From Corynebacterium choanae (GTDB taxonomy: Bacteria > Actinomycetota > Actinomycetes > Mycobacteriales > Mycobacteriaceae), in contig NZ_CP033896.1 of the NCBI RefSeq assembly GCF_003813965.1, forward strand, positions 2,170,001 through 2,234,000: a stretch of 64,000 bases of DNA. Direction: 5' to 3'. The position numbers and the translations under genes are program-made. This document shows positions 1-64,000 of the stretch, piece by piece; positions within the stretch are counted from its first letter, which is position 1, and each line of letters opens with the position of its first letter. The notes below the pieces were generated by a model, which was not told the origin of the DNA, did no database searches, and was given only the letters and a program-made list of their open reading frames with translations.

Positions 1-82
1 GGCACTCAGCGCTTGCCCCTCCCTATCGACGGATAAAGTTGCCTGCGGAATTCTTATTTTCCCCTCAACTTGGCTCCATACA

Positions 83-319
83 ATGTCCCCCATGCATCCA
101 AAAATCATTGACTCGGAAACCGGACGAGAGCTGTGGACTGCAATCGAATGTGCACGTTTCTCCGGGACTGCCCGAGGGACATTTACCAGTTATGCCGGCC
201 GTGACCGGGCTCCCCGCCCGGTGGCTAAGCTCCACGGACTCACGTTGTGGGATTCCAAAGACGTGCGGGAATGGGTGGAAAAGCGAAACGCCGCAAAACG
301 GCAAAACACCGAAGAGTAA
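83..319 (+). CDS. Small helix-turn-helix (AlpA/excisionase-like) protein
   Basis: This 78-residue protein is probably a small DNA-binding protein. The segment LWTAIECARFSGTARGTF (about residues 17-34) looks like the helix-turn-helix of the HTH_17/AlpA-excisionase group. It is followed by a wing-like stretch (LHGLTLWDSKDVREWVE) that usually ends such domains. The C-terminus is short and basic/acidic. No clear Shine-Dalgarno precedes the ATG, so the start is uncertain. No integrase or phage gene lies beside it in the window, so a role in excision cannot be claimed; a stand-alone regulator is equally possible. Confidence 0.5.
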   Translation: MSPMHPKIIDSETGRELWTAIECARFSGTARGTFTSYAGRDRAPRPVAKLHGLTLWDSKDVREWVEKRNAAKRQNTEE

Positions 320-695
320 AAGCTGCTCGGGCGGTCACCCCTACCAACCATTCGGCAACCTGGTGATGCTGACCCGCCTCAGCGCAATACCACGGTAGTC
401 AGTGACTTTGATCCCGGCGTGTGTGGTGGACACAGCAGCCCAGTTCGAAGCTGGTCAACGATTTTCATAGTGTTCTCGAGCCCCCAAGGTGTGTGGGGGC
501 TCGACTCATTTCCCAGCAAGTCGATGACCACGGTTATTCCTGCCGGGAACTCAAGCGACCATCACAACCGTTGTATCCAATGAAGTCCCTCACCGGAGTA
601 ATGCATACCCCAGTCCAATGATTGCGATCCTGCAACCGCTAGTGCTGCGCTGGTGACATTATCGTTGGTGCCGTGCGAGAATCGAGTGAATTGAC
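320..695. other. Intergenic stretch, one hairpin
   Basis: I see no convincing gene here. The only clear structure is an inverted repeat at 477-503 with 10-bp arms (CGAGCCCCCA / TGGGGGCTCG) and a 7-nt loop. It could terminate the upstream HTH gene, but only a weak T-rich stretch follows. Confidence 0.4.
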
Positions 696-1547
696 GTGCA
701 AAATCTTCTTCTGCTCATGCTGTTTGTGGCAGTGATTGTGTTTATCGCTGCAAAAATGACCAATCGCCAGCAGCTCCCCGCAGCACAATCTGGTGTTGCA
801 CTCGGTGCCGGACAGGGTCAGTCCGCACACGGGCAGCTCGACTTTGCTGACGCGCTGGCTGATGCCCGCCGCTGGACTGAACGTCTCGGCGGCCAGGTGT
901 TGAATCTCACCGGCAGCGACGCCGCCTCGACACAAGCGCTGGCTGATGCAGCAGAACGGTTTACCGCCGCAAATTCCGCGTTATCTCAGGCGCAGACAGT
1001 GCGTCAGGCACTCCTCGCTCGGGAATCAGCATTAGAGGGGCTCTACTACGTAGACGCCGCCCGAGAGATCATGGGGATGCCCAAAGGCCCAAAGCTTCCC
1101 CCGTTGGAAGGGCAGCAAGTCGCCGGCCAAGTCACCGAAACCCGCACCATCAACTATGAAGGTCAGCAAGTTACTGCCTCACCTGTTGCCACTGCTGCCA
1201 CCCCGAACTATTACCCTGGTGGCCGGGTTGCCGGTCGACCGGTGCCGGCCGGCTGGTATTCCACTCCTTGGTGGGCATCAGCTCTTGCCTCCGGCATGTG
1301 GACTGCCGGATCGGTGCTCATGTTCTCTTCTCTCTTCCACGGAATGTCCGGGATCGGCTACAACGCTGATGCGTTTGCAGCTGGTGTTGGTGACGGCACC
1401 GACATGCTTGGCGGCGATATGCTCGGCGGGGATACCGCCGGGCTCGGCGATTCGCTCGGCGGAGATGGCGGCGGACTGTTTGATGGTGGGTTCTTCGGCG
1501 GCGACGGCGGTGGCCTATTTGACGGAGGCTTCGACTTCGACCTGTAA
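696..1547 (+). CDS. Membrane protein with Gly/Asp-rich C-terminus
   Basis: The product is 283 residues, starting at GTG, and I do not recognise a named family. Residues 1-19 form a hydrophobic N-terminal anchor (LLLLMLFVAVIVFIAA). Residues about 45-125 are Ala/Gln-rich and probably helical. A Pro/Gly/Tyr-rich linker follows, then a second hydrophobic stretch around residues 190-215 (WWASALASGMWTAGSVLMF). The last 50 residues are low-complexity and acidic, with two copies of GGDGGGLFDGGF. Such tails are usually disordered. A terminator-like hairpin follows at 1622-1686, so the gene is probably monocistronic. The cellular role is unknown. Confidence 0.7.
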   Translation: MQNLLLLMLFVAVIVFIAAKMTNRQQLPAAQSGVALGAGQGQSAHGQLDFADALADARRWTERLGGQVLNLTGSDAASTQALADAAERFTAANSALSQAQTVRQALLARESALEGLYYVDAAREIMGMPKGPKLPPLEGQQVAGQVTETRTINYEGQQVTASPVATAATPNYYPGGRVAGRPVPAGWYSTPWWASALASGMWTAGSVLMFSSLFHGMSGIGYNADAFAAGVGDGTDMLGGDMLGGDTAGLGDSLGGDGGGLFDGGFFGGDGGGLFDGGFDFDL

Positions 1548-2177
1548 CAAGGCAGTCACTGTCACCTGTTACTCGAAGCAAGTCAAAAACAGCGAAGAAG
1601 CAAGAACAAAAGCACACAAGCCGACACCGCCCCTGCAGCGGCGACGATCTGTTCGTCACAAGCAGTGGGCGGTGTCGCCGTTGTTTTGATGTCGCTGTCG
1701 TGCTGCAGTGCCTTCGTCAATCTGCAACGCCGATTCGAAAAAATCTGGTGCACCACGCACCTGCAATGGGCTTATATCCACACGGGTCTGCACCAAGCCA
1801 GCAATCTCGTGGCCAGTTTCACGACACGACCATACATTCAGCAGCGCAAACAACCCCACCATTACACAGTCAAAGACCACAGATTTCGCGGAGCAGAACC
1901 ACACCCGCAAGCCCATCCACACCCTTAAAGCAGTTCCATATCCCCTTGGTAAGAAGTCATCTGCGAGAAGAAAAAATAGCCAGCAGCAGCGAATAATCAT
2001 AGAGGTATCCGCTGCTGCTGGCAGGGTATAAGAATCAGCAACGCTCACCATTGCGCAAGGAGATACCAACGTGTACGAGTGAAAGCACTCGCGACACGAA
2101 TAGTCACAGACAGCACAAGCCGTACCTGCTACTGTAAGGCCTTCCTGCGGACAGTAGGCGAGCTGTAACGCTGAATA
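1548..2177. other. Intergenic region between convergent genes
   Basis: After the terminator at 1622-1686 I find nothing with coding character. A short inverted repeat (CTACTGT / ACAGTAG, 2129-2157) lies just past the stop of the leftward rpiB gene and could be its terminator, but it has only 7-bp arms. Confidence 0.35.
1622..1686 (+). terminator. Rho-independent-like terminator
   Basis: Arms CGACACCGCCC (1622-1632) and GGGCGGTGTCG (1667-1677) are perfectly complementary and are followed by a T-rich stretch (GTTGTTTT). It lies about 75 nt downstream of the Gly/Asp-rich membrane protein gene. The loop is long and may hold a further stem. Confidence 0.55.
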
Positions 2178-2648
2178 TTACGCCTCGGTGGAAGGCGCTT
2201 CACCAGTTTTCTCGTATTCGCTAATAATGTCGATACGGCGCTGGTGGCGTGGTTCTTCGCTCCACGGCTGAGCAAGAAACGCATCAACAATTGCCAATGC
2301 TTCTTCCTCAGTATGCATACGGCCCCCCAGCCCGATCAGTTGCGCATTGTTATGCTCCCGGGCAAGTTTCGCGGTTTCTACCGACCAGGCAAGCGCACAG
2401 CGAGCGCCAGGAACTTTATTTGCTGCGATCTGTTCACCGTTACCGGAGCCGCCGAGCACAATCCCCAACGACCCCGGATCAGCCACCACTCGCCGGGCTG
2501 CATCGATGCAAAACGCCGGATAGTCGTCCTGGGCGTCATAGGTGTGCGCCCCACAATCCACGACCTCGTGGCCTTGCTCCTCCAAATGCTTAGCGATCAC
2601 AGTTTTCATATCGAACCCAGCATGGTCCGCTCCGAGATAAACACGCAT
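2178..2648 (-). CDS. rpiB: Ribose-5-phosphate isomerase B
   Basis: RpiB interconverts ribulose-5-phosphate and ribose-5-phosphate in the pentose phosphate pathway. The 156-residue product opens with the family signature MRVYLGADHAGFDMK and carries the active-site segment GGSGNGEQIAANK. This has the Glu form I recall from the mycobacterial enzyme rather than the catalytic Cys of the E. coli type. C-terminal HNNAQLIGLGGRMHT is also typical. The start at 2648 is preferred over a longer frame because homology begins there. A TAGCAT hexamer ends 7 nt before this ATG and there is no Shine-Dalgarno, which suggests a leaderless mRNA. The next gene upstream on the same strand is the DsbA-like nitroreductase, as in Rv2465c-Rv2466c. 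Confidence 0.95.
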   Translation of the reverse strand: MRVYLGADHAGFDMKTVIAKHLEEQGHEVVDCGAHTYDAQDDYPAFCIDAARRVVADPGSLGIVLGGSGNGEQIAANKVPGARCALAWSVETAKLAREHNNAQLIGLGGRMHTEEEALAIVDAFLAQPWSEEPRHQRRIDIISEYEKTGEAPSTEA

Positions 2649-2805
2649 ACCGCTAATGCTAGTGCCACACGCACACCAGTACACCCGTACACCCCACCCG
2701 AAACCCAACGCACCTGCATATTGGCGCTATTGGTTCCAGGCTAGGGTGCCCCCGGCTCGCCGAGACAGTCAAGGCTCATTGCCGCGACAGTGCGGCAAGA
2801 AAAAC

Positions 2806-3423
2806 CTAGTCGAATGAGATTGACTCATTGCGTGAGCGTTTGAGCTCAAAGAAGTGCGGGTAAGCACCAAGAGCCAGCGCACCATCAAAAATCTTTCCGG
2901 CATCCTCACCACGCGGAATTCGGGTGAGCACCGGGCCGAAGAAGGCGTTATCGCCAACCTTCACCACTGGGGTTCCCACATCGTCACCGACGGCATCCAT
3001 TGCCGTTTGATGATAGGCACGCAACGTTTCATCGATGCTGTCATCGGTTGCGACTTTTACAAGTTCCATGTCGAGGCCGGTGTCTGCCAACGCGTCATAT
3101 ATTGCGTCTTTGTTGGCTTCGAAGCCGGTCGGATCCAGTTTGCCTTCATTGTGGAAGGCGGTGCCCAATGCGGTGTACAGGGCGTCCACCTTGTCTGGAT
3201 GATGCTGCTTGACGTAGGCAAACAACCGTGCTGGATAGATGGTGTTGTCGATCTTTGCCCGATATCCAGGATCAAGTTCGCGCCCTTCATTGAGCACATA
3301 GAGGCTCATCGGCACCCAGTCAATCGTGACATCCCGCACCTTTTCTACTTCTTTCATCCACCGCGAGGTGATCCAGCAATATGGGCAGGTGACATCGAAC
3401 CAAAACGTAACTTGGGCACTCAT
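2806..3423 (-). CDS. DsbA-family mycothiol-dependent nitroreductase (Rv2466c-like)
   Basis: The 205-residue cytoplasmic protein has a thioredoxin/DsbA fold. The N-terminal strand WFDVTCPYC carries a CPYC redox motif (about residues 12-15), and a helical insert and the cis-proline segment DVGTPVVKVGDNAFFGP follow. Length, motif and position between rpiB and pepN match the mycobacterial Rv2466c family, known as a mycothiol-dependent nitroreductase. There is no signal peptide. An AAGGAG lies 12 nt before the ATG. Its substrate in this organism cannot be told from the sequence; the assignment rests on family and synteny. Confidence 0.88.
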   Translation of the reverse strand: MSAQVTFWFDVTCPYCWITSRWMKEVEKVRDVTIDWVPMSLYVLNEGRELDPGYRAKIDNTIYPARLFAYVKQHHPDKVDALYTALGTAFHNEGKLDPTGFEANKDAIYDALADTGLDMELVKVATDDSIDETLRAYHQTAMDAVGDDVGTPVVKVGDNAFFGPVLTRIPRGEDAGKIFDGALALGAYPHFFELKRSRNESISFD

Positions 3424-3931
3424 AGGTTGCTCTAGCTCCTTCGAACTTCTGTTGTGTTTTTACCCGGCACAAGGTGTGCAGCCAGGCTGCAGACCACGCA
3501 GATCAGCGCGCTGGGACTGCTGTTGACGACTGCAATGATCCAGCTTGCATTATCGACGAAGCAAATGCCTCGTGCGGCCGCCAATTCCTCTGATCCAACG
3601 CTGCAGTGACACTACCAATTCCGTTTCCACCCGGTCGGGGGCAACAGCTCCTCACCCCGCGTCTCCCCCACCTTCTGCCAGCCTAGTCCCCATGTTGCCT
3701 GTACACGCCGTAAAACAGTGGCCTGCGACACAAATTATTGGCGACAGGTCACCGAGTTGCGGCACAAACGTTGTTATTCTGGTGATCGCAGAACCCGACG
3801 GTTTGTCCACGGCAAGCAGCACTATTGCTGATTGTGGTCAGGGTGATCGTAGCGATCAAGCAGGCGTGTCGGGAACCACACAACCCCTACCTACTCGCAA
3901 CCTTTGCGTGTTGAAAGGCGAAACTGTTTCT
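3424..3931. other. Divergent promoter region of nitroreductase and pepN
   Basis: About 500 nt separate the two divergent genes. The frame of pepN stays open through most of it, but the translated stretch has no family similarity that I recognise and is probably noncoding. No operator could be identified. Confidence 0.4.
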
Positions 3932-6562
3932 ATGACTTCAACAAACCTCACCCGCACCGAGGCGCAACAGCGCGCCGCCCTCATCGATGAGGTGCACTAC
4001 GATCTGGTGCTGGATCTCACCACCGGTCCGAAAACCTTCCAATCGACTACCACGATCACCTTTACGGCAAAGGATGCGGGATCGACGTTTGTTGATCTGC
4101 GGGCAGCCGCAATCAACACAGTTACTTTAGATGGCACCGATATCACTGCTGCGGCGGTACCCACCACCGATGCCGGCGACTATGACGAAACCCAAGGGGT
4201 GCTGCTCGCCGATCTCACAGCTGGTAAGCACACGCTGGTGGTTGCTGCTGACTGTGTTTATTCCCGCACAGGGCAAGGCCTGCACCGCTATGTGGATCCG
4301 GCCGACGATCGGGTGTATCTCTACACCCAATTTGAAACCGCGGACGCAAAACGCATGTTCGCATGCTTCGACCAGCCGGATATCAAAGCCACCTATGAGC
4401 TGACGATCACCACCGACACTGGGGTGAAAGTGATCGGAAACGCCGAGCAAACCGTCACCGAAAAAGACGGCAAACTCGTGCACACTTCCACGATTGACTA
4501 TCAGCTTTCCACCTATTTGGTGGCGATTTGTGTCGGCGACTACTACGAGGTGCGCGACCAATGGCAGGGCAAACTCACCCACTATCCGCAAACCCCAGCC
4601 GGTCAGCCAGAAGAACTCACTATTCCATTGGGCTTGTACTGCCGCCAATCGTTGGCCAAGCATCTTGACGCTGAACGTTTGTTCACTGAAACCAAGCAGG
4701 GCTTCGATTTTTATCACGCCAACTTCGGCTACGCGTATCCATTCGGCAAATATGATCAAACCTTCGTCCCCGAGTTCAACATGGGGGCAATGGAAAACGC
4801 CGGCTGTGTCACCCACCGCGACGAGTATGTGTTCACCTCTACCCCAACCCGGGCTGTGCTGGAACGTCGCTGCGACACCGTGCTCCACGAGATGGCACAC
4901 ATGTGGTTTGGTGACCTAGTCACGATGCGCTGGTGGGATGACCTCTGGCTCAACGAGTCTTTTGCAACCTGGGCTGCGACGATCTCACAGGCAGAAGCAA
5001 CCGAATACGATACCGCGTGGGTGACGTTCGCCAACAAGCACAAGGCGTGGGCCTATGAGCAAGATCAGCTGCCCTCCACCCACCCGATTTCTGCAGATGC
5101 TGGCGATATCGAAACTGTGGAACAGAACTTTGACGGCATCACCTACGCCAAGGGGGCGTCCGTCCTCAAACAGCTGCAAGCCTATGTGGGTCGGGAGGCG
5201 TTCTTCGCAGGGGTACGCCAACACTTCGCTCATCACGCATTTGGCAACGCAACCTTTGCGGATCTGCTGGAATCCTTAGAGCAGGCTTCCGGCCGTGATC
5301 TTTCCGATTGGGCGAAACAGTGGCTACAAACCACTGGCATCACCCCACTGGCGGCAACAGTGGACGTCGACGACAACGATCGTATTTCGAAGTTGACCAT
5401 CACGCAGCGCGGTGCCGCACCAGGTGCCGGCGAACAGCGGGACCATCGGGTTGCGGTTGGCCTGTATAAGACGGATGACAACGGCGATGTGGTTCGCTAC
5501 CGTCAGGTGCATGTGGATGTTACTGGGGAAAGCCAAACTGTCGACGAGCTTGTTGGCGAGGCAGCACCTCAACTCGTCTTGGTCAATGACGACGATCTCA
5601 CCTACTGCATGATGGAACTCGATGATGCTTCCACCAGCTTTGTCGCCGATCACCTGGGACGCATCGTGGACCCGATGGCTCGTGCACTGTGCTGGTCTGC
5701 CCTGTGGGAGCAGGTACGAAATGGGGAGATGGCTGCCCGGAACTATTTAGCGATCGTTGCTGAGCATCTGCCGCAAGAAACCGAATCCTCCGTGATCGAG
5801 CGGGTCATCATGAATTCGGGAATTGCGCTGAACCGCTACGCGGATCCGCAGTGGGTGGCAGACACCGGCAATGAGCTCATCGGCAATGTCATGGTTACCC
5901 TGCTCAAGCAAGCCGAAGCAGGTTCCGATACGCAGCTTGTGGTGACTAAGGGCATTACTGGTCTGCCAGTATCCGATGCCACCGCCCCGATCGTGGGCGC
6001 ACTCGCCAAGGGGGAGGCACCAGTTGCTGGTGTCACCATGGATCACGGGTTGCAGTGGCTTGGTTTGATCAGTGCGATCTCCGGGAATCGGATTGCCGAT
6101 CCGGCTTCGACAATTGCTGCTCTGCGTGAAGAAGACAACACCTCGCAGGGGCATCTCAACGCTTTGGAAGCTGCCGCAGCAGTGCCCACGCAGCAGGCAA
6201 AACGCGAAATCTTCGAAGAGATCACCAACAACACTGGTGACTTGTCGAACCTCACCATTCGGCACAAGCTCATGGGGTACAACCATGCGGGTTCCCACTC
6301 CATTACCAACACCATCGGTATGGACTACTTCGACCGGGTAACAACAGTGTGGAAGAACCTCACCCCGGAGATGGCGTTGGTCACCGCAACAGGTCTGTAT
6401 CCCACCGCGCTGACCACCGATGAAGCGTTTGCTGCCGCCGATGCACTCATCAACGACGAATCGCTGCCCCATGGTTTGCGTCGTGTCCTCGCGGAGCGTC
6501 GGGATGTGGCCGCACGTGGCAAGCGCCTTCAGGCGATCGATGCACAGGCTGCTACCGCCTAG
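3932..6562 (+). CDS. pepN: Aminopeptidase N (M1 family)
   Basis: PepN is a zinc metallopeptidase that removes N-terminal residues from peptides in the cytoplasm. The 876-residue product has the exopeptidase motif GAMENAG and the zinc site HEMAHMWFGDLVT, with the third ligand Glu in WLNESFA (HEXXH-X18-E). The C-terminal ERAP1-like helical domain is complete. The open frame extends upstream to 3545, but the family N-terminus (NLTRTEAQQRAALIDEVHYDL) begins at the ATG at 3932, with GAAAGGCG 12 nt upstream. It is divergent from the rpiB/nitroreductase pair, as in Rv2467, and appears monocistronic. Confidence 0.96.
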   Translation: MTSTNLTRTEAQQRAALIDEVHYDLVLDLTTGPKTFQSTTTITFTAKDAGSTFVDLRAAAINTVTLDGTDITAAAVPTTDAGDYDETQGVLLADLTAGKHTLVVAADCVYSRTGQGLHRYVDPADDRVYLYTQFETADAKRMFACFDQPDIKATYELTITTDTGVKVIGNAEQTVTEKDGKLVHTSTIDYQLSTYLVAICVGDYYEVRDQWQGKLTHYPQTPAGQPEELTIPLGLYCRQSLAKHLDAERLFTETKQGFDFYHANFGYAYPFGKYDQTFVPEFNMGAMENAGCVTHRDEYVFTSTPTRAVLERRCDTVLHEMAHMWFGDLVTMRWWDDLWLNESFATWAATISQAEATEYDTAWVTFANKHKAWAYEQDQLPSTHPISADAGDIETVEQNFDGITYAKGASVLKQLQAYVGREAFFAGVRQHFAHHAFGNATFADLLESLEQASGRDLSDWAKQWLQTTGITPLAATVDVDDNDRISKLTITQRGAAPGAGEQRDHRVAVGLYKTDDNGDVVRYRQVHVDVTGESQTVDELVGEAAPQLVLVNDDDLTYCMMELDDASTSFVADHLGRIVDPMARALCWSALWEQVRNGEMAARNYLAIVAEHLPQETESSVIERVIMNSGIALNRYADPQWVADTGNELIGNVMVTLLKQAEAGSDTQLVVTKGITGLPVSDATAPIVGALAKGEAPVAGVTMDHGLQWLGLISAISGNRIADPASTIAALREEDNTSQGHLNALEAAAAVPTQQAKREIFEEITNNTGDLSNLTIRHKLMGYNHAGSHSITNTIGMDYFDRVTTVWKNLTPEMALVTATGLYPTALTTDEAFAAADALINDESLPHGLRRVLAERRDVAARGKRLQAIDAQAATA

Positions 6563-7276
6563 CATGCGCATGCGCCAGCTGTAAGTCGTAGCGGTATGCA
6601 CTGGCAGCGATCGGATGATCAAACCATCGCTGCTAGTGTGCCGCCACCAAATGCAGCAAACTTCTGTCGACACAGCGTGGCAAGGGAAAGCACGCATAGC
6701 GAACCAGAACGGTGATCGAGGTTCGGTTGTGGATTCTGCACCCATGGCGAGAATGCGTCTTTTCGACAGCACCGGCACATCACCAGCGGCGCCGATTACT
6801 GTTGCAAGCATGAGTTTGTCTGCAATTCCTGTGCTTCACCGTCTTTTTCGGTGAAGGAAGGTTCCCGCAACACAGAAGGTGGCCTTCCTGCCCATTGCCG
6901 CTGTAACCGCAACAGTGTCCGCGAATCCTCTCTGCCCGTATTTTCCGTAGTTGTTTTGGCAACCAGGAAATGCGGGCAGTGCAATGTGTAGCCCCCTTGT
7001 TGTGCTGATTTCAGGCGTTGATGTCCACCGCCAAGGCGATGCCTTTGCCGGCTGCCGTTCCACCTGCCACCAGCCTCGCGCTGCTACCAGGAAAACCCGG
7101 TAGTCATAGATGCGAACGAGGTATGGAACAATGGTCACCTCAATTGCGTTGTAGGTTCCGGCACAGCTATAGCGCATGGAGGTGAATCCACCAGCCGCAG
7201 CTCACAGCCGGTACCCCAACAATGTTTCAATGCGCCGCAGCAAACCTGACCCATTCCGCCCATGAGAAAGCCTTCT
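6563..7276. other. Intergenic, no gene seen
   Basis: About 710 nt without a convincing gene on either strand. A small perfect stem CTTCACCG / CGGTGAAG at 6834-6856 encloses a T-rich loop. No function can be assigned. Confidence 0.4.
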
Positions 7277-8305
7277 ATGAGTTCCTCTGATTCCCGCCAC
7301 AACAACGCAGCCCAACCGTCTGATGATCCACAACCACAAACGTTGGGCGCAACAGAACCAGTGGAGCCAGAAACTACCGAAACAGCAGCCCCGGTTCGTC
7401 GCAATGGTTTTGCGCTCATCCCGCCAGCTGCCTGGGGATTATTTGCTGCAGCAGTGATCGCCGCATTCGCCGGCGGCTACCTGGTGGGGGTGAACAGTGC
7501 AACACCAGAACCATCAACCGAATCTAGTACCCACACGCAAGCCCCCGCCGCGAACGCCACTGACACACCTGACACCCCCACCTTTGCAGAAGTTCAACAA
7601 GCCGGACTACAACCCGGGACTGCACCTGTTCGTGCAAAAGCCCCGGCAGCCGGCTGGGACTCGTATCTCTTCGGTCCCCGGGAGCCACTCCAATCAGCCG
7701 AAGATGTTCTCAACGTGCACCGCCGAAACCCGGCTGACCCGTTTGCTATTGGTGCGATTGACGCGCCGGTGGTCATCACCATGTTCTCTGATTTTGAATG
7801 CCCATTCTGTGCCCGATTCGCGCAGGTAACAGAACCAACCATTCTCGACAAGTATGTCAACGACGGGTGGGTACGCATCGAATTTAACGATATGCCAATC
7901 AACGGCGACCATGCTGTGGCCGCCGCTAAAGCCGGCCGAGCTGCCGCAAAACAAGGCAAGTTCAACGAGTTCGAAGCGATCGTCTTTAGCCAGGAAAAAG
8001 CAACCCAAGGTCATCCCAATAACACCATCGACAATTTTGTGGAATTCGCCAAACAGGCCGGTGTCGCAGATCTCGAACAATTCCGCACAGACGCCACTTC
8101 GGATGCGTATGACCAAGTGGTTGCCGATGCTCGCAGCTACGCCTCTGGGCTGGGAGTCAACGGAACCCCTGCGTTTGTGATCGGTGAAACCTATATCTCC
8201 GGTGCGCAACCCACTGAAGTGTTTGAACAGGTCATCAACATGGAGTTGATGAAAGTCGCCACCGGTAAGGTTGCGGTACCGAGCCCGCAAGCCGCCACAA
8301 AATAG
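7277..8305 (+). CDS. Membrane-anchored DsbA-like thiol oxidoreductase
   Basis: The protein (342 residues) is probably an extracytoplasmic thiol-disulfide oxidoreductase. After a Ser/Pro/Thr-rich cytoplasmic head comes one membrane helix (WGLFAAAVIAAFAGGYLVG, near residues 54-72), then a Thr/Ala/Pro-rich linker, then a DsbA-type thioredoxin domain. The domain carries the redox motif CPFC in FSDFECPFCARF and the cis-proline segment GVNGTPAFVIG. I placed the start at 7277 because GAGAAAG lies 6 nt upstream; an ATG at 7262 has no ribosome site. The next gene is CcdA-like, an electron carrier to such proteins, so the pair likely manages oxidation or reduction of envelope cysteines. Confidence 0.88.
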   Translation: MSSSDSRHNNAAQPSDDPQPQTLGATEPVEPETTETAAPVRRNGFALIPPAAWGLFAAAVIAAFAGGYLVGVNSATPEPSTESSTHTQAPAANATDTPDTPTFAEVQQAGLQPGTAPVRAKAPAAGWDSYLFGPREPLQSAEDVLNVHRRNPADPFAIGAIDAPVVITMFSDFECPFCARFAQVTEPTILDKYVNDGWVRIEFNDMPINGDHAVAAAKAGRAAAKQGKFNEFEAIVFSQEKATQGHPNNTIDNFVEFAKQAGVADLEQFRTDATSDAYDQVVADARSYASGLGVNGTPAFVIGETYISGAQPTEVFEQVINMELMKVATGKVAVPSPQAATK

Positions 8306-8551
8306 CTCTGTAACGGCTGCTATTTGCTACCACTGCTGACTGCGCAGTCGGTAGTTTTGTGCTCTAGGTTTTGCACACCGGTTTCCACCTGTTGGCCATG
8401 CACAGCAAGCATCCCCCACCTGGCACTGCTTAGCACCAGCACTGGGTGAGCTTGGCAACATTTGCTGCAAACTCCACGTCGCCCGACTCTGGGTCTGTGT
8501 TATTCCGGCCAACAAATTCACCCTTCGACCGTCAAGGAGTCGTTATCCACT

Positions 8552-9436
8552 ATGACCACACTCGGTCTACTTGGGGCATTCGCCGGTGGCGTATTCTCTT
8601 TACTTTCGCCATGTTCAGCACTGCTCCTGCCAGCATTTTTCGCCTCCGCTTTTAGTCGACGTACACATCTCATCGCCGCGGTTTCGCTGTTTTTCCTTGG
8701 CCTTGTGACAACTCTGGTTCCGATCGGAGTATCTGCGAGTTTCGTCGGTAATCTTGTCGCCAGCCACCGTGATCTGCTCATCACCATTGGCGGGGTTATC
8801 ATGATCGGTTTTGGGCTCCTGGCTGCTAGCGGTGGCGGAATGACGATCCCTGGTGCACGAGCACTATCCGCCCGAGCACAAGGAAACAATCCTTTAGCTA
8901 TCTATCTGCTGGGCTGTGTCTACGGGTTTGCAGGTTTTTGTGCAGGCCCGCTGCTGGGGGCAGTACTCACCACTGCGACGCTTGCCGAGTCGACGGTGTA
9001 CGCCGGAGTAATCATGGCAATGTACGCCTTGGGGATGGCTGTACCGCTGTATGTTCTTGCTGCAATTTGGGATGTTGCCGATATCGGTCATGCCACCTGG
9101 CTTACCCCTAAACCGGTTCGTTTTGGCCGGATTCATACCACCACCACACAGCTGGTGGCGGGAGCGTTGTTTATTGTGATCGGTGTGTTATTCATTGTCA
9201 CCGACGGGTTGGGCAGTATGCCGCAGCTAGTGGATCTTGATACCCAGATTCGGTGGCAGTCAGCAATCGGGAATCTTACGGCGAAGGTAAGTGATGCGGT
9301 GATTGTGTTGCTCCTCGCGCTAGCGGCTGCAGGCTGGTTTGTGTTTCGGCTTGCCCGTCCACATTCAGCTGCCGCGGGCAATGCAAAAGAGCGATCCGCC
9401 GCCCGCAACGATGCTGCCATGTTTTCCGAGCGGTAG
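8552..9436 (+). CDS. ccdA: CcdA/DsbD-type transmembrane electron carrier
   Basis: CcdA proteins carry reducing equivalents from cytoplasmic thioredoxin across the membrane for cytochrome c maturation or disulfide reduction. The 294-residue product is strongly hydrophobic with about six helices. It has the two paired cysteines of the family, in FSLLSPCSALLLP near the N-terminus and in YGFAGFCAGPLLG in the fourth helix region. A 40-residue polar tail follows the last helix. Start ATG 8552 has CAAGGAGT 12 nt upstream. It lies 246 nt after the DsbA-like gene on the same strand, so the two probably work together. The bidirectional hairpin at 9557-9594 ends the transcript. Confidence 0.85.
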   Translation: MTTLGLLGAFAGGVFSLLSPCSALLLPAFFASAFSRRTHLIAAVSLFFLGLVTTLVPIGVSASFVGNLVASHRDLLITIGGVIMIGFGLLAASGGGMTIPGARALSARAQGNNPLAIYLLGCVYGFAGFCAGPLLGAVLTTATLAESTVYAGVIMAMYALGMAVPLYVLAAIWDVADIGHATWLTPKPVRFGRIHTTTTQLVAGALFIVIGVLFIVTDGLGSMPQLVDLDTQIRWQSAIGNLTAKVSDAVIVLLLALAAAGWFVFRLARPHSAAAGNAKERSAARNDAAMFSER

Positions 9437-9556
9437 GTGGCAGCAGCCTTCCAGGTGCACAATCGCATCGCACCCGTTCAGCGGGAAAATGCAAGCTCAC
9501 CAATCGTGCACCACGGAAAACATAGCCTCTATTCGAAGTTGGTGCCATACGACAAA

Positions 9557-9594
9557 ACGCCCCGCCGCATGGTGTTATCCATGCAGCGGGGCGT
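9557..9594. terminator. Bidirectional terminator hairpin
   Basis: Arms of 16 nt (9557-9572 and 9579-9594) pair almost perfectly around a 6-nt loop. The stem is GC-rich with GCCCCGC/GCGGGGC. It sits between the convergent ccdA and the leftward small secreted-protein gene. A TTTG follows on the minus side. Confidence 0.6.
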
Positions 9595-9622
9595 GCACTA
9601 TTGCGCTGTAGCGCAATAAGAT

Positions 9623-9910
9623 TTACTGCGGGAAGCCTGCAATCGGCACCTTCACAGTCTCCACATTGTGAATGACGTTGTTCAGCACTGCGAGGTTGTA
9701 GAGGCCAACCCAGAACAGCACGGTGATGGTGGCCGACAGCAGGGCGCCAACGAGACTCAGTGCAGAGCTGGAGCCGATAGCCGAAGATGCTGCCACGCTA
9801 TCAGCCGAGCCGGTCAAAGTATCTGCCTGCGCAGGAGCGACAGCCGTGGTAGCCAGAGCCAATGCGGTGCCAGCAGCAACAATACCCTTGGTGAAACGGG
9901 TCAGTCTCAT
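9623..9910 (-). CDS. Small secreted/membrane protein
   Basis: The product has 95 residues. Residues 1-30 are a classical signal peptide ending AQA-D (predicted cleavage after AQADT region, Ala-X-Ala rule). The mature part is about 65 residues, Ser/Ala-rich, with one hydrophobic helix (LVGALLSATITVLFWVGLYNLAVL). It contains no cysteine. It resembles the small hydrophobic secreted peptides common in corynebacteria, but I cannot name a family. AAGGAG lies 9 nt before the ATG, and a TATAAT hexamer at 9943-9948 is 33 nt upstream on this strand, a good promoter candidate. Strong expression signals suggest an abundant envelope protein. Confidence 0.75.
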   Translation of the reverse strand: MRLTRFTKGIVAAGTALALATTAVAPAQADTLTGSADSVAASSAIGSSSALSLVGALLSATITVLFWVGLYNLAVLNNVIHNVETVKVPIAGFPQ

Positions 9911-9942
9911 GAAAAACTCCTTAGAGAGAAGGTAGGAAAAAA

Positions 9943-9971
9943 ATTATAAAACTCAGCCTACCATTGGCGAC
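9943..9971 (-). promoter_or_regulatory. Putative promoter of small secreted-protein gene
   Basis: A perfect TATAAT (-10) occupies 9948-9943 on the minus strand. The -35 region (near 9966-9971) is weak, which is normal for corynebacterial sigma-A promoters. It gives a short A/U-rich leader carrying the AAGGAG site. Confidence 0.45.
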
Positions 9972-10230
9972 TGCAAACGTCTCGCAATAAGCCGTCCGAT
10001 TTTTGCGCTACTCACTTCTCAGTTCCCTTCCAAGGCAGGTAATGAGACAGCAAACAGCCCAATGCGTTGACAAAAACACGTTGGGCGCTGGCAACTCACT
10101 TTGGTTGAAGTGAAACAACAACACCTACCTAAAACGTAGGATTTGCTGAGAAATACCGGGGAACCACCGTATAGCGGCGACCTTTCTCTAAGGCGCCAAT
10201 CTATAACGGCGTGGGGTGGTTTGGCCGCCG

Positions 10231-10962
10231 CTATCCCCCTGGTATATGAGGACGGATGACGAGTTCTTCGATTTGGGAATGTGGGCCGGCTTGGGTGGTG
10301 GCGACGATGGCGGCAGCTATTTCTTCCGGGGTGGAATAGTGGTCGGCGTTATAGGGTGTATTGGGGTGTTGTTGTGCTTGCATTTGTTGCTGCATTGGGG
10401 TGTCGACTGGCCCTGGATAGACAGTGGTGACCCGCACACCGTGGGGTTGTTCTTCCAGTCGGAGGGTGTTTGCGAGTCCTACGAGTGCGTGTTTGCTTGC
10501 CACATAGGCAGCCATCGATTTCGCTGGATATCGGCCGGCACCAGAATTGATGAAAATTACTTGTCCCTTGGCTCTGCGGAGGGCGGGGGTAAGCAGTGCG
10601 GTGAGCCGTGCTGGGACGGTCACGTTCAGAGCCAAGGTGGCAGACCAGGTGGTGGCATCAGTGTCGGCGACTGTGGCAATGGGGGCGATACCGGCGGCAT
10701 GGATAAGAAGATCTACATGGGTGAGCTGGGCAAGTGTTGCAGGCAGGCTAGTGGGAGTGCTGCCTGGTGTGCAAGCAAATGTGTCCACTAAATCGAGTGC
10801 TACGGGGGTTACCTTCGGATGGTTGTTGAGGCGGTCTAAGGCTGCTGGTTGCCGACCAATGGCGATAACGTGGTGGGTGGCGGTGACTTGTTCCACTGTC
10901 GCGGCCCCGATGCCGCTTGTCGCGCCGGTGATAATCGCTAGTGGTCGAGCCTGTGTGTGCAT
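10231..10962 (-). CDS. SDR-family oxidoreductase
   Basis: This is a classical short-chain dehydrogenase/reductase of 243 residues. The NAD(P)-binding motif is ITGATSGIGAATVEQ at the N-terminus, NNAG is replaced by IHAAG, and the catalytic set appears as INSGAGRY with YVASK (Ser, Tyr, Lys). The loop VYPGPVDTPM fits the family. The start at 10962 is chosen because the Rossmann strand begins nine residues later; a longer open frame to 11103 lacks homology. Substrate is unknown. It is divergent from the MscS-type channel gene. Confidence 0.88.
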   Translation of the reverse strand: MHTQARPLAIITGATSGIGAATVEQVTATHHVIAIGRQPAALDRLNNHPKVTPVALDLVDTFACTPGSTPTSLPATLAQLTHVDLLIHAAGIAPIATVADTDATTWSATLALNVTVPARLTALLTPALRRAKGQVIFINSGAGRYPAKSMAAYVASKHALVGLANTLRLEEQPHGVRVTTVYPGPVDTPMQQQMQAQQHPNTPYNADHYSTPEEIAAAIVATTQAGPHSQIEELVIRPHIPGG

Positions 10963-11237
10963 TGCGGGTGTGCATCCTTCATTCTTCAGTGGCGAGTGTC
11001 GCGGCACGTAGCCCAGCTGGGGTTTGGTTCCGGTTGGGTTCCTGGTTTCAACTGTAGGGTGGCGTGGATTGGTTTGCTGCACCGCAGGGGCACCTGGGTG
11101 CATTCCGGGCAGGTTGCGGCAACCGGGATTGCGGCCGTGATATGCGACGGTACAGGGGGTGACTCCTCATTCTATGATTGCGCCTGGTCAGTGGCAGGTT
11201 GAACCATCCCCGGTACGGTCGGTAGGGTGACTCAGCG

Positions 11238-12161
11238 ATGATTAGCGCAATAGATTCTCTCGACGCCAGTTTCACCGATGATTGGGTCACCCGCGGCATA
11301 AAGATCGCGGTGATTATCGTGCTTGCTCTTATCGCCCAGTGGATTGCCCACCTGGTGATTCATCGGGTTGCACGCCATCAGATCAGCCATGCGAAGGCGA
11401 AACGTCTCAAGGTTGCGAAAGCGAAAGCCCCCACCCCGCAGGAGGAAGCAGCAGATCAGGTGCGCCGCGAATCCCGGGTGAATACGCTCTCTGGGGTGAC
11501 TCGCTCAGCTATCGCGATTTTTATTTGGGGCTGGGCGATTATTGGGGTGTTGTCGAATCTCGGGTTGGAGGTTCGGCCGTTGCTTGCCAGTGCCGGGGTG
11601 GTTGGTTTGGCGATTGGTTTCGGCGCGAAAGCCCTGGTGCAGGATTTTATTACCGGCATTTTTATGCTGTTGGAAGACCAGTATGGGGTCGGTGACTGGA
11701 TTCAAATCGACGACAAGTCTGGCACGGTCGAAGATGTGTCGCTGCGGATCACTACGCTGCGGGATGTTGATGGCAACCTGTGGTATATCCGCAATGGGCA
11801 GATCACCACTGTTGGCAACTCGACGAAAGGGTTTGCAACTGCTCGACTGGAGGTGCCTATTGGGTTGTCGAATGATGTGGAAAAGGCGAAGGCCACTATT
11901 TTAGCGGCGGCGCAACAGGCTGCGGATTCCCCGGAGATCGCCGATTTTGTGTTGGACGCCCCAGAGATGGATGGTGTGTCGGCGATGAATGTGGATCATT
12001 TAACGATTCGGTTGCGAATGAAGGTGATTCCTGGCCAGCAGTGGTTTGTGCAACGACACATGCTTTCGGCGGTCATTCCTGCACTGCAGTCCGCTGGCAT
12101 CTCTACCCCGTATCCGCATGGCATTGGTATCACAGCAGAGCAGTCGACGTCTGGAAAGTAG
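11238..12161 (+). CDS. mscS: Small-conductance mechanosensitive channel (MscS family)
   Basis: MscS channels open under membrane tension and release solutes during hypo-osmotic shock. The 307-residue product has an N-terminal helix (IAVIIVLALIAQWIAHLVI), a charged loop, a second helix, and the pore helix TM3 with its Gly/Ala packing pattern (ASAGVVGLAIGFGAKALVQDF). The beta domain follows (VGDWIQIDDKSGTVEDVSLR). It is the short, single-domain form, not the long MscCG type with an extra C-terminal helix. TAGGGT at 11223-11228 lies 9 nt before the ATG and no Shine-Dalgarno is visible, so a leaderless transcript is possible. Confidence 0.92.
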   Translation: MISAIDSLDASFTDDWVTRGIKIAVIIVLALIAQWIAHLVIHRVARHQISHAKAKRLKVAKAKAPTPQEEAADQVRRESRVNTLSGVTRSAIAIFIWGWAIIGVLSNLGLEVRPLLASAGVVGLAIGFGAKALVQDFITGIFMLLEDQYGVGDWIQIDDKSGTVEDVSLRITTLRDVDGNLWYIRNGQITTVGNSTKGFATARLEVPIGLSNDVEKAKATILAAAQQAADSPEIADFVLDAPEMDGVSAMNVDHLTIRLRMKVIPGQQWFVQRHMLSAVIPALQSAGISTPYPHGIGITAEQSTSGK

Positions 12162-12520
12162 ACAGAAAATTTTCCCACCACTAGCGACGGCTGCCTGCAT
12201 CGCAAGCCCCAGGGGGCAAACCAGCTGCCCTGCACACCGGATGATGGGTACCCTAGCCGAATGGCTGGGCGATGGTGAGTCGCTGTGTGGTTTGGGGCGA
12301 CGGCGGTGAATACTTAGTCGCTGACAGCGGTGGCGGTGAATGATTTTGTTCCAGCACCCGTTTCCAGCCAGTTGCGCATCAGAGCTGTGGGGCTGATGCG
12401 GCGTTATCGTGAGCACTGCTTCAGGGAAGGGTAAGTATTCATCGTTTTACAAGGCATCACACTTTTTCCTATGGTGGCTTGTCGGGTTGTTCCCTTTTCA
12501 TTCGGTAACCATGCAAGGAG
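12162..12520. other. Intergenic, no gene seen
   Basis: About 360 nt between the MscS gene and brnQ. The only repeated word is GGCGGTGAAT near 12303 and 12330. No riboswitch or terminator fold could be recognised by eye. Confidence 0.35.
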
Positions 12521-14158
12521 ATGGTGGCGTTGACCTCCCAAACCACCCTGCCGACGACGGCAGGATCATCCACGGCGGTAAAAACCGGCGGCATTGGGGC
12601 GATCGCAGTGGCGATGCTCATGCTGTTTTCGATGTTTTTTGGTGCCGGTAACCTGATCTTCCCACCGATTCTTGGGGCGAGTGCCGGTTCCGGTTTCCCG
12701 CAGGCAATCAGTGGGTTTTTGATCACCGGTGTGGCGTTGCCGATTATTACAGTGATTGCGGTGGCGATTACCGGGCGGGATGTGCAAGAGTTAGCTTCCC
12801 GCGGCGGGGTGATTTTCGGCTTAGCGTTCCCGATTGCGGTGTATTTGGCACTCGGTGCCGCCTATGCGCTGCCCCGTACCGCGGTGGTGAGCTATTCCTC
12901 CGCAGTCACCCCAGTGTTGGGTGTCGATGGGGCTATTTCCTCAGCGATATTTTCAGTCATCTTCTTCGCCATTGCGTTGGGGTTAGCCTTTGATCCTTCC
13001 GGCATTGTTGACCGGTTGGGGAAGTATCTCACCCCGGCACTGTTGATTCTGCTCACAGTTCTCATTGTGCTGTCGATGACAGGACTCGTCGGCCAGCCGC
13101 CGGAAGCAAGCGGCGACTATGCCAACAACCCACTGGCTGCCGGGCTCATCGAAGGCTATATGACCATGGACTCATTGGCGGCAATGGCCTTCGGGATTGT
13201 GGTGTTGTCTTCGCTGAAAGGTAAAGGAATCCCGACCGGCCCGTCGCTGGTGCGCGGCACTGCGACAGCAGCAATCGGCGCCGGCATTGTGCTTGTTCTC
13301 GTCTATGTGGGACTCGGGATGGTCGGTCAGATTTTCCCCGGCGCTGAGCACTACACCGATGGGGCGAAGCTGCTTTCCGATGCGGCCAACACCACCATGG
13401 GCTTTACCGGGGTGATTCTTTTCGGCGGCATTGTGCTGCTGGCATGTTTGACCACCGCGGCCGGGCTACTGGGGGCAACCTGTGAATTCTTCCACAAGAT
13501 TGTGCCGAGTGTTTCGTATCATGCGTGGGCGATCTTTTTCGCCGGCGCCTCCATTGTGGTCTCTACTCTCGGACTTGACGTTGTTTTAGCGATCGCCGCC
13601 CCGATCATCGGGTTTTTGTATCCCATTGCGATCACCCTCGTATTGTTGACCATTCTTGAACCGCTCCTCGGCCGGCAGTTGCACTGGGCTTTCCGCATCA
13701 GCCTCACCCTGGTGACGGTGTGGGCGGCGCTAATGACCGCTTCGAATATGTCAGCCGACGTGGAATCACTCATCAGTTGGGCACCGGGTCATGATCTTGA
13801 TCTTGGCTGGATGATTCCTACCGTGGTGGCGATCATTGTTGGCGTCATCATCGACTATGTGGCTCGCCCAACCCGGGCTGTGCCGCTAGGTGGGGAGCAC
13901 CAAATCGAAGCTGAGCTCCGCGGGGAGATCTCCGACGAGCAGGCTATCGCTGACGCGATCCACGATGCACAGGAAATCCTCGACCACAATGTCGATACTG
14001 TCGATCTTGATCAGGCGATCGAAGAAACTCAGCAAACCGTTGAATCGTTGCGCCGCGCCGAACAACAAGCGCGGGAGCGACTCATCATGGTGCGTGACGC
14101 GCGGAAACAAGCCCGCCGGGAACTCACCACGCTGCGCAACGCGAAAAAGCGACAGTAG
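12521..14158 (+). CDS. brnQ: Branched-chain amino acid:cation symporter with coiled-coil tail
   Basis: LIVCS-family transporters take up isoleucine, leucine and valine with Na+ or H+. Residues about 25-450 have the family pattern of about 12 helices, beginning with the signature SMFFGAGNLIFPPILGASAG. LIVCS proteins usually end near 430-450 residues; this one has 545. The extra 90 residues are polar, Glu/Gln/Arg-rich and strongly helical (for example QQTVESLRRAEQQARERL), a predicted cytoplasmic coiled coil. AAGGAG directly abuts the ATG at 12521, so translation may actually begin at the TTG at 12530 (9-nt spacing). A hairpin at 14310-14350 follows the gene. Confidence 0.9.
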   Translation: MVALTSQTTLPTTAGSSTAVKTGGIGAIAVAMLMLFSMFFGAGNLIFPPILGASAGSGFPQAISGFLITGVALPIITVIAVAITGRDVQELASRGGVIFGLAFPIAVYLALGAAYALPRTAVVSYSSAVTPVLGVDGAISSAIFSVIFFAIALGLAFDPSGIVDRLGKYLTPALLILLTVLIVLSMTGLVGQPPEASGDYANNPLAAGLIEGYMTMDSLAAMAFGIVVLSSLKGKGIPTGPSLVRGTATAAIGAGIVLVLVYVGLGMVGQIFPGAEHYTDGAKLLSDAANTTMGFTGVILFGGIVLLACLTTAAGLLGATCEFFHKIVPSVSYHAWAIFFAGASIVVSTLGLDVVLAIAAPIIGFLYPIAITLVLLTILEPLLGRQLHWAFRISLTLVTVWAALMTASNMSADVESLISWAPGHDLDLGWMIPTVVAIIVGVIIDYVARPTRAVPLGGEHQIEAELRGEISDEQAIADAIHDAQEILDHNVDTVDLDQAIEETQQTVESLRRAEQQARERLIMVRDARKQARRELTTLRNAKKRQ

Positions 14159-14309
14159 TGCAACTGCCGGCACAGCTCACAGCTACCGGGAGGTACGCCA
14201 GCTCCACTGCCCGGATAGACTGACAACCATCCGGGTCGTCCGTCCTGGGGTGCCGGCGGAAAACCGCAGCGCTAGCGGTTTACCAAAAGAAAACAACACA
14301 ACGCGTTTG

Positions 14310-14350
14310 CACCCCGTATCGGTCAGCATTGACCACACCGATACGGGGTG
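14310..14350. terminator. Terminator-like hairpin between convergent genes
   Basis: Arms CACCCCGTATCGGT (14310-14323) and ACCGATACGGGGTG (14337-14350) are perfectly complementary with a 13-nt loop. The hairpin lies between brnQ and the leftward gene ending at 14428. No strong T-run follows on the plus side. Confidence 0.55.
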
Positions 14351-14427
14351 CATCTATTGACTAGTCAGCAACCTGCCGCACACCACAAGTTGCAGCATAT
14401 GCCCCACGGTCACTGACCAGGCGGGGT

Positions 14428-15414
14428 CTATCGTTGCAATCCCAGCACCCCTGCTGCCCAAACCACCGATCCAAATGCCGCGTCGAGCCGCACCCACGAG
14501 CCGTGGGTTGCCACCCGAATCTCCTGGGGGAACGAGGAATCTGCCGGGGCAACAAACCCTAAACTCGTCAACGCCAGCACCATACGCATTGGAATAGCAA
14601 CAGCATATTCATCCCGGGTTGCTTCCACCACGATTCCATCCAACAAGGATGCCGGCGGTCCTAATGGCCCAGAAAACTGGCGGGCAAGCCGCTTCCCCTC
14701 CCCTACCAGGTCACGCACCACATGGGCAGGGATACGATCCACATGAACAAACCGGCTAGCCTGTGGCGGCATCATTCCTGGCCACGACGCATCAAGGGCA
14801 GGCAACACAATCGAATCCTCGACGGCTGGGGCAACAGGTTTCGCTGCCCCAACAGGCTGATCGCCCCGACCTTGTAAAGGATGCTGCTGCACATACTCAG
14901 CTAGCCTGGCCGCCGAAACAACCGCACCGTGCCGATCAACTACACCGGCACAACGTCGACTACCAAACACCGAAAACGGAGTAGTGACATACACATCAAT
15001 CGCCGACACGCCACGGGTATCAGCGGGTGCAGGTTCCGCTGCGGCGGATGCAAGATTGTCCCCTGCTGTCGCAGCATTCCTGGCCGAACGGGGCTGTGCC
15101 ATCGGCGCATCTAACACGTTAAAACGGGCAAGCGTCTGACTATCTAGATGGCAAGCCCTAGTGAGCAATGATCCCAACCCGCGACGACCCGCAGTGATCG
15201 ACACTTCCACATCACGCATAACCTTTTCCTCTGCTGAACCTTGTGGTAAAACCCCTGCGACTGCCGCACCGTCATCCATGAGCAAAGCAGCAACCAGTGC
15301 AACGAGCACAACTGGTTCCAGGTTCAACCAGCACCGTGTGACAAGTTGCCAACGCCTGCTAAGCGTGGGCTGTTCATTCGCCGCTGCGGGTGCATCAAGG
15401 CGAAGGACAACCAC
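14428..15414 (-). CDS. Hypothetical single-pass membrane protein
   Basis: I do not recognise the family. The 328-residue product begins with a 30-residue polar head, then one hydrophobic segment (LEPVVLVALVAALLMDDGAAVAGVL, split by an Asp pair). The rest is a soluble Ala/Pro/Val-rich region likely outside the cell. The last 60 residues contain short alternating strands suggesting a small folded domain. Start is GTG with GGAG 8 nt upstream, inside the 50-nt gap behind the thioesterase gene on the same strand, so the two are probably one operon. Confidence 0.65.
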   Translation of the reverse strand: MVVLRLDAPAAANEQPTLSRRWQLVTRCWLNLEPVVLVALVAALLMDDGAAVAGVLPQGSAEEKVMRDVEVSITAGRRGLGSLLTRACHLDSQTLARFNVLDAPMAQPRSARNAATAGDNLASAAAEPAPADTRGVSAIDVYVTTPFSVFGSRRCAGVVDRHGAVVSAARLAEYVQQHPLQGRGDQPVGAAKPVAPAVEDSIVLPALDASWPGMMPPQASRFVHVDRIPAHVVRDLVGEGKRLARQFSGPLGPPASLLDGIVVEATRDEYAVAIPMRMVLALTSLGFVAPADSSFPQEIRVATHGSWVRLDAAFGSVVWAAGVLGLQR

Positions 15415-15464
15415 ACGATCAGCTCCAGGTGCACAACACCAAAACTGGTGCGACAGCAGGAAAG

Positions 15465-15944
15465 TTATTGAGTATCAGTAGCCCCTGCAGGGGACGATCC
15501 TTCATCAACTCGGACGATTTCCCCATCCGGATTCACCCGGCCCGGCGCCAATACCCGAAGTTCGCTCGCAGTAATTGCCCGCGGGCTGGCGGTTTTCACG
15601 TCGACCGCAATCTGCACACACGTCACCGTGGCACAATGCACACCATCCCGATCCGCGATCTCTTGCCGGGTAGTAAACGATGTTTTCCCCACATGGGTCA
15701 CTGTTGTGCTCACCGTGACCGCCGTTGTATCGGGGAGGATCGGCTTCCGGTAGTCAACTTCCAAGGTTCGCAGAAAAACCGCCGGAACTTCGAGGCCACG
15801 ACCTAAAAACTCTTCAATCGCAAAAATGTTGCGTGCCTCTTGCGCCAGTTCAATATAGGCGCCATTGTTGAGATGACCGAAGCGGTCAAAATCCGACCAG
15901 CGTACAGCGACATCGGTCGTGTGTGCAGCCAAAGAATCCCTCAT
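15465..15944 (-). CDS. Hotdog-fold acyl-CoA thioesterase (4HBT family)
   Basis: The 159-residue product fits the 4-hydroxybenzoyl-CoA thioesterase family, which hydrolyses acyl-CoA thioesters in the cytoplasm. The signature is VRWSDFDRFGHLNNGAYIEL near residue 13, with the Asp and the HLNN segment forming the hotdog active site. The strand pair VDYRKPILPDTTAVTV is also typical. The start at 15944 is chosen since homology begins just after it. Position upstream of ettA and ssb matches Rv2475c. The true acyl substrate is unknown. Confidence 0.88.
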   Translation of the reverse strand: MRDSLAAHTTDVAVRWSDFDRFGHLNNGAYIELAQEARNIFAIEEFLGRGLEVPAVFLRTLEVDYRKPILPDTTAVTVSTTVTHVGKTSFTTRQEIADRDGVHCATVTCVQIAVDVKTASPRAITASELRVLAPGRVNPDGEIVRVDEGSSPAGATDTQ

Positions 15945-16531
15945 AGTGGCAGTATGTTTCCCTTCAACAGTGAATCGATAAGGCTGTGCGCCGTAACTAT
16001 TTGGCCATCCCGCCACGAACGGTCGTGCAAGCATGCCCGGAGACATCCGCAAACACAGCCAATCCCGTGCCGCGACCGGCAAGTGCAAAGTTGCCGCAAC
16101 AAAATAGTCGAGTCCTGTGCCTTATCCAAGCGATGGCTCCCACGCTACCCCGTTGTGATGAAAGTCGCCATGCGGCACAAAGCGCAATAACCACTTGGTA
16201 TTGAGCTAAATCACCGCCATGTGAGACTACGTTTGCCGCCGACGCAATACCCGCCGGTCGTCGCTTAGCACCTGGAATTCCTCTTCAACTGGCAACTCAG
16301 GCGGTAAGCACCGACTCTCTTCAAACACACAGCACCGCCAAGATTCACAGCGCACCGAATGGTGCATGATGCTGAACAATCTTGGCGGTGCCACAAAGAG
16401 ATCATCGTGCCATGCTCACCAAACAACACCCAACCGGAAACCATCCCTTTCATCAAGGGCTTACACTCGGTTGGACGCCAATTCGCAGCCATTACGCTGA
16501 CGAAACAGCAGGCAAGTCACACAAAGGAGGG
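15945..16531. other. Intergenic region with nested inverted repeats
   Basis: No gene is convincing here. The region contains the nested stem structure at 16332-16391 about 140 nt past the ettA stop codon. The remaining sequence has no recognisable promoter or repeat. Confidence 0.4.
16332..16391. terminator. Nested hairpin downstream of ettA
   Basis: Outer arms GCACCGCCAAGATT (16332-16345) and AATCTTGGCGGTGC (16378-16391) are perfectly complementary. Inside lies a second stem GCACC-GAAT-GGTGC (16352-16365). There is no U-tract on either strand, so it may stabilise a transcript end rather than terminate. Confidence 0.45.
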
Positions 16532-18202
16532 TTAGCGGGTGAGTTTGCGGTGAGTGACTCGCGATGGACGTGCAGCCTCAGGGCCTAGCCGCTCAACCTT
16601 GTTCTTCTCATATTCTTCGAAGTTACCTTCGAACCAGAACCATTTTCCTTCCTCAACATTGCCTTCCCACGCCAAAATGTGGGTACAGGTTCGGTCAAGG
16701 AACCACCGGTCGTGGGAGATAACCACGGCACAGCCTGGGAATTGCTGTAGCGCATTTTCCAGACTCGACAGGGTTTCCACATCCAAGTCGTTGGTTGGCT
16801 CGTCGAGCAGAATCAGGTTGCCGCCCTGCTTCAACGTCAATGCCAGATTCAACCGGTTGCGCTCACCACCAGAAAGCACCTTGGCAGGTTTCTGCTGGTC
16901 TGGACCTTTAAAACCGAATGCCGACAGATAGGCACGCGACGGCATCTCATTTTGGCCAACCACAATGTAGTCCAGCCCGTCAGAGACAACTTCCCACACC
17001 GTCTTTTCACCGTCGATATTTTCCCGGTTCTGATCCACATAGCTCAGCTGCACTGTGGAACCGACGATGACTTCACCAGCATCGGGTTGTTCCAATCCGA
17101 CAATGGTTTTAAACAGCGTCGACTTACCAACACCGTTTGGACCGATCACACCCACAATGCCGTTGCGTGGCAGCGTGAATGACAGATCCTTGATAAGGGT
17201 ACGCCCATCGAATCCCTTGGAGAGGTTGTTTACCTCCACAACCTGGGCGCCAAGACGTGGCGGGGTTGGGATTTGGATTTCTTCAAAGTCCAGCTTCTTG
17301 TACTTCTCGGCTTCCGCCACCATTTCTTCGTAGCGTTCCAGACGGGCTTTATTCTTGGCCTGTCGAGCTTTCGCACCGGAACGTACCCAGGCAAGTTCTT
17401 CCTTCAAGCGCTTCTGCAGCTTCTGGTCTTTCTTACCAGCAACTTCCAGGCGCTTCGCCTTGGTCTCCAAATAGGTGGAGTAGTTACCTTCGTACGGATA
17501 GAGCTGACCGCGGTCAACTTCACAGATCCACTGTGCAACATGGTCGAGGAAGTACCGGTCGTGGGTGACCGCCAGCACAGCACCCGGATATTTTGCCAAG
17601 TGTTGCTCCAGCCAGAGGACACTTTCCGCGTCGAGGTGGTTCGTAGGCTCGTCAAGCAGCAACAGATCAGGTTCGCTAAGCAGCAGCTTCGCCAACGCGA
17701 CGCGGCGCCGCTCACCCCCGGAGAGGTGGGTTACCGGTTCATCACCGGGCGGGCAGCGCAGCGCATCGAGTGCCTGCTCAATTTTCGAATCAATCTCCCA
17801 CGCATCCGCATGATCAAGTTCGTCTTGCAGTTTGCCGAACTCTTCCATCAGCTCGTCGGAGTAATCGGTCGCCATCTGTTCGGCGATCTGCTCGTAGCGC
17901 TGCTTCTTTTCGAAGATCTCGCCCAAGCCCTCTTCCACGTTTTGGCGAACGGTTTTGTCCTCGTTCAGTGGCGGCTCCTGCAGCAAAATACCGACAGTCT
18001 TGCCCGGATCCAGGAAAGCTTCACCATTACTTGGCTGGTCAAGACCTGCCATAATCTTCAAGATCGATGATTTACCGGCACCGTTGGGGCCAACCACACC
18101 GATCTTCGCCCCCGGATAGAAAGCCATGGTGACGTTGTTCAAAATAACTTTGTCACCGTGTGCCTTCCGCACATTTTTCATGGTGTAAATAAATTCACCC
18201 AT
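16532..18202 (-). CDS. ettA: Energy-dependent translational throttle protein EttA (ABC-F)
   Basis: EttA is an ABC-F ATPase that binds the ribosomal E site and gates the first elongation step according to ATP/ADP. The 556-residue product has two ABC domains without membrane helices. Walker A motifs are GPNGAGKSS and GPNGVGKST; signatures are LSGGERRRVALAKLL and LSGGERNRLNLAL; Walker B segments are LLLLDEPTNHLD and LILLDEPTNDLD. The Lys/Arg-rich linker and arm region between the domains match EttA rather than other ABC-F types. GGAAG lies 5 nt before the ATG. The ssb gene is next upstream, as in Rv2477c-Rv2478c. Confidence 0.96.
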   Translation of the reverse strand: MGEFIYTMKNVRKAHGDKVILNNVTMAFYPGAKIGVVGPNGAGKSSILKIMAGLDQPSNGEAFLDPGKTVGILLQEPPLNEDKTVRQNVEEGLGEIFEKKQRYEQIAEQMATDYSDELMEEFGKLQDELDHADAWEIDSKIEQALDALRCPPGDEPVTHLSGGERRRVALAKLLLSEPDLLLLDEPTNHLDAESVLWLEQHLAKYPGAVLAVTHDRYFLDHVAQWICEVDRGQLYPYEGNYSTYLETKAKRLEVAGKKDQKLQKRLKEELAWVRSGAKARQAKNKARLERYEEMVAEAEKYKKLDFEEIQIPTPPRLGAQVVEVNNLSKGFDGRTLIKDLSFTLPRNGIVGVIGPNGVGKSTLFKTIVGLEQPDAGEVIVGSTVQLSYVDQNRENIDGEKTVWEVVSDGLDYIVVGQNEMPSRAYLSAFGFKGPDQQKPAKVLSGGERNRLNLALTLKQGGNLILLDEPTNDLDVETLSSLENALQQFPGCAVVISHDRWFLDRTCTHILAWEGNVEEGKWFWFEGNFEEYEKNKVERLGPEAARPSRVTHRKLTR

Positions 18203-18442
18203 TAACTTCCGCCGTCCTTTAATACCGTTGTCGTCGTTTGACGTTTCGCTGTGTGGTCAACACTGTTAGCAGGTTGATTTTCGCTGGCGCGACCTGCGCC
18301 GGGCAGACAACTGCAACCAGTGAAGACATCTACTCCATCGTCAAAGATACATGATGTGGGCGAGGTTCTTTGCCCCGGGATTCAGACCACTGGTACACCC
18401 AGCCTGGTGTGGATGCGTGAACGACACCACTATCGCAGGATA

Positions 18443-18979
18443 TTAAAACGGTGGCGTGCTGGTGGCGCTGCCAACAAGTTCGTCAGCAGGTTCTTGTTCA
18501 CCATCATCACCGATCCGTGTCTGCTCCGCGACCGACGGCTGATAGGAAGAAGAATCGATCCAGGTTTTTTCTTGCTCCACGAGGTTGCCAGAGGAATCCG
18601 GTGCCGCCAACATCACGGTTTGTGTGGGGCTTACCGTATTGGTGAGATAGCGACCCAGATCCGGCCCAATATGGCTTGCTCGTAGCACGAGTTTTGATCG
18701 GGGATTGCCATCTTTGTCTTCCCAGGTGCGGGTGACGAGGATTCCGACCACTATCACCGACATGCCTTTGGCTATTGATCGGCGGGTATTTTCAGCAAGT
18801 TTGCGCCATGCCTCTACAGAGACATACAGCTCGTCGCATTCTTTCCAGTTGCCTTCTTCGTCCAGTCGGCTGCGATGGGCACCGACTCGAAAGTTACACA
18901 CCCCATTATCAGCAGCGACCTGGTGATAGGTCGGGTCGGTAAGCACCACGCCGGTGACTGTCATTGTTTGCTGTGGCAT
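18443..18979 (-). CDS. ssb: Single-stranded DNA-binding protein (second type, Rv2478c-like)
   Basis: The 178-residue protein has an N-terminal OB fold: TVTGVVLTDPTYHQ, then FRVGAHRS, then a strand pair WRKLAENTRRSIAKGMSVIVVG. The C-terminal half is polar and probably unstructured. It lacks the acidic DDDIPF tail of replicative SSB and ends STPPF. This suggests an accessory SSB used in repair, recombination or DNA uptake rather than the main one near rpsF. It is upstream of ettA on the same strand with a 240-nt gap. The paralogue distinction is inferred from the tail. Confidence 0.88.
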   Translation of the reverse strand: MPQQTMTVTGVVLTDPTYHQVAADNGVCNFRVGAHRSRLDEEGNWKECDELYVSVEAWRKLAENTRRSIAKGMSVIVVGILVTRTWEDKDGNPRSKLVLRASHIGPDLGRYLTNTVSPTQTVMLAAPDSSGNLVEQEKTWIDSSSYQPSVAEQTRIGDDGEQEPADELVGSATSTPPF

Positions 18980-19579
18980 AACCCTGACACAGTCCTTCCT
19001 TGTTGTTCTCGTCGCAAAAGGCGAGATGCCAATGCACCGCTGTGGTCTTGCATGAGGTCGTAGTCTGCATCATCGCTGAAGTACTTGATGTTGGTTTGCA
19101 GGTTGCGCCACAGCTCTCCACTTTCGGCGATGCGCGTATGGCTGCCGAACGGAGCGGGAATCTTCTATTCCTAGCCATCAGTGGTGTGTTGCATGCTCGT
19201 GTGTGTTTCGACTTGTGCACTGTCACACCTGGTTCCCTGGTGTAGCGACGTCAACGAAAACTGGCACCTTGGCTGCAGGTATCGGTGGTTTGAGTTTCCT
19301 AGCGTTGCCGCTGGATGGTCAACAATCAGGCTGTTCTTTTGCCATCCGGGCGAGCATTGGGCAAACCAACAACAGCACCCGTCAACAGTGCGAGTTCTTC
19401 AGTGATGTTGCACTGTAGAAAGCATTGTGTTGACGAGTGCTGCAAGGTCGTTATGCGATGGGTGTGGGCAGCAAGACGCGCTAAATTTTTCTCCTAGCTG
19501 TGCACTACAAGGGTGTTGTGCCCTAAACAGTTGGTGTATTCATATGCCCGATTATTCGGTGAAATCCCGGCGGCGGCTT
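18980..19579. other. Intergenic, no gene seen
   Basis: This 600-nt stretch separates ssb from the stop of the CopD-CtaG gene. The open frames present have no recognisable domain and overlap one another. No terminator could be identified. Confidence 0.4.
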
Positions 19580-21802
19580 CTATTGCCCTGTTGGATGTTC
19601 CTGTTGCCAATCGGCAAATTCTTCATCGCTGAGCTGTGTGAATTTTTTTCCTCTTTGCCGCGGGGATGTGCGATGGTTGCGCTTTGTTTCGCGACGATCC
19701 CCAGCTGGCGACTGCTCTTGCCCTGTGTGGGCACCGTCACTGCGTTGCAGTCCGGCCAGCATCGAGTTGTAGGCGGCCATGTCTGCGTCCCCGGTGGCGT
19801 CGGCAAACTCGTCATAATGTTGCTGTTGTTGCTTATCTTCCCGATACCATTGCAGAAATAAGGCACCGAAAATAATCAGCAACGGGAATTGGCCAGATGC
19901 CCAGGCGATACCGCCGCCGACGGCTTGATCCCAGGCGAGATCAACCTCCCACGGCAACCCGAGGTTTGCGTAGAAATCATAGGCCAGCACATCGTTCATG
20001 TGAATGAGCACGATGCCGAAGAACAGATGGAATGGCATGGAGAAAATTAGCCATGCGCCGCGGCTCATGGCGGATCGTTCCACCGGCTTTGGGTCTTTGC
20101 CGATAAGTTCCCAATAGTAGAGACACCCAGACCAGATAAAGACTGTGTTCATCGCCAAGTGTCCGGCGTGTTCCCACACTGCATAGTCGTAAAGCGGGGT
20201 GAGATACAAAATGTAGAACAACACAACGAACTGCAATGTGTTGACCAAAGGATGCATTTGGAACTTCAGCAGTGGATTGTTGGTAAATACCGCAAGCCAT
20301 TCTTTCGGCCCTGGGATACCAGGTGGGCCGGGTTTGATGGCTTTGTCCCACAGCGTAAATGGCGCGCCGAGCACCCACAGTGGGGGAACCCCCATGGTGA
20401 GGATCATATGCCCGATCATGTGCATAGAGAATGTGGCCGGAATGTTCATGCCAATCCCGGAACACATGGTGACTAACAGCAACAGGCAGCCGCCTAAAAA
20501 CCAGCAGGTATTCGCAATCGGCCAGGCTATTGCTTGTTTGTGGAGACGATAGACGCCCCAGATATAGGCCGCGGCAAGCAGCAGCGCAAGGGTGCCGAAG
20601 GCAACGTCAAAGCGCCACATTGTCCACACATTCCAGATCGTCGGCTCAACGAAGAGTTTGTAGCCGAGTTGGATATCCATTGTGTTGATATCGGGAGTGA
20701 TCGGCGGCGGTGGTGGGGTGCGCGATAATGCGATGGCAATACCGACCACCGCGGCCATGATCAATACTTCCCCAATCGCTACGCGTTGGAAGTAGCGATG
20801 ATCTTGCGGGTTGGCAGCGATTCGGGGAATGGTGCGGCTGCGATGCCAATAGCCGAACAGCCCTAGCAGGACAATGCCCACAAATTTCGCGAGCATGAGC
20901 AGGCCATATCCGGAATCTAGCCAGGCCGAAAATGGCAGGCGGATAGCCGCATTGAGCAGACCGGACAATGCCATGCCACACACTGACCACAGGGCTACTT
21001 GAGAATAGCGGTGGACTGCCAGATCCATATGGGTGCCGCGACGGCGACCATGCTGGATCAGCGCCATGAGTCCGCCGACCCATAACACAAAAAACAGCAG
21101 GTGCCACAGATAAGAGTTAGTGCCAAAATCGTGGTCGCCACCGGTTGCCGAGTGGCCTTCAAGTCCGAGTGGTACAATGCCAGCCAAGGCGCCGGCGAGT
21201 GCGAGCGGTTGAAAGCACCACCGGTTGGATGCCGCCGCCCCAAGTGCGGTGATCAGTGCAATCACACCGACTGCGAAAAACGCTACCGAGGTCGATACCT
21301 GTGACAGTGCGATCGGCCAGTTGGTGATCCGGATCGTCTCCACGAGCGGCTCCCCGGAGACATCGGAGAGATACAAGGGAACGAGTAAAAACCCGCACAT
21401 GCTGTAGGCAAAACTGGCGATAATTCCGGTTCGCGCCGCAAGCGTGCCATCCACGTCGAGTTTGGCGTGCAATAAGTCGGTGGTTGCCGCGTCCCGTGGT
21501 GGGGTGAAAAAGGAACTCAACAGAAATGATCCACCGGCAAGCGCTGCGAGCATGAGTGCTGCTGAGCGGACAAAGGGTAATCCCGCTGTGGTGAGGATCC
21601 CTGGGTCTTTAATCCCCAGCAGTGCCAATGACTCTGCGAGAAAGCCGAAACTGATCCAGGCGCCAACAATTCCGGCAACGATAACAAAGCCCGTTAAGAG
21701 CAGTGTTGAACTCCGTGGAGCCGCTGCTTTTCGGGGCTGCGTTTGCACGCGAGTTGGAGGTGACGAATCAGCCTGATTCGAGGCGACAGCATTGGCAGAC
21801 AT
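19580..21802 (-). CDS. CopD / CtaG fusion: copper handling and cytochrome oxidase assembly
   Basis: The 740-residue membrane protein joins two domains. The first half has about nine helices and ends in a CopD-type copper-resistance domain (HLLFFVLWVGGLMALIQHG onwards, about residues 230-345). The second half (about residues 395-660) is a caa3-type CtaG assembly domain, with conserved His/Met residues in FSMHMIGHMILTMGVPPLWVL and LAMNTVFIWSGCLYYW. Such fusions are known in actinobacteria and are thought to supply copper to cytochrome oxidase. The ~80-residue hydrophilic tail is Gln/His-rich then basic. The CtaD subunit it would serve is in this window at 60.7-62.4 kb. Confidence 0.9.
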   Translation of the reverse strand: MSANAVASNQADSSPPTRVQTQPRKAAAPRSSTLLLTGFVIVAGIVGAWISFGFLAESLALLGIKDPGILTTAGLPFVRSAALMLAALAGGSFLLSSFFTPPRDAATTDLLHAKLDVDGTLAARTGIIASFAYSMCGFLLVPLYLSDVSGEPLVETIRITNWPIALSQVSTSVAFFAVGVIALITALGAAASNRWCFQPLALAGALAGIVPLGLEGHSATGGDHDFGTNSYLWHLLFFVLWVGGLMALIQHGRRRGTHMDLAVHRYSQVALWSVCGMALSGLLNAAIRLPFSAWLDSGYGLLMLAKFVGIVLLGLFGYWHRSRTIPRIAANPQDHRYFQRVAIGEVLIMAAVVGIAIALSRTPPPPPITPDINTMDIQLGYKLFVEPTIWNVWTMWRFDVAFGTLALLLAAAYIWGVYRLHKQAIAWPIANTCWFLGGCLLLLVTMCSGIGMNIPATFSMHMIGHMILTMGVPPLWVLGAPFTLWDKAIKPGPPGIPGPKEWLAVFTNNPLLKFQMHPLVNTLQFVVLFYILYLTPLYDYAVWEHAGHLAMNTVFIWSGCLYYWELIGKDPKPVERSAMSRGAWLIFSMPFHLFFGIVLIHMNDVLAYDFYANLGLPWEVDLAWDQAVGGGIAWASGQFPLLIIFGALFLQWYREDKQQQQHYDEFADATGDADMAAYNSMLAGLQRSDGAHTGQEQSPAGDRRETKRNHRTSPRQRGKKFTQLSDEEFADWQQEHPTGQ

Positions 21803-22191
21803 GGGTTTAAGGGTAGCGGTATGTCCTCACTTCGGCACACCGGAGTGATGCGCCCGGCATATTGAGCCCTACTCGAGATATACGGCTACGCCAAATCCGG
21901 AAGCAACAACGAAGAAAAGGAGCAACTAAAAAAGCAACAACGAGACCACGTTCCCGAGGGCTGAAGCAACCTTTGAGCAATTGATCTGTAATTCTACGGC
22001 TGTCACGCTGCGCTACTAGCATTGGCGTACTTCTATGTTTCGAAAAACCCCGCCCCCTGGGCAGTACTATTACTTGCTGGTCGACTCGACGTGACTTGGT
22101 GCGGGTGCGCCTTCCACGCTAAACTTTGTTGTTGCTTTGCTAATACGGCGCAGTGTTTCCACCGTGTAACCTTGTCGCATCAGCAGCCCTT
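21803..22191. other. Intergenic, no gene seen
   Basis: About 390 nt between the start of the CopD-CtaG gene and tRNA-Arg. It should hold both divergent promoters. No clear motif stands out. Confidence 0.35.
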
Positions 22192-22265
22192 GCCCCCGTA
22201 GCTCAGTGGATGAGAGCATCCGGTTTCTACCCGGCTGGTCGTGGGTTCGAATCCTACCGGGGGCG
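22192..22265 (+). tRNA. tRNA-Arg (anticodon TCT)
   Basis: Acceptor arms GCCCCCG and CGGGGGC pair fully, with discriminator G at 22265. D arm GCTC/GAGC, anticodon loop TTTCTAC (TCT), and T arm GTGGG-TTCGAAT-CCTAC are all present. The outermost anticodon-stem pair is mismatched (T-C). CCA is not encoded. A terminator follows at 22277-22360. Confidence 0.93.
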
Positions 22266-22276
22266 CGACAGACTAA

Positions 22277-22360
22277 AACACCGCATTCCAGCATCATCCC
22301 CCAGCACTGTCTAACGAATCGACAGCGCTGCTTAGGATCGCTGGAATGCGGTGTTGTTTG
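22277..22360 (+). terminator. Terminator of tRNA-Arg
   Basis: Arms at 22277-22292 and 22340-22355 (AACACCGCATTCCAGC and its complement) pair over 16 nt and are followed by GTTTGTT. It starts 12 nt past the tRNA end. Confidence 0.65.
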
Positions 22361-22560
22361 TTCAAAAACCGGTCATACTTCTGACAAACCGGCAGTGCAA
22401 CGCCTGGTAGAGCGTGTCACAAAAAACGGAAAGATCGCTCCATCGCCGTGTGGAAGCGGGGAAGTTCCTCGGTATTTCCCCGGCTATCACACCCCGGTGC
22501 GGTGATCTTCCGTTTCCGCAACGAACCCATGCCGACGTGCACTGCCGGTCGCAGTAGCAA

Positions 22561-22625
22561 AACGACGCCACCGGCGACGAGTCGAGCAAGCTCGACCCCA
22601 TGTTCCGGTGGCGTCGTTAGTTTTT
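22561..22625. terminator. Strong bidirectional terminator
   Basis: Arms AACGACGCCACCGG (22561-22574) and CCGGTGGCGTCGTT (22605-22618) are perfectly complementary, and a second stem GTCGAG/CTCGAC lies inside (22581-22596). AGTTTTT follows on the plus strand. It sits about 100 nt past the stop of the leftward secreted-protein gene. The remaining sequence in 22266-22717 has imperfect inverted repeats (about 22421-22520) but no gene. Confidence 0.65.
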
Positions 22626-22717
22626 GCAAGGCACAAGTCCCCACGACAAGCGGTGGTCACCAACGCTGCGACAATGTCACGGCGCTGGTGGCCGCTGCAG
22701 GGTACTTGCAGCGTGAA

Positions 22718-23449
22718 TTAGTGAGCGATGCCCTTCACGATGCCCTTCACCGGAGCTTCTGGTGCAGGAGCTGGTGCTTCTGGAGCAGGAACAGCTTCTG
22801 GTGCAGGAGCCGGTGCTGGAGCCGGAGCCGGAGCAGGCAGGAACTGGCCGAAGAAGCCAGAGGTGAATGCCCAGCCGAGGCCGCCGAGAGCCAGCAGGAT
22901 AGCAGCAACGATGCCAACGGTCTTCAGGGTGTCGTTGTCGTCGGTGCGGTTCGAGGAGTTCAGATCGAACTTGATGTCGTTGTTGGAGGAAGTCTTAGCC
23001 GGAGCCCACTTGCCATCCTTCACGATCTGGGTAACGGTGTCCTTGAGGAAATCGTCGTTCACGTCGACGTTCTCCTTGGCCAGCGCTTCCTTAGCAACTG
23101 CGATTGCCTTGACAACTTCTTCATTCTTCAGGCAGTCTTCAGCGCTCAGCTTGGCGTCTTCAGCCAGGCACTGTTCCTTAACAACGGTCTCCAGGCTGGT
23201 GTAGGCAGCCTTAACACCTTCAGCCTGATCCTTAACCTCGGAGGAGCCCTTGGTCAGACCCTTGGAGGAGCCTTGGTCGTCGCCCTTATCCTTGTCGGAA
23301 GAGTTGGTGAAACCCTTCAGCGAGTCAGAGCTTTTGCTGTTGCTGTTGGTGTTGGTGTCGGTGTCTTCTGCAGCGTGAGCCGGAGCCATAGCGCCGAGCG
23401 GCAGGGTGATAGCGAGCAGACCGGCAAGAGCCTTGTTCTTCAGCTTCAT
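22718..23449 (-). CDS. Secreted membrane-anchored protein with Pro/Ala-rich tail
   Basis: The family is not recognised. The 243-residue product begins with a signal peptide ending AHA-AED. Next come a 50-residue Ser/Asp/Lys/Asn-rich segment and a helical domain (about residues 75-150) with one Cys pair (KEQCLAED and AEDCLKNE) that may form a disulfide. A single membrane helix follows (TVGIVAAILLALGGLGWAF, near residue 180). The tail is an Ala-Pro repeat (PAPAPAPAPAPAPE) ending in KGIVKGIAH. AAGGA lies close to the ATG. Codon use is strongly biased and the terminator is strong, suggesting high expression. It is probably a cell-envelope structural or accessory protein. Confidence 0.78.
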   Translation of the reverse strand: MKLKNKALAGLLAITLPLGAMAPAHAAEDTDTNTNSNSKSSDSLKGFTNSSDKDKGDDQGSSKGLTKGSSEVKDQAEGVKAAYTSLETVVKEQCLAEDAKLSAEDCLKNEEVVKAIAVAKEALAKENVDVNDDFLKDTVTQIVKDGKWAPAKTSSNNDIKFDLNSSNRTDDNDTLKTVGIVAAILLALGGLGWAFTSGFFGQFLPAPAPAPAPAPAPEAVPAPEAPAPAPEAPVKGIVKGIAH

Positions 23450-24320
23450 GGAAAATCCTTACGAGTTTGAAACAATGGAACTGGTAGCCGACCTTCCCCA
23501 CAACACCACAGCTTGATACGCCGTAGCAGTTCGATAGTCAGTCGGTTGGATGATATCCAGTGAATGTATCGAGCCAAGGGTCAACTGCGTTACATAGCGA
23601 CCTCGGCGCAACCTTCACCGGCTTCACCAGTTGATGCAAAACAGTACCAAACTCATCAGGACACGCAACAGTTTGTGAGCCACAACCAAGAAGCAGTGAA
23701 TAATTCCTCAGATTGCTCCAATAGCGATACTTTCCCGCACAGTGAACCACACCTGCCCCAATAGTACTATTGCTTCACTTTCGCCACATTGGTATCGCAT
23801 GGCAAATATGCTGCGCATTCCATGGATAAGCAGACGGACTCAACCTCGTGACACGGCCACCAATCCCCCCAGGCGACATTCCCCCACAGCGCACACTCAC
23901 CCCACTTTTCAAGGAGACGATACGGTGAAATATCCGCTTGTGATTTAAGACACTTTTTACCTCGAGCCGTATCCCGACTAGCTCGTCCGCACCTTTTCAT
24001 GATCCCCCGCTTTTGCGGCGATCGACTCAGGAATACCACAACCTTCCGCCAGCAAGTGCGGCGGCAACAAATGACATTCAGCCCGCATTACGACAATTAG
24101 CCTCACCCCACCCGCAACCCAAGGCGCGCAGCGCGCCAGAGTTTTGTACTGTGGCATACATTGCATCGTTTCCGGCGCTAGCCATATATGCCCCCAATCA
24201 CCACAGCGGTTTTCACCCAGCCTGGTGACACTGCGACTGGTGCGCTGCATCAGCCCGGAACAATCACCATCCAACATCTTTGTTTTCAAAAGACATTCAC
24301 CGTAGGGATCTCACACCGTC
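23450..24320. other. Long divergent intergenic region
   Basis: About 870 nt lie between the divergent secreted-protein gene and cmrA. I find no convincing gene on either strand. It should hold both promoters and may contain a small RNA or an undetected short gene, but I cannot support either. Confidence 0.35.
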
Positions 24321-25121
24321 ATGACACTGCCCACTCCCCACCCGGATCACGTTGTTGTAATCACTGGTGCCAGCCAAGGCATCGGACTTGCCATGGCGAA
24401 AGACCTCGCCCGGCTGGGCCATAATCTGGTGCTCATCGCTCGCCGCGCGGAACTCCTCCAACACATTGCCGACGAGCTATCCACTACCCACCAGATCACT
24501 GCACAGGCCTATCCCTGCGACCTAGCTGACGCACAAGCCCGCACACAGCTCGTCGATGAGCTGCAGCAATGGGAAGTCTCCATGCTAGTGAACTCTGCCG
24601 GGATCGCCAGCTTTGGACCGTTTATGGATCAAGACTGGGACTATGAACAAAACCAGTTTGGACTCAATGCCACTGCAGTATTCGAGCTCACCCGCGCGGT
24701 ACTTCCCGGCATGCTTGCCCGGCGCAGTGGCGTGATCTGCAATGTTGGCTCCGCCGCCGGCAATATGCCCATTCCAAATAACGCCACCTATGTCTTCACG
24801 AAAGCCGGAGTCAATGCCTTCACCGAGGCGTTGCACTATGAGCTGCGCGGCACTGGGGTTTCAGCCACCCTGCTCGCTCCAGGGCCAGTACGTGAGGCAC
24901 TCAAACCCGAAGCTGAACGTTCCATCGTCGACAAGGTGGTCCCCGACTGGCTGTGGACCACCTATGAAACCTGCTCGCAGGAAACGTTGGAAGCAATGTC
25001 TAAGGGGAAGCGACGGGTCGTTCCAGGACCACTTGGCAAAGCAATGGATACGATCTCCGCCTATGCACCAACTGCCGTAATCTCACCGATTGCTGGATGG
25101 TTCTACAAGAAGATGGCCTAG
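24321..25121 (+). CDS. cmrA: SDR-family mycolate reductase CmrA
   Basis: CmrA reduces the beta-keto group of newly condensed mycolic acids, the last step before mature corynomycolates are exported. The 266-residue product is an SDR: glycine motif ITGASQGIGLAMAKDLA, NSAG in MLVNSAGIASFG, catalytic Ser in NVGSAAGNMP and YVFTK (Tyr, Lys). The C-terminus ends in a hydrophobic stretch and KKMA. Family assignment rests on length, the SDR pattern and its place directly upstream of orn, as in Rv2509-Rv2511. No good Shine-Dalgarno is visible. A general SDR is the alternative. Confidence 0.82.
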   Translation: MTLPTPHPDHVVVITGASQGIGLAMAKDLARLGHNLVLIARRAELLQHIADELSTTHQITAQAYPCDLADAQARTQLVDELQQWEVSMLVNSAGIASFGPFMDQDWDYEQNQFGLNATAVFELTRAVLPGMLARRSGVICNVGSAAGNMPIPNNATYVFTKAGVNAFTEALHYELRGTGVSATLLAPGPVREALKPEAERSIVDKVVPDWLWTTYETCSQETLEAMSKGKRRVVPGPLGKAMDTISAYAPTAVISPIAGWFYKKMA

Positions 25122-25347
25122 CCCTTCCCCTTGCAGGGAGGCCTTTCACGACCTCGGGATGCGGCGACCCGACCGCAGCTGCGACAGCACTTCGACGCTT
25201 ACAAATACCTCGACCAAACCCGCCTGGAACTTTTGCCAGCACCCCACCCCACTAGCCGTAACTACTATTGTCCGCTGCAATAAGAACAATCCATTGTTGC
25301 AGCGCACAGCAGATGAGAACGCAACATCCGTGTTCAAGGAGCATGCT

Positions 25348-26037
25348 ATGACTGACCAAGCAACCGCAAGCGAGCCTGAGATTTCCGCCTCAGATAACCG
25401 GCTCGTCTGGGTCGATCTCGAAATGACCGGCCTCGATCCTGACCGGCACGTCATCGTCGAGATCGCCTGTATCGTCACCGACGCCCAGCTACGTCTGCTC
25501 GATGACGGTCTCGACCTCGTAGTCCATGCAACAGAGGATGAACTTGCAGCAATGGACAACTACGTCACGAAGATGCACGATTCCTCTGGTCTGACCGCAG
25601 AGATTCGCCGTTCCACCATTAGCGTTGCGGCAGCTGAGCAAGCTGTCTGCGACTACATCAGTCAGCACTGTCCTGCCGGCAGTAATCCCCCACTTGCCGG
25701 AAATTCTATTGCCACCGATCGGACGTTCATCCGGCGCTATATGCCCAAATTGGATCAGATGCTTCACTATCGGATGATCGATGTCACCACAATTAAAGAA
25801 CTCAGCCGCCGCTGGTTCCCCCGGGTCTACTATGGTCAGCCGAAAAAAGCGATGTCCCACCGGGCGTTAACCGACATTGTCGAATCGATCCGGGAACTTG
25901 CATATTTTCAGCGAACAGTTTTCACCGCTCCACCAGGCCCCACTACAGAGGCGGTCGCCGAAAACACCGCAGCCACCATTGATGCGTTTACACAAACCTT
26001 GGCATCGCTTGCCCCGCCACAAACCAGCCTTTCTTAA
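25348..26037 (+). CDS. orn: Oligoribonuclease
   Basis: Orn is a 3'-5' exoribonuclease of the DEDDh family that degrades 2-5-nt RNA and linear dinucleotides such as pGpG. The 229-residue product shows exonuclease motif I in VWVDLEMTGLDPDRHVIVEIAC, motif II in LAGNSIATDRTFI and motif III in SHRALTDIVESI (His, Asp). The start at 25348 has CAAGGAG 6 nt upstream; the frame remains open further up without homology. The C-terminal 30 residues are beyond the usual 200-residue core and low in complexity. It is probably co-transcribed with cmrA (226-nt gap). Confidence 0.94.
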   Translation: MTDQATASEPEISASDNRLVWVDLEMTGLDPDRHVIVEIACIVTDAQLRLLDDGLDLVVHATEDELAAMDNYVTKMHDSSGLTAEIRRSTISVAAAEQAVCDYISQHCPAGSNPPLAGNSIATDRTFIRRYMPKLDQMLHYRMIDVTTIKELSRRWFPRVYYGQPKKAMSHRALTDIVESIRELAYFQRTVFTAPPGPTTEAVAENTAATIDAFTQTLASLAPPQTSLS

Positions 26038-26219
26038 GTTCTCATTGGCAGGCACACCGCTGCCGCTGCGCCACGATCCAGCCCACAGCTGCCTCGCCAC
26101 TTCCCATCAGCGCAGGTGAATAGCTAGATTTTTGCATCTACGTCAGTCTCGGCTATTATTGCTAATCGCTGCCTGACACAGGCCGCTTGGGTTGCCAAGT
26201 GTGCTGTGATCTTGCCAGT

Positions 26220-26293
26220 GGTGGCTGTAGTTCAGCTGGTAGAGCACCAGATTGTGATTCTGGGTGTCGCGGGTTCGAGTCCCGTCAGCCACC
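26220..26293 (+). tRNA. tRNA-His (anticodon GTG)
   Basis: Acceptor arms GTGGCTG and CAGCCAC, D arm GTTC/GAGC, anticodon loop TTGTGAT (GTG), and T arm GCGGG-TTCGAGT-CCCGT are all present. The extra G at position -1 (26220) faces discriminator C, as expected for tRNA-His. CCA is not encoded. It lies downstream of orn, as in mycobacteria. Confidence 0.95.
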
Positions 26294-26301
26294 CCAATAG
26301 T

Positions 26302-26343
26302 GAACAACCCCGAGAGATTTTCGTTGTCTCTTCGGGGTTGTTC
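26302..26343 (+). terminator. Terminator of tRNA-His
   Basis: Arms GAACAACCCCGA (26302-26313) and TCGGGGTTGTTC (26332-26343) pair perfectly. It begins 9 nt after the tRNA. The rest of the gap up to 26618 holds nothing recognisable. Confidence 0.6.
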
Positions 26344-26618
26344 GCATTCCAACCCAGGGTTCTTCCGCAAGCCTTGAAAGCTTCGGGGGTGCTGCGGGGC
26401 GTAACCTGGCATTGCAATGAAAAGCCTGTTTCCAGGTGTGAGCCTAAAACCGTTTCCAGTCTGCTACTGCATCTTCCATCTGGTCATCAGGGCACACCAA
26501 GAGCGCTCGGCGACTGTCCGGCTCCTTCGTCGGCATCGGTGCGATTGCAACCCCTCGCCCGCCGAAACCTCCGCCCTTTTGTTCACTGTTGACATCTTGA
26601 GAAAGCAGCAACGCTACC

Positions 26619-27293
26619 GTGTATCCCCTCGTCAGCCTCCGCAGACTCTTCCTCGTAGGTGTGGCGGCTCTTTTTGGGGTGTTTGTGGTCTATGCGATTG
26701 TTGGCAACGCGATTACTGGTATCGATGCGCGCTGTTGGTGGTGGTTTATCACCCACCGAAGTAACTCGATGACCACAGTGATGCAGGCAGCAGCCTGGCT
26801 CTTTGATCCGCCTATGGTGGCACTGTTCAGCGGGATCATGCTCACCGCTGTTGCCATCTTCCGGCGGCGATTCGCCTTAGAAGCGCTCACCTTCATCGCT
26901 ATCGAAAGCGCCTCGCTGACGACACATCTGCTCAAAGACGTGATTGGACGGCACCGGCCACCAGTGGTGTTCCGTCTTACTTCTGAAACGAATTTCTCGT
27001 TTCCATCTGGTCATGCCACCGCCGCAGCCGCACTGATGACGGCGATCGTGGTGTACGTGTGGCTCACCTACCGGCTGTGGCAGACCCTCTGGATCGGACT
27101 ACTAGGTCTCGCAGTCACCGTATTTGTGGCCGTCAGCCGAATGTATCTTGGCGTGCACTGGATTACCGATGTTATTGCCGGAAGCCTCATTGGCTGTGGG
27201 GTGGTGTGTTGTGTGACTGCCATCGGTGCATTGTTGATCAACGCGATACAACGACATCCCCACACCGATGCTGCTTCCCACACAGCACGCTAA
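26619..27293 (+). CDS. PAP2-superfamily membrane phosphatase
   Basis: PAP2 enzymes dephosphorylate lipid phosphates such as undecaprenyl or decaprenyl pyrophosphate and phosphatidylglycerophosphate. The 224-residue product has about six helices and the three-part active site: KDVIGRHRPP (KX6RP), FPSGHAT (PSGH) and SRMYLGVHWITD (SRX5HX3D). Start is GTG with GAGAAAG 13 nt upstream, so the start is a little uncertain. It lies upstream of the convergent L,D-transpeptidase gene. A role in recycling the lipid carrier for wall synthesis is an inference. Confidence 0.9.
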   Translation: MYPLVSLRRLFLVGVAALFGVFVVYAIVGNAITGIDARCWWWFITHRSNSMTTVMQAAAWLFDPPMVALFSGIMLTAVAIFRRRFALEALTFIAIESASLTTHLLKDVIGRHRPPVVFRLTSETNFSFPSGHATAAAALMTAIVVYVWLTYRLWQTLWIGLLGLAVTVFVAVSRMYLGVHWITDVIAGSLIGCGVVCCVTAIGALLINAIQRHPHTDAASHTAR

Positions 27294-27547
27294 CGGGGCA
27301 TCCGCCAATTCACGTTGCAAAGCGTTGGCCACGGTGCCATGGATTGCTGCAGCGTTGTTCCCAGCCAGGAGATTGTGCGGCGTCTAAGACAACACAGCGT
27401 GCACCGTGCGAACTCACAATGCAGTAGCCGCATTCGCAGACGAAGCTTCACAGCAATAGTTGCCCAGGCGCGAAGCCACCCCGCTTCGCGCCGAGCAGAA
27501 TCAACCAGCAGACTAAACGTCCGAGTACGCCCCCATCCACAACGGTG

Positions 27548-28741
27548 TTACTCCGCCGGTGCGGGTGTTGCATTGCCGGCCTTCCAGGTCTCCCACGGAA
27601 TATTCCAGTCCCCTAGGCCGTCATAGCCGCTTAACGTGCCACCGACGGTGTTTTTCACCACCACAATGTCACCGCGCTTCGTATTGTCCATAAACCACTT
27701 GGCGTTTTCCGTGGACACATTCAAGCAGCCGTGGGAAGTATTCTGGCTCCCCTGCGCCCACACTGACCATGGGGCAGCATGCACGAAAATCCCCGAATAG
27801 GACATCTGTGTCGCATACTTCACGTCAGTCCGATATCCGTTCGGGTCGGTAACGGCCAGACCGAATGTTGACGAATCCATAACAATGTCGGGATATTGGT
27901 CGCCGATAATGTAGGTGCCCTGTGGAGTCGCAAAATCAGGCCGCCCCATTGACGTCGGCATGGTGTTGATCACTTGGCCATTGCGGCTAATCGTGATGGT
28001 TTTTGTGTTGTCATCGGCGACGGCGATAACCTCATCACCAATGGTAAACGAGGTGTGGTTGCGTTTATTTCCCCACAGTCCTTCGCCCAAATGGGTGCCG
28101 TATAAATCAACATCAACATCCACGGTGGTACCGGGTTTCCAAAAATGTTCCGGACGCCACCGCAGCTCATAATCGTTTAGCCAATAAAACGCGCCTTCGA
28201 CCGGTGGATTCGTGGTCACCGTAATGACCTCTTGGGCGGCTTCCCGATCTTCAATGGGCTGACCAAACCGGAACCCGATGGTTTGCCCCACCCCCACCGT
28301 CGACCCTTCCAACGGGCTTAAGGCCACATTGGTAGTTGCATCCGGCGTGATGGTGTCAAATACCGTCGTCGATGTGGCACCTTCGCTCGTGGTGGCTTGA
28401 ATGGTGTAAGTGCGGAAATAGCCCAGATCCTCGGCGGTGGTCCACGTGGTTCGATCGGCGGAATATTCCGCCTGAACAACCTTGCCGTCCTGGTTGGTCA
28501 TGACGACTTCTTTCAGGGTGCCTTCCACTGCTTTGACCGTCACCGGATTCGCCGGATTGTAGCCAGTGGCACCGTCGCGCACACTCGCTACTGCAGGCAC
28601 CGGCGCTTTCGTAGTTGTCGATTTTTCGGCAACAGTTTCACCGGTTGCTGGCTCCCCCAATGGACTGCACCCTGCAAGCACAAGAGAGCCGGCCGCAAGT
28701 GTTGCGACAGCGGTGAACACAGATCTGGTCAAACGTTGCAT
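27548..28741 (-). CDS. Lipoprotein L,D-transpeptidase (YkuD)
   Basis: L,D-transpeptidases make 3-3 cross-links in peptidoglycan and are insensitive to most penicillins. The 397-residue product has a lipoprotein signal (LVLAGCSP), Thr/Pro-rich linker, Ig-like domain(s) (about residues 60-270), and a YkuD catalytic domain with the motif in [14 protein letters not shown] and SHGCLNVS, where Cys is catalytic. The layout matches mycobacterial LdtMt2/LppS (Rv2518c), and the location between tRNA-His and tRNA-Lys also matches. The start at 28741 is preferred since the signal peptide begins there; GGAG is upstream. Confidence 0.93.
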
Positions 28742-29080
28742 GATGCTCCAAGATCGACAGTAAATCAGCACTCCTACAGTTCACGCTACTCGCCACCGCA
28801 ATGCGCAAGAGAAAGGGCTGCGAGCAAACACTGCCAACTGCAGCAATGTGTAGACGATTGTACATTGCCGCGCACACAACCCTGGTGAACAAACATCAAC
28901 GATCAACCAGGATCCGGATAACAAACTTCCACCTGCGCGGGGCAGCAAGGAAGCTTGCAAAACCCTCATATTCACCACCAAAACACGCAACTACCAGGCG
29001 ATTTTACTTTCTTCTTCGCGGCGTTGTAATATTCTTACTCGTTGCCGCGGCGGGCAAGAAGCCCACTACAGCAGCAATAT
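28742..29080. other. Intergenic between L,D-transpeptidase and tRNA-Lys
   Basis: About 340 nt with no convincing gene. It should carry divergent promoters. No specific motif is evident. Confidence 0.35.
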
Positions 29081-29156
<76 letters not shown>

Positions 29157-29163
29157 CCTAAAG

Positions 29164-29197
29164 ACCGGATTGATGGTTACCATCAATCCGGTTTTTC
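29164..29197 (+). terminator. Terminator of tRNA-Lys
   Basis: Arms ACCGGATTGATGG and CCATCAATCCGGT with a 3-nt loop, followed by TTTTC. It is a textbook intrinsic terminator, 7 nt past the tRNA. Confidence 0.85.
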
Positions 29198-29221
29198 TTA
29201 TATCTGCCGCTGGTAGCGTTG

Positions 29222-29229
29222 TCGAATGC
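29222..29229. repeat. Target-site duplication, left copy
   Basis: TCGAATGC immediately outside the left inverted repeat of the insertion sequence; identical to 30617-30624. Confidence 0.9.
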
Positions 29230-30616
29230 GGGTTAAGGGACAAAAAGTGTGTCTGGGGGTGGGGGTGGCTGTGGGGGTTTAGATCGTTCCTTTTCTGATC
29301 CCGACGGAGTGCGTGTACTCGATGTCGATATGATTGTCGTACAGCGCGGGGCGTCCGGTTTGATGGTTTGCTTCGTTGTTGTTGACTGGGGTGAGGGTTT
29401 CTACTTTAGCGAGTGAGTCTTTGCCCCAGTTTTGTTGTTTCGCGATGATGTGGGGATCAAGCGGATCTCGGGTGCGAAAGTGGAGCCACCAGTCGATATT
29501 GGTTCGTTGACGTTCTCCTTTTCTACCGTGGTGTTGTCTGGCGATGAGTTTTAAAGGCCCGTTGATACCGCCTTCGAGGCAGTTGGTTGTGGAGGCGAAC
29601 GCCTCAGGGTTCTTCGCGCTGGGATGGGGGGTGAGGTAAGCGAAGAGTTTGCCGTCTTTTGCCAGGTGGTAGAGCCTGTAGAACGCGCGTCGGGCGCGTT
29701 GATGGGTGAAGACTTTTTTTCTTTTTCCCGGTGAGGGGGTCGGTGATGGTGGTTTTTTCGTTCATCCAGCTGTTGCAGTCTTGTGTGAATTGGTGGAGGT
29801 AGTCGATCCATTGGTCGGCTTGTTCACGGGTTGTGATGCGGGTGAGCTGGAGTGCGAGTTGGTAGATGATGGTGCCTTGGGGTGTGCGGGGTCGGCTGGT
29901 GATATCGCGTCGTGTGTTGCGTTGGACGTGTACGAGACAGCGTTGGATAGGGGTCTGTGGCCAGCATGAGGTCATCGCTGTGTAGGCGCCGTTTCCGCCG
30001 TCAATGACTGCCATAAGTGGCGGGGTGATATCACGGATGAGTTGTGTGTAGTCGTAGGTGGTTTCTTGCTTGCACCAGCGCCAGGCAAGGACGTAGTCAC
30101 GGGTTGCTGCGATGAGGAGACAGCCGCCGTTGAGGTAGGTTCCGTCGAGAAAGATTTGATCGTAGACGGGGTGGTTGTGTGGTTGGGGCACGCTGATCAG
30201 CCACAGTGGCTGGAAGTGGCGGTGAACTGTTTTCGGGGATGTGCCACGAGCAGCGGCGATGTCGGCGATGCTTTTATTGCTCGTCAGGTGGGAGATGAAC
30301 TCATTCATCCAGGTTCGAGCGGTGATATCGGGCCGGGTTTTACTTGTAGAGGCACCGCAGTGGATACAACGCCATCGTGTGGTGCCTTTTGTTGTTGTGC
30401 CGTTTTTCTTTGTGGGGTTACCGCAGATACTGCAGCGGGGACGATTGGTTGACATAACCCTGAAGCCAACAGGATCTATACCATGGGGTGGTGGTGCCGT
30501 CAAGGGTTATGGAGAAAAAAGAGGGGAATAAGCTTTCTAGGCTTATTATTTTGTTGTCATTGCTGTTCAGGTGGTAGAAATCGGCGGTTTGAGACACACT
30601 TTTTGACCCTTAAGCC
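29230..30616 (-). mobile_element. Complete IS1249/IS256-type insertion sequence
   Basis: The element is 1387 bp and bounded by 25-bp terminal inverted repeats, 29230-29254 and 30592-30616, identical at 23 of 25 positions (core CAAAAAGTGTGTCT). The 8-bp word TCGAATGC flanks both ends (29222-29229 and 30617-30624), a target-site duplication of the size made by IS256-family elements. It carries one leftward transposase gene broken by a frameshift. It sits between tRNA-Lys and pncA, in a region otherwise conserved with mycobacteria. Retained duplication and near-identical ends suggest recent insertion. Confidence 0.92.
29279..30455 (-). pseudogene. IS1249-like transposase, frameshifted
   Basis: The gene begins MSTNRPRCSICGNP with a zinc-ribbon (CSICGN...CIHCGA) and helix-turn-helix (SIADIAAARGTSPKTVHRH). 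The catalytic aspartates lie in IFLDGTYL and AVIDGGNGAY. After about 250 residues the frame leaves the family at a run of seven A (plus-strand T7 at 29715-29721). Reading on one base later restores it: VFTHQRARRAFYRL, then the catalytic Glu in NCLEGGINGPLK, ending at a TAA at 29279. The zero frame therefore lacks the Glu. The full product would be about 391 residues, normal for the family. Cause may be mutation, slippage on the A-run, or a sequencing error. Confidence 0.85.
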
Positions 30617-30624
30617 TCGAATGC
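30617..30624. repeat. Target-site duplication, right copy
   Basis: TCGAATGC immediately outside the right inverted repeat; identical to 29222-29229. Confidence 0.9.
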
Positions 30625-30950
30625 CTGCACACAGAGTCCCAACTTCCCCGGCACACCGTCGAACACCAAAAAACTGATGTGTATTCGCTTCGGTCATTCG
30701 ACGAAACACTCCAGCCGGAGCGGCTGAGACTTTAGGCGGGCATACGCGCGTGCTGCAACGCCGGTGAGGATCCGCCCCGCCGACATTCGGCATCGATGTG
30801 GCACACAATATTGCCCCATTGGGCAGCGTAGCGCTGCTTGCCGCTGTAGTGTGGCCTGTAACTGTCCGCCCTGGTTTCCCCTGTCATCAAGACTCGCCAG
30901 GGTGGGACATGGTGATGCAGCATTATGCCGTCCCTTCGAGAGGAATCCCC
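30625..30950. other. Intergenic between IS and pncA
   Basis: About 325 nt with no convincing gene. The open frame of pncA continues upstream to 30798 but lacks homology. No operator was identified. Confidence 0.35.
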
Positions 30951-31514
30951 ATGAGCCGTGCGTTACTCATTGTCGATGTGCAAAATGATTTCTGCCCTGG
31001 TGGTGCGTTAGCCTGCGAAGATGGCAATAAGGTCGCCGCCTTAATCGGGGCGTGGCAGCGTGAGCATGCAGCCGACTATGCTGTACAAATTGCCACCCAG
31101 GATTGGCACATTGATCCCGGTGATCATTTCTCCGAGGAACCGGATTTTGTCGATTCCTGGCCGCCACATTGTGTGGTTGGTACCGGCGGTGCGGAACTGC
31201 ACAGCGACATCGCAACCGAACTTATCGACGTTGCGGTACGCAAGGGTCAATATTCGGCTGCCTATTCCGGTTTTGAGGGATCCGCCGACGAAGAGTCACT
31301 CGCCGCACTGTTACAGCGCCATGAGATCACCGATTTGGATATCGTAGGGATCGCCACCGACTATTGTGTGCGCGCAACCGTGCTCGACGCCCGAAACCAC
31401 GGATATGCGGTGCGAGTCTACCCGGAACTCTGCGCGGGAGTGGCTGCAGCTACCTCTGCCGCGGCGTTGCAGGCAATGCAAGACGCTGGCGCTCGTCTCG
31501 TCGAATTACCATAA
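30951..31514 (+). CDS. pncA: Nicotinamidase
   Basis: PncA hydrolyses nicotinamide to nicotinate, the first step of NAD salvage, and activates pyrazinamide in mycobacteria. The 187-residue product has the catalytic triad: Asp in IVDVQNDFCPGG, a Lys in the middle third, and Cys in GIATDYCVRATVLDA. Metal ligands are visible in TQDWHIDPGDHFS. The start at 30951 has GAGAGGAA 7 nt upstream. The product nicotinate would feed PncB, encoded at 50.3 kb in the same window. Confidence 0.93.
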   Translation: MSRALLIVDVQNDFCPGGALACEDGNKVAALIGAWQREHAADYAVQIATQDWHIDPGDHFSEEPDFVDSWPPHCVVGTGGAELHSDIATELIDVAVRKGQYSAAYSGFEGSADEESLAALLQRHEITDLDIVGIATDYCVRATVLDARNHGYAVRVYPELCAGVAAATSAAALQAMQDAGARLVELP

Positions 31515-31975
31515 GCTCGCAATAGCACGTCTTCGCCGACTGACCTTCACCCGCTACACCATCCACCGGCACCATATGCTCCCCTGCTCGAGTCGAGTTA
31601 TGTCGTCGCGCTCCTGCTGTGGTGCTAAAGCCGCCAAAACTCGGCAACCCCTCTTCCTTGGTTCATTGCCCCGCATAGGAGGATTTTTCCTCCTATCAGG
31701 CGTAAATGCGGCGGAACAGGGAGCGCATGGTTGACCCAGGAGGCAATATCCAGGATGCGTGACGGCGACGTGGTGCATCCGATTCTCGAGCTGACAGCAT
31801 GATGCCCTGAAATCGCAACACACCGACCAGCAAGGACAAACGTCACGTCCTTGGTGATCGGTGTGTAGCGCCGTTGTTTGTAGCCGTGTCGGCTGCTTTC
31901 ACCTGAATATCAAGGGTGATGCACAGCCTGCTGCATGTGAGACACCAACAGCCAATGCCTTCGCGCTAGAAGTTG
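31515..31975. other. Intergenic with two inverted repeats
   Basis: Two hairpins are visible. ATAGGAGG/CCTCCTAT with a T5 loop lies at 31675-31696. A longer imperfect stem at 31818-31866 has ACACACCGA/TCGGTGTGT outside and CAAGGAC/GTCCTTG inside. The second could terminate pncA or the leftward DUF3618 gene. No gene is seen. Confidence 0.45.
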
Positions 31976-32254
31976 TTAGCCGCGTTCAGCGAGAATACGC
32001 CGGATTTCCCGCAGATCCTTGTTGCGACGGCGTGCCCGGTAGCTACCAATGAGCACGACCACTGCGACTGCCCCAGCAATACCAGCGAGCACCTTTTGTA
32101 CCTGCGGGTCTTGCAGCTTGCTCGTCGCTTCCTGCTTGGCATCCTCGACAAGACGCTGTGGCTTTGAGCGTTCAGCCAGTTCGTCAAGGGTGCCGGCGAG
32201 CAGACGACGAGTGCGAGCAATATCGCGTTCGATATCAGAGATGCTTCGTGCCAT
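31976..32254 (-). CDS. DUF3618 membrane protein
   Basis: The 92-residue product matches the small DUF3618 family of actinobacteria. It begins with the signature SISDIERDIARTRRLLAGTLDELAER, an amphipathic helix, and has one C-terminal membrane helix (VLAGIAGAVAVVVLIGSY) followed by a basic end. Function is unknown. The start at 32254 has AAGGA at the right spacing. Close to acpS, as Rv2520c is in M. tuberculosis. Confidence 0.85.
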   Translation of the reverse strand: MARSISDIERDIARTRRLLAGTLDELAERSKPQRLVEDAKQEATSKLQDPQVQKVLAGIAGAVAVVVLIGSYRARRRNKDLREIRRILAERG

Positions 32255-32346
32255 GGTAAGTCCTTCTATCAACAGTGGTTGTCAGTCAAAAATGTTGGCG
32301 GCGAGGAGCTGTCACAGCCATGGATCAACGCTGCCTTCGCAAGTCA

Positions 32347-32362
32347 TATGATTATCATCATA
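32347..32362. promoter_or_regulatory. A/T-rich palindrome between acpS and DUF3618
   Basis: TATGAT-TATC-ATCATA is a perfect 6-bp-arm palindrome in the short gap between the acpS stop and the DUF3618 gene. Its form recalls Fur/Zur-type boxes, but half-sites are too short to assign. It may also supply a -10 element for the DUF3618 gene. Confidence 0.3.
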
Positions 32363-32370
32363 CAAGCAAG

Positions 32371-32838
32371 CTAATCGTTGGTCACTTCGGACGGTGCCTC
32401 GATGGTGCGTGCAGTGTGGCTGCGGCACAGAATGACGCTGCCGATACACACTGCGCCATCGTGGCTAATACTGGCAAACCATTGCAGATCCTCCCCGAGT
32501 GCGGCAGTGATAGCGGCCGCAAACTCCCCGTGCAGCTGCACCTTGATGCGTCCAAAGGCATCGGCTACAACCTCAATCTCGGCGAAATTGACCTCTTCTG
32601 CCGCGATGATTGGCGGCTGGCCGAACAGCGCCTGCGAAAAGGCTTTGATCACGGCTTCTTTGATTGCCCACCGTCCAGCAACATGTTCGGCAAAACGGAA
32701 ACCGCTATAGCGGTTGGCACGCAGCCGCTCCCGGCGGGAGAGCACGCGCAGAAACTGTGTTCCAGGTTGAGAGAGCTGTGCGGCAAATGCCGTCAAGTCA
32801 ACAACATCAATACCGTGGGCAAGGACATAAGGTGGCAC
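32371..32838 (-). CDS. acpS: Holo-[acyl-carrier-protein] synthase
   Basis: AcpS transfers 4'-phosphopantetheine from CoA to the serine of acyl carrier domains, activating FAS. The 155-residue product has motif HGIDVVDL at the N-terminus and RWAIKEAVIKAF in the middle, with the Asp and Glu that bind Mg2+. The start is GTG at 32838. There is no Shine-Dalgarno; TAGAAT lies exactly 8 nt upstream, so the mRNA is probably leaderless. In mycobacteria acpS follows fas, which is not in this window. Confidence 0.92.
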   Translation of the reverse strand: MPPYVLAHGIDVVDLTAFAAQLSQPGTQFLRVLSRRERLRANRYSGFRFAEHVAGRWAIKEAVIKAFSQALFGQPPIIAAEEVNFAEIEVVADAFGRIKVQLHGEFAAAITAALGEDLQWFASISHDGAVCIGSVILCRSHTARTIEAPSEVTND

Positions 32839-33000
32839 GGCTGTCGATTCTAGGCGATGGGACGTTGCTTACCGCTGGAACAGGGTGTGTCACCGGTTCT
32901 TGCCGGCAGGGGTTGCCACCGGTAGGCGGCATTGGCGTCTCACTGCAGGCTCTGTTTTCTCGCGAATCAGCCGTGATAGTGCCGGGTATAGTGGAAAAGT

Positions 33001-34044
33001 ATGATCACACCAATGCTTGCGCCGGTCGGCAATACTCCGCTCGTGCCCTGCGATCGGTTGGCTGAGCGGCTCGGATTATCCCGGCGCATCTACGCCAAAC
33101 TTGAGCAATTTAATCCCGGTGGATCAGCGAAAGATCGCACCGCCCGGGCAATGGTGGAAGCGGCCATCGCCGATGGACGTATTGATGAGACAACCACCCC
33201 ACTGCTGGTGGAGTCGTCATCAGGCAATTTAGGGATTGCTCTTGCCCGCCAGGCACACCAGCGAGGCTGGGATTTTCGCTGTGTGGTTGATCCGCGAGCA
33301 AATGCGGCGTCCTTGGCGACTATGGCTCGCTTCGGGGCAACCATCGATATGGTCAACAGTCCCGATGCAGCAACCGGCGACTGGTTGACTGCCCGCCGGG
33401 CGCGTGTACAAGCCTTACTGCAGGAGTATCCGCAGGCCATCAACTTGGATCAATACTCCAACCAGGCTGCCTTTACAGCCCACGCGGAAGGCACCATGGC
33501 TGAAATCTTGAATGCGCTCGACGCACCCCCGGAGTGGCTCTTTGTGGCAGTAAGTACCACCGGCACCCTTGGCGGTTGTCAACGGAAACTTCGCGAGGTT
33601 GGTGCCGATACCGCCACGATGGCCGTTGATGCATACGGCTCGATTCTTTTTGAGGGACCTCGGGCGACTCGGGTCTTACCTGGTTTTGGTGCCGGTGTCC
33701 TGCCTGCGCTGGCAGCACATGTCCATCCCACCGGGGTAACTCGCATTGGCACCAAACAGGCGGTGATCGGTGCGCATGCACTCACCCGGGTGGAGGGGAT
33801 TTTGCCCGGTGCCTCTGGCGGGGCGGTGATTGCTGCCCTCGCGCACGCCGTGGCAACAGGGGTACTCTCCCCCAGCGGGAAACGACCTGTTGTGGTGGTA
33901 TTGCATGACAGCGGTGCCGGTTATCTCGACTCGATTTATGATCCGGGGTGGCTGCACCGGGAAGTAGGCATCACCCAGGATGCAATCCCCCAATTGGTTG
34001 ACGCGTTGTTGGCAGGCGACCTCGGGGACTATGACCGTACCTGA
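33001..34044 (+). CDS. SbnA-like PLP synthase (cysteine synthase family)
   Basis: The 347-residue product belongs to the O-acetylserine sulfhydrylase fold. PLP lysine lies in NPGGSAKDRTAR, the substrate loop in ESSSGNLGIALA and the phosphate-binding loop in VSTTGTLGG. The pattern is closer to SbnA, which joins O-phosphoserine and glutamate into N-(1-amino-1-carboxy-2-ethyl)-glutamate, a precursor of 2,3-diaminopropionate, than to CysK. TATAGT ends 8 nt before the ATG, so this first gene of the cluster probably yields a leaderless mRNA. Two more biosynthetic genes follow on the same strand. The exact substrate is inferred. Confidence 0.82.
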   Translation: MITPMLAPVGNTPLVPCDRLAERLGLSRRIYAKLEQFNPGGSAKDRTARAMVEAAIADGRIDETTTPLLVESSSGNLGIALARQAHQRGWDFRCVVDPRANAASLATMARFGATIDMVNSPDAATGDWLTARRARVQALLQEYPQAINLDQYSNQAAFTAHAEGTMAEILNALDAPPEWLFVAVSTTGTLGGCQRKLREVGADTATMAVDAYGSILFEGPRATRVLPGFGAGVLPALAAHVHPTGVTRIGTKQAVIGAHALTRVEGILPGASGGAVIAALAHAVATGVLSPSGKRPVVVVLHDSGAGYLDSIYDPGWLHREVGITQDAIPQLVDALLAGDLGDYDRT

Positions 34045-34276
34045 GATTCGGGTGTGGTCTGCATACAACCCGCTTTCCACACCGCCCAGCAGCCGCAACC
34101 CCCTTTTATTCGCAGCCTCGTGTGCTGACCAATGGCGGGAATGCAGCAAACAACCAACCACCAGCAGTGCACGGCTTTCACCACCTGTAATGCTCAAGCC
34201 AACCACTACAAGTGTGCAGAACTGATACTCACCGGACTGTGGCCACTTGAGGCAACATGGCCAACCTCGGTCGTTA

Positions 34277-34316
34277 TTTTCTTATCCCTTCAGGTCTTTT
34301 TTCTTATCCCTTTAGG
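34277..34316 (+). repeat. Two 18-bp direct repeats upstream of the FAD/NAD(P) gene
   Basis: TTTTCTTATCCCTTCAGG (34277-34294) and TTTTCTTATCCCTTTAGG (34299-34316) differ at one base, with a 22-bp period (two helical turns). The second copy overlaps the AGGAGG ribosome site of the next gene. They could be an operator or the result of a local duplication. Confidence 0.7.
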
Positions 34317-34332
34317 AGGGTTCCGATTCGCA

Positions 34333-36021
34333 ATGAGCTCCACACAGCAACCAGCCCCCTATCGGGTGGCGATTATCGGCGGCGGCCCGCGTGGACTGTG
34401 GGCGCTCGAAGAACTCCGCAAACAGTGGCAAGCATCGACGGCGCACCTGCCAGTGGCGGTTACCCTCATTGAGCCGCATGCACCCGGGGCGGGTTGGGTG
34501 TATCGAGCCGGCCAGTCGCCGGTGATGCGACTCAACGCCCCAGCCAGTGTGGTGACCTCTTTAACTGGTGGCGCATTCAGCGACTGGTTGGCAGCCAAAC
34601 CTGCAATCCCCGGCGCGCAAGCAGGTGATCCGGCAAGTCGTGTCTTCGTTCCCCGGGTGGTGGTTGGCGAGTTTTTACACCACTGCTATCAGCAGTTGCT
34701 GGCGGATCTTCCACCGGGGATGACTATTGAGCATCTGCCAGGTTTGGCCACGGATGTGGCGATTTCCGGCGATACTATTGATGTCTCGATCAGCGACCTG
34801 CCCGAAGAATCCGAGAGTGACCACGCTCGATCTTTCGATCTGGGCAACCACCGCACCAAGTCGGATGTGGACGGAAATCCAGCCGGAGCGCCGGTTGTGC
34901 CAGCTACGGTGACTGTCGACGAAGTGCTGTTCGCTACTGGGCATGTGCATGCCTGGGAGGGTGAGCTTTCCCCGGCACTGCACCCGTATTTTGCACCGGG
35001 GGTCGATGTCATCCCGGCTGGCGCATGTGTCCATATGCGGGGTGCGGCGCTCACTGCAATTGATGTGTGTCTGCTCCTTACTGAGGGGCGCGGGGGGCGT
35101 TTTGCTACCAGCACACGTGAGCAGTGGCGCTATGTCCGTTGTGGACAGGAACCGAAACAGATCATTCCGTATTCCCGCAGCGGCCGTTTCATGGAGGTCA
35201 AGCCTGCTCCTGGTTCGCCGCTCTACCAGCTCGATGTGGCAGCAGCAGCAGATTTGAGTGACCTGCTTAAGTCTGCTTCCACAACCGAAGCGATCATCGA
35301 TGTGTTGCAGCAGGCAGCTATTGCCTGGTTACAGGCCGCCGGAGAGACAATTACGTCCACTCATCATGCGCAGGTTCGTGCTGTTCTTTCCGGATCTGAT
35401 GGCAGTGGTGATGCGGTGGGTGATCTGCGGCGCAGTGTGCAGGTTATCCGCGGTACTGCCGCACCTTCGCCGCAGTGGGCGGTGGGGGATGCCTTCAGAC
35501 GTCTGTATCCTGCCCTGGTGACCGCCAGAAGTTACCACTATCTGCCGGGTTTTCACCGGTTGTGCCGCACACTTGAGCGGGTGGCCTTTGGTCCGCCCGA
35601 AACTACCGCGGGAAGACTGTTGGCACTGATCGACGAGGGAATTGTTACAGCTCCGCGAACTTGTGCACTGCCGAATGTGAAAGCAGCATTGCCAGAAACC
35701 GACTGGCAACATCAGTATCATCGCGGCGATGACGAAGTGTGGCTGGTGGATGCAACCATTGCCCCACCGGGGATTCACGACCACAGTCTTGCCGGCCGCC
35801 TGCGCAAACTGGGGTTGCTCACGAGTGATGAAAACGGGCTCCTTGCGATTGGGCGCAACGGATATCTCACCGGGTCTCAACGGCTAGCAATGGTGGGGCG
35901 TGATGTTGAAGGCACCGTGCTGGGGCACGACACACTCTCTAGGGCGATGCACCCAGAGATTCCCCGGTGGGCTGCTACCGTCCACGACCATGTGCTCGCC
36001 GCATCTCAGCACAGCACGTAG
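34333..36021 (+). CDS. FAD/NAD(P)-binding protein of the biosynthetic cluster
   Basis: The 562-residue product begins with a dinucleotide-binding motif (VAIIGGGPRGLWALEEL) and the segment PHAPGAGWVYR, as in the NAD_binding_9-type FAD/NAD(P) proteins. Further conserved stretches are VDEVLFATGHVHAWEG and a C-terminal part with LAIGRNGYLTG. It is probably a flavin-dependent oxidoreductase; the reaction is unknown. It occupies the place where the staphyloferrin B pathway has the SbnB dehydrogenase. The start at 34333 has AGGAGG 13 nt upstream, slightly long. It is 288 nt from the SbnA-like gene. Confidence 0.75.
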   Translation: MSSTQQPAPYRVAIIGGGPRGLWALEELRKQWQASTAHLPVAVTLIEPHAPGAGWVYRAGQSPVMRLNAPASVVTSLTGGAFSDWLAAKPAIPGAQAGDPASRVFVPRVVVGEFLHHCYQQLLADLPPGMTIEHLPGLATDVAISGDTIDVSISDLPEESESDHARSFDLGNHRTKSDVDGNPAGAPVVPATVTVDEVLFATGHVHAWEGELSPALHPYFAPGVDVIPAGACVHMRGAALTAIDVCLLLTEGRGGRFATSTREQWRYVRCGQEPKQIIPYSRSGRFMEVKPAPGSPLYQLDVAAAADLSDLLKSASTTEAIIDVLQQAAIAWLQAAGETITSTHHAQVRAVLSGSDGSGDAVGDLRRSVQVIRGTAAPSPQWAVGDAFRRLYPALVTARSYHYLPGFHRLCRTLERVAFGPPETTAGRLLALIDEGIVTAPRTCALPNVKAALPETDWQHQYHRGDDEVWLVDATIAPPGIHDHSLAGRLRKLGLLTSDENGLLAIGRNGYLTGSQRLAMVGRDVEGTVLGHDTLSRAMHPEIPRWAATVHDHVLAASQHST

Positions 36022-36284
36022 TTCCGCATCTTCCACATCTCACCAATTACCGTGACTTGGCTTTGGGTACGACCTGCCAATAAGCAGCTCACTCTACCAA
36101 TGTGGTTTTTTTACCAGTGAGGTCGCCTGCTAGGGCAATGGTGCTTGGGAACCCTATTTTTTTGCCACACCCAACAGATCAGGTCTGCTGGCCACCAACT
36201 GCCCTATTGTTGGTGTTGTTCTTTCTCTTTTTGCATGTTCTTCGCTTAGGAGTGGTTGCTATTTCTTCCCCCTCACCCCGCACA

Positions 36285-37736
36285 ATGGCTGCAACAATCC
36301 CGCTGCAGGCTCGGCTCGCGCCGTGGATGCAAACGTTGCTCGACGCACCTGAGCGCCTCCGCGAGGCGGTGGCCACCTATGGCAGCCCGATTAATATCGT
36401 CAACCCTGCCGCGTTACCAGCCTGTGCCGCGGAACTTGTTGCAGCTGGACGTCGCCATGACGTGGCAGTGGAGATTTTCTTCGCCCGCAAAGCCAATAAG
36501 GCGTTAAGTTTTGTCGACGCGGCCCGTGACGCGGGTCACGGAATAGATGTTGCCTCGTTGCGGGAACTTGCCCAAGTGCTTGCCCGCGGTGTGGATCCGG
36601 CAAAAATTATTGTCTCAGCCGCGATTAAACCTGCTGCACTGCTGCGTCTCGCGGTGGAACATGGGGTCACAGTATCTATCGACAATCCAACTGAGATGTC
36701 CCGACTGGCGGCAATTGCCACACAGCTTGGTCGACAAACCCCTATTGCTTTTCGCATTGCCACCGATCCGGCATACCATCGCCCCACCCGGTTCGGGGAG
36801 CGCCCGGCAACCTGGTGCCAGCTGCTCGCCGACGGGCTACCATCCGGGCTTACACTGGTCGGGGTGCACCTGCATTTGCACGGCTATAGTGCCGCTGATC
36901 GGGCACAAGCACTAGGCGATGCACTGCAGGTTGTTGATGCCGCTACTGCCGCCGGCCACCAGCTCACATTCGTCGATCTTGGTGGCGGGATCCCCATGAG
37001 TTATTTGTCGTCGGCCACGCAGTGGGAGACGTTTCAACAGGCACGGGCTGAACTTGCAGCACATCCTATCGCGGATCCGACAAAACAGTGGACATGGAAC
37101 AATGATCCACTTTCCAACCACTACCCCTTTTATCAACAGCCAATACGCGGTGAATGGCTCACCACCCTGCTCACCGCAACGATCACTTGCGGTGGGAAAC
37201 CCTCCACCGTGGCTGCGGCACTGCGCACCCGCGGACTCGCCCTACACTTGGAACCTGGTCGCAGTGTGCTCGACGGCGGTGGTATGACTGTCGCCGAAGT
37301 CATCCACATCAAACACCGCACCGATGGGGTGGGGCTGGTGGTCTGCGGGATGAACCGCACCCAATGCCGCACCACCAGCGACGATATTTTGCTCGACCCA
37401 ATCCTTGTGCCCCAACCAGATGCCCCAACCGGTGGCACTGATGCACCGTTTACCGGCTTTCTTGTGGGCGCCTACTGTATCGAAGATGAGGTGCTCGTTC
37501 GCCGCGCAATGCACTTCCCCCACGGTGTTCACCCAGGGGATCTCATCGCCATTCCGAATACCGCAGGCTACTTCATGCATATTTTAGAAAGCGCCTCCCA
37601 CCAGATTCCGCTGGCACACACCCTCACCCTTACCGGGAATGACGAGCTCGTGCTCGATGATATTGATCGGCAGCCCGCCTTCGATCCGCCAACACTGACC
37701 GGCGATTTACCGGGCACTGCTCAACCCCATCACTGA
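36285..37736 (+). CDS. Y4yA-type fold-III PLP enzyme (decarboxylase-like)
   Basis: The 483-residue product belongs to the alanine racemase / diaminopimelate decarboxylase fold. PLP lysine lies in EIFFARKANKALSFVD, the phosphate-binding region around FVDLGGGIP and LHLEPGRSVLDGGG, and the C-terminal barrel has GAYCIEDEVLVRRAM. It resembles the Y4yA family of rhizobia and, more distantly, SbnH, which decarboxylates citryl-diaminopropionate. Start choice is uncertain: the ATG at 36285 has no ribosome site, while TTAGGAG at 36246-36252 overlaps an in-frame GTG at 36252. It follows the FAD/NAD(P) gene by about 260 nt. Confidence 0.78.
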   Translation: MAATIPLQARLAPWMQTLLDAPERLREAVATYGSPINIVNPAALPACAAELVAAGRRHDVAVEIFFARKANKALSFVDAARDAGHGIDVASLRELAQVLARGVDPAKIIVSAAIKPAALLRLAVEHGVTVSIDNPTEMSRLAAIATQLGRQTPIAFRIATDPAYHRPTRFGERPATWCQLLADGLPSGLTLVGVHLHLHGYSAADRAQALGDALQVVDAATAAGHQLTFVDLGGGIPMSYLSSATQWETFQQARAELAAHPIADPTKQWTWNNDPLSNHYPFYQQPIRGEWLTTLLTATITCGGKPSTVAAALRTRGLALHLEPGRSVLDGGGMTVAEVIHIKHRTDGVGLVVCGMNRTQCRTTSDDILLDPILVPQPDAPTGGTDAPFTGFLVGAYCIEDEVLVRRAMHFPHGVHPGDLIAIPNTAGYFMHILESASHQIPLAHTLTLTGNDELVLDDIDRQPAFDPPTLTGDLPGTAQPHH

Positions 37737-37888
37737 CCACTGCACGGTAACCACCACCAACTGCAACCCAACACGGCTGCATGCGGCAGGACGAATCTGT
37801 TAGTGCTGTCCCCGCGCTACCTGGCATCTTTTCGGTGGTGGATCGCGTGTATTTGACACATTCCACATCAACCACGGAAACTTGCACC

Positions 37889-38689
37889 ATGCTGCTTCAC
37901 CTTGCAAGCCACAATGCGAAAAAACTTCAAGAACTTCAGCGTCTTTTACAAGGCGCGGGGATTACCGGAATTGAACTCGTCTCATCGGCTGATCTTCTCG
38001 GCTATCCAGAACCCACCGAGGACGGTCGCACCTTTGCCGATAATGCCCTGATTAAAGCCCGGGCAGGGGCGAAAGCAACTGGTGTCACCACCATCGCCGA
38101 CGACTCAGGGATTGCTGTTGATGAGCTCAACGGCATGCCCGGGGTGCTGTCGGCGCGGTGGAATGGCACCCACGGCGACGATGAGGCGAATAACGCTCTC
38201 CTGCTCGCCCAGTTAGCTGACGTTCCCGCCTCCCGCCGTGGCGCCCAGTTCGTCTCGGTGTGCGCTGTGGTCACCCCGGAGGGTGAAGAGTGGATTGAAA
38301 AAGGCGTGTGGAATGGGCGGGTAGTGAAAAAAGCCGTCGGCAGTGGCGGTTTCGGCTATGATCCGCTGTTTATCCCCGCCGAAGAGGACGAGCGCGTACA
38401 AGACTTAGATGAACGTCCGAAAACCGCCGCGGAACTGACCCCGGAAGAAAAAGATGCGATTTCTCATCGTCGTCGCGCACTCACCGCGCTGCTCCCGGTG
38501 TTGCAAGAATTAGCTGATCGGGCTGTTGCTGACGGATCCACTGTGACTGCCGCCCCGGATTCACCGCTGACAGTCGAAGTCCCTGCAGAGACTGCTTCCG
38601 GCGACAGTGACGACAATGTGCTGGCCACCTTGCAGTCACTCAACGCGAAACCAGCCACCACTCCGGTTGATCGCAGCGGCAACGCCTAA
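37889..38689 (+). CDS. rdgB: XTP/dITP (non-canonical purine NTP) diphosphatase with C-terminal tail
   Basis: RdgB/HAM1 hydrolyses ITP, dITP and XTP so they are not built into nucleic acids. The 266-residue product has SHNAKKLQELQRLL, YPEPTEDGRTFADNALIKA, TIADDSGIAVDELNG and GGFGYDPLF, and the core ends at SHRRRALTALLP. About 55 further Ser/Thr/Asp/Pro-rich residues follow, not part of the fold. The start at 37889 is set by homology. It is on the plus strand, while rph, its usual neighbour, is 3.4 kb away on the minus strand. Terminator at 38743-38800. Confidence 0.93.
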   Translation: MLLHLASHNAKKLQELQRLLQGAGITGIELVSSADLLGYPEPTEDGRTFADNALIKARAGAKATGVTTIADDSGIAVDELNGMPGVLSARWNGTHGDDEANNALLLAQLADVPASRRGAQFVSVCAVVTPEGEEWIEKGVWNGRVVKKAVGSGGFGYDPLFIPAEEDERVQDLDERPKTAAELTPEEKDAISHRRRALTALLPVLQELADRAVADGSTVTAAPDSPLTVEVPAETASGDSDDNVLATLQSLNAKPATTPVDRSGNA

Positions 38690-38742
38690 GGCTGGCAAAG
38701 CTGTCAGCTGCAGAAACAACACACACTGCAGGAGCAATACGC

Positions 38743-38800
38743 AAGCACACGAGCGGAGTATCACCTATCGGTGCCGCTTCGCTCGTGTGCTTCGTGTTTT
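38743..38800 (+). terminator. Terminator of rdgB
   Basis: Arms AAGCACACGAGCG (38743-38755) and CGCTCGTGTGCTT (38780-38792) pair perfectly, followed by CGTGTTTTA. Confidence 0.7.
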
Positions 38801-38886
38801 ATGCTAGCTTCCCCCACCCTGGTGCAGCTGACCACCCCAGCAGGATAGCCGGTGTACAACCAACGACGCCGCCAACCAGGTGAGGA

Positions 38887-39246
38887 TTACGGCAGCTGGA
38901 ATGCTGCTTTAACTTCCTTGCGACGACGATGTTCCGCCACGAAGGACATAAATGGGATCGTGCCCCACAGGGCAGTGACCAGCCAGGTCACTGGCGACCA
39001 GCGTGCCTTCGTTCCCAGGTTCAGCACCGCCACGAGATACAACATGTAAAACAGCCCGTGCAGCTGGCCGATAATCTTCGTCCACTCCGGCATGTGAATA
39101 CCGACGAGATACTCCAAAATCATGCGACCTGTGAGCACAAGCAGCCAGCAGCCCGTCACCCAGGCGGCGATAGAAAACATGGTCAAAGCTTTACCGACAC
39201 GCTGCTGTCGCTCCGGAGTTACCAATGGTGGTTGTTGTTGCGTCAT
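38887..39246 (-). CDS. DUF3817 membrane protein (Rv1342c-like)
   Basis: The 119-residue product has three to four membrane helices and the family pattern MFSIAAWVTGCWLLVL, with a conserved HGLFYMLYLVAVL helix. Function is unknown. It is convergent with rdgB, and neighbours the Rv1343c-like gene in the same order as in mycobacteria. AAGGAAG lies 15 nt upstream of the ATG. Confidence 0.87.
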   Translation of the reverse strand: MTQQQPPLVTPERQQRVGKALTMFSIAAWVTGCWLLVLTGRMILEYLVGIHMPEWTKIIGQLHGLFYMLYLVAVLNLGTKARWSPVTWLVTALWGTIPFMSFVAEHRRRKEVKAAFQLP

Positions 39247-39424
39247 AGTGTTTTTGCGTTTCTTCCTTACTTCATCACCGCATCATCGTGAACAACAGCG
39301 GGTGAGAATCCTTGTGCTTTATGTGTATTCAAACCGCGCACCGTAGACGCATGCTTGAATATTGCAGCTGTTGCCTACCCTACCGGGCAACGCCGGGAAC
39401 ACCTACCGCCACGCCAGAAGATAG

Positions 39425-39835
39425 TCAGCGGAAATCATCCCGAATCTCTCCACGACGGCGTTGTGGCTTATTCAGCTCATTAAACGTATCGACGTCAAGC
39501 GTAGGGCGTTCGGGAAGCAGCGCTGGATCGATCTCGGAAAAATCCCCTTGGGCTGCCTGCTGCTGCTTCTCCCGCACAGTCGGACTCACCCCAGTTTCGG
39601 CAAGCTCATCCTCATAGTCGCCGATCTTTTTCCACACATAGATAAAAAACGCCCCGAAACATGGCCATTGCAGGGCATAGCCAAGATTCTGAAACGACCC
39701 CGATTCTGACCAGCGGGTGTACTGCCACCAAGCCAGGGCAAGCGTCGCCAACACCAAAATAATTAACACAATCAACCGCAGAATCCGTGTACGACGACGA
39801 ACAGCAGTGCGGGGTGTGTCGGGGGCAGCGCTCAT
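39425..39835 (-). CDS. Membrane protein, Rv1343c (LprD)-like
   Basis: The 136-residue product has two helices (LIVLIILVLATLALAWWQY and YALQWPCFGAFFIYVW) after a basic N-terminus, and a 70-residue polar tail that starts with KKIGDYEDELAE. It matches, in layout and place next to DUF3817, the actinobacterial Rv1343c/LprD group; function is unknown. No Shine-Dalgarno is present. TACAGT ends exactly 8 nt before the ATG, which suggests a leaderless transcript. Confidence 0.75.
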   Translation of the reverse strand: MSAAPDTPRTAVRRRTRILRLIVLIILVLATLALAWWQYTRWSESGSFQNLGYALQWPCFGAFFIYVWKKIGDYEDELAETGVSPTVREKQQQAAQGDFSEIDPALLPERPTLDVDTFNELNKPQRRRGEIRDDFR

Positions 39836-40175
39836 AAAAGGTAACTGTACCGCGAAGCATCAAGCCTGGTCGAACAACTTAGCAAACCAGTCGGTGCGCA
39901 AAGACAATCCCCCCGTCACAAGGAGGCTGTCCGAGGCCGGCAATGACTGCCAAAGCATACGATTGCAGCCGAACAAGTATCCATGCAGCTTGTAGCCTTC
40001 TGCGGGGTGGTAAAAGATATGCTCAGCTGTACCGAACTGGCACCAGCCCACTGCGGACAACCTCCCTGCCATCTTCAGTGTTGCATCCCAGCGGAGTGCC
40101 CATGTTGCATGACACCTGCCTGGTGATGGTAAAGTACTTCCTCGCTGCAGATGTTAAATACAACACCAGCGATTT

Positions 40176-40260
40176 GCGCCCGTGGCGGAATTGGTAGACG
40201 CGCTAGATTTAGGTTCTAGTGTCTTATGGCGTGGGAGTTCAAGTCTCCCCGGGCGCACCA
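40176..40260 (+). tRNA. tRNA-Leu (anticodon TAG)
   Basis: Acceptor arms GCGCCCG and CGGGCGC, anticodon stem CTAGA/TCTAG with loop TTTAGGT (TAG), a long class II variable arm (TGTCTTATGGCGT), and T arm GGGAG-TTCAAGT-CTCCC. CCA is encoded. A stem ACCACCCC/GGGGTGGT lies at 40277-40325 downstream. Confidence 0.95.
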
Positions 40261-40276
40261 AAACCTTTTCCATGCA

Positions 40277-40325
40277 CCACCCCTGGAACAAGCTCAGTAA
40301 CAGCGAGCATGTGCCGGGGGTGGTT
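40277..40325 (+). terminator. Possible terminator of tRNA-Leu
   Basis: Arms ACCACCCCTGG and CCGGGGGTGGT form an 11-pair stem including one wobble, with a long loop. A second small stem TTCGC/GCGAA follows. No T-run is present. Confidence 0.4.
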
Positions 40326-40512
40326 TCGCTATTGGCGAAAACAAAGCAGGCTTGCTCCAACGAGATTGTGACCGCTCGAACAACGTAAATACCTGCGACG
40401 AAGCGTCACTGTACAGTGAACCATCGACACCCAACTGACTGTTCATCCACCTCGCGCAGCGCTTACCCCTCCTGCAATTTATTACGACACCGCATGGCAG
40501 CAACACGAGAGC

Positions 40513-41190
40513 TCAGCAATAGCGGCTATAGATGGCCGAATGCTCAGTAGACCGCACCCACACGACTTCGCCCAACCAACACCATGTGTCTAAGAGTCGA
40601 CGCAAATCTTCGGGCGAATCAACAACCGCTGCACCGTCGATCAAATCAACCTGTACCGCGTTCGGCTTGCCACTTCGGTTCTTCGGATCTTGGAGGGCTG
40701 TCCGTCAATGGTTGACAATCTCAATTTGCGCAAGAACTGCGGAAAGCCCCTGTTTCAGCCACGGGCTGAGTGCTCCATGCTCAGCATCAGTGCCATCGAG
40801 AAGTTCGGGGCGTGTGCCGCTGGCTTGCAGTCGAGACACCGCATTTACGGCAAATCGAAATTGCACAGGAGTTCCGAGGAAAACTCAGGGATCCAAATTC
40901 CTTCACCATGCCCCGGCGGGATGTGCTCAGCTTTCACACTCGACTGCACGATGACGCTCGAAACTTCGTGTGCGCTGTGATCCACGATACAAGATTTTCG
41001 CATCTGCCCCGGCACGGCCAGGGAGATCACCGAACAAGGCCATCACTGCGCGGTGCCGTGCCCCGGACTCTTCAGTAACGGGACGCACCGTGAAAGACGA
41101 CTGATTGCCAGATTGCACCAAGGTGTCATACGGAGCATCCCCAAGTCGAGATCATCACATCAGCAAGACCCGTGTCGTTACGACGTAGCC
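40513..41190 (-). pseudogene. Decayed gene remnant
   Basis: On the minus strand three open stretches in different frames follow each other: GNQSSFTVRPVTEESGARH onward (from about 41148), then IPPGHGEGIWIPEF, then VNAVSRLQASGTRPELLDGT followed by NAVQVDLIDGAAVV and a stop at 40513. Stops and frame changes interrupt what reads like one protein-coding sequence. No intact alternative exists on either strand. I do not recognise the family. It lies between tRNA-Leu and rph, at the possible breakpoint of the rdgB-segment inversion. Confidence 0.4.
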
Positions 41191-41314
41191 GAGAATCATC
41201 GAGTTACACAGTCGAGAGCGGGCTCGAGTTGCTGGTATCTCCGCCTAGGGAGGAGAGCACTCCGCAAATCGAAACCGCTGTTCTCGCTGTCAACAACGAT
41301 CGATCAATCCGCCA

Positions 41315-42043
41315 CTATTGCAGTGCGGCGCGCTGCAGGGCGAAAAGCTGTTCGCAACCATCAGCGGCACTATCTAACATGGCGTCGAGCTCTGCTCGCG
41401 TGAAGGTGCCTGCCTCGCCGGTGCCTTGGACTTCGACGAAGGTGCCGTCGGCCCGCATCACCACGTTGAGATCAACCTCGGCCCGGGAATCTTCCTCATA
41501 GGGCAGATCAAGGCACACACGACCATCAATGATGCCCACACTGACTGCTGCAACTGGTGCCCGCAGCGGATCACCAGGAAGAACACCTCGCTGTTTCAAT
41601 GTGGCAACCGCATCAGCAAGAGCCACATATGCGCCGGTGATTGAGGCGGTGCGGGTGCCACCGTCGGCCTGCAGGACATCACAGTCAATAGCGATGGTAT
41701 TTTCCCCAAGCTCCCCAAGATCGATCGCTGCCCGCAGGGAACGGCCAATCAAACGGGAAATCTCATGGGTGCGTCCCTTCACTTTGCCACGCATCGATTC
41801 GCGGGGCATACGCTCATGGGTGGCTGCAGGGAGCATCGCATATTCCGCAGTCAACCAGCCTTCACCGGAATCTTTTTTAAACCTCGGCACCCGTTCTTCC
41901 ACGGAGGCGGTACACATCACCCGAGTATTCCCAAATTCAACGAGGACGCTGCCCGCCGGATTGGTCGTAAATTGGCGCGTAATACGGATGTCGCGGAGCT
42001 CATCTAAGGCGCGGCCATCGGCACGCAAAAATTGTTCATCCAT
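41315..42043 (-). CDS. rph: Ribonuclease PH
   Basis: RNase PH is a phosphorolytic 3'-5' exoribonuclease that trims tRNA 3' ends. The 242-residue product has [15 protein letters not shown] at the N-terminus, the Arg-rich tRNA segment [16 protein letters not shown], and the phosphate site in [16 protein letters not shown]. The GGGGAG Shine-Dalgarno is 4 nt upstream of the ATG. It belongs with the MBL-fold and murI genes of this strand, as in Rv1338-Rv1340, but a plus-strand gene (42444) now lies between. Confidence 0.95.
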
Positions 42044-42443
42044 AACTCCCCACCCTACCCGTATTCGCGTATCGCTCCCCTAGGCGGGCGGTGTGTAGTG
42101 ATCCGAACTGCGGTGGTCTGCGACATGTTGCACTGTGCGAAGCGATCCACCCTGAGGAGTTGTCACGGGAACATCTGCAGCACCACAGCCACGTCATCGC
42201 CAGTGCCGGTTTGTCACTGTGCGGCGTGCGCTCGGGAAATAGCAAGACTGCTAGGGAAAGCTGTTAAGATACTCCCAGTGTGCCGCCGGTTCGCTGGAGC
42301 GTTCATCCTGGCGAACCACCGTCTAGTGTTGTGGCCTTATCCAAGCAGTGGATAAGGTTTTTCGAGACTCCTGCGGCCATGCCTGCCACAGTCACCGATC
42401 AAGATTGTTGGTGTCTTGTTCAACCCAGTTCCAAAGAGGCCCC
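42044..42443. other. Divergent intergenic region
   Basis: About 400 nt between rph and the plus-strand membrane-protein gene. No additional gene is convincing. It must hold both promoters. Confidence 0.35.
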
Positions 42444-43469
42444 ATGTACAACCCGTATGAGTCACTCGGCCTGTCGCGCGATGCCACACAGTTGGAAGCC
42501 ATCGAGGCGATTCGTCACAAACTCGACGAACTATCGCCCACAGACACGGCTCGCCGCACAGAATTGACGACATTGCTCTCAATTTTCACTGATGAACATG
42601 CCCGTGCGGAACTTGATCAAGCCCTTGCTGCAGGCACACTCGACGCCACCACCCTGAAAGCTATTACTGATCGAAGCCTAAGCTCCTCGGCCACATTAAC
42701 CGCCGATGACTGGGGACAGGCACCGTCGAGCAATACTACAAATTACTGGTCAACTGCCGCTTCGGGCGACAGTGATCGCTGGTCAACAGCCCAACCAGCT
42801 ACCCCACCGGGTGGGTTCGCTAGTGTGTCAGCCCCCGGTAATGCTTCCAATGGAAGTGCTGCTGCAGACGTTACGACAACAACTGCTGCCACACCTGCGA
42901 AGACTGCTACCTCTTCGGCGGCGAAATGGATTATTCCGCTGCTTGTAGTGCTAGTGATCGTCCTTGCTGGAGCGCTAGTGACCTTTTTTGTGCGTGGTAA
43001 TCACAGTGACTTTGAACCAACTGCGCGTTCCACTACCACGTCCACAAAGGTCGTCGAACAACGCACCACGACAAAAACGGTGACGGCCACCCCGCGAACC
43101 TCTGTTGTTTCAACATTTAGCGCCCCATCCTATAGCCGGTACACCCCGTCGACTACCTCCACAGCCAATCAGCCTACCTACCCGCCGAGGTTATCTCCGC
43201 CTTCGTCCGATCTGTCCTGTGGGACAGCCGCCGGTTTTACGGCCTACCACTTGACCGAAATTACTTCTTGCCCGTTCTCGCTTGCCACCGGCAGAGAAGT
43301 CGCCGACCGGGTGGCCGGGCGCCGTATTCCAGTTGGTGACACATTCACAGTCGAGGTGTATTCCACCGTTACCGAGAAAACCTACTCAATGACCTGCAAA
43401 TCCTTAGGCAACTTCGACTTCCGTTGTAGCGGCGGCAACAATGCTGTGGTGTTCCTGCGCAGCCTGTAA
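42444..43469 (+). CDS. Membrane protein with J-domain-like head and Ser/Thr-rich stalk
   Basis: The 341-residue product begins MYNPYESLGLSRDAT and about 60 charged helical residues follow, similar in pattern to a J-like domain but without the HPD motif. A disordered Thr/Ser/Ala-rich stretch leads to one membrane helix (WIIPLLVVLVIVLAGALVTFF, near residue 170). Outside is a Thr/Ser/Pro stalk and a terminal domain of about 85 residues with three or four Cys (DLSCGTAAGF, TSCPFSLA, MTCKSLGNF, FRCSGG). Such heads and tails are frequent in corynebacterial envelope proteins. Function unknown. A strong terminator follows. Confidence 0.72.
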   Translation: MYNPYESLGLSRDATQLEAIEAIRHKLDELSPTDTARRTELTTLLSIFTDEHARAELDQALAAGTLDATTLKAITDRSLSSSATLTADDWGQAPSSNTTNYWSTAASGDSDRWSTAQPATPPGGFASVSAPGNASNGSAAADVTTTTAATPAKTATSSAAKWIIPLLVVLVIVLAGALVTFFVRGNHSDFEPTARSTTTSTKVVEQRTTTKTVTATPRTSVVSTFSAPSYSRYTPSTTSTANQPTYPPRLSPPSSDLSCGTAAGFTAYHLTEITSCPFSLATGREVADRVAGRRIPVGDTFTVEVYSTVTEKTYSMTCKSLGNFDFRCSGGNNAVVFLRSL

Positions 43470-43599
43470 TACCCGCTGTGCCCTGGCAGAGTTGTTGCAC
43501 CTGGAACGCGGCCAACATGATTCCGCCCGCAACGCCACAACGTCGATGCGCACCAGCACATAACGGGCAGTGCCACAAAACATCGAGCTAGCACATGCC

Positions 43600-43650
43600 A
43601 GCACACCTTCTAGCACGGTAAACCCCATGCTAGAGGGTGTGCTGTTTTTG
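43600..43650 (+). terminator. Intrinsic terminator
   Basis: Arms of 16 nt (43600-43615 and 43628-43643) pair with one wobble, followed by GTTTTT. It ends the 42444 membrane-protein gene. Confidence 0.8.
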
Positions 43651-43738
43651 GTGTGCTGCACGCTGAAGTATCCCGGCATCGGGATGATACGACACAGCCC
43701 ATCAACGGTGCGGTGATCACCTGTTGCGCTGCAGACTG

Positions 43739-44527
43739 CTACCTGGATGCGGCAGCTGTAATGTGGTCTCCTGGTGCAGCGATGACCACTTCCCCGCTAA
43801 ACGCATCCTGCGCCGCTGCCAAGGTGGCTGCCTGATCTTCCCACGGCGGAATGTGGACGAGGACGAGTTTGCCGACATTTGCGCGGGTAGCGATCTCCCC
43901 TGCCTCCGCCGCGGACATGTGCATGGCTGGGGCTTTCCCTGCACTCGACGGCCCCCAGGATGCTTCACAAAAAAGCACATCGGCATCGTTTGCACAGTCC
44001 ACCAGTCGATCGGTTGGTGCGGTATCCCCCGAAAATGCAAACACCGTCCCGTCGGCAGCTTCGACACGCAGCGAATAGGCTTCAATCGGGTGGACCGCCG
44101 CAAACGGGGTTATAGTGATCTCCCCGTGGGATTGTGGCACCCCTTCCTGCCAGGCCACAAGGTCAAACGTGTCGCTGAAAGGGTCTGCTGGCGCATCTTC
44201 GTCAGTACACAACGGCCCTAACCGAGTAGCAATATGACCCGGCGCAAACAGCATATTGCGCTGCGCTGCTTTCGCGGTGGGATGGTATCGTCGCCACACC
44301 AACAGCGAAGGGAAATCGGCACAATGGTCGGCATGTAAATGCGTAAATGCCACGTCATAGTCACCGGGTGAGAAGTTGCCCTGTTGCAACGCGCTGAGCA
44401 CCCCAGGGCCGGTATCGATCAGCATCCCCGGATAGGTGTCGGTACAGAGCAGAAAACCTGATGCCGCGTTACAAGGACCTGCCAGGGAACCACTACTGCC
44501 AAGGATGATCGACTTCATAGCTGCCAT
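43739..44527 (-). CDS. MBL-fold hydrolase, cyclic-nucleotide phosphodiesterase-like (Rv1339)
   Basis: The 262-residue product has a metallo-beta-lactamase fold. Metal-binding motif is FTHLHADHCADFPS (HXHXDH), with a further His in FAAVHPIEAYS and Asp in FSGDTAPTDRLV. It matches the actinobacterial Rv1339 family, reported to hydrolyse cAMP. The start at 44527 is chosen because GAGAGTG is just upstream; ATG 44518 is an alternative. Downstream of murI on the same strand with a 216-nt gap. Confidence 0.88.
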   Translation of the reverse strand: MAAMKSIILGSSGSLAGPCNAASGFLLCTDTYPGMLIDTGPGVLSALQQGNFSPGDYDVAFTHLHADHCADFPSLLVWRRYHPTAKAAQRNMLFAPGHIATRLGPLCTDEDAPADPFSDTFDLVAWQEGVPQSHGEITITPFAAVHPIEAYSLRVEAADGTVFAFSGDTAPTDRLVDCANDADVLFCEASWGPSSAGKAPAMHMSAAEAGEIATRANVGKLVLVHIPPWEDQAATLAAAQDAFSGEVVIAAPGDHITAAASR

Positions 44528-44743
44528 TGTTTCACTCTCAGGAAACAAATGCCTACCAGTGGCCTTGGCAACCTAATCAATTCCACATCGGCGCCTATCG
44601 GGTGGTGTCACTCACATACGGTTCGGTAATCCGGCAATATTACGGCTGCGGCGCTGCATTGTGGCCATTTCACCGCCGCAATGCACAGGTTCTGCTCATT
44701 TTCTGCAACTGTGCCGGCGCCGCATCCGCAGCGTCGGGGATCA

Positions 44744-45619
44744 CTACGCATATCCCAGGTCGGGAAGGGTCGATACTTGTGCCACATGCGGACCTAAAAA
44801 TCGCGTGGCCAAATGAGCGAATTTTGTCGGTTCCCCGGTGGTCTCAAAGACACGGTTCACCGCCTCCGGCGGTGTGTTGGCAAGCTGGCCGCTCATGCTG
44901 AGCTGGCGATACACATCCTTGGCGGTTTCCTCCGCGGAGGACACTAGGGTGACATTATCCCCCATCGCTAACTGAATCACACCTGTCAGGAGGGGATAAT
45001 GTGTGCACCCCAATACGAGCGTGTCGATGTTGGCTGCCTGCAGGGGCTCGACATAGGCCTGTGCCACTCCTAAGATTTGTCGCCCGGCGGTGATGCCACG
45101 TTCCACAAAATCAACAAACCGCGGTGCAGCCTGCGCCACACAAGTAACCCCCGGATAGCTGGTGATCTGCTGCTGATACACCCCGGAGTCAACAGTCCCT
45201 TGGGTTCCAAGAACCCCGATGCGGTGATTTCTCGTTGTAGCGATGGCGCGGCGTACTGCCGGCTCAATGACGCCAATCACTGGGATGTCGTAGCGTTGCT
45301 CCGCTTCGCGTAAAAATGCTGCTGTCGCCGTATTACAGGCGATCACAATCATTTTCACCCCGCGCTGCACCAGATTGTCTGCAATCTGTCGACTGTGGTG
45401 GGCAACAGTTTCCCGGGAGAGTGGCCCATAGGGGCCTTTCGCAGAGTCACCGACATAGATCAATGACTCGTTGGGCAGCTGGTCGACCAGGCTGCGCGCC
45501 ACTGTCAGTCCCCCGACCCCAGAGTCAAACATGCCGATTGGCCGATTGTCGAAGTCGGTTTCTTCAAATACAGCACCTAATGGTGTTGCGGCACAGTTGT
45601 CACGGCCATCTTGAATCAC
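44744..45619 (-). CDS. murI: Glutamate racemase
   Basis: MurI converts L- to D-glutamate for peptidoglycan. The 291-residue product has [17 protein letters not shown] with the first catalytic region, [12 protein letters not shown] with the first Cys, and LGCTHYPLL with the second Cys. The start is most likely the GTG at 45619, 8 nt after AAAGGAG; in-frame GTG or TTG codons at 45628-45622 sit on or against the ribosome site. Confidence 0.94.
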
Positions 45620-46131
45620 CAACACCACTCCTTTTCATCGTTGCTTCCACAGCCACCGCACCCGAGGCACACCGCTGACCGTCGGTGATGAATACTCAAA
45701 GTCGTCGGGTTGCGCACCATTGCGGTGCAAACACAGCGATCACTAGTGCGGCGGACGATTCCACGGCATTGGGGCACCAGCCGCAATCGGCTCATCTGTG
45801 TGATAGCGATATCACCACTGGCAGGGTTCATCCCACGCTTGATACAGCGCCTATCGAAGCTATCGTACCGGCTTACCTCTTCTCCAGGTTGCACATCTTG
45901 TAGGACGCTGCCTGCAGCGTTAATAGTTCAGCGGCGGCCGGTTGCCGTAGCGCCGATGATCTGCAGTAGCAGGCCGCCGAAAAACCGACAGGCACCGCCA
46001 TAAAGTGTTGATGACTTTCACGACAGTGCCTGAATCAAAGATTTGGCATGACAGCAACAGTGCAATAGACAGTGCCATGCTGGTTATTCTGTTATATCGC
46101 CGAAAAGGCGGAAGGATTACGAGGATGCGTA
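45620..46131. other. Intergenic, no gene seen
   Basis: About 510 nt between the stop of the serine hydrolase gene and murI. In mycobacteria this interval is short and the upstream gene is a rhomboid. I see no coding remnant. Confidence 0.35.
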
Positions 46132-47403
46132 CTAGCCACCGCAGCGACGAATAGGTTGCACGGAGCCGTCAGCCAACGCCTCCCGCAGCACGGCAGCAGC
46201 ATTGTTGAGCATCACTTGGCCTTGCTCATAGGTACCAGACGTTGGGCGAGCCACCAGCGACACCGCAATATCGCCCCGATCGGTTTGCAGAAGCCCCAGT
46301 TGCCGGACAGTGTAGGCACCAATCGCATCAGGCCCCCACCCGCCTTTCAACGCCATATTTGGAATCTGGCCGAGGCCATAGCGCTGGCCGGGCACAATGT
46401 TATGCATCGCGTTGATGACTGGACCGGAGTTGGCGATACACGGCAAACCAAAGGTAAACGTTGCCTGGTTAGCGGCAGTCCACATGGTTTGCCCGAAGGC
46501 GGAATACCCGGTGGAAGTTGCTGGTGGAACCGTTGAAACCTGATCGCCGCCTTCCCGAATAACTCCAGTAATCTGATCTGCAGCCTGCTGGCCACCCCCC
46601 AACGAATTCCACAAGCCAGCCGCAGCCGCATTATCACTTTGAGTAATTGCTGCCTGCATCAGCGAGGTGGTTTGCCCACCGGTGTGGCGCAGTGAAGCAA
46701 TAGACAACGGCACCTTTGAGGTTGACCAGGCCGGGAATGTCCCCTCGATACCAGCCGCACCAACTTGTGCCCCATCGGCTAAGGCAACTTGGATCGGTCC
46801 ACCGGCGGCCACAACCATCTGCTGCGCGATTGCAGGAAGATCGTTGGTGAAACCAGTCGGGTTGTCCCCATAGATCGCATCCCCACGGGGATCATGTAAG
46901 GAGATGACACATTCATTCCCACGCGGACCTGGTACTTCCGACAGGAAGAATGGGCCTCGTGCCTGCAAGGTGGCAAGTGCGGCATCGTAGATCGCAGGTC
47001 CTAGCGCCGAGCAGCCAAAGGGAAGACGTAACTCCCCTACCGGCGCGGAACTCAGCGGAGTTGCCACATAGGCGGCGGTAACCCCAGCAAGCACGGTTGT
47101 TGCCGCCGGATTTTCCACGCTTGGGGTCAGTCCGTCTGCGTCTTTGACATCCCCGGTCAATGCGGCAAGTGCAAACTGCTCATTAGAGTGATCCCCTGCA
47201 GTGTGCCCCGCTGCTGCGTCTTGAGCATCTTGGCCAGTTATTTGCTCTTGCGCAGGATTCTCACCAGCTGCTCGACCAGCAGCGCTGCTCTGAGCTGCAC
47301 CAGGCAGTGTTTCCTCACTACTGCACCCAGTTACTGCTGTCATACCTGCGATAAGCAGCGCTAACATGGTGGTTTTCCAGGGGGTTCGCACAGTCGTTTT
47401 CAC
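46132..47403 (-). CDS. Lipoprotein serine hydrolase (class A beta-lactamase-like)
   Basis: The 423-residue product has a lipoprotein signal (GMTAVTGCSS) and an Ala/Gln/Gly-rich linker. The C-terminal domain carries penicillin-recognising motifs: STSK (SXXK), ITQSDNAAA (SDN) and ALKGGWG (KTG-like). The order and spacing fit a class A beta-lactamase/PBP-like fold, but the catalytic general base region (ExxLN) is not evident, so it may be a non-beta-lactamase hydrolase or a sensor. It stands where mycobacteria have other genes between rhomboid and murI. The GTG start is uncertain. Confidence 0.8.
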   Translation of the reverse strand: MKTTVRTPWKTTMLALLIAGMTAVTGCSSEETLPGAAQSSAAGRAAGENPAQEQITGQDAQDAAAGHTAGDHSNEQFALAALTGDVKDADGLTPSVENPAATTVLAGVTAAYVATPLSSAPVGELRLPFGCSALGPAIYDAALATLQARGPFFLSEVPGPRGNECVISLHDPRGDAIYGDNPTGFTNDLPAIAQQMVVAAGGPIQVALADGAQVGAAGIEGTFPAWSTSKVPLSIASLRHTGGQTTSLMQAAITQSDNAAAAGLWNSLGGGQQAADQITGVIREGGDQVSTVPPATSTGYSAFGQTMWTAANQATFTFGLPCIANSGPVINAMHNIVPGQRYGLGQIPNMALKGGWGPDAIGAYTVRQLGLLQTDRGDIAVSLVARPTSGTYEQGQVMLNNAAAVLREALADGSVQPIRRCGG

Positions 47404-47806
47404 CTCATGATTGATTCACCCTGTAGCTTCTGCGGCAAAACGCCGTTGCGCAGGGCGGTAAAGCTTTTCGCGCGATCATTGTAGCTGTCCTGCTGCGGTG
47501 AGGTGAAGCCTTTTCGCAAAACAGCCCCACTTATCCGGCGCGCAACTGCGATACCCCTGCAGAACGCTCGTTAATTCTTTAGCGAGTAGGAAACGATCAC
47601 TCCAATGCTGTGGAATCATCTGCTAGCCCGGTGCAATCCTCGCAACGCCAGGCATTACGGAAAGAAGCACTCATCAAGGAAATGAAGGAAGTTAAGGTGC
47701 TGGCCCATCGCAGCTGCGTTTCGTCATAATCTGCACATGTTCGGTTTGCCACAACGCTGGCAGCACCGGGGATCTATTGCTGTGCGACGAGAACCGGCTG
47801 GGCAGG
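47404..47806. other. Intergenic, no gene seen
   Basis: About 400 nt between the rhomboid stop and the start of the serine hydrolase gene. No terminator or gene was convincing. Confidence 0.35.
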
Positions 47807-48514
47807 TTAGCGACTTGCACCTGGCAAAGCCGGGGGAACGGTTGTTCCCGGAAGCGCGCTGGGGTGCGGATCGTCACTGCGAATAACAGCTGCCGCAACA
47901 ACTCCGGCGACTGCACCCCACAAATGACCGTCCCAACTCACCCCAGGTTGTGGCAGGAAACCAAAAACCAGCCCTAGATGGGTGAGTGCTAGACCGACGC
48001 CGACCACGATTTGTGACCACGACTTGTTATAAAAACCACGCACGACAAGATAGAAAATCCAGCCGTAGATCACCCCAGATAACCCTGCTGCCGGGTTGCG
48101 TAACAACACAAACCCGAGTATCCCGCTGGCGACGACAATGACCGCCGTGGATTCAATAAAGACCCGGTAGCCGCCAAGCCCAATAAGCATCGTGCAGGCG
48201 ATCGCCACTGACGCATTGCCCATAATGTGCGTCAGCGACAGGTGCAGCCACGGGGAGGTAAACATGGTGTACCACGCCCCCAGATCCCGTGGGTGCAGGG
48301 CGTAACGATCAACCAGCGAGGGGTTGAATAATTCTGCTGCAAACACCAGCCAAATCACTGCTTGTACCGCGACGGTTACAACAATTGCCTGTTTCAGGCG
48401 TGTTTTCACCAGGTTGGCGCGACCAGCCCACGGTGCGATTGGTCGCCCATCAGCGGTGTATTCCACGGGGTGAGAAGGATCGGGAAAAGGGACGGGTTGA
48501 TAGCCTGCACTCAC
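47807..48514 (-). CDS. Rhomboid-family intramembrane serine protease
   Basis: Rhomboids cleave membrane helices inside the bilayer. The 235-residue product has about six helices. Catalytic Ser lies in AAGLSGVIYGWIFY (GXSG) and the His in WDGHLWGAVAG. The loop YTMFTSPWLHLSLTHIMGN matches the L1/helix-2 pattern. Start is GTG. It matches Rv1337 in place. Substrate unknown. The gap to DUF2017 (48515-48847) holds nothing recognisable. Confidence 0.92.
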   Translation of the reverse strand: MSAGYQPVPFPDPSHPVEYTADGRPIAPWAGRANLVKTRLKQAIVVTVAVQAVIWLVFAAELFNPSLVDRYALHPRDLGAWYTMFTSPWLHLSLTHIMGNASVAIACTMLIGLGGYRVFIESTAVIVVASGILGFVLLRNPAAGLSGVIYGWIFYLVVRGFYNKSWSQIVVGVGLALTHLGLVFGFLPQPGVSWDGHLWGAVAGVVAAAVIRSDDPHPSALPGTTVPPALPGASR

Positions 48515-48847
48515 CGATGGTCATCCAATCTGTTGTGCTTGTGTGTGGTCATTGCAGCTTTGCTTACACATTGGACTTGCCCGGCATGTTTCCTGCGGGG
48601 CAGTCGTGGCGCAGGGCAGCAGTCGCTGCGGGAATCGCGCCAGCCGGCAGCGTCACCGCGAGCTATAACATCCGCCACCGAGGTGGCGAAGTGATCGGTA
48701 AAGACTACTAGTCGTCATCAGCCGATTGGGTGCATATCCCCGCTTCAAGCCGGCAAGTCATCCGTGTTGTTCAACTGCTGTGATGGCGAGAAAGTTCCAC
48801 ACCAAGCTGCATTGCAGACCGCGCAATCTTGCGCAACTACAACTGTA

Positions 48848-49420
48848 TTAGGCGCCGCCGGAGGATTCGTCGATGTCTAGATCCCCCATAACCGCACTAA
48901 GCAGGGTGTCTTGTGCGTAGCCGAGCCACTCCACCAGGGCGTAGAGTTGCTTCTCGGCGTCCACCCCACCGCCGACATCGCTCGCGGCAATAAACAGCCG
49001 AATGTCATTGAGCCCCTGCAGCCAGGCGTCAACGTCAGCTTCTTCGATCTGCACCTGCACCCCACCAGTGGGACCTAGGGCTTCATTGATTTTTTGCAGA
49101 TTCGTCAGCTTGCCGCGGCAAATGTCGATCTCGTGAAGGGAGCGCAGCAGTTGATTATCCCCTTCGTATTCTTCGTCGCCTTCTCGCTCAAAATCCGGCA
49201 AGAGCCGCGCCAGCGACGGGTTTTCGGGAGCGTCCTTATGCCCCGAGGGCATACCAGTAAGCTCTGCGAGTTCGTCTTTTGGCGCCGACTGGCATCGCTC
49301 TATGAGCGCTTCAGAAACAGTCGAGCACAGGTTCCCTAATACTTCCCGTTCCATCGGTTCGAATTGGGTGAGAAATTTCACGCCCCGCATGAGGGACTTT
49401 TTCCTAGTCCATGGTTCCAC
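48848..49420 (-). CDS. DUF2017 protein (Rv1332-like)
   Basis: The 190-residue product is acidic, soluble and helical, with the DUF2017 pattern FEPMEREVLGNLCSTVSEAL and ENPSLARLLPDF. Function unknown; its gene almost always follows clpS in actinobacteria, suggesting a link to Clp proteolysis. GTG start with AGGGAA 8 nt upstream. ClpS is upstream on the same strand, 194 nt away. Confidence 0.88.
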   Translation of the reverse strand: MEPWTRKKSLMRGVKFLTQFEPMEREVLGNLCSTVSEALIERCQSAPKDELAELTGMPSGHKDAPENPSLARLLPDFEREGDEEYEGDNQLLRSLHEIDICRGKLTNLQKINEALGPTGGVQVQIEEADVDAWLQGLNDIRLFIAASDVGGGVDAEKQLYALVEWLGYAQDTLLSAVMGDLDIDESSGGA

Positions 49421-49614
49421 TTCGATGTTCCCTTGTGCTCGTCTGTTGATGTGCTTCAGTGTTGCCGATCAACCGTGGCGTACGCCTAAAAAACTGCTGG
49501 CCACGGCGACGGTGCGTCTTGCCGCGAATACCCGGCGATGATAATCGGATACGCAGTGAATATTTGCGAATATCGCAGCGTCGGTTACCGGCTGGAAGTA
49601 GTGTTCTGCCTAAC

Positions 49615-49932
49615 CTACCCGGCTTGCTGCATGGTTGCCCACAGGCCCGCGGTGTGCAGCTTTTTCACGTCCCCTTCGACCTTGTCTTTCTCCCCGGAGG
49701 ACACGGCAGCCTTGCCTTCCGTGTGAACTTGCATCATCAGCTCGATAGCTTTTTTGCGGTCATAGCCCAGGATCGTTTGAAAAACGTAGGTGACATAGCT
49801 CATCAGGTTCACCGGATCATCCCAGACAATACACATCCAGGGCAGGTTTTCGCTGGTTGCAACCTCAATGTCCGGTTCTTCGATCGTATCGGGCAGCACC
49901 GAGGGGGCTGCCGGGTTACTCATCGCTTCCAT
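49615..49932 (-). CDS. clpS: ATP-dependent Clp protease adaptor ClpS
   Basis: ClpS delivers N-degron proteins to the ClpC/ClpP protease. The 105-residue product has the core [21 protein letters not shown], in which the DDPVN segment binds the Clp N-domain, and VHTEGKAAV near the N-degron pocket. I choose the ATG at 49932 because TAGAGT ends 7 nt upstream and no Shine-Dalgarno exists, a leaderless pattern. An ATG at 49923 is the alternative. Confidence 0.92.
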
Positions 49933-50294
49933 GGCATAGACTCTAGCGGGTTTACCAGTCGCCTGCTGGTACCACACCACCTGTGCCGCGCCGCAACAGG
50001 AAATATTTGCAGTACCGCACTCACCCCAGAACTATCGTGTGCGCAATGTTGCTTCTTGCGGGATTCTGCAATGCTGGCACTTTAGCTTGCTGGGTGGTTG
50101 CCGACTCTTCGCTGCGACTCCTGCCTAGATGGCGACCTGATAATCCGCAGACGTAACAGACGCCAAGATAGTTGAGCAGGCGGTTTCTGCTGTGCTCGTT
50201 GGAGCGGCACGGTGTAAGTCGGTGAAGCATATGCTGGCGAATTGGCCGCTTCAGGGTTGAGGTTGTGCGACCTGGTTGGACTAGACTGAACCAG
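49933..50294. other. Divergent intergenic region clpS / pncB
   Basis: About 360 nt holding two divergent promoters, both apparently for leaderless mRNAs: TAGAGT before clpS and TAGACT (50282-50287) before pncB. No other gene was supported. Confidence 0.45.
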
Positions 50295-51653
50295 GTGATC
50301 GATTCGACGAAAACATCCGACCAAACTGAACTTCCCCGCTACCGGTCGTCAGCGCTGCTTACTGACAAATATGAATTCACCATGTTGCAGGCAGCATTGC
50401 GGGACGGCACAGCGCATCGCCAATGTACTTTTGAGGTGTTTGCCCGGCGGCTTCCGAATGAACGCCGCTACGGGGTGGTTGCTGGTACTGCCCGCGTGTT
50501 GCGCGCGGTACGAGACTTTGTGTTCTCCGAAGAACAGCTGGCCAGTTTGGACTTTCTCGACGATGCAACCCTGGAATATTTACGCCAATACCGTTTCCAG
50601 GGTGATATTGACGGCTATCGGGAAGGGGAACTGTACTTTCCGTATTCGCCTCTGTTGACCGTGCGCGGCACGTTTGCCGAGTGTGTCATTCTAGAGACAG
50701 TGATTTTGTCTATCCTCAATGCCGATTCGGCTGTCGCTTCCGCAGCAGCCCGCATGGTCACCGCCGCACAGGGACGTGAACTTATCGAAATGGGTTCCCG
50801 ACGCACCCAAGAGTATGCGGCGGTTTCCGCGTCCCGCGCCGCCTATTTGGCGGGCTTTCATGCCACCTCCAATTTGGAGGCAGCAAAACGCTACGGGATT
50901 CCCGCTGCAGGAACAGCCGCCCACTCGTGGACACTGTTGCATGTAGATCCCGATGGCACCCCCAATGAGTTAGCTGCCTTCCAGTCGCAGGTTGACACCC
51001 TCGGGGTGGAAACCACGCTGCTCGTGGACACATTCGATATCACGCAGGGCGTAAACAATGCGATTAAGGTTGCCGGAACGAAACTTGGCGGAGTGCGGAT
51101 CGACTCTGGTGATCTGGGGATTTTGACCCGGCAGGTGCGGGAGCAACTCGACGGGTTAGGGGCGCACAACACCAAAATTGTGGTCTCTAGCGACTTGGAT
51201 GAGTTCGCTATCGCTGGCCTTGTGGGCTCCCCAGTTGATGTGTTCGGTGTCGGTACTTCGGTGGTCACCGGCTCTGGCGCACCTACTGCCGGAATGGTCT
51301 ACAAGCTGGTGGAGGCCGATGGGATTCCGGTGGCGAAGCGGTCACGCAAGAAGCAGTCCCGCGGTGGCACCAAGCAAGCGATTCGTGCATGCCGGGCAAC
51401 TGGTACTGCAGTTGAGGAGATTGTGTTCCCCTTTGGGGCCGATGTTCCCGACACCGGCGAGTTGACGCCATATCAGCTGACGGTGCCGTTAATCCGGAGC
51501 GGACAGTTGGTTGATAATCTGCCGACATTGCACGAATCACGCGAATATTTGCAAGGTCAGCTGGTCACATTGCCATGGGAGGGGCTGGCGCTGAGCCGCG
51601 ACGAACCAGTATTGAACACCCGGTTTGTTGGGTTTACCCAGTCGCCGAAATAG
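50295..51653 (+). CDS. pncB: Nicotinate phosphoribosyltransferase
   Basis: PncB makes nicotinate mononucleotide from nicotinate, PRPP and ATP in the Preiss-Handler route. The 452-residue product has LLTDKYEFTMLQAAL at the N-terminus, FHATSNLEAAKRYGIPAAGTAAHSW with the histidine region, and the PRPP-binding stretch GVRIDSGDLGIL with VVSSDLDEF and FGVGTSVVTG. I choose the GTG at 50295, since TAGACT lies 7 nt upstream; a GTG at 50265 is possible. Supplies NAD together with PncA at 31 kb. A terminator-like stem follows at 51742-51787. Confidence 0.94.
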   Translation: MIDSTKTSDQTELPRYRSSALLTDKYEFTMLQAALRDGTAHRQCTFEVFARRLPNERRYGVVAGTARVLRAVRDFVFSEEQLASLDFLDDATLEYLRQYRFQGDIDGYREGELYFPYSPLLTVRGTFAECVILETVILSILNADSAVASAAARMVTAAQGRELIEMGSRRTQEYAAVSASRAAYLAGFHATSNLEAAKRYGIPAAGTAAHSWTLLHVDPDGTPNELAAFQSQVDTLGVETTLLVDTFDITQGVNNAIKVAGTKLGGVRIDSGDLGILTRQVREQLDGLGAHNTKIVVSSDLDEFAIAGLVGSPVDVFGVGTSVVTGSGAPTAGMVYKLVEADGIPVAKRSRKKQSRGGTKQAIRACRATGTAVEEIVFPFGADVPDTGELTPYQLTVPLIRSGQLVDNLPTLHESREYLQGQLVTLPWEGLALSRDEPVLNTRFVGFTQSPK

Positions 51654-51741
51654 CCCCTAGCCTGCTGCATGCTTTGCCGCTGTTGTTCCGGCTCCACGGC
51701 AGGTGGCACCGGTGGTGCGCTGTCATACTGCTATCTTTTCC

Positions 51742-51787
51742 CTGCCCCCGCGCATACTGGATGCCCCGGTGTGCTGTGCGGGGGCAG
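51742..51787 (+). terminator. Terminator-like hairpin after pncB
   Basis: Arms CTGCCCCCGCGCA (51742-51754) and TGTGCGGGGGCAG (51775-51787) pair with one wobble or mismatch. A T-poor sequence follows. Confidence 0.5.
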
Positions 51788-51903
51788 TGTTGTGTATGCC
51801 CGCACTAGGATTGAGTACTACGACTTCTGCACGCTCCCCTGTGCGGTGTGCTGTGTAGCCTTGCACCGGATACCGAAAATAGCAGGAGTGTGGATAACGC
51901 TGT

Positions 51904-53958
51904 GTGCAAAAAAACGTCGACGTCACGGGAAGGTGGTTTGCCCACGTGAAAGAATCAACACCTGGGAAAACATCCTCTACCGATGACATTAGTGGCAGCT
52001 TCGACACACAACAGTTACTTGCCGCTGCCGTGCAAGCACTCGGTGGCGCACCGCGACCAGGTCAACAGCAGATGGCTGACGCGGTGGCAAACGCCTGTAT
52101 CACAGGGAAACATTTAGCGGTACAAGCTGGGACTGGCACCGGTAAATCCTTAGGCTATCTAGTGCCGGCGGTCGCCTATGCACAGGCTGCAGACACCACA
52201 GTGATTGTGTCCACGGCAACGATCGCGTTGCAGCGTCAGCTGGTGGATCGTGATCTTCCCCGGCTTGCGAAGGCACTTGTTCCACATTTAGGCCGAACCC
52301 CGACGTTTGCCACGTTAAAAGGCCGCAATAACTATGTGTGCCTGCAGCGTATTAGTGCTGATCCGGAAGGGGATGCGGCACTCGTGGAGGAGGCTGACCT
52401 TACTTACCGGGGCAAGCTGATTGCCAAGATCGCCCAATGGGCGCAAGAAACTGAGGTTGGCGATCGGGATTCACTAGATATCAGTGTGCCTGATGATGTG
52501 TGGCGGCAGGTTAGTGTGACGGGGAAGGAATGTGTCGGTGCCAGCCGCTGCGCCTTCGGGGAGGAGTGTTTCGCGGAACTTGCCCGCAAACAGGCCAGCG
52601 ATGTGGATGTGGTGGTGACGAATCATGCCATGTTGGCAATTGATGCTTTAGCCGAAAATCAAGTACTTCCCGAGCATGATGTGATCATTGTTGACGAGGC
52701 ACATGAGCTGGAAGGCCGCATTACCCAGGTTGCGACTGAACGATTATCGGCGGCAGCGTTAGAGGCTTCCGCGAAACGAGTAAAACAGCTGGGTGCCGGT
52801 TCGATTGTGCAACGACTAGTTGATGCTGCAGAGGATTTTGGCCAACAGGTGGCCGAGTTACCACTTGCCCGGATGACCGAGTTTCCGGAAGATCAAACAC
52901 AGATGTTGAGTGCGGTGCAAGCCTCACTGCAGCAGGTGCATGCGGCGATTAGTCAAAGCCCTGACGGGGAGCGGGATAATGATCCGGAAACGTTCGCCGA
53001 ACGGGGGCTGCTCAGCGCACATATTGCCGAGCAGCAGGCAACCTGTCAACGTATTTTGGATGTGCACGAAGTCGATGATCCTGCCAAGCAGCGGGATGTG
53101 GTGTGGGTGGAAGAGGACTCGCTGGGAGCCCGGGGTTTAGTGGTTGCTCCGCTATCGGTGGCGGGTCTTATCGGGTCGACAATGATGGCGGATTCGACGG
53201 CGATTCTCACATCGGCGACGTTGACAACTGGTGGCAATTTCCGGGCGGTTGGTCGCAGCTGGGGGCTTCGTTCGAGTGCGTTTACTACGTTAGACGTGGG
53301 TACCCCGTTCACCCCGCAGAAGTCTGGGATTCTTTATGTTGCCAAGCATTTACCTGCCCCGGCGCGGGGGGATCTTTCCCCGGAGGTGCTCGATGAGATG
53401 GCTCGGCTGATTATGGCAGCTGGTGGCCGCACGTTGGGACTGTTTTCTTCGAAGCGGGCGGCAGTCTATGCGAAACAGCAGCTTGCAGACCGGCTTCCCT
53501 TTGACATTTTGGTGCAGGGGGATGATTCGATAGGCGCGTTGGTTGAGCGGTTTGCCAACGATGAGAATGCATGTTTGTTTGGCACGCTCACGTTGTGGCA
53601 GGGTGTCGATGTGCCAGGTCCGAGTTTGTCGCTGGTGCTCATTGACCGGATTCCGTTTCCTCGGCCGGATGATCCGCTGTTGCAGGCTCGCCAGCAGGCG
53701 GCGGATGCGGCTGGGCGTAGCGGGTTTATGGAAGTTGCGGCGACCCATGCGGCTTTGTTGCTGGCCCAGGGTGCTGGTCGGCTGTTGCGTCATGTGGACG
53801 ATAAGGGGGTGGTGGCGATTTTGGATTCGCGATTGGCGTCGAAACGCTATGGGAGTTTCCTGCTTGCTTCGCTGCCGGATTTTTGGCGCACCACTGATCC
53901 AAGTATTTGTGAGCAGGCGTTGGTGCGGCTGCGGCGCGCCTATCAGCAAACCGGTTAA
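51904..53958 (+). CDS. dinG: ATP-dependent helicase DinG/XPD family
   Basis: DinG is an SF2 5'-3' helicase that unwinds D-loops, R-loops and damaged DNA. The 684-residue product has Walker A in AVQAGTGTGKSLGYL, DEAH box in VIIVDEAHELEG, and four Cys around residues 140-220 (YVCLQRI, KECVGASRCAFGEECF) typical of the Fe-S domain. Motif V/VI appear as FGTLTLWQGVDVPG and QGAGRLLRHVDDKG. Start is GTG; another GTG is at 51945. A TTATCCACA-type word (51889-51897, as TGTGGATAA) is directly upstream. Confidence 0.94.
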   Translation: MQKNVDVTGRWFAHVKESTPGKTSSTDDISGSFDTQQLLAAAVQALGGAPRPGQQQMADAVANACITGKHLAVQAGTGTGKSLGYLVPAVAYAQAADTTVIVSTATIALQRQLVDRDLPRLAKALVPHLGRTPTFATLKGRNNYVCLQRISADPEGDAALVEEADLTYRGKLIAKIAQWAQETEVGDRDSLDISVPDDVWRQVSVTGKECVGASRCAFGEECFAELARKQASDVDVVVTNHAMLAIDALAENQVLPEHDVIIVDEAHELEGRITQVATERLSAAALEASAKRVKQLGAGSIVQRLVDAAEDFGQQVAELPLARMTEFPEDQTQMLSAVQASLQQVHAAISQSPDGERDNDPETFAERGLLSAHIAEQQATCQRILDVHEVDDPAKQRDVVWVEEDSLGARGLVVAPLSVAGLIGSTMMADSTAILTSATLTTGGNFRAVGRSWGLRSSAFTTLDVGTPFTPQKSGILYVAKHLPAPARGDLSPEVLDEMARLIMAAGGRTLGLFSSKRAAVYAKQQLADRLPFDILVQGDDSIGALVERFANDENACLFGTLTLWQGVDVPGPSLSLVLIDRIPFPRPDDPLLQARQQAADAAGRSGFMEVAATHAALLLAQGAGRLLRHVDDKGVVAILDSRLASKRYGSFLLASLPDFWRTTDPSICEQALVRLRRAYQQTG

Positions 53959-54275
53959 GGTGGATGAACATAGCTCGCCGTGATTGCAGGTGTAGCTGAA
54001 TCAGCAGGTGTAGCTGCAATCAGTAGCGTGTTGATCACCGGTTGCCGCATTGCATGTTTGGCGGGAAGGCGTTTTCCCCGCCAGCTTTGTGTCGGTGTGC
54101 AATGCTGCGACGAGTTTGTCGAGCAGGTGTGGGTTCTTTTGCCCGGTCTGCGCAAGCATTGGGGATAGCAGAAGGATCTGGTTTACCTAGTGTGGTGGTG
54201 GACTGACGGTACTGTTGGCATTGTTTTGCTGCAATCTCGGTGTGTTGTAACTTACTGGAGAACGAAAGGGCGGGG
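53959..54275. other. Intergenic with a hairpin and short direct repeat
   Basis: TGATTGCAG (53981-53989) and CTGCAATCA (54014-54022) form a stem. Inside it the word GCAGGTGTAGCTG is repeated (53986 and 54004). It may terminate dinG. No gene seen. Confidence 0.4.
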
Positions 54276-55898
54276 ATGGCCGCAGCGGAGATGACCGAAC
54301 ACGGTGAGGTGCTGTTTAGTGAAGTGTTTACTCACCAGGCGTTAAGTAGCCGACCGATGCTTACTACCGGCGGGTTGACGTTGACTGGTCGGCAGGCCTA
54401 CGAGGCCTGCCAGCTGCGGCAGTCGCAGCTGTGGGATGCGGGGGTTCGGCCTGGTGATGTGGTGGGGTTGGTGGGTGATACTTCGCTGGGGTTTGCGATC
54501 GACCTATTAAGTCTCCTCGGTTTGGGGGCGATTATTGCTCCGTTGTCGCCGTCGTTTCACGGCCTCCGGGCAGCACAGCAGTGGGATTTTTTAGGGCTTA
54601 AGTGGGTGATCAACCATCCCCCAACTGATGTGTTTGCCGGGGTGTATGACATTGGCCGTAGCACATCGCCACCTGCTGCTGGGCAGGTGAGTGCTGTTGT
54701 TGAGGAGCTCTTTAGTGCAGTGCAGCTCACCCGGTGGCAGCCGCCGGTGACACGCACCTATCCACCGGGGGTGTGTTTGTTGCCGATGACCTCTGGGACG
54801 ACCGGGCAGGCGCGCGCGGTGATGCTGACTGCGGCGCAACTTACTGCTAATGTGCGCCAGTTTGGGCAGGCCTGCAATCTGCACAAGACAACAGTGGCGT
54901 TGTCGCTGTTGCCGATGACCCATATTTATGGCTTGACAGTGTTGCTGCTTGCGCCGTTGGCCGCCGGTGGCCATGTGGTGTGTGAACCGTTTCGTGCAGA
55001 TCGGTTTCTGAGCCTGCACGAACAGTGGCAGGTGACTGTTTCGTTTATCGCCCCACCGATGGCGCCGCTGTACGGTGGGGGTTCGTCGTCATCCACGGAG
55101 CCGCTTGCAGCGTTGGAAACCATTGTGTCCGGGGCGGCTGCCCTGCGGGCGGCCGATGTGGAGACACTGACCACTCATACCGGTGCGTTTCTTGCACAGG
55201 GCTATGGACTGACTGAGGCAAGCCCTGTTACGCATCTGCGGCGCAGTAGTGCGCAGCCGGCTACAAGCATCGGTACTCCCCTGCCCGATACCCGCGATCG
55301 GATTGTTGACCCGGCCACAGGTCTTGCGGTGGCCGACGGCACTGTAGGCGAATTACAGGTTGCAGGGCCGCAAGTGATGCTCGGCTACGCATTCGCCCCG
55401 GAAGCGACTGCTGCAGCACTCACCGAGGATGGCTGGCTGCGAACTGGTGACTTAGGTTTCCGTGATCCTGCCAGTGGGGCGATTGTGCTCGTCGGACGGC
55501 TAAAAGACATCATCAACTATCACGGTTACACGGTCACCCCGCATGTGGTGGAGCAGGCAATCGCCACCTGTGCACTGGTCGAAGATGTGGTTTGTGGGGC
55601 GCTCATTGATGAAGACGGCGAGGAGGTTGTCGCCGCGTTGATTGTGCCCCGTGTTCCTAATCCGAGCGGTGATGACGCAGGGGAAAAGGACGACCCCACT
55701 AGGCGATCAGCGGCATCATTGGATGCTATCTGCAGTGCGTTGATCACCGAGCTGCCACAGGTCTTAGCCCCGTTTGAATTGCCGCGCCAGATTGCACTGG
55801 TCACCGAAGTGCCGCGGACGGTCACCGGCAAAATTGTGCGACAGGAACTGTTTCATTCCTCGCATACTTGGCACCATCTGGTATATCCCCGCAGCTAG
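54276..55898 (+). CDS. Acyl-CoA ligase / AMP-binding enzyme
   Basis: The 540-residue product is an ANL-superfamily adenylating enzyme that activates a carboxylic acid to acyl-AMP and then usually acyl-CoA. Motif A3 is MTSGTTGQARAVMLT, with Ala-Arg-Ala where Pro-Lys-Gly is usual; A5 is AQGYGLTEASPV; A7/A8 is LRTGDLGFRD with GRLKDIINYHGYTVTPHVVE; catalytic Lys lies in RTVTGKIVRQEL. Cytoplasmic, no signal. GAAAGGGCGGGG precedes the ATG at 54276. Substrate unknown, probably a fatty or aromatic acid. Confidence 0.9.
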   Translation: MAAAEMTEHGEVLFSEVFTHQALSSRPMLTTGGLTLTGRQAYEACQLRQSQLWDAGVRPGDVVGLVGDTSLGFAIDLLSLLGLGAIIAPLSPSFHGLRAAQQWDFLGLKWVINHPPTDVFAGVYDIGRSTSPPAAGQVSAVVEELFSAVQLTRWQPPVTRTYPPGVCLLPMTSGTTGQARAVMLTAAQLTANVRQFGQACNLHKTTVALSLLPMTHIYGLTVLLLAPLAAGGHVVCEPFRADRFLSLHEQWQVTVSFIAPPMAPLYGGGSSSSTEPLAALETIVSGAAALRAADVETLTTHTGAFLAQGYGLTEASPVTHLRRSSAQPATSIGTPLPDTRDRIVDPATGLAVADGTVGELQVAGPQVMLGYAFAPEATAAALTEDGWLRTGDLGFRDPASGAIVLVGRLKDIINYHGYTVTPHVVEQAIATCALVEDVVCGALIDEDGEEVVAALIVPRVPNPSGDDAGEKDDPTRRSAASLDAICSALITELPQVLAPFELPRQIALVTEVPRTVTGKIVRQELFHSSHTWHHLVYPRS

Positions 55899-56000
55899 CA
55901 GGTATTGCCAGGAGCATTAGCGCCGCCTGGTAGAAGCTTTGTGTCTGTGCTTCTTGCCAGGGGGATCAGGCTGCACTGCAGCATTTGTGCAACTGTGCTG

Positions 56001-56079
56001 GAAAAAAAACAACACCACAGCACAGCTGGGCGGGGCAATCAGAGGTTGCTTACCCGCGGCGGGTTACTGTGCTGTGGTG
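56001..56079 (-). terminator. Intrinsic terminator of DUF421 gene
   Basis: Arms CACCACAGCACAG (56013-56025) and CTGTGCTGTGGTG (56067-56079) pair perfectly. On the minus strand the stem is followed by TTGTTTTTTTT, a strong U-tract, about 100 nt past the DUF421 stop. Convergent with the acyl-CoA ligase gene. Confidence 0.8.
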
Positions 56080-56175
56080 GCTGCTCCAGGGCGTGATGGG
56101 CTGTAATCCTGCCGAGCCTTGGAGCCTGTTTGCGAAGGTGTTGCTGCTGATTTTCCTTCAGCTTTCTCTAGGTTG

Positions 56176-56745
56176 CTACTTCCCCGGTCGCGCCACGCTG
56201 TGACGCATGCCTTGCGCGCCAACTGCTTCCAAGTCGGGCAGATCATCTAAGGTGTCACCGTCGCCAAGCTGGTCAAAGGTGATGGTGGATATTGTTCCGT
56301 CGGTTTCGAGGATCATTGCAGCAATATCGGTAAAACTGCCGTGCCCCGCCTGCCGGGCGGCTTGCCGAACATCAGCTGCCCCAAGGCGGGCTTTCTGCAT
56401 GCCAGCTTCAACCATTGCCCCGTTGCGCACCAGTACCACCGGGGAGGCGGTTACTAGTTTGCGCAGCCCTAGCCGATCGCGGATTAGCCGGGCGACAATA
56501 AATTGCAGCACTAGCATTAATGCGATTGCCGCCAATCCTGAGCTAAACGCCAGATCAGTGGAGGTGACTGCGGTGGCCAGCATCGAGCCGACGGCCACGG
56601 TCACCGCAAAGTCGAAAGCGTTGAACTTTGCCAACGAACGGGCGCCGACAATGCGCAGCATCACCAACAGTGCCACATACGATGAGCTGCCGACGAGCAC
56701 AATACGAATGATGGGATCAAGTCCGGAGTACCACATTGGGCACAT
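56176..56745 (-). CDS. DUF421 membrane protein (YetF/YcaP-like)
   Basis: The 189-residue product has three N-terminal helices with the signature ALLVMLRIVGARSLAKFNAFDFAV (read in parts) and VTVAVGSMLATAV, followed by the cytoplasmic YetF-type domain (VLVRNGAMVEAGMQKARL, DIAAMILETDGTIS). Function is not well known; some members are linked to envelope stress or spore coat. AAGGAA lies 5 nt upstream of the ATG. Confidence 0.9.
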   Translation of the reverse strand: MCPMWYSGLDPIIRIVLVGSSSYVALLVMLRIVGARSLAKFNAFDFAVTVAVGSMLATAVTSTDLAFSSGLAAIALMLVLQFIVARLIRDRLGLRKLVTASPVVLVRNGAMVEAGMQKARLGAADVRQAARQAGHGSFTDIAAMILETDGTISTITFDQLGDGDTLDDLPDLEAVGAQGMRHSVARPGK

Positions 56746-56905
56746 TATTCCTTACCTGGTAATACCTTTACCAATTTGCCGGCTGTACCGGTGGTTTTCC
56801 CTTCCGAACACTGCCGCACAGGCAGTTGTTGTGCCGGGCCACGAATGGCTGTAGTTTGCACCGTCATTGCAGGGGCAGATTCTGGGCAGCAGGTGTGTCG
56901 GTGAG

Positions 56906-57760
56906 CTATGGCGCAAGTGCGATACCGATAACGACCGCAACAGTGAAGATCACTTCGAAGTTGCCGACAAACTTCGGACTGAATCGTTTCCCAGTTCGCG
57001 CGACTTGCCACGGCATCCACCAGGCACGCACTAAGGCGGCGCCCATCGCCACTGCTGTAAACCAGTGCAAATAGCCGAAGTAAACAAGTCCACCGGTGAT
57101 CACAAGCGCCACCGCATGCGCAACAATCGAGCCGATAACATAGCGTTGATCACCCCGGTTACGGATCAGCGTTTTCACAAACGGGATCATCGCCGAAAAA
57201 TACATGGCCAACAGCCCGGTGACTGCCATCATATGGGGGGTGATTGGGCGGCTGACCGCATCAACAGCGACGGGAACCATCAACGCTGCAGCAATCACCG
57301 TTGAGATCCCCGATGCCAGCGACCGGGGGCGTTTCTGGATCGCCTCAAATGCAGCAATTGCCACCAGCGGACCGAATGCCGCAGCCCACCACAGCAGATG
57401 CGGTGCTTGGGCAAGCACCGCAATCGATGCTGCCGCACAAATCCCCCCATAGACCAACAGTGGGGTGACATATTGCGCTTTGCGCACCGCTGCTGCTTTT
57501 GCCCACAGTCCGAAAGCAAAGAACGCAAAATAGCCGGTGTACCAGGCGATCACCAGCGGAACAAGAATTGGCAACCCCCGCAGACTCCCGGCATAACACA
57601 ACCCAATCACCAGTGGCAGGGTTACCATCACCCAAGCGCCATGCTGGTTAGGTACCCATCCGGTGACCCCACCACGCCGCTTTTTCGCTGCTGGTTTTTC
57701 TACCCGACGGGACTTCCCAGCTTGGGTTGCTGTCGCATTGGTCATTGGTTGCTCAACCAT
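56906..57760 (-). CDS. YwiC-like membrane protein
   Basis: The 284-residue product has a basic N-terminal head, then the YwiC signature GWVPNQHGAWVMVTLPL, then about eight membrane helices. The family is named after Bacillus YwiC, which lies near nitrate-respiration genes, but its function is unknown. The ATG at 57760 has GAGTGAGGG directly before it; ATG 57745 is possible. No nitrate genes are in the window. Lies between DUF421 and PTH2 on the same strand. Confidence 0.87.
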   Translation of the reverse strand: MVEQPMTNATATQAGKSRRVEKPAAKKRRGGVTGWVPNQHGAWVMVTLPLVIGLCYAGSLRGLPILVPLVIAWYTGYFAFFAFGLWAKAAAVRKAQYVTPLLVYGGICAAASIAVLAQAPHLLWWAAAFGPLVAIAAFEAIQKRPRSLASGISTVIAAALMVPVAVDAVSRPITPHMMAVTGLLAMYFSAMIPFVKTLIRNRGDQRYVIGSIVAHAVALVITGGLVYFGYLHWFTAVAMGAALVRAWWMPWQVARTGKRFSPKFVGNFEVIFTVAVVIGIALAP

Positions 57761-57981
57761 CCCTCACTCGTGATAACTCTTTGGCGTGTGGGGCTGACTG
57801 CAACACTTTTGTACACAGCCGTCCCCGCCACACCCGCTGATATGGAAAACCCTAACGATCATCTGAGGCCAAAAGCAACCAAAAGTTGGATAGTCCCGCC
57901 TAACTTTCCGGCCGCACCTATTGACTACCCGCACAAACACCGCCCAGCCGTGACGGCAATCACAGACTAACGCGTGTGCGA

Positions 57982-58836
57982 CTACGGGTGGGAAACACCG
58001 CTTGGCAAAGCGACGACAGTCACCGAATGCGCCGGGATTTCTGTATAGCCCGCATCGACGACCGTGCACGCGCCAGGCAGCCTCCGGGCGGCAGCTATCT
58101 GCTCACCGGACGCGGGCACAATGTTGACAGCAAAAGATTGCCCCCACCATTCCACCAGCGCCGCTGCCGGCAGGGAGGCTGCGAGCAGCATTGCCGCATG
58201 TCCAGTTTGCGCCGCAGCTTTCCCAGCAGTCATTGCTAACTCATCATGAACCAGCAGGGTGGGAAGCCCAAGATCCACACTGGCGGGGTTCTCCGCCCAA
58301 GGAGCGTCAGTACCAGCAATCTGGAGACGATGAATCGCCGGCGGAGTTTGCGCGACCGGATGCGGCACCAAGGCGCGGACTTCCGCAAGGTCACAGTGCG
58401 CGGTCACACCAGGTAATGCTGCGGCCACCGCAAAGGGACGTCCCCTGCCCCGTCGAGCGATTTTACGAATCCCCTGCCGATACCAGCACTGCAACGCGTG
58501 CGACACCACCGGATCACAGGTTGCCTGATCGCTGAGACACACGGCCACACTGGCACTGGCAGCAGCCGCCAATATTGCCTGACGCGTCAAAGCCACACCG
58601 CGCGGCATGTTCACCACCAGTGGCATTGACCAAGGCTCATCCGGTTTGGGGGTGAGGCGACCTTCCCGCCGCGCGTGAAGAAGGAGAAGCTGTTCCCGCG
58701 CCGCCTCTATCCCAGCAGCGGAAAACGTCATGGCAGACGCCGACACAGGGATATCCGCACGGCGAGCAGACACCGCTGAGTCACCAGTGAGTTGCGGGCG
58801 ACCATGTGCTGCGGCATCAGAGCGAGATAAGTTCAT
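57982..58836 (-). CDS. PTH2-type peptidyl-tRNA hydrolase protein
   Basis: The 284-residue product ends with a PTH2-like domain (about residues 180-284): the motif MTAGKAAAQTGHAAML is diagnostic, and VVDAGYTEIPAHSVTVVAL fits the last strands. The first 170 residues are an actinobacterial extension with no recognised fold. PTH2 enzymes cleave peptidyl-tRNA, but it may be a supplementary or divergent member, since bacteria use Pth. TACAGT ends exactly 8 nt before the ATG and no Shine-Dalgarno is present, which suggests a leaderless mRNA. Confidence 0.83.
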   Translation of the reverse strand: MNLSRSDAAAHGRPQLTGDSAVSARRADIPVSASAMTFSAAGIEAAREQLLLLHARREGRLTPKPDEPWSMPLVVNMPRGVALTRQAILAAAASASVAVCLSDQATCDPVVSHALQCWYRQGIRKIARRGRGRPFAVAAALPGVTAHCDLAEVRALVPHPVAQTPPAIHRLQIAGTDAPWAENPASVDLGLPTLLVHDELAMTAGKAAAQTGHAAMLLAASLPAAALVEWWGQSFAVNIVPASGEQIAAARRLPGACTVVDAGYTEIPAHSVTVVALPSGVSHP

Positions 58837-58909
58837 GTTTGATCACTGTAAAACGAGTTGGCGGCAGCACCGAACCGTTGACGCCACCTCCCGTGGCATG
58901 GCCAGAATG

Positions 58910-60217
58910 TTAGCGAGTCGGCGGCAGCGGTACACGCCGCGAATCACCATCGCCGTGTTCGCGAACCGCGTCGTCGATCTCATCGCGAGAGATACCCAAA
59001 ATGTGGAGTACCTCATCAAGGAAAGGATGATTCACCGAAGCATCAGCGATTTCTTTCAGCGCAGGTTTCGCGTTAAACGCAATACCCAGCCCGGCAGCTG
59101 AAAGCATGTCGATATCATTCGCCCCGTCACCCACAGCGACTGTCTGATGCATTTGCAACCCTGAATCGGCTGCAAATTCAGTCAATAGACGAGCCTTCGC
59201 CGCCCGATCAACAATGTCTCCGATCACCCGGCCGGTGAGCTTACCGTCAACAATCTCGAGGGTGTTTGCAGCCACATAGTCCAGTTGCAGATCTTCAGCA
59301 AGCCCCGTGAGCACCTGAATAAATCCCCCAGAAACAACCGCTGTCCGGTATCCCATCTGTCGGAGTGTTTCAATGGTGGTGCGTGCACCTGGAGTGAGTT
59401 CAATCGCACGGGCAACCTCGTCGATGACCGACGCATCTAAGCCGGCAAGGGTCTTCACCCGTTCCCGCAAGGATTCTGCAAAGTCGAGCTCGCCGCGCAT
59501 GGCTCGCTCGGTCACTTCGGCAACTTCTTTTTCCCGGCCAGCATGGGCTGCCAACATTTCAATAACTTCGCCGGTGATCAGCGTGGAGTCACAGTCGAAG
59601 CAGATCAGCCGTTTGGAACGACGCAACAACCCTGCCCGCTCAATTGCGATATCGACACCAATTTCGGCGGTGAGCAACGCCAATGCTTTCCGCAAGGCCA
59701 CCCCGCCACCGGGTTTCGGATCGGCAATGGTGATTTTCAGCTCCAAGCCAGTCACCGGATAATCGGCAATACCTTGGATTGTGTCAATATTGGCACCATA
59801 GTTCGCCAAGGTTTGCCCAATTTTTGAAATGTGCGCAGCGGTCACCGGGTTCCCCAGCACCACAACAGCATGCGTAGAGGCCACCCGATTCGGCTCGAGG
59901 GCTTCCCGGGGTTCCACGGTCACGGTTTGGCCATAGCCCCGCAGCGTGTCATTTAACCCGGTGATCAACGAATCAATATCGGCAGGCTGGTAACCAACAA
60001 GTGCGGCAAGATTAAGTCGCCCCCGAAAGAGTGACTGCTCGACATCGAGCACCTGCACACCGCGCGAGGATAACACTCGGAAAAAGGCAGCGGTCACCCC
60101 TGGCCGGTCGAACCCGGAAACAGTAATGACTGCAGGGGCTAGCCCGGAGGCAAGACCAACCATCACTTCTTGTCCGGCCATGGATGCTTCACTTGAATTC
60201 GATGCTGTAGCAGACAC
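58910..60217 (-). CDS. serB: Phosphoserine phosphatase with ACT domains
   Basis: SerB hydrolyses phosphoserine in the last step of serine synthesis. The 435-residue product has two N-terminal ACT-like domains (about residues 20-185) and a HAD phosphatase domain: LICFDCDSTLITGEVIEML (DXDXT), AVVSGGFIQVL (Ser), and AVGDGANDIDML. The layout matches the mycobacterial SerB2 type, regulated by serine. Start is GTG; ATG at 60178 is possible. It lies downstream of ctaD on the same strand with a terminator between, as Rv3042c-Rv3043c. Confidence 0.95.
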   Translation of the reverse strand: MSATASNSSEASMAGQEVMVGLASGLAPAVITVSGFDRPGVTAAFFRVLSSRGVQVLDVEQSLFRGRLNLAALVGYQPADIDSLITGLNDTLRGYGQTVTVEPREALEPNRVASTHAVVVLGNPVTAAHISKIGQTLANYGANIDTIQGIADYPVTGLELKITIADPKPGGGVALRKALALLTAEIGVDIAIERAGLLRRSKRLICFDCDSTLITGEVIEMLAAHAGREKEVAEVTERAMRGELDFAESLRERVKTLAGLDASVIDEVARAIELTPGARTTIETLRQMGYRTAVVSGGFIQVLTGLAEDLQLDYVAANTLEIVDGKLTGRVIGDIVDRAAKARLLTEFAADSGLQMHQTVAVGDGANDIDMLSAAGLGIAFNAKPALKEIADASVNHPFLDEVLHILGISRDEIDDAVREHGDGDSRRVPLPPTR

Positions 60218-60727
60218 GCCAATTATTGTTGCACGATTGCCAGGAAAATACTGCTCCTACCCCTCAATGAGTGGCGGGAATGACAGTGCCCCACAACCTG
60301 CTCACTAGTTGCAGCTGTTGCACAACGAAAAAGGGCAGCCACTGAGGGCTGCCCTTTTTCAATGAAGATCGTATGCAGTTGTTTAACGCGTATTTCAGCA
60401 GGTGTGCACCCTCAATTACACGCTTGATCTTGGCCAACGCCGTTTGTTCGGGCTTATTTGTCTACCGGACAAACAACCGTGGTATCGACGATCATTTTGT
60501 TCTTTGGTGGTGCACCATCAACGCTTGACGCGGTGCCACCGCCCGTCTGATATTGAGTTTCAGCCGGACACGCTTGCTATTTAGGGACGAAAATTTTCAT
60601 TCTCGCAACTGCAAGCGATGCTATGTAGCCGGTGAGCAACGATAACTCGTTGCCACTGTGCAATTTGCTGACACCGCCATCGAACGATCACCTGCTGTGG
60701 CGACCGTCCGATGCAATCGCCAGTGTC
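60218..60727. other. Intergenic with strong terminator
   Basis: About 510 nt between ctaD and serB. It contains the terminator at 60327-60360. No gene was recognised. Confidence 0.45.
60327..60360. terminator. Strong bidirectional terminator
   Basis: Arms GAAAAAGGGCAGCC (60327-60340) and GGCTGCCCTTTTTC (60347-60360) with a 6-nt loop give an A-tract and T-tract on both sides. It ends the ctaD transcript, about 370 nt past its stop. Confidence 0.85.
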
Positions 60728-62425
60728 TTATTTCTTGTGGCCGACGTGTGCCTCGGCACGCATCCGCGCCACCATGTGCGGGTAGTGCAGTTCGAACGCA
60801 GGACGCTCGGAACGGATCCGCGGCAGCGAGGTGAAGTTGTGCTTTGGAGGCGGGCAGGAAGTTGCCCACTCCAGGGAGTTGCCGTAACCCCATGGGTCGT
60901 CGACGGTGACGATCTCGCCGTAGTTCCAGGACTTGAAGCAGTTCCAGAAGAATGGCAGTACCGACAGGCCGAGGATGAACGCACCAACGGTGGCAACCTG
61001 GTTGAACGGAGTGAAACCGTCGGAGTCCAGGTAGTCGGCGTAACGACGGGTCATACCCATGTTGCCGGCCCAGTGCAGGATGAGGAAGGTGGTGTGGAAA
61101 CCGATGAAGGTCAACCAGAAGTGGATCTTGCCGAGCTTCTCGTCGAGCATACGACCGGTCATCTTTGGCCACCAGAAGTAGAAGCCCGACCAGGATGCGA
61201 ACGCCACAGTACCGAACAGGGTGTAGTGGAAGTGCGCAATGAGGAAGTAGGACTCAGAGATGTGGAAGTCCAGCGGCGGGGAGGCCAGCATAATACCGGT
61301 GAGGCCACCGAAGAGGAAGGTCACCAGGAAGCCCATGGCGAACATCATCGGGGTCTCCCACGAGATGTGACCCTTCCACATGGTGCCGACCCAGTTGAAG
61401 AACTTCACACCGGTTGGAACCGAGATGAGGAAGGTCATGAAGGAGAAGAACGGCAGCAGGATGGCGCCAGTCACATAGAGGTGGTGGGCCCACACAGCCA
61501 TGGACAGTGCACCAATAGCCAGGGTCGCGAAGACCAGGCCGACATAGCCGAACATTGGCTTACGGGAGAACACCGGAATAACTTCCGAGATGATGCCGAA
61601 GAATGGCAGCGCCAGGACGTACACCTCAGGGTGACCGAAGAACCAGAACAGGTGCTGCCACAGCAGGGCGCCACCGTTGGCTGGGTCGAAGAGGTGTCCA
61701 CCGAGCTTACGGTCGTACAGCACACCAAGCGCGGCAGCGGTCAGCATCGGGAAGATCATGAGCACGATCAGGCAAGCAACAAAGATATTCCAAGTGAAGA
61801 TCGGCACACGGAACATGGTCATACCCGGTGCACGCAGGCACAGCATGGTGGTGATCATGTTGATAGCCGAAGCAATGGTACCGACACCACCAGCGCCAAC
61901 ACCGATGATCCACAGGTCAGAGCCAACGCCTGGGCTGTGAATGGAGTCAGACAGTGGGGAGTACATGGTCCAACCGAAGTCGGCTGCACCACCTGGAGTG
62001 AAGAAGCCTGCACACATAGCGACACCGCCCACGAGGGACAGCCAGAAGCCCAGTGCGTTCAGACGCGGGAAAGCCACGTCAGGTGCGCCAATCTGCAGCG
62101 GGAGGATGTAGTTAGCAAAACCCCACAGGATTGGCGTGCCGTACAGCAGCAGCATCAAGGTGCCGTGCAGAGTAAACAGCTGGTTGTACTGTTCGTTTGT
62201 CAGAAATTGCAGACCCGTGTGGAACAGCTCAGCACGGATCAGCAGGGCCATGAGACCTGCAACTACGTAGAACACGTAGCTCATGAGCAGGTACATCAGA
62301 CCGAGGTTTTTGTGGTCGGTGGTAGTGAGCACCCGCCACGCAAAGTTACCTGGCCGGCCATTGCCCATTGGGGCTGGCCGTGCCGGGGCGACCGAGTGGT
62401 CTACCCGAGGCACTACTGCGGTCAT
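60728..62425 (-). CDS. ctaD: Cytochrome c oxidase subunit I (aa3)
   Basis: CtaD is the catalytic subunit of the aa3 oxidase, carrying heme a, heme a3 and CuB. The 565-residue product has about 12 helices; heme a and CuB ligands show in [35 protein letters not shown] and [10 protein letters not shown]. The Tyr of HPEVY is the cross-linked one. AGGAGG lies 6 nt before the ATG. Codon use is very biased, which keeps the antisense frame open for 613 codons; that frame is an artefact. Works with CopD-CtaG for assembly. Confidence 0.97.
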
Positions 62426-63316
62426 AGATTCCTCCTGAATTACGCGTTAGTCCCCCACAGGGAACCAATCTAGTTTTCACGCTGGTTTGATCGTAGTGGA
62501 CTAAGCGACTGTATTTCCACTGATCCCACCTGCTAATCCGCCGCATCCCGCCCGCCAACCTGATTCTGCAGTAGGCTCATCAAAACACCTGCCAAGTGTT
62601 TTCTTCACGTCCCCCCAGCGCGCAGGAACCCCAACTCGCTTTCTTGTGATATGGCCCACCTTTAAGCTTGGGTTCAGGAAGGGGGATTTTTCGTTGGACA
62701 GTTTTCCCGCTTTACCCCCAACTGCGATCAATCTTTCGGTGGATACAGGCGTGTCGCGGAACTTTTTTGATCACTGTCACTGTCCACACCGAAGCAGCCG
62801 CCCCCGAATGGCTGCGTCCACCGAGAATCGATTGAACATCACGGCACCGGCTGTACCATTGTGGTTCCGCAATAGCGGCCGTCACGCGGGTTTGACTGGT
62901 GAGTGCCAGGCGTCGCAGTGACGCACCCGCCCCCTTCCCCTCCCCCACCGCCGCTACAGTGGCAGCGCTGACACATTACGCACGATCCATGGCACCAGCT
63001 ATAGAAATCCGAAGGCACCTGAGAAATGTTCTATCTCAGCGGCCACGGCCGTCCTGTTAGCCATCTTTGAAACCGTAGATCTGTTCTCGATGAGGCAAGC
63101 TTCTCCCGGGTGGGTTGGGTGCAAACCGTTGCGTCGAACATCCACCTGCGAAACGTTGCTTGCAACACCCATAGGATGCACAGCTGCTGCGGAAGATATA
63201 TTTGCACACCTCAGTGCACCGAAAACATTGCGACGCATCCAATACGGGCACGAAATCTAGTATCCGTATCCAGACCCAGGACGCTGCTGTAACACCGGCT
63301 ACTTTCGCCCCACTGC

Positions 63317-63360
63317 ACAATCCTCACCAATAGAGGCAACAATCCTCACCAGTAAAGGCA
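63317..63360. repeat. 22-bp tandem repeat (two copies)
   Basis: Copies at 63317-63338 and 63339-63360 are 20 of 22 identical (core ACAATCCTCACCA...AGGCA). A third, degenerate copy (CAATCCCCGCCAGTA) overlaps the downstream hairpin arm. Confidence 0.75.
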
Positions 63361-63370
63361 TCCACAATGC

Positions 63371-63414
63371 GCAATCCCCGCCAGTACCGTGACCAGGTAC
63401 GTGGCGGGGATTGC
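63371..63414. terminator. Hairpin downstream of surface-protein gene
   Basis: Arms GCAATCCCCGCCA (63371-63383) and TGGCGGGGATTGC (63402-63414) are perfectly complementary. It lies about 60 nt past the stop of the leftward surface-protein gene, a likely terminator although T-poor on that side. Confidence 0.6.
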
Positions 63415-63472
63415 TCTTCCTGCAGTTAGCTACAGGAACTTTGCTGCAATTTGCAGCTAGCCGGGAAGCTGC

Positions 63473-64000
63473 CTACTTGTCGTCGCGTCGACGGCGTTTT
63501 GCTGCCAGCAGCAGCACACCAATGATGACAAGGAGGAGAGCAACAACCAAGAGTCCGATTACATTTGCACCAGTGAGGGCAAGGTTGGAATCCGACGCAG
63601 AATTGGATTGCTGCGAGGTGGGCGAGTCTTCCACTTCGGTCTGCGGGGCGACTGGTTGCGGCTCCGGGACTGGGGTCGGTGCAACAACCGGTGGTACGGG
63701 CAATGCCGGGGTCATCGTGCCAAGAATGGGGATGATCCCTACGGCAGCGATGAGCCATGCCCAATCCGGAATCGAAGATCCGGAAGACGATCCAGTCGGC
63801 GGAACAGTCGGTGTTGCAGGCTGCTGTGGACGTAAGACATAAAGCGGATCGCTGCCTGTCACGTTCGTAGCGGTTTCCGTCGACTCCGCGGAGGCATTCA
63901 CTGGAATGTTGACGGTTTCTCCGGCGGGCACCGTGACTTCAACGTTCACAGTGACGGTTTGTCCGACACCCAACACCAGCGGCGGGAGGGAAGGATCATC
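63473..64000 (-). CDS. C-terminus of LALTG-anchored surface protein (partial)
   Basis: The reading frame is open to the window edge, so the N-terminus is missing; 175 residues are visible. It shows a beta-rich domain (VNVEVTVPAGETVNIPV), a hydrophobic stretch in the middle (WAWLIAAVGIIPILG), a Pro/Val-rich linker, and a C-terminal sorting signal: LALTG, then helix NVIGLLVVALLLVIIGVLLLAA, then KRRRRDDK. LAXTG is the motif of class E sortases, common in actinobacteria. It is a wall-anchored surface protein. No sortase gene lies in the window. Confidence 0.82.
   Translation of the reverse strand, partial: DDPSLPPLVLGVGQTVTVNVEVTVPAGETVNIPVNASAESTETATNVTGSDPLYVLRPQQPATPTVPPTGSSSGSSIPDWAWLIAAVGIIPILGTMTPALPVPPVVAPTPVPEPQPVAPQTEVEDSPTSQQSNSASDSNLALTGANVIGLLVVALLLVIIGVLLLAAKRRRRDDK

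Follow-up and report, generated by a model that had tools for sequence, protein, structure and literature searches.

Three uninterrupted open reading frames, A, B and C, were read in that order on the forward strand at positions 33001..37736 of the window, the 64,000-nucleotide stretch of Corynebacterium choanae DNA that was analysed. Gene A (33001..34044, 347 aa) encodes an SbnA-like fold-II PLP beta-replacement enzyme, gene B (34333..36021, 562 aa) a class-B flavoprotein of the FzmM/CreE N-hydroxylase fold family, and gene C (36285..37736, 483 aa) a Y4yA-type fold-III PLP decarboxylase. A candidate -10 element, TATAGT, can be read on the same strand at 32987..32992, eight bases 5' of the ATG at 33001; its position suggests that the gene A transcript may be leaderless, and a consensus promoter scan found no site. 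The likely start of gene B is the ATG at 34333, which has AGGAGG upstream at 34314-34319, rather than 34132, where the longest frame opens. The frame of gene C is open from 36102; the protein database entry for its product (P0001) is 483 aa in length, which places the start at ATG 36285.

The forward-strand A-B (34045..34332, 288 bp) and B-C (36022..36284, 263 bp) spacers were considered as repeats or RNA elements and rejected, each being single copy in the C. choanae genome, while an Rfam scan of the window at gathering thresholds yields four tRNAs and nothing else. The annotated neighbours of the trio in the window are AcpS, isochorismatase-type and Ham1-type genes and a transposase. As the initial annotation had remarked, no transporter is found among them, and neither SbnB nor IucA/IucC is adjacent; the latter two absences hold genome-wide at the sensitivity used, with no match in the C. 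choanae genome to the SbnB/OCD family PF02423 or to IucA/IucC. NRPS condensation domains likewise have no match in this genome.

Families of the three proteins

In profile searches, gene A matches PF00291 (PALP) at 170.5 bits, and its best NCBIfam model is that of SbnA (TIGR03945, 301.4 bits), followed by cysKM at 165.8. As the former score is below the curated equivalog cut-off of 349.95, the protein is classed as SbnA-like rather than as SbnA. Its best solved relative is SbnA itself (5d84, 1.6e-57). The selectivity of SbnA for O-phosphoserine has been attributed, in the excerpted text of PMC12414870, to Arg132, Tyr152 and Ser185, and in the alignment all three are kept in the window's A and in 36/36 trio rows. 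These 36 rows form one group in the tree (support 94/97), separate from the CysK-like paralogue of C. choanae. The proposal that the first enzyme is of SbnA type is upheld, at a score under the cut-off.

Gene C matches PF02784 (97.7 bits) and PF01168 (33.7 bits), and scores 104.2 bits against the LysA model TIGR01048, for which the curated cut-off is 297.9. Its nearest described relatives are the Y4yA enzymes of EDHA-type siderophore clusters, and trio C sequences form a single group (35 rows, support 100/99) separate from LysA-like rows, in agreement with the Y4yA-type assignment first made. Trio and EDHA-type C proteins are homologous but fall into separate groups, and gene C is no closer to SbnH than to DAP decarboxylase structures. 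A literature search on Y4yA as a PLP-dependent enzyme returned nothing.

The flavoprotein encoded by gene B matches PF13454 (NAD_binding_9, 95.5 bits) and is a structural relative of the aspartate N-hydroxylase FzmM, a membership that had not been foreseen. The FAD/NADP/helical three-domain fold of FzmM/CreE (8cp2, 8cp5) is common to gene B over its full length, and the FAD motif, Arg13, Asn62, Arg258 and Arg412 are kept. The flavin-facing catalytic Asn62 is present in 18/18 B-family rows, as is the aspartate contact Arg13, but this is the only one of five such contacts to be retained. In a sequence alignment, with residue numbers past 260 anchored by us on motifs, the window's B has Leu, Arg, Pro and Val, respectively, at the places of the other four (Arg276, Asn413, Arg416 and Arg577); one of the 18 rows retains Arg276 and one retains Arg577, while none has Asn413 or Arg416. 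The sulphate-site Arg409 is also not kept. Because four of the five contacts are lost or nearly so, the substrate of gene B cannot be read off from FzmM, and the protein is assigned as an FzmM/CreE relative and not an aspartate N-hydroxylase. It further differs from FzmM/CreE in being fused to, or encoded beside, a decarboxylase. A GRGG stretch aligned with FzmM 230-234 in the NADP domain is present in the window's B and missing in 7/18 rows of the family.

Conservation and fusion of the trio

Strong relatives of gene C (E <= 1e-70) are present in 41 of 91 sampled Corynebacterium genomes, one per species, C. choanae included, although not all are unbroken, the copy in G078 being split. Inspection of 34 trio loci showed A and B on one strand and no more than 40 bp apart in 31. 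The A-B junction in most relatives is an overlap of about 4 bp, as against 288 bp in C. choanae. B and C constitute one ORF in 25 of these loci, the fusion spanning the place of the B-C spacer; the frequency of this fusion is an unanticipated feature of the family. Named C-protein records include those of C. striatum (P0022, a trio-type C) and C. callunae (P0011, a fused B-C). The trio is also found in distant phyla, and protein-level matches place it on Sulfitobacter and Tsukamurella plasmids, although no plasmid relatives of the locus were found at the DNA level. A, B and C are thus a real conserved unit, as originally suggested, on the basis of shared order, A-B spacing, B-C fusion and occurrence in 41/91 genomes. 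No transporter or exporter family is common to most of the 34 loci. In two genomes (G002 and G038) an unbroken B occupies a comparable position, but the stretch retrieved contains no A and neither genome has a full C; hence B may act alone or be a relic there.

Comparison with siderophore loci and metal regulation

Compared with the staphyloferrin B system of S. aureus (SbnA/SbnB/SbnH), the C. choanae genome has a flavoprotein instead of an SbnB-family match, and no match to IucA/IucC. The nearest described clusters, which had not been expected, are those for EDDS and EDHA (aes genes; scab_5231-5311 of S. scabiei), which, like the trio, pair a Y4yA decarboxylase with a CysK-like enzyme, the two being homologous to C and A. 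Both compounds were defined by Spohn (2016, 2018), as cited in excerpts of PMC10702961, PMC8914351, PMC4993170, PMC6103462, PMC9252823 and PMC13379591; judging from gene content, their synthesis would use OCD, decarboxylase and CysK-type enzymes in a set order. An OCD gene holds the third place in 79/80 EDHA-type loci, in contrast to the lack of a PF02423 match in C. choanae. A MATE exporter is found in 79/80, whereas the trio locus has no such transporter, and a TauD-type oxygenase in 70/80. None of the 80 contains gene B, the FzmM-like flavoprotein of the trio. At the positions of SbnA residues 152 and 185, trio A proteins have Tyr/Ser and EDHA-type ones mostly His/Gly. The MATE cluster c18 is confined to five EDHA-like Corynebacterium loci (0/34 trio loci). 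In a Bradyrhizobium locus (L080), Y4yA adjoins a CysK-type enzyme, as in the trio, but an opine-type dehydrogenase, IucA/IucC, an MFS protein and a TonB receptor are also present, none of which adjoin the trio in C. choanae.

Across the genus, IucA/IucC occurs in 4/41 trio genomes and 6/50 others, so the trio is not associated with it. Promoters were scanned for DtxR, Zur (two forms), McbR and CysR-like sites using patterns that we take to be the consensus, with which divergent boxes could be missed. The first scan covered 43 A-type genes (those of the 34 trio loci plus EDHA-like, other, second or partial copies), taking 250 bp upstream and a further 30 bp of each, and compared these stretches with five base shuffles apiece. 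The best DtxR matches had 7-12 mismatches, against 3-10 in the shuffles, while one Zur form (<=6 of 17 mismatches) was in excess, at 10/43 genes against 12/215 shuffles. On account of this excess, the scan was repeated with the 34 trio starts alone against real promoters, namely 278 upstream regions of other genes in the same loci. With the assumed consensus, the Zur-like excess disappeared (7/34 against 51/278 at the same threshold) and DtxR matches with <=6 mismatches numbered 0/34 against 10/278. McbR-like sites (<=2 mismatches) were slightly commoner at trio starts (5/34 against 12/278), three of the five being near-copies (L041, L048, L076).

A whole-locus DtxR consensus scan, allowing up to 5 of 19 mismatches, matched only two of the 34 trio loci: in L055 away from the trio, and in L048 5' of the gene that precedes A on its strand, ~1.6 kb from the start of A. 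By comparison, DtxR-like boxes lie at or near the operon start in four of five Corynebacterium EDHA-like loci (L069, L071, L073, L074); matches are similarly placed in L083, L101 and L084. The fifth, L072, and also L081 have no match, and L082 has one away from the operon. The lack of SbnB-family, IucA/IucC or NRPS condensation matches, of a DtxR- or Zur-like promoter excess and of a transporter family common to most trio loci weakens the reading of the trio as a source of siderophore precursors.

A putative pathway and its alternatives

The preferred reading, to which we give somewhat less than an even chance, is that the trio makes up a short dedicated pathway in which A joins, C decarboxylates and B N-oxygenates. 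Computation shows the gene content, its conservation, the fusion, the protein families, the residues kept and the lack of matches; each reaction is our inference, as are the order of the C and B steps, the choice of nucleophile, and the identity and role of the product. A would convert O-phospho-L-serine to a PLP-bound aminoacrylate, to which an acidic amino acid, most likely L-glutamate, would add through its amine; the resulting N-(2-amino-2-carboxyethyl)-amino acid would resemble the ACEGA of staphyloferrin B synthesis. C would then remove CO2 from the diaminopropionate end to yield an N-(2-aminoethyl) amino acid, of ethylenediamine type, and B, with FAD and NADPH, would act on one of its amines, by hydroxylation or by oxidation beyond that stage. 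The end product, a small N-oxygenated diamine amino acid, would need only these three enzymes, as C. choanae gives no match to the NIS/NRPS assembly domains searched for. Several observations count against this pathway: the lost aspartate contacts, the rows of B lacking GRGG, the solitary B genes, the score of A under the SbnA cut-off and the want of a shared exporter family.

Alternatively, B might replace SbnB, as first suggested, oxidising the secondary amine of the A product to release 2-oxoglutarate and diaminopropionate (or its N-hydroxy form), from which C would produce ethylenediamine or a derivative. The SbnA residue signature of A is consistent with this, as are the four of 24 trio genomes covered, C. 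choanae included, that have no PF02423 match and the third place held by OCD genes in EDHA-type loci. We nevertheless regard it as rather unlikely, as some OCD-family protein is present in the other 20, and the structural relatives of B include many NADPH-dependent monooxygenases (PMC10404684), with no NAD+-dependent OCD-type dehydrogenase among those listed. Of the suggestion that B either replaces SbnB or yields a new product, the absence of SbnB is confirmed and replacement is possible, with B falling in an N-hydroxylase family.

We consider improbable an EDDS/EDHA-class reading, in which the trio makes a new aminopolycarboxylate metallophore and B stands in for the OCD dehydrogenase. In its favour, C and A have homologues in EDHA-type clusters, namely the Y4yA and CysK-type enzymes, and excerpts of PMC10486106 and PMC12542688 report antiSMASH-based EDDS-like or aminopolycarboxylic clusters in C. 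striatum, which has a trio-type C, and skin corynebacteria. Against this, the 34 trio loci lack the MATE family and any common transporter family, the assumed consensus patterns gave no DtxR- or Zur-like excess over the 278 control promoters, the two kinds of C group separately and B is absent from all 80 EDHA-type loci. Supply of diaminopropionate or ethylenediamine to an NIS siderophore synthetase, as in staphyloferrin B synthesis, is very unlikely: an SbnA-like enzyme and a fold-III decarboxylase are present, and the Bradyrhizobium pair does sit with IucA/IucC and a TonB receptor, but the IucA/IucC counts run against it, and for the C. choanae genome it is contradicted, such that a distant unrecognised synthetase would be needed. 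Finally, the chance proximity of unlinked cysteine and lysine metabolism paralogues, which share the fold families of CysK and LysA, is refuted at the level of linkage by shared order, overlaps, fusion and recurrence in distant phyla, and by trees separating A and C from CysK-like and LysA-like sequences encoded elsewhere in the genome (L001, L166), contrary to what the initial annotation had named as grounds for abandoning its proposal.

The trio thus appears to be a variant of the SbnA/aminopolycarboxylate route; neither a description of it nor a product was found in the literature searched. A fuller version of the pathway reading is possible but doubtful: that the fusion of an FzmM-family N-oxygenase to a PLP decarboxylase, together with the SbnA-type enzyme, makes an undescribed N-oxygenated ethylenediamine-type amino acid (a hydroxylamine, oxime, nitro compound or nitrone) independently of NRPS or NIS in nearly half the Corynebacterium species sampled, and that this metabolite acts in signalling, redox processes or metal handling and is not a classical iron siderophore. 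The genus, which carries the trio this widely, includes skin commensals and industrial strains. If the pathway is correct, SbnA-type C-N bond making and FzmM-type N-oxygenation would be joined in one short route, and the antiSMASH EDDS-like calls in corynebacteria, which may correspond to this trio, may rest on different chemistry.

Arrangement and conservation of the three genes

In the window, which covers positions 2170001-2234000 of a one-contig 2.99-Mb genome, genes A, B and C form three uninterrupted ORFs. Gene A (33001-34044) encodes a PALP enzyme; its top NCBIfam model is SbnA, at 301.4 bits with a cut-off of 349.95, and the runner-up model scores 165.8 bits. Gene B, encoding an NAD_binding_9 flavoprotein, likely starts at ATG 34333 (the longest ORF would start at 34132), and gene C, encoding a protein of the ornithine/DAP-decarboxylase fold, likely starts at ATG 36285 and ends at 37736. 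Directly before gene B, at 34276-34317, lies a T-rich stretch (TTTTCTTATCCCTT) in two near-copies, and the spacer containing these has one copy only in the genome. An IS1249-type transposase ORF of 299 aa on the reverse strand (29604-30503) is probably truncated, judging by a match to 249 of 382 model positions.

Relatives of gene C (E <= 1e-70) are found in 41 of the 91 same-genus genomes (G000-G090), that of C. choanae included. Gene order was compared over 34 trio loci, comprising the window and 17- to 19-kb surroundings from 33 of the 40 other trio genomes. A and B lie on the same strand no more than 40 bp apart in 31 of these, mostly overlapping by 4 bp; larger gaps separate them in the window (288 bp to the likely start of B), G020 (1.6 kb) and G078 (335 bp, with a broken gene). 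B and C constitute a single ORF at 25 loci, counting the broken G078, and are split at nine, including the window; this frequent fusion suggests that they work together. No further gene family is common to most trio loci, the commonest being a near neighbour, a few genes away at most, at 13/34. The three commonest neighbours code for an IclR-type regulator and two aconitase-family (LeuCD-like) proteins; among the minority of other neighbours that were annotated, YhgE/Pip-type membrane proteins lie near eight loci and an ABC-ATPase family near six. Partial second copies of the trio were observed at L062:16068-18406 and L061:17455-18336, downstream of the main trio and beyond two YhgE/Pip-like genes. 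The trio also occurs, with order kept and unrelated neighbours, on a Sulfitobacter pontiacus plasmid and on Tsukamurella pTpau01, where gene B is annotated in part only. The trio thus looks like a functionally linked unit.

Counting against a strict three-gene pathway, B persists unbroken in G002 and G038 (69% identity to the B portion of G016) at a site that, by its flanking ORFs, resembles the trio's place; the fetched stretch lacks A, neither genome has a full C, and a short C remnant is kept in G002. These two unbroken B genes lie at L171:13604-15019 (-) and L173:7772-9187 (+), and G037 has B-like genes with A and C absent from the fetched stretch. Streptomyces and related genomes commonly contain genes similar to FzmM, an aspartate N-hydroxylase: 21 of the 24 searched have one at E <= 1e-30 (L174-L185).

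Gene A and the EDHA-type clusters

The nearest solved structure to gene A is S. aureus SbnA (5d84; 1.6e-57), the next protein scoring 1.3e-34. O-phosphoserine-selective binding is ascribed, in a passage of PMC12414870, to Arg132, Tyr152 and Ser185, all of which are kept in 36/36 trio A rows. At these sites the EDHA-type rows have Arg (9/9), His (8/9) or Tyr (1/9), and Gly (9/9), and the organism's own CysK-like paralogue has Ala, Phe and Gly. In a tree of A-type proteins the 36 trio rows form a single group (94/97, not starred), beside which the EDHA-type row from Mycobacterium avium L081 joins on a long branch of 2.59 (97/94). Apart from it lie the other eight EDHA-type rows, a Bradyrhizobium row and five paralogues of the C. 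choanae genome, some of which have very long branches.

EDHA-type loci, named by gene content and not by product, were surveyed by scanning Rhodococcus opacus Y4yA against the genome collection. Among the best 80 of 328 relatives, a CysK-type gene is present at 80 loci, OCD and MATE at 79 each and a TauD-type oxygenase at 70, and tblastn found gene B at none. One of the 80, L101 (S. scabiei 87.22, 588952-606274), with an 11-kb span including Opp-type transporter genes, is on size, gene content and position taken to be scab_5231-5311, given in a section of PMC8914351 as the 11-kb EDHA siderophore cluster. OCD, decarboxylase, PALP and MATE families occur together in five Corynebacterium genomes (G013, G043, G054, G068 and G069), none among the 41 trio genomes; in G069, the genome in which these families were annotated, siderophore-type ABC import genes come next. 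On an Agrobacterium tumefaciens pTi (L079:7024-10426), an OCD-Y4yA-CysK set adjoins phosphoenolpyruvate mutase, aminotransferase and CDP-alcohol genes, which suggests a phosphonate or opine-like product. A CysK-OCD-Y4yA-MATE set on M. avium pMAH135 (L081:5271-10762) lies close to copper-responsive genes.

Regulation and proposed product

Regulatory sites were sought with DtxR, Zur and McbR consensus patterns, by which divergent boxes could be missed. Four of the five EDHA-like Corynebacterium loci have DtxR-like boxes (4-5 mismatches of 19) close to or at the beginning of the operon, and with the same consensus none was found at the 34 trio starts. Compared with 278 control promoters, neither DtxR-like nor Zur-like sites are enriched at trio starts, which would speak against iron control, and McbR-like sites are slightly more frequent there. 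In the closely related genomes of L041, L048 and L076, McbR-like palindromes with 1-2 mismatches lie upstream of gene A, a possible hint of sulfur regulation.

PF02423 (SbnB/OCD), PF04183 (IucA/IucC) and PF00668 (NRPS condensation) have no match in the C. choanae genome; hence, at least there, the product would come from the three enzymes and general metabolism. IucA/IucC occurs in 4/41 trio genomes and 6/50 other same-genus genomes, and is therefore not linked to the trio. In the favoured reading, held at somewhat less than even probability, A would convert O-phosphoserine to an N-(2-amino-2-carboxyethyl)-amino acid, C would decarboxylate it and B would N-oxidise it; the step order, nucleophile and product are what we infer. 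Of its main rivals, the suggestion in the initial annotation that B stands in for SbnB is less probable. In a survey of 55 same-genus genomes, PF02423 was absent from four of the 24 trio genomes (G000, G020, G021 and G035) and present in the other 20.

The other main rival, an EDDS-like metallophore as the product, is somewhat less probable again. antiSMASH 7 includes an aminopolycarboxylic-acid metallophore class (PMC10320115, in part), and portions of two papers report such clusters in C. striatum, as EDDS-like (PMC10486106), and in skin corynebacteria (PMC12542688); the trio may be what underlies these reports, because C. striatum has a trio-type C protein (P0022). EDHA clusters are also said, in an extract of PMC10702961, to be reported from C. 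pseudotuberculosis and C. ulcerans. A siderophore reading of the trio is possible but weakened. No description of the A-B-C combination was found in the literature searched. The trio is a real and widespread biosynthetic unit and, as far as that search reaches, an unstudied one. It would be a variant of the SbnA/aminopolycarboxylate kind, in which a flavin N-oxygenase relative replaces the dehydrogenase.
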